DNA of 44,410 bases from Calditrichota bacterium (lineage in GTDB: Bacteria; Calditrichota; Calditrichia; RBG-13-44-9; J042), in contig JAADJD010000023.1 of NCBI GenBank assembly GCA_013150955.1, positions 1 to 44,410 of the forward strand. The letters run 5' to 3'. Positions 1 to 44,410 of this stretch are shown piece after piece (position 1 is the stretch's first letter; each line of letters starts with the position of its first letter). The notes below the pieces were generated by a model. The model saw nothing but the letters and a program-made list of their open reading frames with translations. It ran no database searches and was not told the origin of the DNA. A program made the translations under genes and the position numbers.

Positions 1-140
1 GAATTTTCATACAGATCTAAATCAATGGATTTTATTGTTTTTATTTGTGTTAATTCGTGCAATTCGTGGTTTAAAGCATAATTTGGGTTTATTGGTGTTA
101 ATTCGTGTAATTCGTAGGTCATCGTTTAATTTGGGATAAA
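1..140 (+). repeat. Dispersed intergenic repeat, copy A (cut by window edge)
   Basis: This is the right part of the repeat family described in the findings. The core ATCAATGGATTTTATTG is followed by the right end TTCGTGCAATTCGTGG, then a second, tandem right end at about 88-118, each followed by a GCATAATTTGGG-like or TTTAATTTGGG-like outer segment. The left half lies outside the window. Confidence 0.8.
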
Positions 141-158
141 TCATTCCCATTATGACAC

Positions 159-215
159 GCTGCGTTATTTTTTACTTGACATTGAAAACGCACCGCGTTA
201 TATTTATGACGCAGC
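159..215. promoter_or_regulatory. Operator-like inverted repeats over the phaR promoter
   Basis: The 18-bp near-palindrome GCGTTATATTTATGACGC at 195-212 (7 of 8 arm positions pair) covers the -10 box. A wider perfect inverted repeat, GCTGCGT at 159-165 and ACGCAGC at 209-215, brackets the whole promoter. The same half-site recurs as TGCGTTA at 328-334 and TATGACGC at 352-358, the latter on the start codon. PhaR proteins of other bacteria are known to repress their own gene and phasin genes, so autoregulation is a reasonable inference. Confidence 0.5.
176..204 (+). promoter_or_regulatory. Sigma70-type promoter of phaR
   Basis: TTGACA at 176-181 and TATATT at 199-204 are separated by 17 bases, the best match to the housekeeping consensus in the window. 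The predicted transcript starts near 211 and has a leader of about 140 nt before the phaR start codon. Confidence 0.7.
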
Positions 216-352
216 ATGTAATCGATGGGTTGTCGAAAAAAAGATGATGAGTCGTATAATTAAAGAAAATAAGGAACATTGAGGAGAATAAAGAGTAGAA
301 GTGAAATGGATATCAGAATAACACAATGCGTTAAAATGATGCAGGAGGCATT

Positions 353-778
353 ATGACGCGTATCATCAAAAGGTATGAAAATCGGAAACTCTACGACACG
401 GAGAGTCGGCGGTATATCTCGCTGGAAGAAATCGCCCGCTTAATCCGTGAGGGCATCGATGTAAAGGTGGTGGATAAAAATACGAAACAGGATATTACCG
501 CTCAGACGTTGACTCAGGTGATTCTGGAGGAAGGCAAAAAGGGCCGTACGCTTCTTTCCAAGGAAATGCTGCATACCATCATCCGGTGGGGGAATACGCT
601 GATTGACGATGGCTGGCAGCAGGTAACGCAGCAACTGGATCATCTGGTACCCACACCACTGGCCCGTCTGCTGGGGCATAAGAAAGACAGCGAAATTGAA
701 CAATTGAAAGCACGGATCGAATCGCTGGAAAGAATGATACAACAGTTAATGGATGATAAAAAGAAATCATCATCCTGA
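353..778 (+). CDS. phaR: PhaR-type polyhydroxyalkanoate synthesis regulator
   Basis: This 141-residue protein carries the N-terminal PHB/PHA accumulation regulator DNA-binding domain at about residues 2-62, with the family hallmarks RYENRKLYDT, a YISLEEIARLI helix and DITAQTLTQVILEE. A second short helical segment (about 65-110) follows, then a charged, probably coiled-coil tail (about 112-140). Family members bind DNA and PHA granules and repress phasin and their own genes until granules form. AGGAGG at 343-348 is well placed for the ATG. A phasin gene follows 41 nt downstream, which supports the assignment. No PHA synthase is in the window. The promoter region carries repeated half-sites that may be its own operators. 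Confidence 0.93.
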   Translation: MTRIIKRYENRKLYDTESRRYISLEEIARLIREGIDVKVVDKNTKQDITAQTLTQVILEEGKKGRTLLSKEMLHTIIRWGNTLIDDGWQQVTQQLDHLVPTPLARLLGHKKDSEIEQLKARIESLERMIQQLMDDKKKSSS

Positions 779-819
779 TTAAGAAACATCCAATCCATTA
801 AACAAAAGGAGGGTTGACC

Positions 820-1239
820 ATGGCGGAAACCAAAACTCAAGAAACCACCAAGAAAATTCCCGAAGAAATCGTGGAAAAAACCCGGGAAATTTTCCTGGCC
901 GGTTTAGGGCTGTTTGCCACGGTGGAGGAGGAAGGCACCGCGCTATTCAATAAGTTCCTGGAAAAAGGGAAGGAATTTACGAAGAAGGGCGAAGAGCTGG
1001 AGAAAAAGGGCAAGGAATTTACCAGCGAAAAGAAGGAAGAGCTCAGCAAAAAGTTCGATGAATTCTACAAATCGATCGAGACCCGGATTCGCAGCACGCT
1101 GGAGAACATCGGGATTTCTTCCCGGGACGAAATCAAAGAGCTGGAGGAGAAAGTGGATCGGCTGGCCGAGCGACTGGCAGCCATTGAAGAGAAGCTGGAT
1201 AAATCCGTAAAAGCGGGTGCCAAAACCACCAAAGCGTAA
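820..1239 (+). CDS. Phasin (PHA granule-associated protein)
   Basis: The 139-residue protein is almost entirely helical. It starts with a short hydrophobic segment (FLAGLGLFATVEEEG, about residues 25-39) typical of the PhaF/PhaI-type phasin family. A Lys/Glu-rich heptad region with KKGEELEKKGKEF-type repeats follows, then a C-terminal coiled coil (ELEEKVDRLAERLAAIEEKL, about 106-125) and a basic Lys/Ala end. Phasins coat polyester granules and control their size. I chose the ATG at 820 because AAGGAGGG at 806-813 is 6 nt upstream; the TTG at 814 would touch the ribosome-binding site. It is co-transcribed with phaR. Coiled-coil proteins can resemble phasins by composition, but the neighbour makes this call firm. 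Confidence 0.85.
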   Translation: MAETKTQETTKKIPEEIVEKTREIFLAGLGLFATVEEEGTALFNKFLEKGKEFTKKGEELEKKGKEFTSEKKEELSKKFDEFYKSIETRIRSTLENIGISSRDEIKELEEKVDRLAERLAAIEEKLDKSVKAGAKTTKA

Positions 1240-1262
1240 TTTCCTTTGAGAAATGACCGACT

Positions 1263-1290
1263 CGGTGGGAGGAAATTGATCCTCCCACCG
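1263..1290 (+). terminator. Hairpin terminator after the phaR-phasin unit
   Basis: An 11-bp perfect stem (1263-1273 with 1280-1290) encloses a 6-nt loop 23 nt after the phasin stop. There is no U tract, so it may act as a pause or RNA-stabilising hairpin instead of a classical intrinsic terminator. Confidence 0.5.
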
Positions 1291-1482
1291 GGATTTCCAT
1301 CGAGTCTGACGTGTTCCCTGCGGGGTTGGGCAATTCGTTCTGCGTGCAGCGGTGAAGGTGAAAAGGGATTGGGTGCGGGGGTGGCGTTCTGACCCATGGG
1401 TTTGTTGATCAAAAATATGTCCATCAATTTTCACCTGTGTCGATTGTAATTTGTAAAGTTTTACTTTTTCGCCGCCCCTGGT

Positions 1483-1510
1483 TTGATTTTAGCAGAAATT
1501 CGGTTACATT
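1483..1510 (+). promoter_or_regulatory. Possible promoter of the UbiB-family gene
   Basis: TTGATT (1483-1488) and TACATT (1505-1510) are 16 bases apart, 27 nt before the start codon. The -10 box is a weaker match than others in the window. Confidence 0.35.
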
Positions 1511-1537
1511 ATGCCATGATAATGGTGCGAACTGGCA

Positions 1538-3277
1538 ATGGATAAAACATCCGTTTACACAGATTTAACCCCACCCCGTCTGGTACCGACTTCAGAGCTT
1601 CCCAGTAATGGTGGATTGCCATCTCCCGAGCGAGATCGTCGTCGCAAAAGTGCCTTCAATCGCCTGGATCTGTACCGCAGCGTGATTAATCGATTCATTT
1701 TGCTTTACAAGCATTTCATCGGGCTGCTGGCCGGTGGATTAATCGCCCACGTCAATGCGTTACCCCCTTACCGCAAAAAGGGAATTCGTTCCCTGGGCAG
1801 TCGATTTTTTGCATTTCTGCTGCGACCGTTCGTCATGCGGGAACTGCGGAATCAACCATTTAGTGTGCAGTTGCGCCGACGCCTGGAAATGTTGGGTGCC
1901 ACCTACATTAAGCTGGGGCAGATCATGGCCATTCGGGAGGACATCCTCCCCAAAAGCATCACCGACGAGTTGAAGTCCCTGCTGGATCAGTTACCGGAAG
2001 TCCCTTTCGAAGTGATTCAGGAAATCATCGAATCCAGTCTGGGGCGCCCCATTCAGGAGCTCTTCCAGGCCATTGAGCTGGAGCCGGTGGGATCCGCATC
2101 CATCGCCCAGACCCATCGGGCGGTGTTACGCAATGGCCAGCCAGTCATACTGAAAGTCATAAAACCGGGCATTCGCGAGGCCATCCTTTCCGATCTGAAA
2201 TTGCTGCAAATTCTCTCTCACGTCCTGCAGATCATCATTCCGCAATATCAACCCAAGATGATCATTGACGAGTTTTGCAATTACACCGAGAAGGAAATCG
2301 ATTTAACTTACGAAGCCGATCATGCAGAGATCTTTGCCGCCAATTTTGCCAGCGAACCCGACATCGTGTTTCCACGGATCTTTCGCGAGTACACTTCCCG
2401 GGATGTATTGTGCATGGAATATTTTGAGGGGATTAAACCGAACGATCCCCGCATTTTTAATCTGAGCAAGGCCGAACGGGAAAAAATTATTGATCTGGGG
2501 GCGCATGCGATTATCAAGATGTTGTACGAGGATGGGTTTTTCCATGCCGATTTGCACGCCGGCAATTTGATTGTTCTGCCCGGCCCAAAGGTGGGCTTTA
2601 TCGATCTGGGTATGGTGGGGCGGTTCGATGAAAAAATCAAAACCAAGTTATTGTTTTATTACCATGCCCTGGTGCGGGGAGATATTGAAAATTCAGCAAA
2701 ATATTTACTGTCGCTGGCCCGAATGGGTAAGGGGGGAGATCCAGCCAGTTTCCGGCGGGCGGTTGCCGATTTGTTGCGCCGATTCCGCTTACAGGCCTCT
2801 TACGGCAACTTCAGCCTGGCCCAGCTCATTCTGGAATCGTTGACGCTGGGTGCCCGTTTCCGGGTGTACTTCCCCATGGAAATGACCCTGATGGTAAAAG
2901 CCCTGGTGACCTTTGAGGGGGTGGGATTGATGCTGGATCCCAAATTGAATATTCCTGAGGTCTCTTACCGTCACATCCGAAATATTTATTTGAAATATTA
3001 CAATCCCAGAACCATTTTCAACCAGTTTGTTCGGGGGCTCCCGGAGCTGCTGGATGTGGTCATCCGTTCGCCGCAGATTTTATCCAGCGCTCTCAATCAC
3101 CTGGAGGATTCTCTGGATCATCCCCGCAACGAGAATCCCATGGCCGGTTTGCGCAGTGGCATGCTGGCCGGAGCCTGTGTGGTCGGTGGCGTGCTGGCTT
3201 ACGTTCAGGGAGCCAGTCCCATTCTCTGGGGAGCGTTATTTGTCCTGGGAGGTGTTCTGTTCTTATTTGGGAAATGA
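1538..3277 (+). CDS. UbiB/ABC1/AarF-family atypical kinase
   Basis: This is a 579-residue protein of the ABC1 (UbiB, COQ8) protein-kinase-like family. The diagnostic KLGQ motif is at residues 125-128. Further motifs are the segment VGSASIAQTH (about 184-193), the nucleotide-binding Lys in VILKVIKPG (about K206), the catalytic loop HADLHAGN (336-343) and the metal-binding DLG (356-358). Two C-terminal hydrophobic helices (about 537-577) should anchor it in the inner membrane, as in UbiB. Family members support isoprenoid-quinone synthesis or lipid homeostasis through ATPase activity; the substrate is not known here. A basic N-terminal extension of about 50 residues has no recognisable motif. 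The start codon lacks a clear ribosome-binding site. Confidence 0.9.
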   Translation: MDKTSVYTDLTPPRLVPTSELPSNGGLPSPERDRRRKSAFNRLDLYRSVINRFILLYKHFIGLLAGGLIAHVNALPPYRKKGIRSLGSRFFAFLLRPFVMRELRNQPFSVQLRRRLEMLGATYIKLGQIMAIREDILPKSITDELKSLLDQLPEVPFEVIQEIIESSLGRPIQELFQAIELEPVGSASIAQTHRAVLRNGQPVILKVIKPGIREAILSDLKLLQILSHVLQIIIPQYQPKMIIDEFCNYTEKEIDLTYEADHAEIFAANFASEPDIVFPRIFREYTSRDVLCMEYFEGIKPNDPRIFNLSKAEREKIIDLGAHAIIKMLYEDGFFHADLHAGNLIVLPGPKVGFIDLGMVGRFDEKIKTKLLFYYHALVRGDIENSAKYLLSLARMGKGGDPASFRRAVADLLRRFRLQASYGNFSLAQLILESLTLGARFRVYFPMEMTLMVKALVTFEGVGLMLDPKLNIPEVSYRHIRNIYLKYYNPRTIFNQFVRGLPELLDVVIRSPQILSSALNHLEDSLDHPRNENPMAGLRSGMLAGACVVGGVLAYVQGASPILWGALFVLGGVLFLFGK

Positions 3278-3679
3278 ACCCTGATGGAGGCCGTTTTGAG
3301 TCCAGGAGGGGACGGCTTGCAGCGGACGATTCGATTCAGAACAGTAGCAATCAACCGGCGATGGGATCAACTGAAAAATCGGTTTGGATCGGGATGGATT
3401 CGCAGATGGAAGGATGTCTCTCCATCAGGCGGATGTCAAAGTTAATGGCAGTGGTCGTATCCAGTCCCATTCTTCAGATGGCAGGGGAATCGGGGACAAG
3501 CAGGGGGCGAATGGTTTACCCGGATGTGCAATCTGTCCTCTTTTCATTGCACGAACATCGCCCTGGAAAAATTCAATTTTCAAATCCCGATCGGCGTTCG
3601 CGATTTGTTATGGCGTCCGGGTGCAGGAATACCGCATTGTCGGTGTGATTACGAAAGCTGGAAACAGAGGCCGGTGCCA
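3278..3679. other. About 400 bp with no supported gene
   Basis: Open frames exist here in all three forward frames but none encodes a recognisable protein or has a convincing ribosome-binding site. The reading frame of the downstream lipase stays open back to an ATG at 3524, so part of this stretch could be an N-terminal extension of that gene. Confidence 0.4.
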
Positions 3680-4666
3680 ATGGTCGACGCAAAAGGAACG
3701 TTTCCCATTGTTTTGGCCCATGGAATTGCCCGCCCCGATTATCTGATCGATTCCGTGGTGCGCACGCTTAACCTTTCGATTTATGATTTTGGTTTGCTTT
3801 CCGACCGTTTCCACTACTTTCGGGGAATAGCCAGTTTTTTGCGCAAACACGGGTTCCGGGTGTACCATTCGCGCGTAAGTTTTGCTGCCGATGTGGAAAC
3901 CCGTGCTCGCGATCTAAAGCAGGAAATCTTTCGCATCCTGGAAGAAACCGGGGCCCCCCGGGTGCACATTATTGCTCACAGCATGGGCGGTTTGGACGCC
4001 CGTTACATGATTGTGCAGGAGGACATGGCGCCTTATGTTGCCAGTCTCACCACCATCGGAACGCCTCACTTCGGTACGCCGATTGCAGATTATGTACTTT
4101 CCATCGGTATGGACAGGTTGATCGATGCGTTTAAACTTTTCATCAATTTTGAAGGGATCAGCAGTGTGACCACCTACAACGTCCAGCGGTTTAATGAGCT
4201 GGCCCGCCATCAGGAAGCGATCAATTCGGTGGTTTACCAGACCTATTCCAGTTATCAGGATCGGGAGCGGGTATTCTTTATCTTTCAAAAGTCGTGGGAT
4301 CTGATTTACGAAAAAGAAGGCCCCAATGATGGCCTGGTGTCGGTGAATTCTCAGCGCTGGGTGGAACGCCTGATTGGGGATGATGGCACCGTTAAGCACA
4401 TCGTGCAGCGGGAGTTTCCATTTAAAGCAGATCATCTGGAGCAGGTGGGGTGGTGGAATTTAAACAAAATGCTCAAAGTGGGCTGGTGGAACATTTTTGC
4501 GCTGGGGGAACGCATTCAACATGAGAATCGCATCAAGCAGGTGTACCTGGATATTGCCAGGGGATTGCGAAACCTCCAGTCGGGATCCGGGCCGGTTGTA
4601 ACGGGGAAAGACCTGGAATCTTCTTCGTCCAATTCAGCAGTGAAAACGAAACGGTCAACAAAGTAA
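3680..4666 (+). CDS. Alpha/beta-hydrolase, family-I-like triacylglycerol lipase
   Basis: From the ATG at 3680 the protein has 328 residues and fits the bacterial true-lipase fold. It has the oxyanion strand PIVLAHGI (9-16), the nucleophile elbow AHSMGG with Ser101, TIGTPHFGTP (126-135), the acid residue in NDGLVSVNS (Asp217) and the catalytic His in DHLEQVGW (His252). The order and spacing of the triad match Pseudomonas-type lipases, which hydrolyse acyl esters. No clear signal peptide is present from this start. AGAGG at 3666-3670 lies 9 nt upstream. An in-frame ATG at 3524 would add 52 residues. The stop is 10 nt before the next gene, suggesting co-transcription. It could also be a cytoplasmic polyester or wax-ester hydrolase. 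Confidence 0.85.
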   Translation: MVDAKGTFPIVLAHGIARPDYLIDSVVRTLNLSIYDFGLLSDRFHYFRGIASFLRKHGFRVYHSRVSFAADVETRARDLKQEIFRILEETGAPRVHIIAHSMGGLDARYMIVQEDMAPYVASLTTIGTPHFGTPIADYVLSIGMDRLIDAFKLFINFEGISSVTTYNVQRFNELARHQEAINSVVYQTYSSYQDRERVFFIFQKSWDLIYEKEGPNDGLVSVNSQRWVERLIGDDGTVKHIVQREFPFKADHLEQVGWWNLNKMLKVGWWNIFALGERIQHENRIKQVYLDIARGLRNLQSGSGPVVTGKDLESSSSNSAVKTKRSTK

Positions 4667-4676
4667 AGGAATTGGT

Positions 4677-5054
4677 ATGAATACCAGTCTGGTCATCGCT
4701 GCCATGCTTTCCTTGGTGATGGCAACTACCCATTCCATCATGGGTGAGAAATATTTTTTGCCGCGACTGTATAAGCCGGTTTTGCCCTTCCATCTGGGTA
4801 CCGAGTTGTTTATCAATCGCACCTTAAGAACTGCCTGGCACTTTATTTCGCTGGCCTGGGGCTTTGCGGCAATTTTGCTACTATTTTTTGCGGCGGAACC
4901 GCTGGATGAAACCGCGCGATGGGTCTGTTACGTGCTGGTAATCTGGTACGGAGCCAGTGCCCTGCTTTCTTTCGTCATATCCAGGGCGCGACATTTTTCC
5001 TGGGTGGTGCTGCTGGCGATTGCGTTGTTTACCGCTCTGGGGACGCTGGGTTAA
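4677..5054 (+). CDS. Small four-helix membrane protein, unknown
   Basis: This 125-residue hydrophobic protein has about four predicted transmembrane helices (residues about 3-20, 51-72, 83-103 and 107-124). A conserved-looking hydrophilic loop GEKYFLPRLYKP follows the first helix. It begins 10 nt after the lipase with AAAGGAATTGGT upstream of the ATG, so it is probably co-transcribed. I do not recognise the family and assign no function. Confidence 0.7.
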   Translation: MNTSLVIAAMLSLVMATTHSIMGEKYFLPRLYKPVLPFHLGTELFINRTLRTAWHFISLAWGFAAILLLFFAAEPLDETARWVCYVLVIWYGASALLSFVISRARHFSWVVLLAIALFTALGTLG

Positions 5055-5076
5055 CCCCATGAAACGGATGGATTAC

Positions 5077-5245
5077 ACCCAAATAAAGCGTTAAACCACG
5101 AATCACGCGAATGAATTCGAAAAAATCAACAAGATAGCGAATATATCCTGGAAAACATTTTCATCCAGATAGAATCCAGTGCATTTTATTATTTTTATTG
5201 GTGTTAATTCGTGTAATTCGTAGGTTAATGCATAATCTGGGTTAA
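5077..5245 (+). repeat. Dispersed intergenic repeat, copy B
   Basis: This is a complete copy: left end CCACGAATCACGCGAATGA, core TCATCCAGATAGAATCCA, right end TTCGTGTAATTCGTAGG and outer segment ATGCATAATCTGGGTTA. Confidence 0.85.
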
Positions 5246-5251
5246 AAAAAA

Positions 5252-5466
5252 ATCATGCATGAAACCACGAATCACGCGAATGAAACCAAAAGATATCAAT
5301 AAAATCGCGAATAATACCTCGAAACGAATTTCCATCCAGATCGGATCTCATGTATTTGATTATTTTTATTAGTGTTAATTCGTGCAATTCGTGGTCTAAT
5401 GCATAATCCGGGTTTATTATTTGTGTTCCTTCGTGTCATTCGTGGTCTGACGCCGGATCCGGGTTA
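5252..5466 (+). repeat. Dispersed intergenic repeat, copy C with doubled right end
   Basis: A full copy in tandem with copy B: left end CCACGAATCACGCGAATGA, core TCCATCCAGATCGGATCTC and right end TTCGTGCAATTCGTGG. A second right-end unit (TTCGTGTCATTCGTGG) follows at about 5431-5446 and the outer segment GGATCCGGGTTA closes it, as in copy A. Confidence 0.85.
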
Positions 5467-5538
5467 AATCCCCTTTGCGCTACCTGAATGTCGCGAGAAT
5501 TGGCCCCATGTGTTTACGTGGAATATTCCACCCCTTCC

Positions 5539-5567
5539 TTGATTTGTCGATTTTTCCGCAATATTTT
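5539..5567 (+). promoter_or_regulatory. Promoter of the SpoIIM-like/MBL operon
   Basis: TTGATT (5539-5544) and TATTTT (5562-5567) are separated by 17 bases. They lie about 60 nt upstream of the GTG start and just after repeat copy C. Confidence 0.5.
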
Positions 5568-5629
5568 AACTTCGTCAATCAAAAGTTGCAGATGAACACG
5601 CAGAAAACTGACGCGAAAAGGGGGCAGTT

Positions 5630-6220
5630 GTGATTCAGGCCATCCGGGATTTGTTCGATCTCATCAATTACACCTATTTCTTCCTGTCGGCCGTGCTGTT
5701 TCTGGGCGGCATTTATGTGGCCCCCAATGTTGTGGAGAAAAACATTGGCTTTTTATTGAAATATCCCCGCTGGATGCGCCGCGTCATGGAGCGTTATTTT
5801 ACCCGTAAATATCCGTTTCTGGTACTCTTCACAATTATTTTTCTGTTAAACAACCTTTCCCTGTTTACCAGTTTTTTGTCGGGATTTATTCTGATTGGCC
5901 CACCCATTGCCGCGTTTTTGACGGGATTAAACGTGGCCATTGTCAGTTACGATATGATGGGCTGGCGAGGGATCTGGCAGATCCTGGTCAATCCGGTAGC
6001 CTGGCTGGAATTTCCGGCCGCCTGGATTAGCTTTGCCATGGGATTTCGTCTGGCGGAGGCGTTCTGGTTGCATCACAGCTGGGCCACGGTTCAGGAACAA
6101 TTCTGGATTTTACTTCCGGTGTATGGAAAGTATGTTATGGTATTGCTGTTCATTGCCGCTTTACTGGAAAGCGGGTTGATTGTTCTGGCCGAGCGCATGA
6201 ACGATGAGGAGGAGGACTGA
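5630..6220 (+). CDS. SpoIIM-like (stage II sporulation M family) membrane protein
   Basis: This 196-residue protein has about five transmembrane segments. Its pattern matches the SpoIIM/DUF95 family: a helix ending in FLLNNLSLF (about 69-77), a Gly-rich helix pair, then the conserved LEFPAAWISFAMGFRLAEA-like segment (about 126-144) and a final helix near 172-189. In sporulators SpoIIM aids septal peptidoglycan degradation; homologues in non-sporulating bacteria and archaea have no settled role. The start is a GTG after AAAAGGGGG. It is followed 26 nt later by a metallo-hydrolase. No sporulation genes are nearby, so a sporulation role is not implied. Confidence 0.6.
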   Translation: MIQAIRDLFDLINYTYFFLSAVLFLGGIYVAPNVVEKNIGFLLKYPRWMRRVMERYFTRKYPFLVLFTIIFLLNNLSLFTSFLSGFILIGPPIAAFLTGLNVAIVSYDMMGWRGIWQILVNPVAWLEFPAAWISFAMGFRLAEAFWLHHSWATVQEQFWILLPVYGKYVMVLLFIAALLESGLIVLAERMNDEEED

Positions 6221-6246
6221 ATGATAGACAGGGGAGGAGAGGGGCA

Positions 6247-7032
6247 ATGACCCACTGGATCAAGTTTCTGGGAACCGCCGGTGCGCGTTTTGTAATGATT
6301 CGCCAGCTGCGCAGTTCCGCCGGTGTCTGGTACCACCTGAACGGCATGAATATCCTGGTGGATCCCGGCCCCGGAACGCTGGTGAAATGCGCCAGCAGTC
6401 GCCCCCGACTGGATCCCACAAAACTGGATGTCATCATCCTGACCCACAAGCACATCGACCATTCCACGGATGTGAACGTGATGATCGAGGCCATGACCGA
6501 TGGAGGATTCAGGTCGCGAGGCCGACTCTTTGCACCCCGCGATGCGCTGGAAGGCGATCCCGTCATTTTGCAGTATGTGCGCTCATTCCCTGAAGAGTTG
6601 ATTGTTCTACAACCCGAATCGGCTTATGATCTTGCCGATCGCGTTACCTTACGCACCTCGCCCCGGCATATCCATCCTGTGGAAACCTATGGACTGCGCT
6701 TTGAGTTACCCGATCGGGTAATTGGGCATCTGGTGGACACGGCATATTTTGATGATCTGGTGACAGCTTACGCCGGAGTGGATGTGCTCATCCTGCATGT
6801 CGTACGGTTTTCTGGCGAAGGGGACGAGGAAAAGGGAATTCAGCACCTGAATTTAGGGGATGCGGAAAAAATTATCGCTGCTGTAAAGCCCCGGCTGGCT
6901 GTTTTGACGCACTTTGGAATGACCATGCTAAAGGCACGTCCCTGGGAGCTGGCCCAGCAACTGACCGATCGGCTGGGGATAAAGGTTGTTGCAGCAAACG
7001 ATGGCATGCAGCTCAATCTGGACGAATGGTGA
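6247..7032 (+). CDS. MBL-fold metallo-hydrolase, RNase Z-like subgroup
   Basis: The 261-residue protein has the metallo-beta-lactamase metal-binding motif HxHxDH as HKHIDH at 67-72, preceded by LVDPGPG (37-43), a typical first strand-turn. Later conserved metal-ligand positions are in the segment GHLVDTAYF (about 158-166) and the C-terminal VLTHFGM (about 220-226). The pattern resembles the RNase Z/ElaC and PqqB-like hydrolases that act on phosphodiesters. The long exosite arm of true tRNase Z is not seen, so the substrate is open. GAGGGGC lies just upstream of the ATG. It sits between two membrane-protein genes in one operon. Confidence 0.85.
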   Translation: MTHWIKFLGTAGARFVMIRQLRSSAGVWYHLNGMNILVDPGPGTLVKCASSRPRLDPTKLDVIILTHKHIDHSTDVNVMIEAMTDGGFRSRGRLFAPRDALEGDPVILQYVRSFPEELIVLQPESAYDLADRVTLRTSPRHIHPVETYGLRFELPDRVIGHLVDTAYFDDLVTAYAGVDVLILHVVRFSGEGDEEKGIQHLNLGDAEKIIAAVKPRLAVLTHFGMTMLKARPWELAQQLTDRLGIKVVAANDGMQLNLDEW

Positions 7033-7086
7033 AACCATGCGCCAGGACGGCCGTAGAAAGAGAGAAACGTGCTTGGGGAGGCCATC

Positions 7087-7335
7087 ATGTTTGAATTTTT
7101 TGTTATTTTGATGATCCTTGCGCTTGTGATTGGTCTGGCAAAAAACCTGGGCTGGGTGATAAAAGCTGGCGTTTTTCTGCTGGTGCTTCCGTTGAAAATT
7201 TTAATCGGTTTATTCACCTTTGGGCTGGTGGCATTTATTCTTTCAATGGTTGCCATTCCCTTGCTGGGGATTTTCCTGATCCCAGTAATTCCCGTGGTGT
7301 TGTTGATAATGGGCGTGGTCTGGTTGCTTAAGTAG
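7087..7335 (+). CDS. Small hydrophobic membrane protein
   Basis: This 82-residue protein is nearly all membrane-spanning: helices at about 4-20, 25-43 and 46-80, the last long enough to be a hairpin. GGGGAGG at 7075-7081 precedes the ATG at 7087; a GTG at 7069 would add six residues but lacks a ribosome-binding site. It is the last gene of the 5630-7335 operon. Family unknown. Confidence 0.6.
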   Translation: MFEFFVILMILALVIGLAKNLGWVIKAGVFLLVLPLKILIGLFTFGLVAFILSMVAIPLLGIFLIPVIPVVLLIMGVVWLLK

Positions 7336-7439
7336 TTGCCCGTCCCGGTGAAATGGACTGGTGCTGAATGGTGGAAATTTTGGGGCGTAATCATCGTAAA
7401 CCATAGGTGGATGGAGTTGCAACAAAATCCCTTTTCGGG

Positions 7440-7468
7440 TTGATTCAAATTTCTTCATTCATTAAATT
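7440..7468 (+). promoter_or_regulatory. Promoter of tRNA-Arg(CCG)
   Basis: TTGATT (7440-7445) and TAAATT (7463-7468) are 17 bases apart. The expected start point (about 7475) lies a few bases before the mature tRNA 5' end. Confidence 0.55.
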
Positions 7469-7480
7469 TAGCGTGCATTT

Positions 7481-7555
7481 GCCCCCGTAGCTCAGTGGAT
7501 AGAGCAATGGCCTCCGGAGCCATGTGCGCAGGTTCGATTCCTGCCGGGGGTACCA
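7481..7555 (+). tRNA. tRNA-Arg (anticodon CCG)
   Basis: The 75-nt sequence folds as a full cloverleaf. The acceptor stem 7481-7487 pairs with 7545-7551 (first pair G-U). The D arm contains GCTC and GAGC, and the anticodon stem ATGGC/GCCAT encloses the loop CTCCGGA with anticodon CCG at 7514-7516. The T arm is GCAGG-TTCGATT-CCTGC, and the discriminator A plus CCA are encoded at 7552-7555. It reads the CGG arginine codon. Confidence 0.95.
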
Positions 7556-7562
7556 CCTTTTT

Positions 7563-7780
7563 TAAACTCAGATTATGCATTAGAACCACGAATTACACGA
7601 ATTAACACAAATAAACCCAAATCATGCACTAAACCACGAATCACGTGAATGAACCCTAAAATATCCACAAAATCATGAATACCCCCCGAAACAAAACTTC
7701 CCACGGATATAATCCAATGGACTTGATTATTTTTATTCGTTTTAATTCGTGTAGTTCGTAGGCTATTACATAATGATTGG
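7563..7780 (+). repeat. Dispersed intergenic repeat, copy D, composite
   Basis: An inverted right-end unit (GATTATGCATTAGAACCACG, then GAATTACACGAATTAACAC) at about 7571-7610 precedes a full forward copy with left end CCACGAATCACGTGAATGA and right end TTCGTGTAGTTCGTAGG. It starts 8 nt after the tRNA and separates it from the convergent receiver-protein gene. Confidence 0.85.
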
Positions 7781-7926
7781 TGTCAGCTGGATGCATTCGT
7801 AAACGGATGCATAATGTAGCATCAGTCGAGTAAAGCACAGATGGATTCAGAGATGGGATTTTTTCTTCGTCTGATGGTGAGGAAGACGGAAACCGGCAAT
7901 GGTCGTTTCATGCAAATCGACGATGG

Positions 7927-8403
7927 TTATTTGAGCAGCTTGGCCAGGATGATCCCCAGGATCAGCCAGATTGGAATGGAAAAAAGCAGCGCCCACACAA
8001 ACCCCTGTACTGTGCTCAATCGCTCCTTTAGATTTTTCTTTTCGAAGGCCCGTTCGATGCGGATTTTGACGTCTTCCATGTGGAAGGGTTTGGTGATGTA
8101 ATCGTACGCCCCCTGTTTGATGGCTTCGACGGCGGTTTCGATGGAGGGATAGCCAGTGATCATCAGGAAAATCACATCTTTGTCCTGTTCGCGAATGCGT
8201 TTGAGCAGTTCCAGTCCGTCAATGTTGGGCATGAGCAGGTCAGAGATGATCAGATCGAAATTGCCGGGACGGAATTTTTCCAGGGCATCGGTTCCGTCTT
8301 TGGCGGTGACGACAAAATATCCCAGGTTAGTCAGGTAATTCGACAACACCTCCCGAATATTTTCCTCATCATCAACCACCATCACATTACCAAGTTTTTT
8401 CAT
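7927..8403 (-). CDS. Response-regulator receiver with C-terminal membrane helix
   Basis: Residues 5-121 form a canonical CheY-like receiver: acidic pair Asp11-Asp12, phosphoacceptor Asp55 in LIISDLLMP, switch Thr83 and Lys105 in TKPF. After a basic linker (EKKNLKERL) comes a single strongly hydrophobic helix at about 135-155 ending in KLLK, not a DNA-binding or enzymatic output domain. The protein is therefore predicted to be a receiver tethered to the inner membrane, which is unusual. GAGGAGG lies upstream of the ATG. It has its own promoter and is separated from purL by 184 nt. The partner kinase is not adjacent; the kinase-like gene at 12876-13940 on the same strand is one candidate. Confidence 0.9.
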   Translation of the reverse strand: MKKLGNVMVVDDEENIREVLSNYLTNLGYFVVTAKDGTDALEKFRPGNFDLIISDLLMPNIDGLELLKRIREQDKDVIFLMITGYPSIETAVEAIKQGAYDYITKPFHMEDVKIRIERAFEKKNLKERLSTVQGFVWALLFSIPIWLILGIILAKLLK

Positions 8404-8438
8404 CCGACCTCCTCATTGTTTGGATTCCCGCAAGCACC

Positions 8439-8466
8439 AATATAAATGAAATGCGTTGAAAGTCAA
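8439..8466 (-). promoter_or_regulatory. Promoter of the membrane-tethered receiver gene
   Basis: On the minus strand TTGACT (8466-8461) and TATATT (8444-8439) are 16 bases apart, giving a leader of about 30 nt. Confidence 0.6.
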
Positions 8467-8587
8467 GCCTTTTGTCCAAAATAACTCTCAAATTTTAAAC
8501 GACTTAAACCTGTTTATCGATTATCGACGATTGTCAGGAGAACTCAACCCGAAAAATGGATCTTTTCCTGTCGCCTGCCGGTGCCTT

Positions 8588-10813
8588 TTACCATTCCATG
8601 ATGCGCGGCAGGGTGTGGTAGTAAATCTCGACCAATTCGGAGACCGGGATGTTCAGGTGCGGCGAAATGACCAGATGGTTGCCGCCGACTGTACCCAGGT
8701 ATTGGATGGGAATCTGCCGCTCCTGGAACCACCGTTCCAGCTGCTGATGGTTCCGGGGCGAAGCGGTGAGTAAGAACCGCGATTGGCTTTCGCTAAACAA
8801 CCACCATTCCGGTCGCGGCGCATCGATGGGGAATTCGATCTCTGCACCAATGGGACGATTGGGATTCAAGATGCAACACTCAGCCAGCGCCACCGCCAGG
8901 CCGCCATCGGACAGATCGTGAGCGGATGCCACCAGTCCTTCGCGAATGGCACCCAGTACAGCCTGTTGCACGGCCTTTTCCTGTGCCAGATCCAGTGCAG
9001 GAACGTCTCCGGTGACCTTCTGGTACACCTCTTTTAAAAATTCACTCCCGCCAATTTCCGGTCGGGTTTCACCAATCAAATAAATTCGGTCACCGGCATT
9101 CTGGAATCCCGCCGGGGTAATATGGTCAATGTCTTCAATGAGGCCCACCATTCCGATAACGGGTGTGGGATACACGGCCCCTTCGGGACTTTCGTTGTAA
9201 AAACTGACGTTTCCGCCGGTGACGGGTGTTTCCAGAATCCGGCAGGCATCCCCGATACCGGCCACCGCCTCTTTAAACAGGTAAAACATTTCCGGCTTGT
9301 AGGGATTGCCAAAATTCAGGCAGTTGGTAATGGCCAGCGGCTGGGCACCGGTACAGACGACGTTGCGGGCGGACTCGGCTACCGCAATTTGTGCCCCGCG
9401 ACGGGGGTTTAAATAGACATAACGCCCGTTGCCGTCGGTTTTCATGGCGATCGCCTTTCGGGTTCCGCGGATGCGCACCACAGCCGCATCCCCACCGGGA
9501 TGGATGACCGTTCCCGTTTGCACCATGTGATCGTACTGTTCGTAAACCCAGCGCCGGGAAACGATATTGGGGGAAGAGAATACCTTGCGAAAGGCGGCTT
9601 CCAGATCGTCTACCGGGGGAAGCTGGTGCATATCGAATGATTGCACATCGTCCAGGTATTTCGGTCGTCTGGATTCCCGATGATAAACCGGCGCTCCGCC
9701 CCCCAGCACGCAGGAGTCAGGGGGAAGTTCGGCCACTTTTTGGCCGTGATGATATACCCGCAGCACCGGCTCGTCGATTACCTCGCCAATCTGTTCACAA
9801 ATCAAGTCCCACTTCTGGCAGATTTCGCGAACCGCTTCTTCTTTCCCTTTTTTAACGACGGCCAGCATGCGTTCCTGAGATTCCGACAGCATGATCTCGT
9901 AAGCGCTCATGCCCGGTTCCCGTAATGGGACGTGATCCAGATTGATCACCATGCCCGCGTTGCCCTTGGCACTCATTTCGGTTGTGGAGCAGGTGATGCC
10001 GGCCGCCCCCATATCCTGTATCCCGATCAACAATTTTTTCTGGATCATTTCCAGGGTGGCTTCCAGCAGCAATTTTTCAGTGAATGGGTCGCCCACCTGA
10101 ACGTTGGGACGTTTTTCTTCGGAGGCTTCGGTGAGTTCTTCCGAGGCGAATGTGGCCCCGTGGATGCCATCCCGGCCGGTACGCGATCCGATAATAAACA
10201 CGGGATTCCCGGCCCCACGGGCAATGGCCGTGGCCGTTTGATCGTGGCGGACGATGCCGACCGTCATCGCGTTCACCAGCGGATTGTTGGTGTAACAATC
10301 CTCAAAGTAAATTTCACCCGCTACGGTTGGAACCCCCAGGCAGTTGCCGTAATCGGCAATGCCTCGAACCACCCCGTCAAAAAGGTAACGATTCCGGGCC
10401 TGGTTTAAGGGGCCAAAGCGCAGGGAATTGAGTGCGGCGATGGGACGGGCTCCCATGGAAAATACATCGCGCATAATGCCTCCCACCCCTGTGGCCGCAC
10501 CCTGGTACGGCTCGATGGCCGAGGGATGGTTGTGGCTTTCGATTTTGAAGCACACCGCCAGACCATCACCAATGTCCACCAGTCCCGCGTTTTCTTCTCC
10601 CGCACTCACCAGTAACCGCGGGCCGGTTCGGGGAAGTTTCTTGATTTCCGCAATGGAGTTTTTATAGGAACAGTGCTCGCTCCACATGACCGAGAAAATC
10701 CCCAGCTCGGTAAAAGTGGGCGTGCGGCCCAGGATCTCAACAATTTTCTGGTATTCTTCTTCGCTTAGGCCATGCTGGAGGGCCAGGTCAAGGGTTACTT
10801 CAGGTTCTTTCAT
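8588..10813 (-). CDS. purL: Phosphoribosylformylglycinamidine synthase, small-type PurL
   Basis: The protein of 741 residues has the length of the small PurL subunit that works with PurS and PurQ, not of the ~1,300-residue fused enzyme. It catalyses the ATP-dependent amidation of FGAR to FGAM in purine synthesis. The N-terminal catalytic His lies in SEHCSYKNS (about His47), followed by [24 protein letters not shown] (about 91-114) and GQKVAELPP-type inter-domain segments. The second AIRS-like half carries GGNVSFYNE and [19 protein letters not shown] is well placed before the ATG. Neither purS nor purQ is in the window. It follows uvrC by 70 nt and is probably co-transcribed with it. Confidence 0.97.
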
Positions 10814-10883
10814 TCAAAAGCTCCTGTTCGGTTCGGCTGCAATTTTAACCAAAATTTTTGGTGGGTGCAAATTGAACTTACCT

Positions 10884-12755
10884 TTAGCGAGAATCCAGGG
10901 AGGCCGCTTGCGTTTCCGGATGGAGAAATTGGTACAGGGTGCGCGCCACCGTTTCCGGAAGTTTTCCCCGCGTCTTCAGCTCTTCCAGAGACGCCTGTTG
11001 CAGGTTTTTCAGGGAGCCGAAAGTTTTTAGCAGCATTTCCTTGCGTTTGGGGCCAATGCCGGGCACGTCATCCAGCGGGGATTTCATGGTGCGTTTCTGG
11101 TGCAGTTTTCGGAAATGGGTGATGGCAAAGCGGTGCGATTCATCCCGAATGTGCTGCAGCAATCGAAGGCCGGCGTTGCGTTTGGGGATGTTCTGCGGAT
11201 CGCGCACCCCCGGTAGATATACTTCCTCCAGCCGTTTGGCCAGCCCGATGATGGGCTGATCGGTAATCCCCAGTTCCTGCAGCGCTTCCAGTGCGCTGTT
11301 CAGCTGGCCTTTGCCCCCGTCGATGAGAATCAAATCCGGAAGGGATTGCTTTTCCTCCAGCAACCGCCGGTACCGTCGGAACACCGCCTCCTTCATCATG
11401 GCGAAATCATCGGGCGTGGTTTTGCTGCGAATTTTGAAGATGCGATATTCGCTTTTCCGGGGTTTCCCGTTGATGAAACACACCATGGAGGCCACCGCAT
11501 CCTGTCCCTGAATATTGGAAACGTCGAATGCTTCGATGCGGCGCGGTGGCTGTTCCAGATGTAATGCCTTTTGCAATTCCTGAACGTTGAATGGCACATA
11601 GTCCTTGCGCTTACTTTTCTGGAGCAGGAGTTCGTCCAGCAAAAAGCGGGCATTTTTCTGAGTCAATTCGATCAATTTTTTCTTTTCCCCGATCTGCGGA
11701 ATAACCAGGGAAACTTTCTGGCCGGCCTGCTGACTTAACCAGGATTCCACCACGTGCGTATCTTCCTCCGGTGCAAAGGGCAGCAAAATTTGCGGGGGGA
11801 TGGTGTCCGTGTTCAAATAAAATTGCTTCAGGAATTCCGAAAGAATTTCCTCCGGTGACCGGTTTTCCACACCCTCCAGGTAAAAGTGCTGGCGCCCAAT
11901 CACCTTGCCATCCCGAATTTTGAACACCACCGCGCAGGCATCTTCGTCCTCCACAGCCAGTGCAATGACGTCCCGATCCTCAAAATCCGGTAACACCACT
12001 TTTCTGGCGCCAAAATAGTAGTTTTCAATCATCTGGATTTGATCCCGCAGACGGGCCGCTTCCTCGAAGTTTAAATTCGCCGCTTCCTCTTTCATCCGGG
12101 TCTCCAGTTCCCGGATCAAGTCGCGAGTTTTACCTTTCAAAAATTGCTCCACCTGATGAATCATCCGTTGATAGGCTTCCTGGCTGACCAGTCCCTGGCA
12201 GGGCCCCTGACATCGATGAATGTGGTAGTCCAGGCACAGCTTTACCTTGCCGGATTGAATGACCTCATCGTCCAGTCGAAATTTGCAGGAACGAATGGGG
12301 AAAATCCGCCGCAGGGTTTTCATGATGTGCCGCAGGTGTTTGACATCCGTGTAGGGGCCCAGGTAGCGGGAACCATCCTGCACAATTTTCCGGGTTACCA
12401 GAACCCGCGGAAAGGGTTCGTTGGTGATGCGAATGTAGGGGTAACTCTTGTCGTCCCGTAAAAAAACGTTGTAACGGGGACGATGCTTTTTGATCAGATT
12501 GGCTTCCAGGATCAGCGCTTCCACTTCCGAATCCACCAGAATGGTTTCGATGGTGGCGATTTGTTTGATCAGGGCGCGCGTTTTGGGATCCAGGGGACGC
12601 GATTGCTGGAAATAGCTGCGAACCCGGTGGCGAAGATTTTTTGCTTTGCCCACGTAAATGACCGTGCCCTCGGCGTTTTTGAACAGGTAAACGCCAGGTT
12701 CATTCGGAAGATTTTCCAGTGATGATTTATCGACCGTCAGGTTTTTGGTGGTCAT
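10884..12755 (-). CDS. uvrC: UvrABC excision nuclease subunit C
   Basis: From the ATG this protein has 623 residues, a normal UvrC length. Domains in order: GIY-YIG nuclease (GVYLF at 21-25, VIYVGKA at 32-38) for the 3' incision, a Cys-containing linker (CLDYHIHRCQGPC, about 174-186), the UVR coiled-coil motif that binds UvrB (about 206-241), the RNase H-like C-terminal nuclease (EAFDVSNIQG, about 407-416; LILIDGGKGQL, about 476-486) for the 5' incision, and a helix-hairpin-helix end (DDVPGIGPKRKEMLL, about 561-575). It acts in nucleotide-excision repair. An in-frame GTG at 12764 is an alternative start; neither start has a strong ribosome-binding site. Confidence 0.96.
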   Translation of the reverse strand: MTTKNLTVDKSSLENLPNEPGVYLFKNAEGTVIYVGKAKNLRHRVRSYFQQSRPLDPKTRALIKQIATIETILVDSEVEALILEANLIKKHRPRYNVFLRDDKSYPYIRITNEPFPRVLVTRKIVQDGSRYLGPYTDVKHLRHIMKTLRRIFPIRSCKFRLDDEVIQSGKVKLCLDYHIHRCQGPCQGLVSQEAYQRMIHQVEQFLKGKTRDLIRELETRMKEEAANLNFEEAARLRDQIQMIENYYFGARKVVLPDFEDRDVIALAVEDEDACAVVFKIRDGKVIGRQHFYLEGVENRSPEEILSEFLKQFYLNTDTIPPQILLPFAPEEDTHVVESWLSQQAGQKVSLVIPQIGEKKKLIELTQKNARFLLDELLLQKSKRKDYVPFNVQELQKALHLEQPPRRIEAFDVSNIQGQDAVASMVCFINGKPRKSEYRIFKIRSKTTPDDFAMMKEAVFRRYRRLLEEKQSLPDLILIDGGKGQLNSALEALQELGITDQPIIGLAKRLEEVYLPGVRDPQNIPKRNAGLRLLQHIRDESHRFAITHFRKLHQKRTMKSPLDDVPGIGPKRKEMLLKTFGSLKNLQQASLEELKTRGKLPETVARTLYQFLHPETQAASLDSR

Positions 12756-12875
12756 CTGTTTCACGCTTTGTGTTTCGGTTCCAATGATTCAAAGCATGAA
12801 CCGGGTTTTTGTTTCCTTTTGCTGATGCCGGATAAGCTCGGCTCAGGATACCCGTTCGATCATGTTGCATCGGGA

Positions 12876-13940
12876 TCAGGGCAGGGGAACCGGAAACTCA
12901 TACCGCAGTTTCATGCCATCCTGCCGACAGGACAGTTTTAAAATGCCCCGCGTTTCTTCCATGCACAGGGAAAGGAAACGGGTGTCCAGACCGGGGATGC
13001 AGGTGCGGGCAATCTCCAGAAAATCGCCCTCCAGGTATAATGGAAGCGGTGCCAGATCGCTGTGGGGCTGTTCAAATTCACCGCTAAAATCGATGGAAAA
13101 TCCAATGTGGGAACCGTTCATGAATGATTTTACCAGGAAAACGTACTCCTTCCGCTCGTTTACGTAGTGGCGAAAGAAGTAGTAGCATTCCGAAAAAATG
13201 CCGCTGAGTTTGGCGTAGGTGCTGTCGAACTCCGGAATGCTGGATGAAAAATCGTTTACCTTTTCGACCTGATGTTTAAAGAACAGATCGCAATTTAAGA
13301 AGGCGATTTCTTCCCGCAAAAAGCGATTGAAGTTGATCTTGGATCGTCCGGGGTTCTTTTCATTTACCACTTTAAAGGAAACGTTTTCCAGGATGCCCTG
13401 AAGCCGGTAGCCCACACGGATGATTTCATCGAATTCCTGGATGTCCGAGTACTGGTACTGCATGAGCTCGATACGTCCGGTGATGGTACCCAGCGGCCCA
13501 TTGATGTTGTGGATCAGACCGGGAAATCCACGGGCTTGAAAGAGCAGCCGTTTTTCCGATGCCGGAATGGTCACCCGACTCGCCTCTACCGGGTCTTTCA
13601 CAAACATCAGAAATAGCCGTTGTCCCTCCCGGTTTCGGGTCAACCGCATGAAGGTAGGCAGGGGAGGGGACAGCACCCCATCATGCCCCTTCCACAAAAA
13701 GTGATTGCTGTTGTAATCTTTGATTTCAAAGAAGGACAGGAACAGCTCCATGGTCAGGTCGTTGGGGATAAGAAAATGCTCTCGGAAATTGAACTGCTTC
13801 CAGTTTTCCTTGCGCCATTGTAAAAATGTTTTGTGTGCTGGCCGAATGGACAGCAGATTGCCCTGAGCCGAGATTTGAATAAGGAAGAAATTGATAAAAT
13901 GCAGGAAGTCGTCCAGTTGTGATGAAGTGAGTCCGGTCAT
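12876..13940 (-). CDS. Histidine-kinase-like protein with H-box but no visible ATP-binding motifs
   Basis: This 354-residue cytoplasmic protein starts with a PAS-like region (about 1-120; ISAQGNLLSIRPAHKTFLQW is typical). An H-box follows at about 141-160 in which His144 lies in HNINGPLGTITGRIELMQ, close to the HDINNPLG form of HisKA kinases. The remaining ~190 residues have a secondary-structure pattern like a HATPase domain, but I find no N-box (NxxxN) and no DxGxG or GxGxG glycine boxes. It may be a phosphotransfer or scaffold protein, or a strongly diverged kinase. AAGGTGATC precedes the ATG and there is a good promoter upstream. It is followed by uvrC. Confidence 0.7.
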   Translation of the reverse strand: MTGLTSSQLDDFLHFINFFLIQISAQGNLLSIRPAHKTFLQWRKENWKQFNFREHFLIPNDLTMELFLSFFEIKDYNSNHFLWKGHDGVLSPPLPTFMRLTRNREGQRLFLMFVKDPVEASRVTIPASEKRLLFQARGFPGLIHNINGPLGTITGRIELMQYQYSDIQEFDEIIRVGYRLQGILENVSFKVVNEKNPGRSKINFNRFLREEIAFLNCDLFFKHQVEKVNDFSSSIPEFDSTYAKLSGIFSECYYFFRHYVNERKEYVFLVKSFMNGSHIGFSIDFSGEFEQPHSDLAPLPLYLEGDFLEIARTCIPGLDTRFLSLCMEETRGILKLSCRQDGMKLRYEFPVPLP

Positions 13941-14076
13941 GGTACGCGATCACCTTATTTAATAGACCCGTCGTCCACCCCAGATCAGCCCGTTGTGCGG
14001 ATGGAGTAATCCGCCCTGCCGTTGCCCGGAATAATACGCCGGGTAATTCCAGTAAAATCTATAAATTACCGTTTTG

Positions 14077-14104
14077 AATTTAAGCGAAAAGTTGAAACAG
14101 TCAA
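14077..14104 (-). promoter_or_regulatory. Promoter of the kinase-like gene (and probably uvrC-purL)
   Basis: On the minus strand TTGACT (14104-14099) and TAAATT (14082-14077) are 16 bases apart. The leader is about 130 nt; I recognise no riboswitch in it. Confidence 0.6.
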
Positions 14105-14133
14105 GCAAAATCTGCGAAACCCCGGCGGTTTTT

Positions 14134-14302
14134 TTAACCCAAATAATGTGCTAAACCACGAATACCGCGAATGAAACCTAAAAATAACCCCAAAATCATG
14201 CAAAAGCCGCGAAACCCATTTTCATCCAGATTGAATCCAATGGATTTTATTTTATTTGTGTTCATTCGTGTCATTCGTGGTCTTAAGCATGATCCGGGTT
14301 TA
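14134..14302 (+). repeat. Dispersed intergenic repeat, copy E
   Basis: A complete copy: left end CCACGAATACCGCGAATGA, core TCATCCAGATTGAATCCA, right end TTCGTGTCATTCGTGG and outer segment GCATGATCCGGGTTTA. It lies between the terminator of the iron-sulfur gene and the promoter of the kinase-like gene. Confidence 0.85.
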
Positions 14303-14333
14303 CCGCGGGTATTTCCTGTGACCGGATCCCGGA

Positions 14334-14374
14334 ACGCAAAAACGAAAAGGCGGGTGGGAATGGTTCCACCCGCC
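14334..14374 (-). terminator. Rho-independent terminator of the A-type Fe-S gene
   Basis: Read on the minus strand, a 9-bp GC-rich stem (GGCGGGTGG/CCACCCGCC, 14374-14366 with 14357-14349) is followed directly by TTTTCGTTTTTG. It lies about 40 nt after the stop codon. Confidence 0.85.
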
Positions 14375-14411
14375 GATGGGTTCGTTCGTGTAGCGATTTC
14401 TCTCCTGGCGA

Positions 14412-14747
14412 TTAGTGATGTCCGCAACCGCAGGAATGCGAATGCGAGTGGGATTGTGGCGAAGGATTCTGGTTCCGGAAGATGAATCCCTTCACGTGCT
14501 CTTCCTCAATAAAGTCCAGTATCGCCCCCTGCAAATGCGCCGCGCTGTGTTGATCAATAAAAATGGTCACCCCATCAAACTTCAACACATGGTCACTGGG
14601 ACGGGGCGCCTTCTGGATCTCCAGAAAATAACTGAAGCCCGAACACCCACAACCCTCCACGCTAATGCGCAGGCCGTAATCTTCCTTGCCCTCGGAGGCC
14701 AGCACTTCTTTGATCTGAGCAATGGCCTTTTCGGTAACATCTATCAT
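14412..14747 (-). CDS. A-type iron-sulfur carrier (IscA/ErpA/HesB family) with His-rich tail
   Basis: The 111-residue protein aligns along its whole length with A-type Fe-S carriers that deliver clusters to apoproteins. The first conserved Cys is in GCGCSGFSY (Cys35, with an extra Cys33), followed by DGVTIFID (58-65) and the C-terminal CGCG pair (Cys106, Cys108). Between GFIFRNQNP and CGCG lies an unusual SHSHSHS insertion, and the chain ends in His-His, giving a metal-binding-looking tail. I chose the ATG at 14747 because the family starts here and GGGGTGT precedes it; upstream ATGs would add non-conserved residues. It is a single-gene unit with its own promoter and terminator. Confidence 0.92.
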   Translation of the reverse strand: MIDVTEKAIAQIKEVLASEGKEDYGLRISVEGCGCSGFSYFLEIQKAPRPSDHVLKFDGVTIFIDQHSAAHLQGAILDFIEEEHVKGFIFRNQNPSPQSHSHSHSCGCGHH

Positions 14748-14793
14748 AACACACCCCATTTTTTCTTTAATTGTAAAATTTTTACGATGAATT

Positions 14794-14821
14794 AATTTAA
14801 TAAAATATTTTCCGCAATCAA
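14794..14821 (-). promoter_or_regulatory. Promoter of the A-type Fe-S gene
   Basis: On the minus strand TTGATT (14821-14816) and TAAATT (14799-14794) are 16 bases apart, about 47 nt before the start codon. Confidence 0.6.
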
Positions 14822-14920
14822 GCGCCATTATGGGTTTTATGGAAAAAGGCGCTGGATTTCTCTTCGGATGAAGCGCCCGGCAGACTGCCCTGCGGCGACA
14901 GGTGTCCAATTCTTTTCGTC

Positions 14921-14949
14921 TTGCATTTCTGGGGGCAAACGGCTAAATT
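14921..14949 (+). promoter_or_regulatory. Promoter of the TPR lipoprotein gene
   Basis: TTGCAT (14921-14926) and TAAATT (14944-14949) are 17 bases apart, about 38 nt before the start codon. It is divergent from the Fe-S gene promoter. Confidence 0.6.
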
Positions 14950-14987
14950 AATTCGCTAAATTCAGGGAACCAATCATTGGAGGGGTT

Positions 14988-15395
14988 ATGAAGCATCGAG
15001 CCATCGGGGTATTGCTGATCATTGGTGTGCTGTTCGCCTGTAGCAAAAAATTAGGGGAGAAAGATTACTACGATCTGGCCAATCAATATATGGCAAAAGA
15101 AGACTGGAAACAGGCCGAGGCCTATTTTGAAAAAATCGTCCAGGAATTTCCCAACGGCATGTACACCTCCAAAGCTTTGTTCATGGTGGGCTTCATCAAC
15201 GCCAATTATCTGAATAATTACGATAAGGCCAGGGAGTATTATCAGAAATTCATTGACCGGTATCCCAATCACGAGCTGGCCGATGATGCCAAATACGAGC
15301 TGGAGAATATGGGGAAGAACATCGATGATCTACCGTTCCTGAAGGATGAAACCCTTCAGGAAGGGCAGGCAAAAGTGGATGAGACCACGCAATAA
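14988..15395 (+). CDS. Small TPR-repeat lipoprotein
   Basis: This 135-residue protein has a lipoprotein signal peptide ending in VLFAC with the lipidated Cys at residue 18. Two or three TPR-like helical pairs follow (about 26-107; DYYDLANQYMAKEDWKQAEAYFEKIVQEFP, then ALFMVGFINANYLNNYDKAREYYQKFIDRYP), similar to the first half of BamD and to YbgF/CpoB-type repeats. It probably acts as a protein-binding scaffold at the outer membrane, but it is much shorter than BamD. GGAGGGG precedes the ATG. It has its own promoter and terminator. Confidence 0.85.
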   Translation: MKHRAIGVLLIIGVLFACSKKLGEKDYYDLANQYMAKEDWKQAEAYFEKIVQEFPNGMYTSKALFMVGFINANYLNNYDKAREYYQKFIDRYPNHELADDAKYELENMGKNIDDLPFLKDETLQEGQAKVDETTQ

Positions 15396-15419
15396 ATGAG
15401 GGGAAACATACGGAAAAAG

Positions 15420-15457
15420 AAAAGGGGTGTTGTGGCTGACCTTCACCCCTTTTTTTG
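15420..15457 (+). terminator. Rho-independent terminator of the TPR lipoprotein gene
   Basis: The stem AAAGGGGTG/CACCCCTTT (15421-15429 with 15444-15452) runs into a seven-base T tract at 15450-15456, 25 nt after the stop codon. Confidence 0.85.
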
Positions 15458-15480
15458 TGTTAAAAATTCTACTCCGGAAC

Positions 15481-15508
15481 TTGAGCAAAAAATGATCAGT
15501 TAAAAATT
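15481..15508 (+). promoter_or_regulatory. Possible promoter of the Bat/MoxR/Gld cluster
   Basis: TTGAGC (15481-15486) is followed after 16 bases by AAAATT (15503-15508) in an AT-rich stretch just before the first gene of the cluster. The match is weaker than for other promoters in the window. Confidence 0.35.
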
Positions 15509-15523
15509 AATTTAAAAATTTGA

Positions 15524-16489
15524 GTGATGATGCGCATTCGTCAGTTCATTCGGGTTATCGCAATATTTTTGGGCATGATTTTGAACGCTGTTCCACTGCT
15601 GGCGCAATCGGCGGATGATACGGTGACCGTTGCGGCACCCCCTGCGATTGAGTTTAAGGCATATGTTGAGCAAAGTCGGGTGCCTTTGAATCAGAAGGTA
15701 ATCTTCCATGTGGAGCTTTCCTGGATTGGGCCGCTCAATCGTTACGAAATTCAGCCCATCGAGCAGCCGGTGCTTACCAACTTATTGATGGAAGGCAGCG
15801 GTGCGGCCAACCGATTGATCCCGCTGGAAAATGGAAAATACCGCTCGGTTAAGACCATCACCTATCAGTTTCGTCCCATGGAAATGGGCATGGCTTACAT
15901 CGACGGGATTTTAATTCGTTATCGCGATCGAGTGACCGGGGAGGAGGATCAATTACAATCCCAGCGGATCATGGTGGAAATTGTGGAACCGGTGGCGGAA
16001 GGGGGCAAACACGTTCGGGCGATCATTTACATTGTGTTGCTGGGATTGTTTTTCAGCACGGTGTTGTATTTTGTGGTGCAGTATGTGCGCCGGCGTCGAA
16101 TGACCGAACCGGAAACCCGTCCCGCCATGCCACTGGCTGAACGTTATCTGGTCAAGATCGGGCAGGAGGTGGATCCCCGCTCCACCAACCTGGCCGAAAT
16201 GACCCGTCGATTATCCCGAATTTTTCGGGAATATCTTTCCAGAGAGTTTGAATTTCCCACCCTGGAGGCCAGCACCAGCGAAATTCTAACCCATTTGCGC
16301 CAGAAGAATCTGGACGAACTGGAAGTGAATCGGCTGGAGGCTGTGTTCCACAAACTGGATGAAATCAAATTTGCGGGACGCAAGGTTGAACCCACCGAAT
16401 TCATGGAAATTTATGGCGTCATCGAGGCCTTTTTGAATAAACGCAAAGAATTGTGGTATGCCAGGCGACCAGAAGTAAAGGAGGTGTGA
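15524..16489 (+). CDS. BatD-like membrane protein 1 with cytosolic helical module
   Basis: The 321-residue protein has a signal peptide (about 1-28, ending LLAQS), an extracytoplasmic Ig-like beta domain of BatD type (about 42-156; KAYVEQSRVPLNQKVIF), one transmembrane helix (166-188) and a cytosolic helical region (about 222-310). The cytosolic part includes LSRIFREYLSREF and LEAVFHKLDEIKFAGR, which resemble the C-termini of the proteins at 19367-20386 and 28245-30053. In Bat/MoxR operons such proteins are thought to pass signals across the inner membrane to VWA proteins; the exact role is unknown. It overlaps moxR by one base (TGATG). Confidence 0.75.
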   Translation: MMMRIRQFIRVIAIFLGMILNAVPLLAQSADDTVTVAAPPAIEFKAYVEQSRVPLNQKVIFHVELSWIGPLNRYEIQPIEQPVLTNLLMEGSGAANRLIPLENGKYRSVKTITYQFRPMEMGMAYIDGILIRYRDRVTGEEDQLQSQRIMVEIVEPVAEGGKHVRAIIYIVLLGLFFSTVLYFVVQYVRRRRMTEPETRPAMPLAERYLVKIGQEVDPRSTNLAEMTRRLSRIFREYLSREFEFPTLEASTSEILTHLRQKNLDELEVNRLEAVFHKLDEIKFAGRKVEPTEFMEIYGVIEAFLNKRKELWYARRPEVKEV

Positions 16490-17478
16490 TGCAGGTAGAT
16501 ATTCAGGAAATTCACCAGAAGATTCAGCAGGAAAGCGCGTTTGTGGAAAAGATTACGTCCGAGGTATCGAAGGTCATTGTTGGTCAGCAGTACATGATCG
16601 AGCGGTTGTTGATTGGGCTGTTGACCAACGGGCACATTTTGCTGGAAGGGGTACCGGGTCTGGCCAAAACCATGACCGTTAAAACACTGGCGCAGGTCAT
16701 TCAGGCTAAATTTCAGCGCATTCAGTTTACCCCGGATCTGTTACCGGCCGATTTGATTGGTACGCTGATTTACAATCAGCGCACCGGGGAGTTTACCACC
16801 CGGAAAGGCCCCATTTTTGCCAATCTGATCCTGGCCGATGAGATCAATCGTTCTCCCGCCAAGGTGCAGAGTGCCCTGCTGGAAGCCATGCAGGAACGCC
16901 AGGTCACCATTGGCGATACCACCTTCCCGCTGGAAGATCCTTTCCTGGTCATGGCCACCCAGAATCCTATCGAACAGGAAGGAACCTATCCCCTGCCCGA
17001 AGCGCAGGTGGATCGATTCATGTTGAAGCTGAACATCACCTATCCCACCAAGGAAGAAGAACTGGAAATCATGCGGCGCATGGCCGGTGGGGAGGCCATT
17101 GAGGTTCAGCCGGTGGTCACGCCGCAGGAAATCATTCAGGCACGTTCGGTGGTCAACGAAGTGTACATGGATGAGAAGATCGAAAAATATATTGTGGATA
17201 TTGTTTTTGCGACCCGGAATCCGGAGGAATATGGTCTGGAAGATTTAAAGCCACTTATTGCGTATGGGGCATCGCCGCGGGCGTCCATCAATTTAAAGCT
17301 GGCGGCCAAGGCCCATGCCTTTTTGCGCCGTCGCGGGTACGTGACTCCAGAAGATGTGAAGGCCATTGGACTGGATGTGTTACGGCACCGGGTGATTGTG
17401 ACCTACGAAGCCGAGGCCGAAGAGGTGACCCCGGAAGATGTGGTGCGCCGGGTGTTGAATCAGGTGGAAGTACCCTGA
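16489..17478 (+). CDS. moxR: MoxR-family AAA+ ATPase
   Basis: This 329-residue protein is a full-length MoxR ATPase. It has Walker A GVPGLAKT (54-61), Walker B LILADE (113-118), the sensor region ATQNPIEQEGTYPLPEAQ (about 153-170), the arginine-finger region VDRF and the C-terminal lid with SPRASINLKLAAKA (about 264-277). MoxR proteins act as chaperone-like remodelers working with VWA-domain partners that bind metal through MIDAS motifs. AAAGGAGGTG lies at the ideal distance before the ATG at 16489, which overlaps the upstream stop. DUF58 follows after 20 nt, the usual MoxR-DUF58 pairing. Confidence 0.97.
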   Translation: MQVDIQEIHQKIQQESAFVEKITSEVSKVIVGQQYMIERLLIGLLTNGHILLEGVPGLAKTMTVKTLAQVIQAKFQRIQFTPDLLPADLIGTLIYNQRTGEFTTRKGPIFANLILADEINRSPAKVQSALLEAMQERQVTIGDTTFPLEDPFLVMATQNPIEQEGTYPLPEAQVDRFMLKLNITYPTKEEELEIMRRMAGGEAIEVQPVVTPQEIIQARSVVNEVYMDEKIEKYIVDIVFATRNPEEYGLEDLKPLIAYGASPRASINLKLAAKAHAFLRRRGYVTPEDVKAIGLDVLRHRVIVTYEAEAEEVTPEDVVRRVLNQVEVP

Positions 17479-17498
17479 TAATTGCAAACGGAACGTGC

Positions 17499-18389
17499 AT
17501 GGATACCAAAGAATTACTTAAAAAAGTTCGGCAAATCGAGATTAGCATTCGTGGGGTGGTTAACGAGGTGTTTGCCGGGGAGTACCACTCCGTTTTTAAA
17601 GGACGGGGAATGGAATTTGCCGAGGTTCGCGAATATCAACCGGGGGACGACGTGCGCAATATTGACTGGAACGTCTCCGCCCGGATGAATCACCCGTTTG
17701 TCAAGGTGTTCGACGAAGAGCGCGAGCTGATTGTGATGATCCTCTTCGATGCCAGTTCTTCGCAAAAATTTGGCAGTCGAGGGCAGGAAAAAGGCCTGAT
17801 TGCCGTGGAAATTGCTGCCCTTCTGGCGGCTTCGGCCATTCGCAATAATGATAAAGTGGGATTGATTATTTTTAGCGATCGGATTGAGAAATTTGTACCG
17901 CCGCGTAAGGGACGGAAACACGTGCTCCGGGTGATTCGCGAATTGTTGTTCGCCGAGGAAGAACTGGCCCTGCAAAACCGCCAGACCCGCATCGACGTAG
18001 CGCTGGAATACCTGAATCAAATCCTGAAGCGCCGCGCCACCGTGTTTCTAATCAGCGATTTTCTGGCCGGGGGATTTGAGAAGAGCCTGCAGGTGGCCAA
18101 CAAACGCCACGATCTGGTGGCCCTGCACATTCGCGATCCACTGGAAGAAGCGCTCCCCAACGTGGGACTGCTGGAGCTGGAGGATCTGGAAACGGGGGAG
18201 GTGGTACTGGTGGATACCGCAGCCACCGAAATTCGGGACACGATTGCCGAAAACGCCTTAACGGAAAACGAGCGCCTGGAGCGATTTTTTAAATCCATTG
18301 GGGTAGATTATATTGACATTTACACCGATCGCCCTTATTTGCAACCATTAACCCGATTTTTCCGCATGCGCGCCAAACGATTTCATTAA
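17499..18389 (+). CDS. DUF58 protein (VWA-like partner of MoxR)
   Basis: The 296-residue protein has the DUF58 signature VFKGRGMEFAEVREYQPGDD (about 32-51) followed by VRNIDWNVSAR (52-62). It then has a VWA-like fold with the MIDAS motif DASSS (Asp84, Ser86, Ser88) and TVFLISDF (about 176-183). It lacks a membrane segment and should be cytosolic. It is the standard companion of MoxR ATPases and the expected substrate or adaptor of their remodelling activity; its molecular function is not settled. It begins 20 nt after moxR. Confidence 0.93.
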   Translation: MDTKELLKKVRQIEISIRGVVNEVFAGEYHSVFKGRGMEFAEVREYQPGDDVRNIDWNVSARMNHPFVKVFDEERELIVMILFDASSSQKFGSRGQEKGLIAVEIAALLAASAIRNNDKVGLIIFSDRIEKFVPPRKGRKHVLRVIRELLFAEEELALQNRQTRIDVALEYLNQILKRRATVFLISDFLAGGFEKSLQVANKRHDLVALHIRDPLEEALPNVGLLELEDLETGEVVLVDTAATEIRDTIAENALTENERLERFFKSIGVDYIDIYTDRPYLQPLTRFFRMRAKRFH

Positions 18390-18400
18390 GGGAGGGGCCA

Positions 18401-19363
18401 ATGGAGGAGGCACTGGACATTCCCATTCGTGTGGGGCTGGTACTGTTCCTGACAGTGGTGTTGAGCAGCGGGTGCCAGCGCCAGTCATCGCCGGTTGTAC
18501 CGGCGGAGCAAAAGCGGGCTTTTGCCAATGTGCTGTACAATCAACAATTGTATCGCCAGGCTGTGGCCGAATACGAAGATTATTTGAAAAACTACAACCT
18601 GGATCTCCGGGAACAGGCGAACATCACTTATCAGATTGCCAATATTTATTTTGAGCGGTTACGCGATTACGAAAATGCCCTGGCGTATTACCTGCGCATC
18701 AAGTATCTGTATCCCGATTCCCCGTTGAATACGGAGGTGAGTAAGAAGATCGTTGCCTGTCTGGAACGGCTGCAGCGGTCAGCGGAGGCGCGACAGGTCA
18801 TGGCGCAGGAAGCGGCCCTGGTGGACGAGCAAAAGCCCCAATCGCGTCCGGAAGACGTGGTGGCCAAAATCGGTCAACGCACCATTACCCTGGCCGATCT
18901 GAACGATGAATTGCGCCGGTTACCGGATTACATGCGGGAACAAATCAGCCAGTCCAGGGCAGCAAAAGTGGACTTTCTGAAACAGTACATTTTACAGGAG
19001 CTGCTGTACGATTCCGCCAAACGTCAGGGACTGGATCAGGATCCCGAGGTGATTGAAGGCACCTTTCAGGCTAAAAAGGCCCTGATGGTGCAAAAGTTAC
19101 TGGAGCAGGAAATTCAGCAGCGGGCCAATCTGGATCGGTACACCAATAAGGATGTAGAGTTGTACTACAGGGCACATCGCGAAAAGTATGCGGAAAAGGA
19201 CGAGCAGGGGAATATCAAACGGATTCCCCCCTTTCATGAAATTGCCGAGCGGGTGGCGCAGGATTTCATTCGCGAAAAGCAACAGGAAGCCTATCAACAA
19301 CTGGTGGATCGCCTGATGAAGGCCGAGCAGGTGGTCATTTACGAGGATCGAATACCGGAGTAG
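18401..19363 (+). CDS. Lipoprotein with TPR repeats and SurA-like chaperone region
   Basis: The 320-residue protein has a lipoprotein signal ending in LSSGC (Cys25). TPR-like repeats lie at about 36-118 (LYNQQLYRQAVAEYEDYLKNY and YFERLRDYENALAYYLRI). A segment at about 150-312 resembles the N-terminal chaperone domain of SurA/PrsA/PpiD-type isomerases (DVVAKIGQRTITLADLNDELRRLP, then DFLKQYILQELLYDSAKRQGL). There is no parvulin isomerase domain. It probably binds unfolded or exported proteins in the periplasm. It is 11 nt from DUF58 and 3 nt from the next gene. I do not know this combination as a standard part of Bat operons. Confidence 0.75.
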   Translation: MEEALDIPIRVGLVLFLTVVLSSGCQRQSSPVVPAEQKRAFANVLYNQQLYRQAVAEYEDYLKNYNLDLREQANITYQIANIYFERLRDYENALAYYLRIKYLYPDSPLNTEVSKKIVACLERLQRSAEARQVMAQEAALVDEQKPQSRPEDVVAKIGQRTITLADLNDELRRLPDYMREQISQSRAAKVDFLKQYILQELLYDSAKRQGLDQDPEVIEGTFQAKKALMVQKLLEQEIQQRANLDRYTNKDVELYYRAHREKYAEKDEQGNIKRIPPFHEIAERVAQDFIREKQQEAYQQLVDRLMKAEQVVIYEDRIPE

Positions 19364-19366
19364 GAC

Positions 19367-20386
19367 ATGCGGCGCATTGGGTGGAAAATAGGAGCGCTGA
19401 TGCTGATTATTGGCGCCCTGGGAGTACGGGCACAATCCGGGTTGATCGAAATTGAAGCCAGGGTGGATAAGAACGTGATTACCATCGGGGATCGCATTAC
19501 TTACACCATTACCATTCGTCATGCCCCGAATGTTCGTGTGGAAAATCCCGGCCCCGGGGTGAATCTGGGAATGTTTGAAATCAAAGATTATCAGATCCAC
19601 GAGCCGGTGGAAACGGATGGAATCATTCAGGAAACCTTCGAATATGTGATTTCGGTGTATGATACCGGTCGGTTTGTCATCCCGCCGTTTCCGGTGGCCT
19701 TTTTTGCATCGGACACCACCCCGCACCCCCAGATCATCACATCCGATCCCGTGGAAATTTACGTGGAAAGCGTTCTAAAATCTGCCGATGCGGAATTGAA
19801 GGACATTAAACCGCCACTTACCATTCCAGTAGATTACCGCAGGTGGGTGATGCTGGGATTGATCGGATTGCTGGCAATCCTGTTGCTTGGGGGTGGGTAT
19901 TATTATTACCGGAAGCGCCAGCGCGGTGAACCCATCTTCCGCAAAGAGGTGATTCAACCGGCCCACGAAATTGCCTATTCCGAAATTGAGCAGCTGCTAA
20001 ACAGCGGACTGATGAGCTGTGGGGAATGGAAGACGTTCTTCACGCTCCTGTCGGATATTTTGCGGCGGTACGTGGAGAACCGCTTTTTTGTACCGGCTAT
20101 GGAGGACACGACCTCCGAATTGATGTATGCCTTGCGGGAGATGAATATCGAAACCGCAGCGCTGGACAATCTGGAAAAGACGCTGGAGTTGTGTGATCTG
20201 GTGAAATTTGCCCGCTATGAACCTGTTGCAAAGGAAGTGGATCGAGCCATTCAGCAGGCGCGGAATTTTATTGAGGCCACCAAACTGGAGTTTCAGGCCG
20301 TGGAGGTGCTGGAGAAGGTGGATGCGGAAATCCCGGAAAACGGTCGCCAGGCTGCCCCGAAAACGTCGGGAAAGGGAAACTTTTAG
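19367..20386 (+). CDS. BatD-like membrane protein 2 with cytosolic helical module
   Basis: The 339-residue protein has a signal peptide (about 1-22, ending VRAQ), a BatD-type extracytoplasmic beta domain (about 27-135; ARVDKNVITIGDRITYTI), one transmembrane helix (about 160-180) and a cytosolic helical module (about 200-297; LSDILRRYVENRF and LEKTLELCDLVKFARYEP). It has the same layout as the protein at 15524-16489. Its N-terminal VDKN phrase is also found in BatD of this cluster (ATVDKNPVGLDEEFTYTV). It ends 113 nt before the ABC genes, the first larger gap in the cluster. Confidence 0.75.
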   Translation: MRRIGWKIGALMLIIGALGVRAQSGLIEIEARVDKNVITIGDRITYTITIRHAPNVRVENPGPGVNLGMFEIKDYQIHEPVETDGIIQETFEYVISVYDTGRFVIPPFPVAFFASDTTPHPQIITSDPVEIYVESVLKSADAELKDIKPPLTIPVDYRRWVMLGLIGLLAILLLGGGYYYYRKRQRGEPIFRKEVIQPAHEIAYSEIEQLLNSGLMSCGEWKTFFTLLSDILRRYVENRFFVPAMEDTTSELMYALREMNIETAALDNLEKTLELCDLVKFARYEPVAKEVDRAIQQARNFIEATKLEFQAVEVLEKVDAEIPENGRQAAPKTSGKGNF

Positions 20387-20399
20387 AGGAGCCGATGGT

Positions 20400-20429
20400 T
20401 TGATTTTAATTCCCTTTCAACGGTAAATT
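20400..20429 (+). promoter_or_regulatory. Possible internal promoter before the ABC genes
   Basis: TTGATT (20400-20405) and TAAATT (20424-20429) are 18 bases apart, about 70 nt before the GTG start of the ABC ATPase. It could give the Gld-like genes separate control from the MoxR half. Confidence 0.45.
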
Positions 20430-20499
20430 TGGCGCCCGGACAGGTAATGATCAATTTTCAAAATAGATCAAGAAAATCATAAGCGATGGAGGAGGAGCT

Positions 20500-21435
20500 G
20501 TGATCGAGGTAAAAAATTTGACGCGCTATTACGGCGATAAGATGGCGATTCGGGATGTCTCGTTCACTGTTCAGAAGGGGGAAGTGCTGGGGCTGTTGGG
20601 CCCAAATGGTGCCGGTAAAACCACCACCATGCGGATCCTTACCTGTTACATGCCTCCCACCTCCGGCGAGGCCAGGGTGGCTGGATACGACATCTGGGAG
20701 CAGCCCCTGGAAGTGAAGAAACGGCTGGGCTACCTGCCGGAAAATCCCCCGTTGTACAACGATCTACGCGTGTCCGAGTATCTGGAGTTTGTAGCTCGCA
20801 TTAAAGAAGTTCCCTCCAACAAATTAAAGAGCGCCATCTCCAGCGCGGTGGAAAAGGCCGGTTTAACCGAGGTGTACAGGCAGGTGATCGGGAGCCTGTC
20901 CAAGGGATTTAAACAGCGCGTGGGATTGGCGCAGGCCCTGCTCAACGAGCCAGAAGTGTTGATCCTGGACGAACCCACTGTGGGATTGGATCCCCGACAG
21001 ATCATCGAGATCCGGGAGCTCATCAAATCCCTGGGGGGTGAGCACACCATTATTTTATCCACCCACATTTTGCCCGAAGTGGAAATGACCTGTGGGCGGG
21101 TGGTCATCATCAATAAGGGCGAGGTCGTTGCCGAAGACACGCCCGAAGGTCTGACCCGCCGATTGAAGGGCACCGAGCGCCTGGTCATCGAAATGGACGG
21201 CGATGGAGAGGTGGCCGAAAAGGTGCTCCAGAAATTCCCCGAAATTACCGCCATCCAGAAGGAAGCCCAGAAGAATGGGCACATCCGGTATACCATCGAG
21301 GTGACCTCGGATATTCGTCGGGATCTGGCCAGAGCCATTGTGGACAATGGGCTGGGTCTGTATGAACTGCGTACGGAATCTTACTCTCTGGAAGAAATCT
21401 TCCTGGATCTGACCACAAAAGAGGAGGTGGCCTGA
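20500..21435 (+). CDS. ABC transporter ATPase, GldA-like
   Basis: This 311-residue ATPase has Walker A GPNGAGKT (34-41), an LSKGFKQ signature (133-139) of the kind seen in the NatA/GldA/drug-efflux group, Walker B LILDEP (154-159) and the switch His in STHIL (His189). A ~90-residue C-terminal regulatory extension follows, as in GldA. It should energise the permease encoded 2 nt downstream. The start is a GTG preceded by GGAGGAG. With the permease, GldG-like and DUF4340 genes it makes the usual four-gene set related to, but not proof of, gliding motility. Confidence 0.93.
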   Translation: MIEVKNLTRYYGDKMAIRDVSFTVQKGEVLGLLGPNGAGKTTTMRILTCYMPPTSGEARVAGYDIWEQPLEVKKRLGYLPENPPLYNDLRVSEYLEFVARIKEVPSNKLKSAISSAVEKAGLTEVYRQVIGSLSKGFKQRVGLAQALLNEPEVLILDEPTVGLDPRQIIEIRELIKSLGGEHTIILSTHILPEVEMTCGRVVIINKGEVVAEDTPEGLTRRLKGTERLVIEMDGDGEVAEKVLQKFPEITAIQKEAQKNGHIRYTIEVTSDIRRDLARAIVDNGLGLYELRTESYSLEEIFLDLTTKEEVA

Positions 21436-21437
21436 AA

Positions 21438-22220
21438 ATGAAGAAAACACTGGCGGTTTATCAGAAAGAATTGAAACACTTCTTCTATTCTCCCATTGCC
21501 TACATCGTGATTGCGGCGTTTGCCATTATTACCGGGGTGTTTTTCTACCTGTATTTGAGCAGTTTTGTGGAAGCGGCGTTCATGGACATGATTCGCTCAC
21601 AGCAATTTCGGACGCCGCCGCAAAAGTTCAATATCAACCTGCAGCTAATTCGGCCGTATTTCTGGAATCTGGCGCTGATCTCTCTGTTTGTTTTGCCCCT
21701 GGTAACCATGCGGTTGTACTCTGAGGAAAAGCGCAGCGGCACGGTCGAGTTGCTATACACCACGCCGTTGACGACCACCAACATCGTGCTGGGTAAATTT
21801 TTTGCCGGATTAACCTTTTACGTGGTGATGTTGCTGCCCACCATGTTTTATCAGGCGCTGTTGTTTATTTACGGCAATCCCGAATTCTGGCCGGTCTTTT
21901 CCGGTTATCTGGGATTGATCTTGCTGGGATCGGCCTTTATTGGAGGTGGATTGTTCATTTCATCGCTGACGGAGAACCAGATCATTGCCGCGATCGGTGG
22001 ATTTGGTCTGGCCCTGCTGCTGTGGGTGATTGGCTGGGCGGCCAATTTCTCCGGGCCGGGACTGGCCGCGGTGCTCAACTACCTGTCGGTGATCAATCAT
22101 TTCGAGGATTTTGCGCAGGGGGTTATTGACAGCCAGCATGTCATTTTCTATCTGCTGTTGACCACGTTTGGGATTTACCTGACCTATCGGTCTGTGGAAT
22201 CGATTAAATGGCGTGCCTGA
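21438..22220 (+). CDS. ABC transporter permease, GldF-like
   Basis: This 260-residue protein has six transmembrane helices (about 18-38, 74-92, 110-135, 150-172, 178-202 and 228-246). The first extracytoplasmic loop is long, and the conserved phrase LYSEEKRSGTVELLYTTPLT (about 93-112) is typical of ABC-2 type permeases of the GldF/NosY group. It partners the ATPase encoded just upstream. Substrate unknown. Confidence 0.9.
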   Translation: MKKTLAVYQKELKHFFYSPIAYIVIAAFAIITGVFFYLYLSSFVEAAFMDMIRSQQFRTPPQKFNINLQLIRPYFWNLALISLFVLPLVTMRLYSEEKRSGTVELLYTTPLTTTNIVLGKFFAGLTFYVVMLLPTMFYQALLFIYGNPEFWPVFSGYLGLILLGSAFIGGGLFISSLTENQIIAAIGGFGLALLLWVIGWAANFSGPGLAAVLNYLSVINHFEDFAQGVIDSQHVIFYLLLTTFGIYLTYRSVESIKWRA

Positions 22221-22270
22221 TGTGTGAGACGAATGGATGAGGAAATGAGAAATTTGGAGGAATGGCAGCA

Positions 22271-23779
22271 ATGAAAAAATACACCACTCTGGCCATCATT
22301 GTTGGCGCATTATTAATCGTGTACAGTCTGATCAATTTTTCGCTGAATCAACTGTGGGATTGGATTTCGACCATTTCCCTGATTCTGGGATTGGGTATTG
22401 CCGGCATGGGGGTTTACTATCGGCAGAAATATCGGGAGAAGGTGGTGAGCAAAAAGCTGGTGCAATACGGAGCCAGTAGTGTTTTGAACAGCGTGATTTT
22501 TCTGGGCATTCTGGCGTTGCTGGCGTTCATTTCCAGCCGGCATCATCTGCGGGCAGATTTAACCGAAAAAGGGCTGTTTAGCCTGGCGGATCAAACCAAA
22601 AAGGTGCTGAAGAATCTGGACAAAGAGGTAACCATCCTGGCCTTTTACAAAAAAGGGGACGAGCTCCGCGCACGGGATTTGCTGGAGGAATATGCCTATC
22701 ATTCCAAATTCATCAAGTTCGAGTTTGTTGATCCCAATCAGAAACCGGGGATGGCCCGCCGCTATCAGGTCACCCAGTACGGCACGGTGATTGTGGAAAG
22801 TGGTACCAAGCGGGAAACCATCACCGAGTTGAACGAAGGCAATTTAACCAATGCCATTCTCCGGGTGACCCGGGAGCAGGACAAGGTCATTTATTTCACC
22901 ACCGGTCATGGGGAAAAGGACATTGAAAGCGAAGATCCCCGGGGATTCAAGATTGCGGCGGAGGGCATTCGCAAGGATAACTATCTGGTCAAGAAGATCA
23001 ATCTGGCGGTGGATAAGAAAATTCCGGATGACTGTTCGGTGCTGGTCATTGCTGGGCCGCGGGCAGAATTTTTCCAGTCGGAGCTGGATTCCATCCGTGA
23101 ATATGTGGACAATGGTGGCAAATTGATGGTGTTGTTGGATCCCGAATGGAAGCCCGGTCTGGTGGACTTTCTGGCCAATTACAAAATCCAGGTCGAAAAC
23201 GCGCTGGTCATCGATGCCAGTGGCCTGGGCCAGCTATTTGGCATGGGGCCCGGCGTGCCGCTGGTGAGCAAATACAAAGACCACGAAATTTTCAAAGAAT
23301 TCCGGATCATGACTTTCTACCCCGAAGCCTGTCCCGTGCGTCCCATGGATGAAGGCGATCCGGACGTCACCGTGGAGGTGCTGTTCGAGTCTACTTCCAA
23401 TGGATGGGGCGAAGTGGATTACCGTTCCACCCGGGTGGCGTTCGACAAGGGGAAGGACATTCCCGGGCCGGTGCCGATGGCGGTGGTGGCCACCAAAAAG
23501 ATCGATGAGCAGAAGAAAGCGCGCATTCTGGTAGTGGGCGATAGCGACTTTGCGGCCAATGCCTACATCCGCAATTCCGGGAATTATGACCTCTTCCTGA
23601 ACATGATCAACTGGCTGGCGGAAGAGGAAGACATGATTACCATCCGGCCGAAAGAAATGGACGATCGCCGGGTGAGTTTAACCGCCAAAGATAGTAAAAT
23701 TATACTGTATGCCAGTGTGTTTGCATTACCGCTGTTGATTATCATTACGGGTGTGGTGATTTACTATCGGAGACGGTGA
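22271..23779 (+). CDS. GldG-like ABC transporter auxiliary protein
   Basis: The roughly 502-residue protein has three N-terminal membrane helices (about 5-24, 28-46 and 70-88). A large extracytoplasmic domain follows and starts with the family phrase DLTEKGLFSLADQTKKVL (about 96-113). It later has YFTTGHGEKD (about 210-219) and DPEWKPGL, and the chain ends in a C-terminal helix and a basic tail. These match the gliding-motility-associated ABC auxiliary family. GGAGG at 22256-22260 is 10 nt from the ATG at 22271; an ATG at 22262 would be only 1 nt away. Many non-gliding bacteria carry the same set, so the substrate remains unknown. Confidence 0.88.
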   Translation: MKKYTTLAIIVGALLIVYSLINFSLNQLWDWISTISLILGLGIAGMGVYYRQKYREKVVSKKLVQYGASSVLNSVIFLGILALLAFISSRHHLRADLTEKGLFSLADQTKKVLKNLDKEVTILAFYKKGDELRARDLLEEYAYHSKFIKFEFVDPNQKPGMARRYQVTQYGTVIVESGTKRETITELNEGNLTNAILRVTREQDKVIYFTTGHGEKDIESEDPRGFKIAAEGIRKDNYLVKKINLAVDKKIPDDCSVLVIAGPRAEFFQSELDSIREYVDNGGKLMVLLDPEWKPGLVDFLANYKIQVENALVIDASGLGQLFGMGPGVPLVSKYKDHEIFKEFRIMTFYPEACPVRPMDEGDPDVTVEVLFESTSNGWGEVDYRSTRVAFDKGKDIPGPVPMAVVATKKIDEQKKARILVVGDSDFAANAYIRNSGNYDLFLNMINWLAEEEDMITIRPKEMDDRRVSLTAKDSKIILYASVFALPLLIIITGVVIYYRRR

Positions 23780-23799
23780 AAAGGAGGCGGAGGACAGCC

Positions 23800-25176
23800 A
23801 TGAAATTTAAACAAACCCTTTTCCTGTTGGTGGCCTTTATCTTCCTGGCCGGGTACGTTTACATCGTGGAAGTCAAGCAGCACAAGAAGAAGGAAGAGGA
23901 AAAGAAGCGTGCTGAGCAGGTGTTCCATTTCGAAAAGGATAGTGTGAAAATCCTGCAGGTGCGGAACCAATACGGCACATTTCGTTTCGAGAAACGGGGC
24001 GAGAGCTGGCAAATCCTGGAGCCGGTGGAAACCGAAGCGGACAAGACACCCATTACCACCGTGCTGAACAATCTCAAGAATGCGAAAATGCAAACCCAGT
24101 TCACCATTCGCCCCGACGAGAAAAAGGAATTTGGATTCACCCGTAAGGCGGTTCGGGTGCAGCTGGAATTAACCGACGGCAGCCGGGATTCGTTGATTTT
24201 TGGCGACAAGACGCCGGTGGGGGCTAACGTATTTGCCACCCGTGGCGACACGGTCGTGTTTACCGTTCCCCAGTATATCAAAACCTCGCTGGAAAAACGC
24301 CTGTTCGACTGGCGGGACAAGAAAGTGCTGCACTTCAAGCGGGCGGATGTGCAACGGGTGGTCATCAAAAGCCCCAAAGGCCGATTCGAATTTGTGCGCG
24401 AGAAGGACAATCAGTGGATGATCAAAAACATCAATCGACCGGCGGATTCTGGCCAGTTGAATACGGTATTCTCCAAACTGGAATATGGGCGGGCAAAGGC
24501 GTTTGTGGACGAAGAGGGTACCCGTCTGAAACAGTACGGGTTGAAGCCGCATCGATATGAAGTGACCCTCTTTTTAAGTGCCGAAAAAGGTAGCCGGACG
24601 CTGCTCATCAGCCGAAAAATTGATGGCAAGTATTACGCGCAGGACATTTCCCGCAAACCGATTTTCGAAGTGGATTCCACGCTGGTTCGGGAAATCCGCA
24701 AGGATTTGAAAGATTTCCGCAGCCGGGATTTTGCCGAGTTTGACCGCGATAAAGTCAGCCGCATCGAGCTGGATTATGACGATGTGCATCTGGTGATGGT
24801 AAAAGATACCAGCGATCAATGGTGGCTGGATGCCGAGGGAGAGACCCGGGTGAAAAATTCAGAAGTCTCCAGCTTCCTGACCAGTCTGAATTTTACCCGT
24901 ATTGCCGATTTTGTGGTGGACGGAACGTTCTCGGAAGCCCGTTATGGCCTGGACAGGCCGTACATGACCATTCGCCTGTTTAAGGGCGAGGAGTTGATGC
25001 TGGAAGCCAAAATCGGTAAGGCGCGGGGTGACCAGTATTATGCCACCACCAGTGCCTATCCGTCGGTCTATTTGATAAAGAAAGAGGATGTGGAGGATTG
25101 GGAGCTGAAGAAAGAGGATTTGCTGGAATCGCCACCGCAGCCGGCCGATACCACGGAAGCGGAAACCATTTCCTGA
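23800..25176 (+). CDS. DUF4340 protein with N-terminal membrane anchor
   Basis: The 458-residue protein has an N-terminal transmembrane helix (about 5-24) and a Lys/Glu-rich linker. Tandem beta-rich repeats of the DUF4340 type follow (FRFEKRGESWQILEP and FEFVREKDNQWMIKN are corresponding repeat starts, with a further one at VMVKDTSDQWWLDA). It is expected on the outer face of the inner membrane. DUF4340 genes commonly follow GldG-like genes, as here (20 nt gap), so it is probably a subunit of the same ABC complex. GGAGG at 23789-23793 fixes the ATG at 23800 over an in-frame GTG at 23776. Confidence 0.88.
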   Translation: MKFKQTLFLLVAFIFLAGYVYIVEVKQHKKKEEEKKRAEQVFHFEKDSVKILQVRNQYGTFRFEKRGESWQILEPVETEADKTPITTVLNNLKNAKMQTQFTIRPDEKKEFGFTRKAVRVQLELTDGSRDSLIFGDKTPVGANVFATRGDTVVFTVPQYIKTSLEKRLFDWRDKKVLHFKRADVQRVVIKSPKGRFEFVREKDNQWMIKNINRPADSGQLNTVFSKLEYGRAKAFVDEEGTRLKQYGLKPHRYEVTLFLSAEKGSRTLLISRKIDGKYYAQDISRKPIFEVDSTLVREIRKDLKDFRSRDFAEFDRDKVSRIELDYDDVHLVMVKDTSDQWWLDAEGETRVKNSEVSSFLTSLNFTRIADFVVDGTFSEARYGLDRPYMTIRLFKGEELMLEAKIGKARGDQYYATTSAYPSVYLIKKEDVEDWELKKEDLLESPPQPADTTEAETIS

Positions 25177-25307
25177 TGACCGGGAAACACGTGGCAGAGA
25201 CCCGCAGATTGGCCCTGGGGTTCTCCCGTCACCCGATGTGTGTGATGAAAGCTGGAGTGAGTGAGGCGTTGCGATCAGAATAATCAAAAGAACGGACGAA
25301 ACGGTGT

Positions 25308-26303
25308 ATGTATCGATTTGCTGATCCACAATATTTTCTATTCTTGCTGCTGGTACCTGTGCTGGTGGCGTATTTCTGGTACCGTCGACGGCGCTTGACG
25401 GCCCGGTTGCAGTTTTCCACCCTGCGGCATGTCAAGCAGGCACCGGGAACCTGGCGCCAGCGTCTGCGGCAACATCTGTACATTTTGCGATTGCTGATCT
25501 TATCGTTTTTGATCCTGGGATTGGCCCGGCCGCAATCGGGAACCCAGTTTCAGGAGGTGATTACCGAGGGAATCGACATTATGCTGGTGATGGACGTGAG
25601 CACGTCCATGCTGGCGGAGGATTTCAAACCCAAGAATCGCATTCAGGCGGCCAAGGCGGTGGCCAAGGAATTTATTGAGGGGCGAACAAACGATCGCATT
25701 GGTCTGGTCATTTTTGCGGGCGAGGCATTTCCCCAGTGTCCATTAACGCTGGATTACGGGGTACTTATGCAGATCATTGACCGCGTTCAGGTTGCTCCCC
25801 GGGAATGGGATGGCACCGCCATCGGGAATGGCATTGCCACTGCCGTCGCCCGTTTAAAAGACAGTAAGGCCAAAAGTAAGGTCATCATCCTGCTCACGGA
25901 TGGCGTCAACAATGCCGGGGAGATTGATCCCATTACCGCCGCGCAGGTGGCCCGGACGTTTGGCATCAAGGTGTACACCATTGGTGCGGGTACCCGCGGG
26001 GTGGCCATGTATCCCGTGGATGATCCCATCTGGGGACGCCGGTATCAGCCGGTTCGGGTGGAAATTGATGAAGACCTGTTGCGGCGGATCGCTTCCATGA
26101 CCGGGGGGCAGTACTTCCGGGCAACCGATTCCAACAAGCTGCGCGAAATTTACCAGCAAATCGGGGAGCTGGAAAAAACCAAAATCGAAGTGAAGGAATA
26201 CACCCGTTACAAGGAGCTGTTTGTGAATTACGCGGGAATTGCTCTGGCGCTGCTGGTGCTGGAAATTGTGCTAAGTCATACGGTTCTGCGGAAATTGCCC
26301 TGA
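25308..26303 (+). CDS. batA: BatA, membrane-bound VWA-domain protein
   Basis: The 331-residue protein has the BatA layout: N-terminal motif RFADPQYFLFLLLVPVL with a first membrane helix (8-25), a second helix (about 59-73), a VWA domain (about 88-290) with MIDAS DVSTS (Asp96, Ser98, Ser100), ILLTDGVNNAG and IYTIGAGTRG-like strands, and a C-terminal helix (about 305-325). VWA proteins of this kind bind partners through a metal ion and are thought to be remodelled by MoxR. It begins 131 nt after DUF4340 with no clear ribosome-binding site. Confidence 0.93.
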   Translation: MYRFADPQYFLFLLLVPVLVAYFWYRRRRLTARLQFSTLRHVKQAPGTWRQRLRQHLYILRLLILSFLILGLARPQSGTQFQEVITEGIDIMLVMDVSTSMLAEDFKPKNRIQAAKAVAKEFIEGRTNDRIGLVIFAGEAFPQCPLTLDYGVLMQIIDRVQVAPREWDGTAIGNGIATAVARLKDSKAKSKVIILLTDGVNNAGEIDPITAAQVARTFGIKVYTIGAGTRGVAMYPVDDPIWGRRYQPVRVEIDEDLLRRIASMTGGQYFRATDSNKLREIYQQIGELEKTKIEVKEYTRYKELFVNYAGIALALLVLEIVLSHTVLRKLP

Positions 26304-26338
26304 TTGAAAGGCGTGAATGAAAATGGTGAAGAGGTACC

Positions 26339-27367
26339 GTGGTACGATTTGCAAATCCTGAATATCTGTACCTGTTATTTTTAATTCCGGTGCTGATTGG
26401 TTTTCTGATTGCTGCCTTCCGATACAAACGGAAATTGCTGCAGCGGTTGGGAGACCCGGCTTTAATTGAGCGTTTAAGTGCACAGGTAAGCCGAAAGAAG
26501 CAGGTCTGGAAGGCGGCGTTGCTGGTATTTGCCCTGATGTTTCTCATCCTGGCACTGGCGGATCCGCAGGTGGGAACACGGCTGGAAGAAGTGAAACGGA
26601 AAGGGGTGGACATCTTTATTGCGCTGGATGTGTCCAAAAGCATGCTGGCGGAAGATATTGCTCCCAATCGACTGGCGCGGGCAAAGCACGAAATTTCCAG
26701 CTTTATCGATCGGCTTCAGGGCGATCGCATCGGGTTAATCCCGTTTGCGGGTATTGCCTTTGTGCATTGTCCGCTGACGCTGGATTACGGTGCGGCGAAA
26801 ATATTCCTGGATGAAATCGATACCGACATCATCCCCCAGCCGGGTACGGCGATTTCCGAGGCCATCAAAACGGCACAACGCTCGTTCGTCACCAAAGAGC
26901 TAAAGCACAAAGTGCTGATTTTGATTACGGATGGCGAAGATCACGAAGGGGATCCCGTGGAGGCGGCACGGGAAGCGGCTAAAGATGGCATTGTGATTTA
27001 TACCATCGGGATTGGTTCCCCGCAGGGGGCACCCATTCCCATCTATGATCGTTACGGAAATCGCATCGGATATAAGAAGGATAAAGAAGGGAAGATCGTC
27101 ACCACCCGGCTGGACGTGTTAACCCTGGAAAAAATTGCTTTTGAAACCGGCGGAAAATTTTACATTTCCAGCAGCGGTGAAAGCGAGCTGGACAGAATCT
27201 ACGAAGAAATTTCCCGGATGGAGAAAAAGGAGCTGGGTTCCCGGCAATTTACCCAGTTTGAAGACCGGTTTCAGATCTTTTTGTTTCTGGCCATGATTGC
27301 CCTGGTGACAGAGGCATTGCTGTCGGAGCGCAAACGCCTGCATGCCCTGATGCGCAAGCAGGCATAA
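26339..27367 (+). CDS. batB: BatB, membrane-bound VWA-domain protein
   Basis: This 342-residue protein is a paralogue of BatA and starts with the same RFANPEYLYLLFLIPVL motif. It has two N-terminal helices (about 9-27 and 57-74), MIDAS DVSKS (Asp97, Ser99, Ser101), ILITDGEDHEG (about 196-206) and a C-terminal helix (about 316-331). The start is a GTG preceded by GAAGAGGT. BatA and BatB probably form a hetero-oligomer in the inner membrane facing the periplasm. Confidence 0.92.
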   Translation: MVRFANPEYLYLLFLIPVLIGFLIAAFRYKRKLLQRLGDPALIERLSAQVSRKKQVWKAALLVFALMFLILALADPQVGTRLEEVKRKGVDIFIALDVSKSMLAEDIAPNRLARAKHEISSFIDRLQGDRIGLIPFAGIAFVHCPLTLDYGAAKIFLDEIDTDIIPQPGTAISEAIKTAQRSFVTKELKHKVLILITDGEDHEGDPVEAAREAAKDGIVIYTIGIGSPQGAPIPIYDRYGNRIGYKKDKEGKIVTTRLDVLTLEKIAFETGGKFYISSSGESELDRIYEEISRMEKKELGSRQFTQFEDRFQIFLFLAMIALVTEALLSERKRLHALMRKQA

Positions 27368-27433
27368 CAGGGGAACCGTTATTATTTAGTGGGGTACTGC
27401 TGATGGATGGGCTTTGGATGTGAGGGGAAAGGC

Positions 27434-28240
27434 ATGAGGAAGCAATTGGGAAAAGTAATCTGCTGGATGGTGCTTGTCTGGATGATGACGCTTCCGGTGG
27501 ATGTCCATGCGGATGTGGATCGTTCCAAGGTGAAGAAGGGCAAAGAGGCCTTTGAGGCCGGCCAATGGGATGAGGCCTTAAATTATTTTCAGGATGCCTT
27601 ACTGGATGCCCCGCAGGATCCCCGGCTGCATTTTAATGTGGGGGATGCCCTGTACAAAAAACAGCGCTATGAGGAAGCCCTGCAGGCCTTCGAGAAGGCC
27701 CTGAACACCCGCGATCCCCGGCTGCAACAGCAGGTTTATTATAACATGGGCAATACTTATTATTTTTTGAACAGGTATGAGGAAGCCATCAATGCATACA
27801 AGAAGGCGCTGGAGCTGGATCCCAGTGATCAGGATGCCAAACACAATCTGGAACTGGTCAGGGCCAAGCTGAAGGAGATGGCCCAGAAACAGCAACAGCA
27901 GATGGGCAATTCGTCCCGGCAGCAACAATCGGGGCAGCAGCAGCAAAACCAGGGAAACCAGCAGCAGGAGGGCGAGCAACAGCAGGAGCAGCAGCCGGGT
28001 CAGCAGGAACAATCGCAGCAGGAATTTGCACAACAGCAATCGCCTCGGCAGGAGGGGGAATCTCAGCAGAACGAAGAACAACAGCAGCAACCTGCGCAGG
28101 CGGAAAATCCGAATGAGCAACCGCTAAGCCGGGAGGAAGCGGAACGCATCTTACAGGCGTTACAGGGTAAAAAGGATAACAAAGATATGAAACCCTTTCG
28201 TGTAAGGGGTGGAAAACGAAAAGTGGAAAAGGATTGGTAG
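27434..28240 (+). CDS. batC: BatC, periplasmic TPR protein with Gln-rich linker
   Basis: The 268-residue protein has a signal peptide (about 1-26, ending DVHA) and three TPR repeats (about 32-150; KGKEAFEAGQWDEALNYFQ, VGDALYKKQRYEEALQAFE, MGNTYYFLNRYEEAINAYK). A ~75-residue Gln-dominated low-complexity stretch (about 152-230) follows, then a short conserved BatC end, LSREEAERILQALQ. I chose the ATG at 27434, which has AGGGG 6 nt upstream; an ATG at 27407 would spoil the signal peptide. TPRs suggest a scaffold for BatA/B/D/E. Confidence 0.85.
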   Translation: MRKQLGKVICWMVLVWMMTLPVDVHADVDRSKVKKGKEAFEAGQWDEALNYFQDALLDAPQDPRLHFNVGDALYKKQRYEEALQAFEKALNTRDPRLQQQVYYNMGNTYYFLNRYEEAINAYKKALELDPSDQDAKHNLELVRAKLKEMAQKQQQQMGNSSRQQQSGQQQQNQGNQQQEGEQQQEQQPGQQEQSQQEFAQQQSPRQEGESQQNEEQQQQPAQAENPNEQPLSREEAERILQALQGKKDNKDMKPFRVRGGKRKVEKDW

Positions 28241-28244
28241 ATCG

Positions 28245-30053
28245 ATGCGCTGGATCGGGGTGATACTTTTTCTGGGATGGAGTTCACTGGTGGCTCAGGA
28301 GGTTAAAATCACCGCCACGGTGGACAAAAATCCCGTGGGCCTGGACGAGGAATTTACTTACACGGTTGAAATTTCCGGGGAGACCCGGAACCTGCCGGAA
28401 GTGGAATTGCCGGAACTCGAGCATTTTACCGTCATTGCCGGCCCCAGTGTGTCCACCTCTTTTCAGATGATCAATTTTAAAATGAGCGCTTCCCGTACCT
28501 ATCAGCTGGTGTTGCTACCCAAAAAAGTGGGAACGTTTACCATTCCACCGGCGGAGGCGACTTACAAGGGTGAGACCATTCGTTCCAACGCCATTGAGCT
28601 GACCGTGACCCGGCAGGCCCGTCGTTCCCGGTCGGCACAGCGGGGACGCGCTCGATCGGGTGATGCCACGCTGGACTTATCAAAGAATGTGTTTCTCAAG
28701 GCCGTTCCTTCTAAGAAAAGCGTTTACCTCCACGAACAGGTCAATCTGGTTTACAAAATTTATTTCCGACTGAACATTCAGAATCCCGAATACATTAAAC
28801 TGCCGGAAACGGTGGGATTCTGGGTGGAGGAGTACCCGCTAAAAAGTTTACCGGTTCGGCAGGAGACCATCAACGGGGTGCCTTATAATGTGGTGGAAGT
28901 GCGCAAGCTGGCGTTGTTTCCCACCCGCACGGGCGAGTTAAAAATCACCCCCATGAAAGTGGCGGTGGATGTGATCATTCGCCAGCGCCGCCGCGATCCC
29001 TTCGACATTTTTGACGACTTTTTTGATAGCCCCTTTGGCAAGCGGATTCGGCGGGTGTTGACCTCTAATGAAGTCACCATTCAAGTCAATCCGCTTCCGG
29101 CAGAAGGACGGCCAAAGAATTTTGGTGGACTGGTGGGGGATTTTCGGGTGGTCACTTCGCTGGATCGACGGGAGGTGGAGACCAATCAGGCCATTTCGTA
29201 CACCATTAAAATCAGTGGCAGCGGGCACCTGGATTTTCTCAATCAGCTGCCGGTTCAATTTCCGGCCACGTTCGAAGTGTACGATCCGAAAATCAAATCG
29301 CAAAAAGGCCTGACGGGACGGTATATGTCCACCAGCAAAACCTACGAATATGTGCTGATCCCGCGAGTGCCTGGGGAATATAAAATTCCCGCCTTCCAGA
29401 TCCCGTTCTTTGATCCATTCCGCGAAGAGTATCGGATATTACGCACGCCGGAGTACCGCATTTCGGTGAAGAAGGGCGCTGGTTTCGAGGATCAGCTGGC
29501 GGGTACCATTGTAGCAAAAGAGGATGTGAAATTTCTGGGCAAGGATATCCGTTTCATCAAAGACCGGATCATCTCCCTGCAACCGATGGGTTACCGGCCA
29601 TACCGATCGTGGTGGTTCTGGATGGGCGTGGTGTTGCCGGTGCTGGGATTGCTGCTGGCTTATGGATATCGGGAGCATCTGGAGAAGATGCAGACGAATG
29701 TGGAATATGCCCGGCGGCGACGGGCGAATAAGCAGGCGCGGCAGCGATTGAAGGAAGCCCAGAAACTTCTAAAGCAGCAGAAATATGCCGAGTTTTATGC
29801 GGAAATCTCGCGAGCCCTGCTGGGGTATCTGGCCGACAAGACCAATCAGCCGGCGGCGGGATTGCTGCGAGAGGATGTGGAGGCCCTTTTGAAAAAGCAA
29901 CAGGTCAACGGTGAATTGCTGAATCGGTTCTTGAAGTGCCTGGACGATGCCGACTTTCGCCGATTTGCACCGGCCCGGGTAACGCCGGAAGAGGCGCGAG
30001 CCAGTTATCAGCAGGCAGAAAAAATACTTGAAGAACTGGAAAAATATTTCTGA
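28245..30053 (+). CDS. batD: BatD, membrane protein with oxygen-tolerance BatD domain
   Basis: The 602-residue protein has a signal peptide (about 1-18) and at least three BatD/Ig-like beta domains (about 19-480) with repeated phrases such as VKITATVDKNPVGLDEEFTYTV and VVTSLDRREVETNQAISYTI. A transmembrane helix (about 458-480) leads to a cytosolic helical part that resembles the C-termini of the two BatD-like proteins upstream. BatD proteins are required for aerotolerance in Bacteroides and for normal envelope in spirochaetes. I chose the ATG at 28245, which gives a clean signal peptide; a GTG at 28209 overlapping batC is possible. Confidence 0.9.
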   Translation: MRWIGVILFLGWSSLVAQEVKITATVDKNPVGLDEEFTYTVEISGETRNLPEVELPELEHFTVIAGPSVSTSFQMINFKMSASRTYQLVLLPKKVGTFTIPPAEATYKGETIRSNAIELTVTRQARRSRSAQRGRARSGDATLDLSKNVFLKAVPSKKSVYLHEQVNLVYKIYFRLNIQNPEYIKLPETVGFWVEEYPLKSLPVRQETINGVPYNVVEVRKLALFPTRTGELKITPMKVAVDVIIRQRRRDPFDIFDDFFDSPFGKRIRRVLTSNEVTIQVNPLPAEGRPKNFGGLVGDFRVVTSLDRREVETNQAISYTIKISGSGHLDFLNQLPVQFPATFEVYDPKIKSQKGLTGRYMSTSKTYEYVLIPRVPGEYKIPAFQIPFFDPFREEYRILRTPEYRISVKKGAGFEDQLAGTIVAKEDVKFLGKDIRFIKDRIISLQPMGYRPYRSWWFWMGVVLPVLGLLLAYGYREHLEKMQTNVEYARRRRANKQARQRLKEAQKLLKQQKYAEFYAEISRALLGYLADKTNQPAAGLLREDVEALLKKQQVNGELLNRFLKCLDDADFRRFAPARVTPEEARASYQQAEKILEELEKYF

Positions 30054-30913
30054 TGAACCGGGTAGCAAAAATGGGAATCGGTTTACGGAAAAAGAGAAAT
30101 GAATGGTTGGGTGACCGGGCTGGATGGATGATTCCAGGGGGACAGTGGTGTGGAGGCCTGCGGCTTCTGGTGATGGCGGTGCTATTGTGGATGAATGGAA
30201 TGATTGCTGCTCAAAGCGGGATTGGCTATTACTTTGAGCAGGGGAATGCGGCCTATCGCCAGCAGGATTATGCGGCCGCCATTGAATGGTACCAGAAGAT
30301 TCTGGAAATGGGGTACGAAAGTCCGGAAGTTTATTTTAATCTGGGCAATTGTTATTTCAAGCAGAATGACATCGGCCGGGCCATTTTGTATTATGAAAAA
30401 GCCAGGCGTCTGGCACCGGATGATCCGGATGTGGCCTTCAACCTGGAATTGACCAACCTGAAAGTCATCGATCGCGTGGAACTGCCCCCACGGTTTTTCC
30501 TCTTTGAATGGTGGGATGCGGTCAAATACTTCTGGACGCCAGCCCAGTGGGCCCGGCTCTTCATGATCTTCTGGATTGGCTTCTTCCTGCTGGCCGGAGT
30601 GTCCCTTTACCTGTCCCGGGAACGATTGCGTCGACTGGTGAAGACCGGGTTGTGGGTACTGGGAATTCTGGTGCTGCTGTCCGGTTACTTTTTATGGGTG
30701 AATGCCAGGGAAGAAGCCCGGCGCATTCAGGCGGTTGTACTCCAGCCCAGCGTTACCGTCTATAGCGCCCCGGAAGAAAACAGTACCGAGATTTTTATTG
30801 TGCACGAAGGGCTGAAAGTAGACGTCAAGGAGCAGCGTGGGGATTGGGCGCGCATCGTTTTACCTGATGGCAAACAGGGCTGGATCCGGAAGGAACAACT
30901 GGGCATCATTTAA
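30053..30913 (+). CDS. batE: BatE, TPR and SH3-like membrane protein
   Basis: The 286-residue protein has a signal-anchor (about 36-54) preceded by an unusually long basic N-terminus, two TPR repeats (about 58-140; FEQGNAAYRQQDYAAAIEWYQ, YFNLGNCYFKQNDIGRAILYY), two membrane helices (about 161-184 and 197-220) and a C-terminal bacterial SH3-like domain (about 226-284; SVTVYSAPEENSTEIF and WIRKEQLG). This layout is typical of BatE. Its ATG overlaps the BatD stop (TGATG). Repeat copy F starts on its stop codon. The in-frame ATG at 30071 is another possible start. Confidence 0.9.
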   Translation: MNRVAKMGIGLRKKRNEWLGDRAGWMIPGGQWCGGLRLLVMAVLLWMNGMIAAQSGIGYYFEQGNAAYRQQDYAAAIEWYQKILEMGYESPEVYFNLGNCYFKQNDIGRAILYYEKARRLAPDDPDVAFNLELTNLKVIDRVELPPRFFLFEWWDAVKYFWTPAQWARLFMIFWIGFFLLAGVSLYLSRERLRRLVKTGLWVLGILVLLSGYFLWVNAREEARRIQAVVLQPSVTVYSAPEENSTEIFIVHEGLKVDVKEQRGDWARIVLPDGKQGWIRKEQLGII

Positions 30914-31077
30914 CCCGGATGATGTATGAAACCGGGAATTGCGCGATTGAATCCAAAACACATCCATAAAATTGCGAATAAACCCCGAAACACATTTTCA
31001 TCCAGACACAATCCAATGTATTTTTTTATTTGTGTTCATTCGTGTCATTCGTAGGCTATTGCAGCATCTGGGGTTAT
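30911..31077 (+). repeat. Dispersed intergenic repeat, copy F
   Basis: A diverged full copy whose first bases (TAACCCGGAT) include the batE stop codon. It keeps the left-end remnant GGGAATTGCGCGATTGAAT, core TCATCCAGACACAATCCA and right end TTCGTGTCATTCGTAGG. It separates the Bat cluster from the exporter gene and may act as the transcript end. Confidence 0.8.
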
Positions 31078-31276
31078 TTGTGTGCATTTGCGGTATTTTC
31101 CCGGGAAGGGAACTGGATGTGATGTAACAGACAACCGTTGAATGAGATGCTCGGCCGATATCGTTTGTATGAGACCATTATCACACCTTGTATCAAAGGC
31201 TTTCTTCCAGCCGGTATGCGTATTCTTTGCCCGTCCCAATTGTTCGAGTGAGCCCGTCCGTTTTGGGTTTAATTGT

Positions 31277-31305
31277 TTGTATTTACCGGGATTTTTTCTT
31301 AAAAT
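31277..31305 (+). promoter_or_regulatory. Promoter of the MsbA-like exporter gene
   Basis: TTGTAT (31277-31282) and TAAAAT (31300-31305) are 17 bases apart, about 50 nt before the ATG. The stretch 31078-31276 holds nothing else that I can identify. Confidence 0.5.
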
Positions 31306-31355
31306 TTTCTGTTTACGTTCACGGTATCGATGGAGATGAGAATTCTTTGGAACAG

Positions 31356-33209
31356 ATGAAACCAATAAAAACGGATAAAGAACTTTACCTGCGGATTCTG
31401 TCCTACCTGAAACCGTACATTCCTCAGATTTTGCTGGTTGTCCTGTTTAATTTCCTGTTTGTGATTTTTAATACCCTGTCCGTGTGGATGGTGGCGCCGT
31501 TCATTAACACCCTGTTTAAAGAAACGCCGGCAGTGGAACAGACGGTGGAAAAACCCGAAAATCCAGCGCGCATCTGGAATCTCAATCAATGGCTAAAGGA
31601 AAAAACGGCGCGTTTTATTTATCGGGGCGATCGGGTGGAAACCCTGAAGATCCTCTGCATCTTCATCTTCCTGACCTTCTTTTTAAAGAATGCCTCCTGG
31701 TTTGGAGAAGTCTATTGGGTTAGTTTTCTGGAGGAACGGGTCACCAAGGACATTCGCAATCAGGTTTATGAGCATCTGATCCACCAGCCGTTGCACTTTT
31801 TTGAAAAGTACCAGACCGGTAACTTAATCTCGCGCATCATCAACGACATTAACACCCTCAATGTGGCCATTAATCGGGGATTCACCAAGGTCATTCGGGA
31901 TCCTTTTTTAATTTTCATTTTCCTGTTTCTGTTGATCAGCATCAGCTGGCAGTTAACGCTGGTGGCGTTTGTGGTCATTCCCCTGAGTGGCATTCTCATC
32001 CACAAGATTGGTCAGAGCTTGAAACGAAAAAGCCGGCGGGTGCAGGAACGCATTGCGGCCATCACCACGGTGTTGCAGGAGACCATCACCGGTATTAAGG
32101 TGGTCAAGGCCTTTTCGATGGAGCCGTACGAGAACGAAAAATTTCGGCAGAAAACCGAGGATCATTTCCGAACGGTGTTGCGGCAGGTGCGGTTGAATCG
32201 GCTGTCGTCTCCGTTATCCGAAACGCTGGGCGTGGGCATCATGGTCAGTGTGCTCTGGTTTGGCGGACAGCTGGTTCTGACCGGACAACTCATCTCTTCC
32301 GAAGATTTTATTCGCTTCATTGTGGTGTTGTTCTCCATGATGCAACCCATCAAAAGCCTGGCGGAAGTAAACAACAACATTCAGATAGCCCTGGCTTCCG
32401 GACAGCGTATTTTTGAAATCCTGGATAATCCCCCGGAAGTGATCGAAAAGCCCGGTGCCATTCACAAAACCACTTTTGAAGATCGCATTGTTTATGACCG
32501 GGTGTTTTTCCGTTACAGCGATGGGGGGGAATGGGTTTTGAAGGACATCCGGCTCACTGTCCGGAAAAATGAGAAAGTGGCGCTGGTTGGAAGCAGCGGA
32601 GCGGGAAAGACCACTCTGGTGAATCTGCTGCCGCGCTTCTACGAGGTGACTCAGGGACGCATTCTCATCGATGGCATCGACATTCGGGATTTTACCCTGC
32701 GCAGTTTGCGCCGCATGATGGGCATTGTTTCTCAGGAAGTGGTGTTGTTTAACGATACCATCGCCAACAATATTGCCTATGGCATGCCGGAATATTCCCG
32801 GGAGGATATTGAACGGGCGGCCCAACTGGCCAATGCTTATGATTTCATCATGCAGCTGCCGGATGGTTTCGATACCGTGGTTGGGGAACGGGGCATGCGC
32901 CTTTCTGGTGGCCAACGGCAGCGTATTTCGATTGCCCGTGCCATCCTGAAAAACCCACCTATTCTGATTTTTGACGAAGCCACCTCTTCCCTCGATTCAG
33001 AGTCCGAACGGTTAATTCAGGAGGCCATTGAGCATTTAATGACCCATCGCACCGTGTTCATCATTGCGCATCGCTTATCTTCTGTGGTAAATGCCGATAA
33101 AATTGTTTTGTTAGAGGAAGGGCAGATTGTGGATGTGGGGACCCATGACGAATTGATGGAGCGTACCCGGCGGTATCGTCAATTGTATGAGTTACAATTC
33201 ATTGGGTGA
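31356..33209 (+). CDS. MsbA-like ABC exporter (fused membrane and ATPase domains)
   Basis: The 617-residue half-transporter has six membrane helices (about 20-345), with HQPLHFFEKYQTGNLISRIINDI (about 143-165) as the first coupling region of exporters. The ATPase domain has Walker A GSSGAGKT (412-419), signature LSGGQ (516-520), Walker B ILIFDEA (about 536-542) and the switch His in IIAHRLSS. MsbA-type proteins flip lipid A or other amphiphiles across the inner membrane. A glycosyltransferase gene overlaps its end, in line with an envelope glycolipid role, but drug export is possible. An in-frame TTG at 31347 after GGAGATGAG is an alternative start. Confidence 0.92.
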   Translation: MKPIKTDKELYLRILSYLKPYIPQILLVVLFNFLFVIFNTLSVWMVAPFINTLFKETPAVEQTVEKPENPARIWNLNQWLKEKTARFIYRGDRVETLKILCIFIFLTFFLKNASWFGEVYWVSFLEERVTKDIRNQVYEHLIHQPLHFFEKYQTGNLISRIINDINTLNVAINRGFTKVIRDPFLIFIFLFLLISISWQLTLVAFVVIPLSGILIHKIGQSLKRKSRRVQERIAAITTVLQETITGIKVVKAFSMEPYENEKFRQKTEDHFRTVLRQVRLNRLSSPLSETLGVGIMVSVLWFGGQLVLTGQLISSEDFIRFIVVLFSMMQPIKSLAEVNNNIQIALASGQRIFEILDNPPEVIEKPGAIHKTTFEDRIVYDRVFFRYSDGGEWVLKDIRLTVRKNEKVALVGSSGAGKTTLVNLLPRFYEVTQGRILIDGIDIRDFTLRSLRRMMGIVSQEVVLFNDTIANNIAYGMPEYSREDIERAAQLANAYDFIMQLPDGFDTVVGERGMRLSGGQRQRISIARAILKNPPILIFDEATSSLDSESERLIQEAIEHLMTHRTVFIIAHRLSSVVNADKIVLLEEGQIVDVGTHDELMERTRRYRQLYELQFIG

Positions 33210-33232
33210 TAAACAGAGTCCTGGTATTTGAA

Positions 33233-34357
33233 ATGATGCGTTTATTTATCCAAAATGGGGTACCCGCCAACGCCTGGGGGGAAAGCGACCGCTGGCTGGT
33301 ACACCTATCGGTGGCCCTGCGGGAGCGGGGACATACCGTGTATTGTGCTGGCAGGGAAGGGTCCCGCTTTCTGGAAAAGGTCGATCAGGCCGGTATCCCT
33401 GTGTTCCCCCTGCGCATGGGTAGCGATGTGAGCATCATTTCCGCGGTGAAACTGGCCCGGATGTTTAAAGACCTGCAGATTGACGTGGTTTTAACGCACC
33501 TGACCCGCGATGTGCGCCTGGCCGGGATGGCGCGTCAGTTGAGCCGGGTGGCCGTGCTGATGGCCTATCATGGCATCCCGTTGCTGAAAGATAACTGGCG
33601 CTATCGATTCACCTATCGGGAGCTGGCGGATGGGATTATCACCAGTGCCCGCGCGGTGGAGCGGGAGTACCGGAAGATTCGCTGGATGAATGGTTATCCC
33701 GTAAAAGTTATTCCACCAGGCGTTCCCCCCACGGCCGGTCGGAAAAATCATTCGCCGCAGTTGCGGGAAAAGCTGGGGATTCCAGATCGCCGACCCGTCA
33801 TTGGCATTTTTGGGCAGCTGGTGCGCTATAAGCAACACCTGATCTTTCTGGAAGTGGCCCGAAATATTCTGCAGGAATGGCCCGAAGCCATTTTCCTGAT
33901 TGTGGGGGATGGGCCCTTACGCACCGAAATTCAAAAATATGCCTTCGATTTAAACATTCTGGATCATCTGTACATGCTGGGGAATCACACAGAGGATTTG
34001 CCCGAAATTTATGGCCTCTGCGACCTGGTATTATTAACTTCCGAAATCGAGGGAGTGCCCTGTTCCTTGCTGGAAGCGATGGTTGCCGAGCGCGCCGTGA
34101 TCGCCTTTGATGTGGGCGGGGTGGGCGAATTGATTGAGCCTGAAGAAACGGGGATCCTGGTACCGTTGAATGATATTTACTTGATGACCCAGCGTACGCT
34201 GGAATTGTTGCTGGCGCCAGAGGAGCGGGAGCGGCTGGGACGCGCAGCTCGACGGGCTGTAGAAAAAAATTTTTCGTTTGAAAGAGCAGTAAATCAATTT
34301 GAAAATTATTTGCAGGAAGTATTATTGGAAAAAGATGGAGGGAAACATGGAACGTAA
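33233..34357 (+). CDS. GT4-family glycosyltransferase
   Basis: From the first ATG the protein has 374 residues with the GT-B fold of family GT4. The N-terminal domain begins [15 protein letters not shown] with AYHGIPL (about 109-115). The C-terminal nucleotide-sugar domain has [21 protein letters not shown] (about 223-232) and the Glu-x7-Glu motif in [14 protein letters not shown]. It should transfer a sugar to a lipid or polysaccharide acceptor at the inner membrane. A GTG at 33206 overlapping the exporter stop (GTGA) would add nine residues and translationally couple the two genes. The next gene overlaps its end by 11 nt. Confidence 0.88.
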
Positions 34358-34772
34358 AATCCGGGTACTGGTAGCGAAAGTTGGTCTGGATGGCCACGAT
34401 CGAGGGGCGAAGGTGGTGGCGGCGGCCCTGCGAGATGCTGGAATGGAAGTGATTTACACCGGTTTGCGACAGACGCCGGAAATGGTGGTGGAAACCGCAT
34501 TGCAGGAAGATGTGGATGTGATTGCAGTCAGCATTTTATCCGGTGCCCACATGGCATTGTTCCCCAAAATTCTCCGCCTGATGAAAGAAAAGGGTCTGGA
34601 GAATGTATTGTTGACCGGTGGGGGGATCATCCCCGAGGAAGATATGGAAGCACTGGAAAAGATGGGTGTGGGCAAATTGTTTGGCCCCGGTACCAATACC
34701 CAGGATATTGTGCGCTATATTCAGGATTGGTACCAGACCCATCGGGCAAAACAATCTCTGGAAATTGAATAG
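34347..34772 (+). CDS. Cobalamin-binding subunit of methylmalonyl-CoA mutase type
   Basis: The 141-residue protein is a stand-alone B12-binding domain. It has the DxHxxG motif DGHDRG (15-20) whose His ligates cobalt, SIL (62-64) and the GGG segment (91-93). The sequence [23 protein letters not shown] is characteristic of the methylmalonyl-CoA mutase small or C-terminal domain. It needs a separate catalytic subunit, which is not in the window. GGAGGG precedes the ATG, which lies inside the 3' end of the glycosyltransferase gene. The carboxyltransferase at 35672 could belong to the same propionate/succinate route. Isobutyryl-CoA or ethylmalonyl-CoA mutase subunits look similar. Confidence 0.92.
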
Positions 34773-34916
34773 GCCCACCTGTATACCCGAACACATCCAG
34801 AAATCGTTCGGGAACATCGGATTGGCATTTAGTGGAATCCGCCCCGAAAGGGGCGTTGGGGGATAATTGAAGTTCGGGATGGCGACAGTGGTGAAACCCA
34901 AAAGTAGCGATGGTCC

Positions 34917-35630
34917 ATGAAAATCCAGGAGCCCACATATTACCGGAGTAAAATTACCGACTGGCCGGAGGGGGAACGGCCGCGAGAAAAATTGATGCAA
35001 CTGGGCCCGGAAGTGTTGACCGATTCGGAGCTGGTGGCCATTTTGTTGCGTACCGGTAGCCGGGAACAAACCGCTGTGGATCTGGCCAAAACGGTGTTGC
35101 GCTACAGCGGGGGACTTAAACCGCTGGCCGAATTGCCCTATCAGCAGCTGTATCGATTAAAGGGGGTGGGGCCGGTCAAGGCGGTAACCCTGATAGCGGC
35201 GTTCGAATTGGCGCGGCGACTGGCAAGCTATCCGGGACAGGAAAAATTAAAAATAACCGAACCGGAAGTGGTGTTCCGAAAGTATGGCCCGATCCTGGGA
35301 CACCTGAATCGCGAGGTCTTTCTCATTTTGATCCTGAACAGTGCCAACATTTTATTGCGGGATGTTCGCATTTCGGAGGGCATTTTAAATGCTTCTCTGG
35401 TGCATCCCCGGGAGGTGTTTCGTCCGGCCATACTGGAATCTGCCGCCAGCATTATCCTGGTGCACAATCATCCGTCCGGAGAAACCAGCCCGTCCCCTCA
35501 CGATCGTTCCCTGACCAATCGGCTGGTGGAGGTGGGCAAGTTGCTGGACATCCCGGTGCTGGATCATGTGATCATTGGCCGGGATTCGTATTTCTCGTTT
35601 CAGGAGCAGGGATTGATTGAAATCGAGTAA
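34917..35630 (+). CDS. radC: RadC/UPF0758 family JAMM-fold protein
   Basis: The 237-residue protein starts with the family phrase [35 protein letters not shown] (about 13-47), followed by a helix-hairpin-helix ([10 protein letters not shown], 81-90) and a JAMM metalloprotease-like domain with Glu133, the [14 protein letters not shown] metal motif (His183, His185, Asp196) and DHVIIG. Despite its name, a direct DNA-repair role has been questioned; the enzymatic activity is unknown. It starts 144 nt after the B12 subunit. No strong ribosome-binding site is seen. Confidence 0.95.
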
Positions 35631-35671
35631 ACAATCGCGTTGAATGGAAGGGAAAAAATAGAGGAGTGGTA

Positions 35672-37252
35672 ATGGCGAAGTCGAAGAACGAGAACAGCTG
35701 GCCGACGATGGAGGAGAAAATTGCCTATTTGCGGCAATTGCAACAGGAAGCCCTGAAAGGGGGTGGGGAAGAGCGGATCAAGAAGATGCACGAGCAGGGG
35801 AAACTGACCGCCCGGGAGCGGCTGGAAGTATTACTGGACGATGGCAGCTTTGAAGAAATCGATATGCTGGTTAAACACCGATCCCATGATTTTGGCCTGG
35901 ATAAAAAACGCATTCTGGGCGATGGGGTGGTGACCGGTTTCGGGAAGATCAACGGGCGGCCGGTCATGGTGTTCAGTCAGGATTTTACCGTGTTCGGTGG
36001 TAGTCTGTCCGAAGCCCATGCCCAGAAGATCTGTAAGATCATGGATATTGCCATGAAAATCGGCGTGCCGGTCATTGGATTAAACGATTCCGGCGGTGCC
36101 CGCATTCAGGAAGGCGTGGTGAGTCTGGGAGGCTATGCCGATATTTTTCTGCGGAACACCCTGGCCAGTGGGGTGATTCCCCAGATTTCCGTCGTGATGG
36201 GGCCCTGTGCCGGGGGAGCGGTTTATTCACCCGCCATCACGGATTTCATCTTCATGGTGCGCGATAAAAGTTACATGTTTGTGACCGGGCCAAACGTGGT
36301 AAAGACCGTAACCCACGAAGAGGTAACGTTCGAAGAGCTGGGAGGGGCGCTAACCCATGCCACCAAGAGCGGAGTTTGCGATTTTGTGGCCGATAACGAT
36401 GTGGATTGTCTGCAAAAAGTGCGGAAATTGATGAGCTATCTTCCTTTGAATAATGCAGAGGAACCGCCTTATCAGCCCCCTCAGGACGAACCCAATCGGA
36501 TGGATCCGGAGCTCATCCATATCGTCCCGGATAATCCCAGCAAACCCTACGATGTGAAGGAAGTCATCCGGCGGGTGGTGGACAGGGACAGTTTTTTCGA
36601 GGTGCAGGAACTGTATGCGCAAAACATTGTGGTGGGATTTGCCCGCATGAATGGTCAATCCGTCGGCATTGTGGCCAATCAACCGGCGGTTCTGGCGGGG
36701 GTGCTGGATATCAACGCGTCCATCAAAGCCGCCCGATTTGTCCGTTTCTGCGATGCGTTCAACATCCCCATCATTACATTTGTGGATGTGCCCGGCTTTT
36801 TACCCGGTACCGCTCAGGAGTGGGGAGGAATCATCAAGCATGGGGCCAAATTGCTGTATGCATACAGCGAAGCTACCGTGCCCAAGGTCACGGTGATTTT
36901 GCACAAGGCGTACGGTGGCGCCTACGACGTGATGAGTTCCAAACACATTCGCGGTGATTTTAATTTCGCCTGGCCTTCTGCAGAAATTGCGGTAATGGGG
37001 CCGAAGGGAGCTGCTGAAATTATTTTCAAGCGGGAAATTGCTCAGGCTCCCGATCCCGAGAAAGCGCTGGCCGAGAAGGAAAAGGAATATCGGGAAAAAT
37101 TTGCCAATCCCTACCTGGCTGCGGAGCGCGGCTACGTGGACGAAGTGATTGAACCGCAGATGACCCGCCCGAAAATTATCCGGGCACTGGAATTGTTGAA
37201 AACCAAAGTGGATCGCAATCCACCGAAAAAACACGGAAATATACCGTTATAA
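35672..37252 (+). CDS. Acyl-CoA carboxylase carboxyltransferase (propionyl-CoA carboxylase beta type)
   Basis: This 526-residue protein has the full two-domain crotonase-like carboxyltransferase fold. The N-terminal half has [14 protein letters not shown] (about 136-149) and the oxyanion-forming CAGGA (179-183). The C-terminal half has [28 protein letters not shown] and the second oxyanion site [10 protein letters not shown]. Length and motifs fit propionyl-CoA/methylmalonyl-CoA carboxyltransferases more than the split AccA/AccD. It would transfer CO2 from carboxybiotin to propionyl-CoA; biotin carboxylase and carrier subunits are not in the window. GAGGAG at 35661-35666 fixes the ATG at 35672. 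The B12-binding mutase subunit nearby supports a propionate/methylmalonyl-CoA pathway. It could instead be part of a decarboxylase. Confidence 0.93.
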
Positions 37253-37604
37253 TCAGGCGGAAAATGGTTCTTTCATAAAAAAAGCAAAGTTGAAGTAAGG
37301 GGACTTTAGGGTACGTTTAAACGAGATAATTCCAGAGGTCAGGGAGAATTGGTCCAGCACAAGCAATTGCACCGGATGGCGTGAACCGGCTGGTTTCTGG
37401 TGGATGTAATGAAGCCGGAATCTAACCGGTGAGACGCATGCATTGACGGTGTGAAGTTTAGGGGTATTGGACTTTTCCCGTTACCCGGGATTCGAGGTTT
37501 CTGAAACGCCCGGTGGATTGGGAATTTACGATGTTAATTAACGAAAATTCGGCGTGCTGTTTGGCTAATGATTGGGGTGCCAACCTGAGGACGATGGAAG
37601 ATTT
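37253..37604. other. Gene-free stretch of about 350 bp
   Basis: No gene, repeat copy, convincing promoter or terminator was recognised. The base composition is ordinary and some G/A-rich segments are present. A TTG-started extension of the following gene to 37572 is possible but lacks support. Confidence 0.4.
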
Positions 37605-38564
37605 ATGACTGGAGCCGTCAGCGAAAGCATTGGTCTTCAACAACAGACGTTAACCGTTTCCTGGTCGGTGGGAAACCTTCGGTTGCATTTCCGGTTGTAT
37701 GATCTGCCCACGCTGGTTTACCTGGGAACCTGGATGGTATTAATCATTTTTTCCTGGAATCGGCTGCCATCCCCCGGGTTTTATCTGATTTTTCACCTGG
37801 TTTTCATTGGAAATATCGTCTTGTTTGCGCTTTTTCCGGTGCACCAGCCGCTGGCGTTCTTCGTCCGTCAGTTTTACCTGGTGCTGTATGTTCCTTTGTT
37901 TTTCACTGCCCTGCACTATCTCATCCCTGCCGTCCACCCCTGTACCATTGATCAACAATTGATAGAGCTGGATTTGTTGCTGCTGGGACAGCATGCCACT
38001 GTGCTGACCGAAAGCATTACACATCCGATATTGACCGAATTTCTGCAGTGGTGTTACACCAGCTTCTATTTTTTACCGGCGGTGGTTGCAGCCGTGCTCT
38101 ATTCCCGAAAGCAATGGAAGCATCTGGATTACTTTATCACTCTGGTTGCCCTGGGATTTTATCTATCCTACATCGGTTACTTGATGTTCCCGGCCCTTGG
38201 CCCACGCTTCTTCCTGGCCCATCTCCAACAAATCCCCCTGAAAGGGGTGCTGGCATTCGAGTCCATCCAAAACACTTTGAATTCGCTGGAAAACATTCAG
38301 TGGGATGCGTTTCCCAGTGGCCACACGGCCATAGTTTTGATCCTCTTTTACTACACGTATCGGTACCAGCGCGGTCTGTTCAAAGGGATTGCTCCATTTG
38401 GAATGGCCTTAATCTTTTCGACCGTGTACCTGCGCTATCACTATTTTGTGGATGTAATTGCGGGTATCTTCTGGGCATGGTTCACCATATGGTTGACCAA
38501 TTGGCTGGTCAAAAAACTGTTTCCGGACTGGCGAATGGAACCATCCGGGCAGTCAAATGGATGA
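37605..38564 (+). CDS. PAP2-superfamily membrane phosphatase or phosphotransferase
   Basis: The 319-residue protein has about six to eight membrane helices. The catalytic motifs are FPSGHTA and, after one helix, RYHYFVDVIAGI, the second and third phosphatase motifs with the two catalytic His residues. Between the helices it has MFPALGPRFF, whose GPR is typical of the inositol-phosphotransferase-like PAP2 subgroup rather than of simple PgpB enzymes. It probably hydrolyses or transfers a lipid-linked phosphate on the outer face of the inner membrane. GGAAG precedes the ATG. It is the last plus-strand gene before a convergent unit. Confidence 0.85.
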   Translation: MTGAVSESIGLQQQTLTVSWSVGNLRLHFRLYDLPTLVYLGTWMVLIIFSWNRLPSPGFYLIFHLVFIGNIVLFALFPVHQPLAFFVRQFYLVLYVPLFFTALHYLIPAVHPCTIDQQLIELDLLLLGQHATVLTESITHPILTEFLQWCYTSFYFLPAVVAAVLYSRKQWKHLDYFITLVALGFYLSYIGYLMFPALGPRFFLAHLQQIPLKGVLAFESIQNTLNSLENIQWDAFPSGHTAIVLILFYYTYRYQRGLFKGIAPFGMALIFSTVYLRYHYFVDVIAGIFWAWFTIWLTNWLVKKLFPDWRMEPSGQSNG

Positions 38565-38576
38565 TTTCGTCTCTAA

Positions 38577-38749
38577 GTTTATCCCGGATAATGCATTCGA
38601 CCACGAATTGCACGAATGAACACAAATAAAAATATCAAATAAATTGGATGAGACCTGGATGAAAATTTGTTTCGGGGTATACTCGCGATCTTGTGGATAT
38701 GGTTTGGCTTCATTCGCGTGATTCGCTGTTTAATGCTAATTTGGGTTTA
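38577..38749 (-). repeat. Dispersed intergenic repeat, copy G (inverted)
   Basis: A full copy on the minus strand: read forward, right-end complement CCACGAATTGCACGAATGAA, core complement CTGGATGAAAAT and left-end complement TTCATTCGCGTGATTCG. It fills the gap between the two convergent genes; GGGTTTA ends one base before the stop codon of the minus-strand gene. Confidence 0.85.
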
Positions 38750-40027
38750 TCACAGGCTTACCTGAATGCTATAGCCGCCGTTCAGGCGATCGTCAAATCG
38801 GGTGTTGACCACGTTGGAGAACAGCGATCCAAACGCATAGGAAATGCCGAACGATAGAAAATAACTGTAAGTGGTTTCCAGCTCTTTGCGGCGCAGCAGG
38901 ACTTCTTCGGGAGTGGCACCCAGGCGGGGTAAGGAAAGTTGATCCCGAATGCGCGAATACTGTCCGAAAATATTCACCGAAAATCCCTTGAATATTCGCC
39001 AGCTGGCGCTACTAAATAACACCACTCGATTCTTGCTGAGGTCATGCAGATATTGCGACCCCAGCACCGAAATGGCCAGACGTCCCCAGGGTTGCTGAAA
39101 CGATACTCCCACCATCAGGCTCTGCTTCCAGAGAAATTCCTGGACTTTATTGAAAATGGTTTCCTCAACATAAGCGACTGCCTGAGGTTCCATGGCATAA
39201 CTGATGGTTAGAGATCGGCGGGTGGATTCGGAATAGGGGAAAACATTGAATTCCAGCGCCGGGCTGCCATATATCTGCCAGCGAATGTTCCGGTAAGAAG
39301 AACTAAAATAATTCACAAAAAATCCCAGAGACCAGTGATCGGTTAAACTTCGGACAATGCTGGAACGGATGCCATGACTGCGGGAAATACTGGTTAATCG
39401 GGTGCCGGGGTAACGAAAGGTGCTTTCATTATAATTACCGTAGATCTGAAAGATGATTTTCCAATCTAAAGTGATCTTTTTTGCAGAGATGTTTCCAAAA
39501 CTGGACGTGAAGCGAGTCAGTTTTTCCCCATTGGAGAAAACATTCAGGCGAATGGAAAATATCCAGTTTTTCCAGCGATCAATCTGCTGGGCCGTGGTGA
39601 CTTTCTTCAAATACTGAATGGTTAGAAAGTCCGCCACCGGGGTGTGAGCCACGTATCGCATCAATCCTAGTTTTAATTTGTGAACCAGTCCCTTACGGAT
39701 TTCATCATCGGTAGCGTCGTTGCTGGAGATGTAGGTCAGGGTATCGTTGAGGTTTCGAAACCGTTGTTTGCCGATGAAAGTCAACGTGTATTCCCGCCCT
39801 CCACTTCCTGTTTCCCGGATGGTTACCAGAATGTGAACCTCGGCCTCCGTCCAATCCCGTAAGTAATGCACGTAGGGAATGTTTTCGCGAATGTAGTCCA
39901 GATCGCAGGATGGACAATCAATGAACACGCGCAATGCCTTTTCCATCAGTTGATGCGTGTCCGAATGGGAAGGACTGATCAACAGCAGGGCCAAGGTAGC
40001 GGTTAACATCACGATGTGTTTAACCAT
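38750..40027 (-). CDS. Predicted outer-membrane beta-barrel protein with N-terminal periplasmic domain
   Basis: This 425-residue protein has a signal peptide (about 1-22). An N-terminal domain (about 30-135) contains CPSCDLDYIRENIPYV (Cys38, Cys41), an AEVHILVT strand and TGSGGREYTLTFIG. The rest (about 155-425) is made of alternating polar/hydrophobic strands rich in aromatic residues (SWRIFKGFSVNIFGQYS, TTYSYFLSFGISYAFG), as expected for a beta-barrel. I do not know a named family with confidence. AAGGAGG lies 6 nt before the ATG at 40027; an in-frame ATG at 40105 lies inside the preceding gene. It is the last gene of the sigma-factor operon, so it is probably a target or sensor of that sigma factor. 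Confidence 0.75.
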   Translation of the reverse strand: MVKHIVMLTATLALLLISPSHSDTHQLMEKALRVFIDCPSCDLDYIRENIPYVHYLRDWTEAEVHILVTIRETGSGGREYTLTFIGKQRFRNLNDTLTYISSNDATDDEIRKGLVHKLKLGLMRYVAHTPVADFLTIQYLKKVTTAQQIDRWKNWIFSIRLNVFSNGEKLTRFTSSFGNISAKKITLDWKIIFQIYGNYNESTFRYPGTRLTSISRSHGIRSSIVRSLTDHWSLGFFVNYFSSSYRNIRWQIYGSPALEFNVFPYSESTRRSLTISYAMEPQAVAYVEETIFNKVQEFLWKQSLMVGVSFQQPWGRLAISVLGSQYLHDLSKNRVVLFSSASWRIFKGFSVNIFGQYSRIRDQLSLPRLGATPEEVLLRRKELETTYSYFLSFGISYAFGSLFSNVVNTRFDDRLNGGYSIQVSL

Positions 40028-40043
40028 GGGTTGCCTCCTTGAC

Positions 40044-41243
40044 TTAAGGTAGGGCATAATAGACGTGTGTTTGCCGGGCAAATTGTGCCGCGGAAATTTT
40101 CCCAACTCGCAATTGCTGAAGCGCCCGGACTGGAATGTGAATCCTGAAATATTCGATATCGGAATTAAAGCTCATCATGTCGGAATGGAATGTGAAAATC
40201 AGCTGATCCTCTTCCGGCAAATTGGCCAAAAACGTGCCATATGTTTGCACGACTTTAATAAATCCGGGAATAAAATTTTTCAACCACTGGAGTGCCCTTT
40301 TATCTCGATCGGCATCAGATAGGGTCTGGAAGAAGGATGGGGTAGATGTCATCCATCGCATGGAAAAGAAGAAAAACATGCCATTGCCTTTCAGATACAG
40401 GGGGGATATCTGGCTGAATTGAATTTTCTGCGACGGTACGACCTGTCGCAAAGCGGTGGGCAGGATGTCCGTAAAAACATGAACATCCACTTTTAATGGT
40501 ATTTCTGAATGTGTTTCTTTCTGAATTCGATTGGAGAATGATGCAAGAGAAATGCGGCCCTGACGAAATTGCAGTACGTCCCGCTTTTTAACCCGATATA
40601 CCCGAAGCGGCGAGTCGCCCCATTGGCGGAACCAGCTTTCTGCCCCGGACAGGTAAAAAACCAGCATTAAGTCAGCATCCATTGGCAACCGATTTCCGGC
40701 ATCGGCGTATTGTGCCAGAAATTTGATGGCAATGCTATCCAGTTTCGAGCGAATCTGTTGAATTCGCTGAATCATTCGTAATGAATCTGCGGAGAGTTTC
40801 TGTTTATTTCCGTTGAGCTTGATGACAATGGTTGCGGAATCCGTTGGAGAACCAGGAGGAGGAACGATAATCTCAACGGAACTTCTGTCGCTGTCGGATT
40901 CGGCTGACGTTGCCTCCTCGGTTTTCCTCTTTTTTTGAAAGGACTGAAGGTATTCTTCGATGCTTATTGCATAATTTTGAGCCATACGCGCATGATCTTG
41001 AATCATGGAAAGAAACATGGGAATCTGGTAGCTATTTAATTGTACAAAATAAATCACCTGCCGGGAATCGGTCCTGATGGGTGCGATTATTGGTCGGCCA
41101 CTGTTCAGGAGCAGTGCTGTAAGTGATTGTAGCGCTTGAGATTCCACAGCAGTGGCACCGGCGGCAGAGACTTTCTGATACGTTTGCGCCGTCATCAGTC
41201 CCAAAAATCCGAGGATGAAAAAAATTGTTATGTGCAGCCTCAT
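40044..41243 (-). CDS. Secreted protein of unknown family
   Basis: The 399-residue protein has a signal peptide (about 1-19, ending MTAQ). The body is mixed helical and strand. A Lys/Glu/Ser-rich linker lies at about 104-125, and the strand SVEIIVPPPGSPTDSATIVIKL follows it. The chain has no Cys and no catalytic motif that I recognise. The phrases LRVYRVKKRDVLQFRQGRISLASFSNRI and LRVGKISAAQFARQT look like a repeated short unit (a hydrophobic strand, then K/R-x-G-x-I-S-x-A-x-F), suggesting an internal duplication. GGGAGGT precedes the ATG. It lies 14 nt after the anti-sigma gene and 16 nt before the beta-barrel gene. Confidence 0.7.
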   Translation of the reverse strand: MRLHITIFFILGFLGLMTAQTYQKVSAAGATAVESQALQSLTALLLNSGRPIIAPIRTDSRQVIYFVQLNSYQIPMFLSMIQDHARMAQNYAISIEEYLQSFQKKRKTEEATSAESDSDRSSVEIIVPPPGSPTDSATIVIKLNGNKQKLSADSLRMIQRIQQIRSKLDSIAIKFLAQYADAGNRLPMDADLMLVFYLSGAESWFRQWGDSPLRVYRVKKRDVLQFRQGRISLASFSNRIQKETHSEIPLKVDVHVFTDILPTALRQVVPSQKIQFSQISPLYLKGNGMFFFFSMRWMTSTPSFFQTLSDADRDKRALQWLKNFIPGFIKVVQTYGTFLANLPEEDQLIFTFHSDMMSFNSDIEYFRIHIPVRALQQLRVGKISAAQFARQTHVYYALP

Positions 41244-41257
41244 GGGACCTCCCTCGC

Positions 41258-41908
41258 TTATTTCGTTTGTTCCTGCAATACGGTCTGTAGCCAGTGCAGG
41301 GTTTGTTGTGCCCTATATTGATTTTCTGCCTGAACGTATTGGAGAAATCGGGCCAGCAGATATTGATTCTGTTGCTGGTGTTGCTGCAGAGAATAATGTA
41401 ACCGGTTTATTTCGGATAATAGAAACCGCTCTTGCATCTGGTGGGATGCCGTCCAGTTTTGCCATGATTGGTAGAAGGCCTGTTGCTGGATCTGCAGCTG
41501 GAGGATCATTTGATGATTTTGTTGTGCCTGTTTCTGAATGGCCTGCAGAATTTGGACTTCTTTTCCAGCCTGGGAGGAAAACTGGATTTTCCCCGATAGC
41601 AGCGCAATCAGAAAAAAGATGGCGGCTACTCGCAATACCATATCGATGACTTTTTGAGCGCGATACCAGATAGTTGTGTTTTTCTTTTCGGTCGGTGAAG
41701 AGGAATCGGTTATGACCAGCAATTCGGGGGGATCCCCTTTCATATCTGGCCAGCGTTTTAAAGCGTTCAGGCTTTGCTGATATTTCAGCAGTTCTGCACG
41801 GCAGCCGGGACAGGTTCGCAGGTGCTGCTCAACCTGCTGGGCTTCGGACGATGAGGTTTCTCCCGCGGCATAAATTGGTAACAGGGATTGAATTACCTGG
41901 CAATTCAT
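41258..41908 (-). CDS. ZAS-type anti-sigma factor with Gln-rich extracytoplasmic coiled coil
   Basis: The 216-residue protein has an exact zinc-binding anti-sigma motif, Cys3-x25-His29-x3-Cys33-x2-Cys36, in the cytosolic N-terminus, then one transmembrane helix (about 89-106). The ~110-residue extracytoplasmic part is helical and extremely Gln-rich (QQHQQQNQ, LQLQIQQQAF), predicted as coiled coil. ZAS domains hold an ECF sigma factor inactive until a signal acts. It starts 3 nt after the sigma gene. The Gln-rich sensor half has no known domain and may contact the secreted protein or beta-barrel encoded downstream. Confidence 0.88.
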   Translation of the reverse strand: MNCQVIQSLLPIYAAGETSSSEAQQVEQHLRTCPGCRAELLKYQQSLNALKRWPDMKGDPPELLVITDSSSPTEKKNTTIWYRAQKVIDMVLRVAAIFFLIALLSGKIQFSSQAGKEVQILQAIQKQAQQNHQMILQLQIQQQAFYQSWQNWTASHQMQERFLLSEINRLHYSLQQHQQQNQYLLARFLQYVQAENQYRAQQTLHWLQTVLQEQTK

Positions 41909-41911
41909 GGC

Positions 41912-42433
41912 CTATATTTCCTCCAATAATTTTTTCTCTTCCAGCATTTGACGGATCAGTCGAATGCCCCGATAAAACCGAGACTTAATGGTATTCACCG
42001 AAAGGTTAAGGATCTGCCCGATTTCATCGAAAGTCATATCGTGGTAGATTTTTAATACGACCACCGTTCGAGGTTCCTCTGGTAGATGTCGAAAAATTTC
42101 CTGAAAAATTTTTCTCAGATGATTTTGCTGTAGCTGTTGCAAGCATCCTTCAGAAGGGTTACTATCGGGTTCATCTGTTAACCGATCCAGCGGATCGTGA
42201 TGATGCCTCCGGTTTTGTCTCCGGAGCATGTCCCGTGCAGCATTGATGGCAATCCGGCAAATCCATTGCCGAAAATTTCGGATTTCCGGTAGACGGTGAT
42301 AGTGCCGGAACAATTGTATGAACGTTCTCTGGGTGGCTTCTTTTGCCAGATCTTCGTCCAGCACAATGCGGTAAGTTAAATTCAAGATTTCGCTATACCA
42401 TTCGCGATAAATAGATTCAAACGACGGTTGCAA
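41912..42433 (-). CDS. ECF-family RNA polymerase sigma factor
   Basis: The 173-residue protein has region sigma2 (about 5-72; AKEATQRTFIQLFRHYHRLP and FRQWICRIAINAARDMLRRQ) and region sigma4 (about 110-163; LPEEPRTVVVLKIYHDMTFDEIGQILNLSVNTIKSRFYRG). They are joined by an acidic linker, the usual ECF layout. It should direct RNA polymerase to its own operon and other targets when released from the anti-sigma factor. The start is a TTG preceded by GGAAGGGGAA; there is no ATG in frame before the sigma2 core, so the weak start codon may limit its expression. Confidence 0.92.
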   Translation of the reverse strand: MQPSFESIYREWYSEILNLTYRIVLDEDLAKEATQRTFIQLFRHYHRLPEIRNFRQWICRIAINAARDMLRRQNRRHHHDPLDRLTDEPDSNPSEGCLQQLQQNHLRKIFQEIFRHLPEEPRTVVVLKIYHDMTFDEIGQILNLSVNTIKSRFYRGIRLIRQMLEEKKLLEEI

Positions 42434-42650
42434 CGGGTTCCCCTTCCGCTTCCTTTGACCGTGTTTCGTAAAAAAGACGTTCGGATATCGAGAATAGTTT
42501 ATTCGATTTTAGAAAAATTTAAAAATCTTCAGAAAAATGGTGTAGGAAGGTTTTGGACAAAGCAGAATTGATGGAAGAGAAATTCCATTCCCTGCTCATT
42601 TTTCGAATTTTTTGTGTATATTTCTTCATCACCAAAGGGAGAAGGTAAAT

Positions 42651-44075
42651 ATGGCCATTTCATCCTTCACTGCCGATGAACAGATTCAGAAATTGTTTGC
42701 CCTGCAGCGGGCCTATCGCTGGCGACTGGCGAGGAGCGATGCCCGGAGTCGCATCGAAAAACTCAAGCGAATTCAAAAAGCGGTGGAATCGCGAGTGTCG
42801 GAAATTCAAGCGGCAATTTATCAGGACCTGAGACGACATCCCGTGGAAACGAAAACGATTGAGATTTTCCCACTGCTCAAGGATCTCAGGTACACCATTC
42901 GTCACTTGCGGCACTGGATGAAACCGCGGCGGGTGCCCACCCTGCTACCTTTTCTGGGGGCACGGAGCTACATTCAGTACGAACCACGCGGTCAGGTGTT
43001 GATCATGGCGCCCTGGAATTATCCCTTCCAGCTGGCCATCTCGCCTCTGGTCGGGGCGATTGCCGCAGGGAACACGGTTATTCTCAAACCTTCTGAAATC
43101 AGTCCCCACACGGCAGAGTTCCTGAAACAATTCATAGAAGACCTGTTCCCACCGGAAGAGGTGGCGGTGGTAACCGGGGGCGCCGACGTAGCCCAATCCC
43201 TTATCCAGCTGCCATTTGATCATATCTTTTTCACCGGCAGTACTGCCAAGGGCAAGCTGGTCATGGAAGCTGCCGCCAGAAATCTGGCGTCGGTGACTCT
43301 GGAACTGGGAGGAAAATCACCGGTGATCATCGCACCGGATGCTTCCATTCAGATGGCCAGTCAACGCATTGCGTTTGGTAAGTTTATTAATGCCGGTCAG
43401 ACCTGCATTGCGCCGGATTATGTACTGGTGCCGGCAAACCAGGAAGCCGAGCTGGTGGCCGCCTTAAAGCAGGCCATTGAACGCATGTACGGGCCCATCG
43501 AGGAAATGGCCAGCAATCCCGATTTTGCCCGTTTGATTCACGATGGGCACTGGGAACGGTTGATGGCACTGCTGGACGAGGCGCGAGAGAAAGGGGCAAC
43601 GGTCTATTTTGGTGGACAGGGAGATGCTGCCTCACGCTTTCTGGCGCCCACTGTGGTGGGGAATTTGCCTGCGGAAGTTACCCTGCTACAGGAAGAAATT
43701 TTTGGCCCCATCCTGCCTATTGTTACCTATCAGACGCTGGATGAAGCCATTGCCTTCATCCGCGAGCGTCCCAAACCGCTGGCCCTCTACATTTTTAGTC
43801 ACCATCGCCCGACGATTCGCCGGATCATGAAAGAGACCAGTTCCGGCAGTGTGGTGGTAAACGAGACGCTCACGCAATATGGAAACATCACCCTGCCTTT
43901 TGGCGGTGTTAACCATAGCGGGATTGGCAGTTATCACGGGTTCCATGGATTTCGCACCTTTTCTCATGCCAAGGCGGTGATGGTTCAATCCCGATTATCC
44001 TTTATTTCCATCATCTATCCACCCTACACCGAACGGGTTAAAAAACTGGTGGACTTAATGGTGCGGTTGTTTTGA
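42651..44075 (+). CDS. Aldehyde dehydrogenase, ALDH3/fatty-aldehyde type
   Basis: The 474-residue enzyme has the NAD(P)-binding phrase MAPWNYPFQL (119-128), the Gly motif FTGSTAKG (194-201), the general base Glu218 in LELGGKSP, the nucleophile Cys252 in NAGQTCIAPDY and the C-terminal PFGGVNHSGIGSYHG. The short length and the hydrophobic C-terminal tail (SFISIIYPPYTERVKKLVDLMVRLF region) match class 3/fatty aldehyde dehydrogenases, which oxidise medium to long aldehydes and are often membrane-associated. GGGAGAAGG lies upstream of the ATG at 42651. It is transcribed divergently from the sigma-factor operon. Confidence 0.95.
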   Translation: MAISSFTADEQIQKLFALQRAYRWRLARSDARSRIEKLKRIQKAVESRVSEIQAAIYQDLRRHPVETKTIEIFPLLKDLRYTIRHLRHWMKPRRVPTLLPFLGARSYIQYEPRGQVLIMAPWNYPFQLAISPLVGAIAAGNTVILKPSEISPHTAEFLKQFIEDLFPPEEVAVVTGGADVAQSLIQLPFDHIFFTGSTAKGKLVMEAAARNLASVTLELGGKSPVIIAPDASIQMASQRIAFGKFINAGQTCIAPDYVLVPANQEAELVAALKQAIERMYGPIEEMASNPDFARLIHDGHWERLMALLDEAREKGATVYFGGQGDAASRFLAPTVVGNLPAEVTLLQEEIFGPILPIVTYQTLDEAIAFIRERPKPLALYIFSHHRPTIRRIMKETSSGSVVVNETLTQYGNITLPFGGVNHSGIGSYHGFHGFRTFSHAKAVMVQSRLSFISIIYPPYTERVKKLVDLMVRLF

Positions 44076-44170
44076 TCCCGGATGTGTTTTTGAATTGGTG
44101 CCCGGATGTATCAACAAAGGGGGATTCAGCTTTCTTACGAAATGGGGCAGATGGTGTAGAACCGGGCTCT

Positions 44171-44283
44171 TTAAACCCAAGATAATTGCATGCAACCGCG
44201 AATTACGTGAATGAAACCAAAACATATCTACAAAATCGCCGATAAACCCCGGAACGAATTTTTATCCAGAGCTCATACAATGG
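44171..44283 (+). repeat. Dispersed intergenic repeat, copy H1, left half only
   Basis: The forward left part (outer segment GATAATTGCATG, left end GAATTACGTGAATGA, core TTATCCAGAGCTCATACAAT) stops in the middle of the element, where an inverted copy begins. Confidence 0.8.
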
Positions 44284-44410
44284 ATCCCAGATTATGCATT
44301 AGAACCGCGAATTACACGAATAAACACCAATAAAAATATTAAAATGCACTTGATTCTATCTGGATGAAAATATTTTTCCGGATATTATTCGCTATTTTGT
44401 TGATATGATT
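44284..44410 (-). repeat. Dispersed intergenic repeat, copy H2 (inverted, cut by window edge)
   Basis: A minus-strand copy starting with GATTATGCATTAGAACCGCG and GAATTACACGAATAAACACC, then the core complement ATTCTATCTGGATGAAAAT; it runs off the window. It has apparently replaced the right half of copy H1. Confidence 0.8.

Follow-up and report, generated by a model that had tools for sequence, protein, structure and literature searches.

An ECF sigma factor, a ZAS anti-sigma factor and an exported two-domain protein encoded together in three bacterial phyla, with an outer-membrane barrel as a putative optional client

What is the purpose of an operon that joins an ECF sigma factor and its anti-sigma factor to an exported protein and an outer-membrane barrel? 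This question is raised by a locus of a Calditrichota bacterium, located on a contig of 44,410 nucleotides that was analysed as a whole (hereafter the window) and that is part of a 4.07-Mb genome, 99.7% complete. As the initial annotation had described, four open reading frames follow one another on the minus strand with intergenic gaps of 3, 14 and 16 nt. In order, they encode the ECF sigma factor (S), the zinc-type (ZAS) anti-sigma factor (A), the exported gene 3 protein (D) and the outer-membrane barrel (B). The same annotation had set this operon apart from the FecIR/TonB and RseP/DegS layouts and the gene content agrees: profile searches detected no plug, TonB or protease domain in the operon proteins, and there is no protease gene in the operon. 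Its proposal of a self-contained envelope-sensing system fits the first three genes, which are linked in three phyla and have a common promoter, while the fourth gene fits it less well.

The first two genes encode what they had been taken for. S (42433-41912, minus strand, TTG start, 173 aa) is made of sigma regions 2 and 4 only, with Pfam matches above the gathering scores (Sigma70_r2, E 1e-10; Sigma70_r4_2, E 2e-12). In the sigma tree, it lies inside a clade of 55 rows (support 0.97) that holds all 53 other D-linked sigma factors and one more. A (41908-41258, minus strand, 216 aa) matches zf-HC2 (E 4e-11) and its zinc motif H29-x3-C33-x2-C36 (HxxxCxxC) is invariant in 34 family sequences; as a ZAS anti-sigma factor, it is predicted to bind and inhibit S. 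Hydropathy places a single transmembrane helix near residues 84-109, a stretch detected in 39/40 A proteins, and a predicted periplasmic helical tail of 111 residues follows. This tail had been singled out for its glutamine content, which is indeed 29% in the window. Such richness is special to the window copy (family mean 14%, maximum 21%), while the tail itself is a conserved feature of the aligned family. Across D loci, the S and A genes usually overlap by 11 nt. Anti-sigma matches retrieved from other Calditrichota proved to belong to other ECF systems.

Gene 3 (41243-40044, minus strand, 399 aa) had been described as coding for a secreted protein with no recognised domain. Sequence searches of Pfam, NCBIfam and PDB indeed give nothing convincing for D, yet the protein has an internal duplication and belongs to a conserved family. 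When used as a single-sequence query, gene 3 found nothing among 39 relatives, which first suggested an orphan; this idea was dropped when the family was revealed by the internal repeat and by G004, a relative from the same order in which A is fused to one D domain that forms the C-terminal part of the anti-sigma factor. A two-row profile then retrieved matches from two more genomes, where the D gene is again third behind sigma and anti-sigma genes and again has two domains, and a better profile followed. Against a profile made from 39 other D proteins, gene 3 scores E 1.2e-26, whereas 500 shuffles all remained above E 1. The two halves of the D family align mutually at 99.8% probability and, judging from this alignment, D is a tandem duplication of one domain. 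Domain 1 (40539..41168, minus strand) is divergent in the window copy; domain 2 (40047..40538, minus strand) carries the motif YLKGNGMFFFF, which reads Y-L-x-G-x-G-x-x-F in the family. A hydrophobic N-terminus is found in 34/39 D proteins. Structure prediction from the single window sequence was unusable (pLDDT 45).

In the KSB1-containing phylum, profile searches detected D in 41/82 genomes, with one protein in each; D was further found in 21/199 genomes of the Neomarinimicrobiota phylum and in 2/40 Calditrichota. Among the 60 D loci, window and G004 fusion counted in, 55 have a sigma gene upstream in the same orientation and the other five are interrupted by contig ends. S, A and D are kept together in three phyla, and the expectation that the downstream families co-occur with ECF genes is borne out for D, with S upstream in 55/55 reachable loci, and fails for B, which is normally unlinked. 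The window protein has the family features: two tandem domains, predicted export and a gene that follows S and A in third or fourth position. In most genomes, the operon ends with D. At three loci (L200, L201 and L214), a second ECF sigma gene (~194 aa), an anti-sigma gene (303-309 aa) and a gene of 380-458 aa are found 125-294 nt beyond the S-A-D operon.

A shared promoter motif upstream of position 42433, which the initial annotation had suggested looking for, is present. The predicted autoregulatory ECF promoter of the window, TAAACTATT-N13-CGTCTTT (42473..42501, minus strand), stands 39 nt before the TTG start of S and has the same motif as its relatives. Indeed, AAAACTTTT-N13-CGTCTWA precedes 48/55 related sigma genes, with a spacing of 13 in 45 cases, the invariance of its cores being partly by construction as the scoring favoured ACT and GTC. 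The window promoter is the best motif match in the 44 kb, both strands considered, with a p of about 0.005 in the upstream region. In 12 genomes, the number of motif matches is no greater than in the reversed control; these matches are informative by the genes behind them only, not by their count. The genes in question are the sigma gene, a secreted PDZ protein family, once a DegP-like protease and once a barrel. The PDZ family stands behind the motif in 8/12 genomes and is the leading candidate core target of the sigma factor. Its genes lie behind the motif at L266 (1635-2621), L144 (3354-4232), L264, L265, L267, L272, L274, L279 and L283, and in G004 the same family directly follows the A-D fusion operon. 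The PDZ and DegP-type genes behind this promoter elsewhere point to an envelope-stress regulon devoted to envelope quality control. In the window's own genome, there was no convincing second target: the motif was found before the operon and, with one match, inside a doubtful ORF. The motif occurrences before unlinked barrels (G118, G170), promising at first sight, showed no significant excess over controls (p 0.17).

The fourth gene (40027-38750, minus strand, ATG start, 425 aa) had been annotated as a predicted outer-membrane barrel with a CPSCD-containing N-terminal domain; the ORF list gives it as a 451-aa entry starting at an upstream TTG inside gene 3. The structural model (pLDDT 84.6, pTM 0.63) supports this assignment: residues 155-400 contain 12 strands and are preceded by a distinct alpha/beta domain. 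Queried with this model, Foldseek returned porins and autotransporter barrels with E down to 4e-7 and, among the matches listed, TM-scores of only 0.21-0.35 by query length. Pfam, NCBIfam and PDB sequence searches give only weak DUF481 and OMP signals, DUF481 being weakly matched in 4/59 homologues. D and B are two exported families covered by no curated library searched. The N-terminal domain of B (residues ~30-135, about 39623-39940, minus strand) holds the CPSCD motif (39902..39916, minus strand). Both cysteines are conserved in at least 90% of 59 homologues and D-C-x2-C-D is nearly invariant across the family; the pair is perhaps a disulfide or a metal site. It is replaced in a few members (L018, L285). 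A TolB-like nature of this domain was considered, and hhalign found none.

A contig scan with the single barrel sequence gave no matches at first. B homologues with 32-49% identity were identified in nine other Calditrichota genomes, and the family counts at least 495 homologues in Calditrichota, Aminicenantes, Acidobacteriota, Bacteroidota, Ignavibacteria, Zixibacteria, Latescibacterota, Gemmatimonadota and others. In 89 B neighbourhoods, no partner recurs except tandem copies of B itself, and ECF genes occur in only five of them, none with the window layout. In Aminicenantes and Acidobacteriota, two B genes often stand in tandem, separated by about -4 to 50 nt (L044-L046, L049, L051, L052, L058, L061, L068, L069 and others). 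B forms a separate and widespread family and does not belong to a fixed ECF system. The initial annotation had itself named a wide occurrence of the downstream proteins without an ECF pair as the test of its proposal, and the barrel is widespread in precisely this way. An obligatory barrel sensor is not tenable on this ground, and the distribution of B likewise rejects it as an obligatory partner.

Does B then belong to the module at all? It could stand behind the operon by accident and be expressed there without any functional tie, as D and B occur independently at the genome level (across 81 genomes, they are not found together more often than chance predicts, p 0.66) and B stands alone in nearly every genome. 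For a random gene, adjacency to the operon would be expected in roughly one genome in 1000, whereas B is joined to it in the window by a gap of 16 nt and sits beside A and D in another clade, where both the gene order and the barrel ancestry differ. Indeed, the three related genomes G129-G131 have the layout S-A-B-D; their barrels fall inside a starred set of nine in the barrel tree, while the window barrel falls in another set of eight (support 94/98). From these different tree positions and gene orders, the link between B and the module was probably made at least twice, which is hardly explained by chance, and we regard an accidental neighbour as quite unlikely. The same repeated joining, together with a conserved, periplasm-sized domain bearing a CxxC pair, could be taken to mean that B is the sensor, its N-terminal domain reporting the state of the outer membrane or a ligand through D to A, as FecA does to FecR. 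Hundreds of B genes are not located near ECF genes, though, and no B was found in 22/41 D genomes of the phylum of G107. An obligatory sensor would not be absent so often; a lineage-specific one could exist, and a sensing barrel seems improbable to us. The best reading makes B an optional component, which in some lineages serves as effector or client and, as we see it, is an output rather than a sensor.

The place of D can be debated in similar terms. Being predicted to be exported and the last gene of most operons, D might be the main effector, a periplasmic or surface protein made under stress, with A sensing alone through its helical tail. The fusion of A and a D domain in G004 and the single fixed place of D behind A favour instead a direct link to A, and elsewhere the promoter serves other, more typical effectors; D as main effector is thus somewhat unlikely. 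Its position, its export and the A-D fusion make it most likely that D acts on the A tail in the periplasm, by analogy with RseB on RseA. E. coli RseB acts on RseA in the periplasm (PMC8103513).

Altogether, we consider it probable that S, A and D form an RpoE-like ECF envelope-stress circuit with unrelated sensing parts, in which D is the periplasmic partner and B an optional outer-membrane client. A would hold S at the inner membrane through its ZAS domain while its helical tail extends into the periplasm, where the exported two-domain D would act as co-regulator and sensor, in contact with A. An envelope signal, which we take to run from the envelope to A, would lead to the inactivation of A, probably by regulated proteolysis. 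Freed S would then transcribe its own operon from the AAAACTTTT-N13-CGTCTWA promoter, and the same promoter type in other genomes would drive periplasmic quality-control genes, namely those of the PDZ protein and of the DegP-like protease. In the window genome, B, encoded by the last gene, would share this control in the role of effector or client. The chances are about evenly balanced for a wider claim, namely that S-A-D is an undescribed signalling system of at least three phyla, that duplicated D is a periplasmic sensor on the A tail and that B has been recruited repeatedly as its reporter or effector in the outer membrane. A literature search, with most subscription journals outside its coverage, returned no report on the S-A-D(-B) arrangement.

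How this genome came by the operon can be approached from its surroundings. Orthologs of S, D and B were absent from every genome sampled from its genus and family, and the operon (window positions 38500-42500) has a G+C content of 46-47% against about 49-55% in most flanks. A relative of the adjoining aldehyde dehydrogenase, 76% identical, occurs in the same genus among other neighbours. Acquisition of the operon from elsewhere is possible, the alternative being its loss in relatives.

Envelope surveillance is hardly known in poorly cultured phyla such as Calditrichota, KSB1 and Neomarinimicrobiota. The sequences of three phyla reveal what is likely a complete circuit, with its promoter code, a new exported family and candidate targets, and D and B, two families without curated coverage, gain a genomic context.

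Among known systems, B shares its barrel fold, as seen by Foldseek, with porin and autotransporter-type barrels and has weak DUF481 matches; it differs from them by a conserved N-terminal domain of its own and by the fact that no curated family covers it. In FecIR with FecA, the genes of an ECF sigma and anti-sigma factor likewise adjoin that of an outer-membrane barrel. However, B has 12 strands where the receptor has 22 and matches neither the plug nor TonB receptors; A, of the ZAS type, matches zf-HC2 and not FecR, and B is dispensable. ECF operons with CpxP-like third genes, which we observed in other Calditrichota, and those whose exported third gene is of the DUF4252 type likewise have the gene of an exported protein immediately after those of the sigma and anti-sigma factors. 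D matches neither Pfam nor NCBIfam families, and none of 37 D proteins scanned matched DUF4252 (PF14060) up to E 0.01. Finally, the rpoE-rseA-rseB(-rseC) operon of E. coli differs in its parts. Homology of A to RseA and of D to RseB was considered and rejected, as hhalign finds no similarity: A is a zf-HC2 (ZAS) protein (probability 0.5% with RseA) and D is built from one duplicated domain (0.2% with E. coli RseB). Furthermore, the window operon has a barrel gene after D, and its promoter is of the AAAACTTTT/CGTCTWA type. What the two systems have in common is their order, with a sigma factor, a membrane anti-sigma factor and an exported protein acting, for D putatively, in the periplasm, and a sigma promoter placed before both the operon itself and periplasmic quality-control genes.
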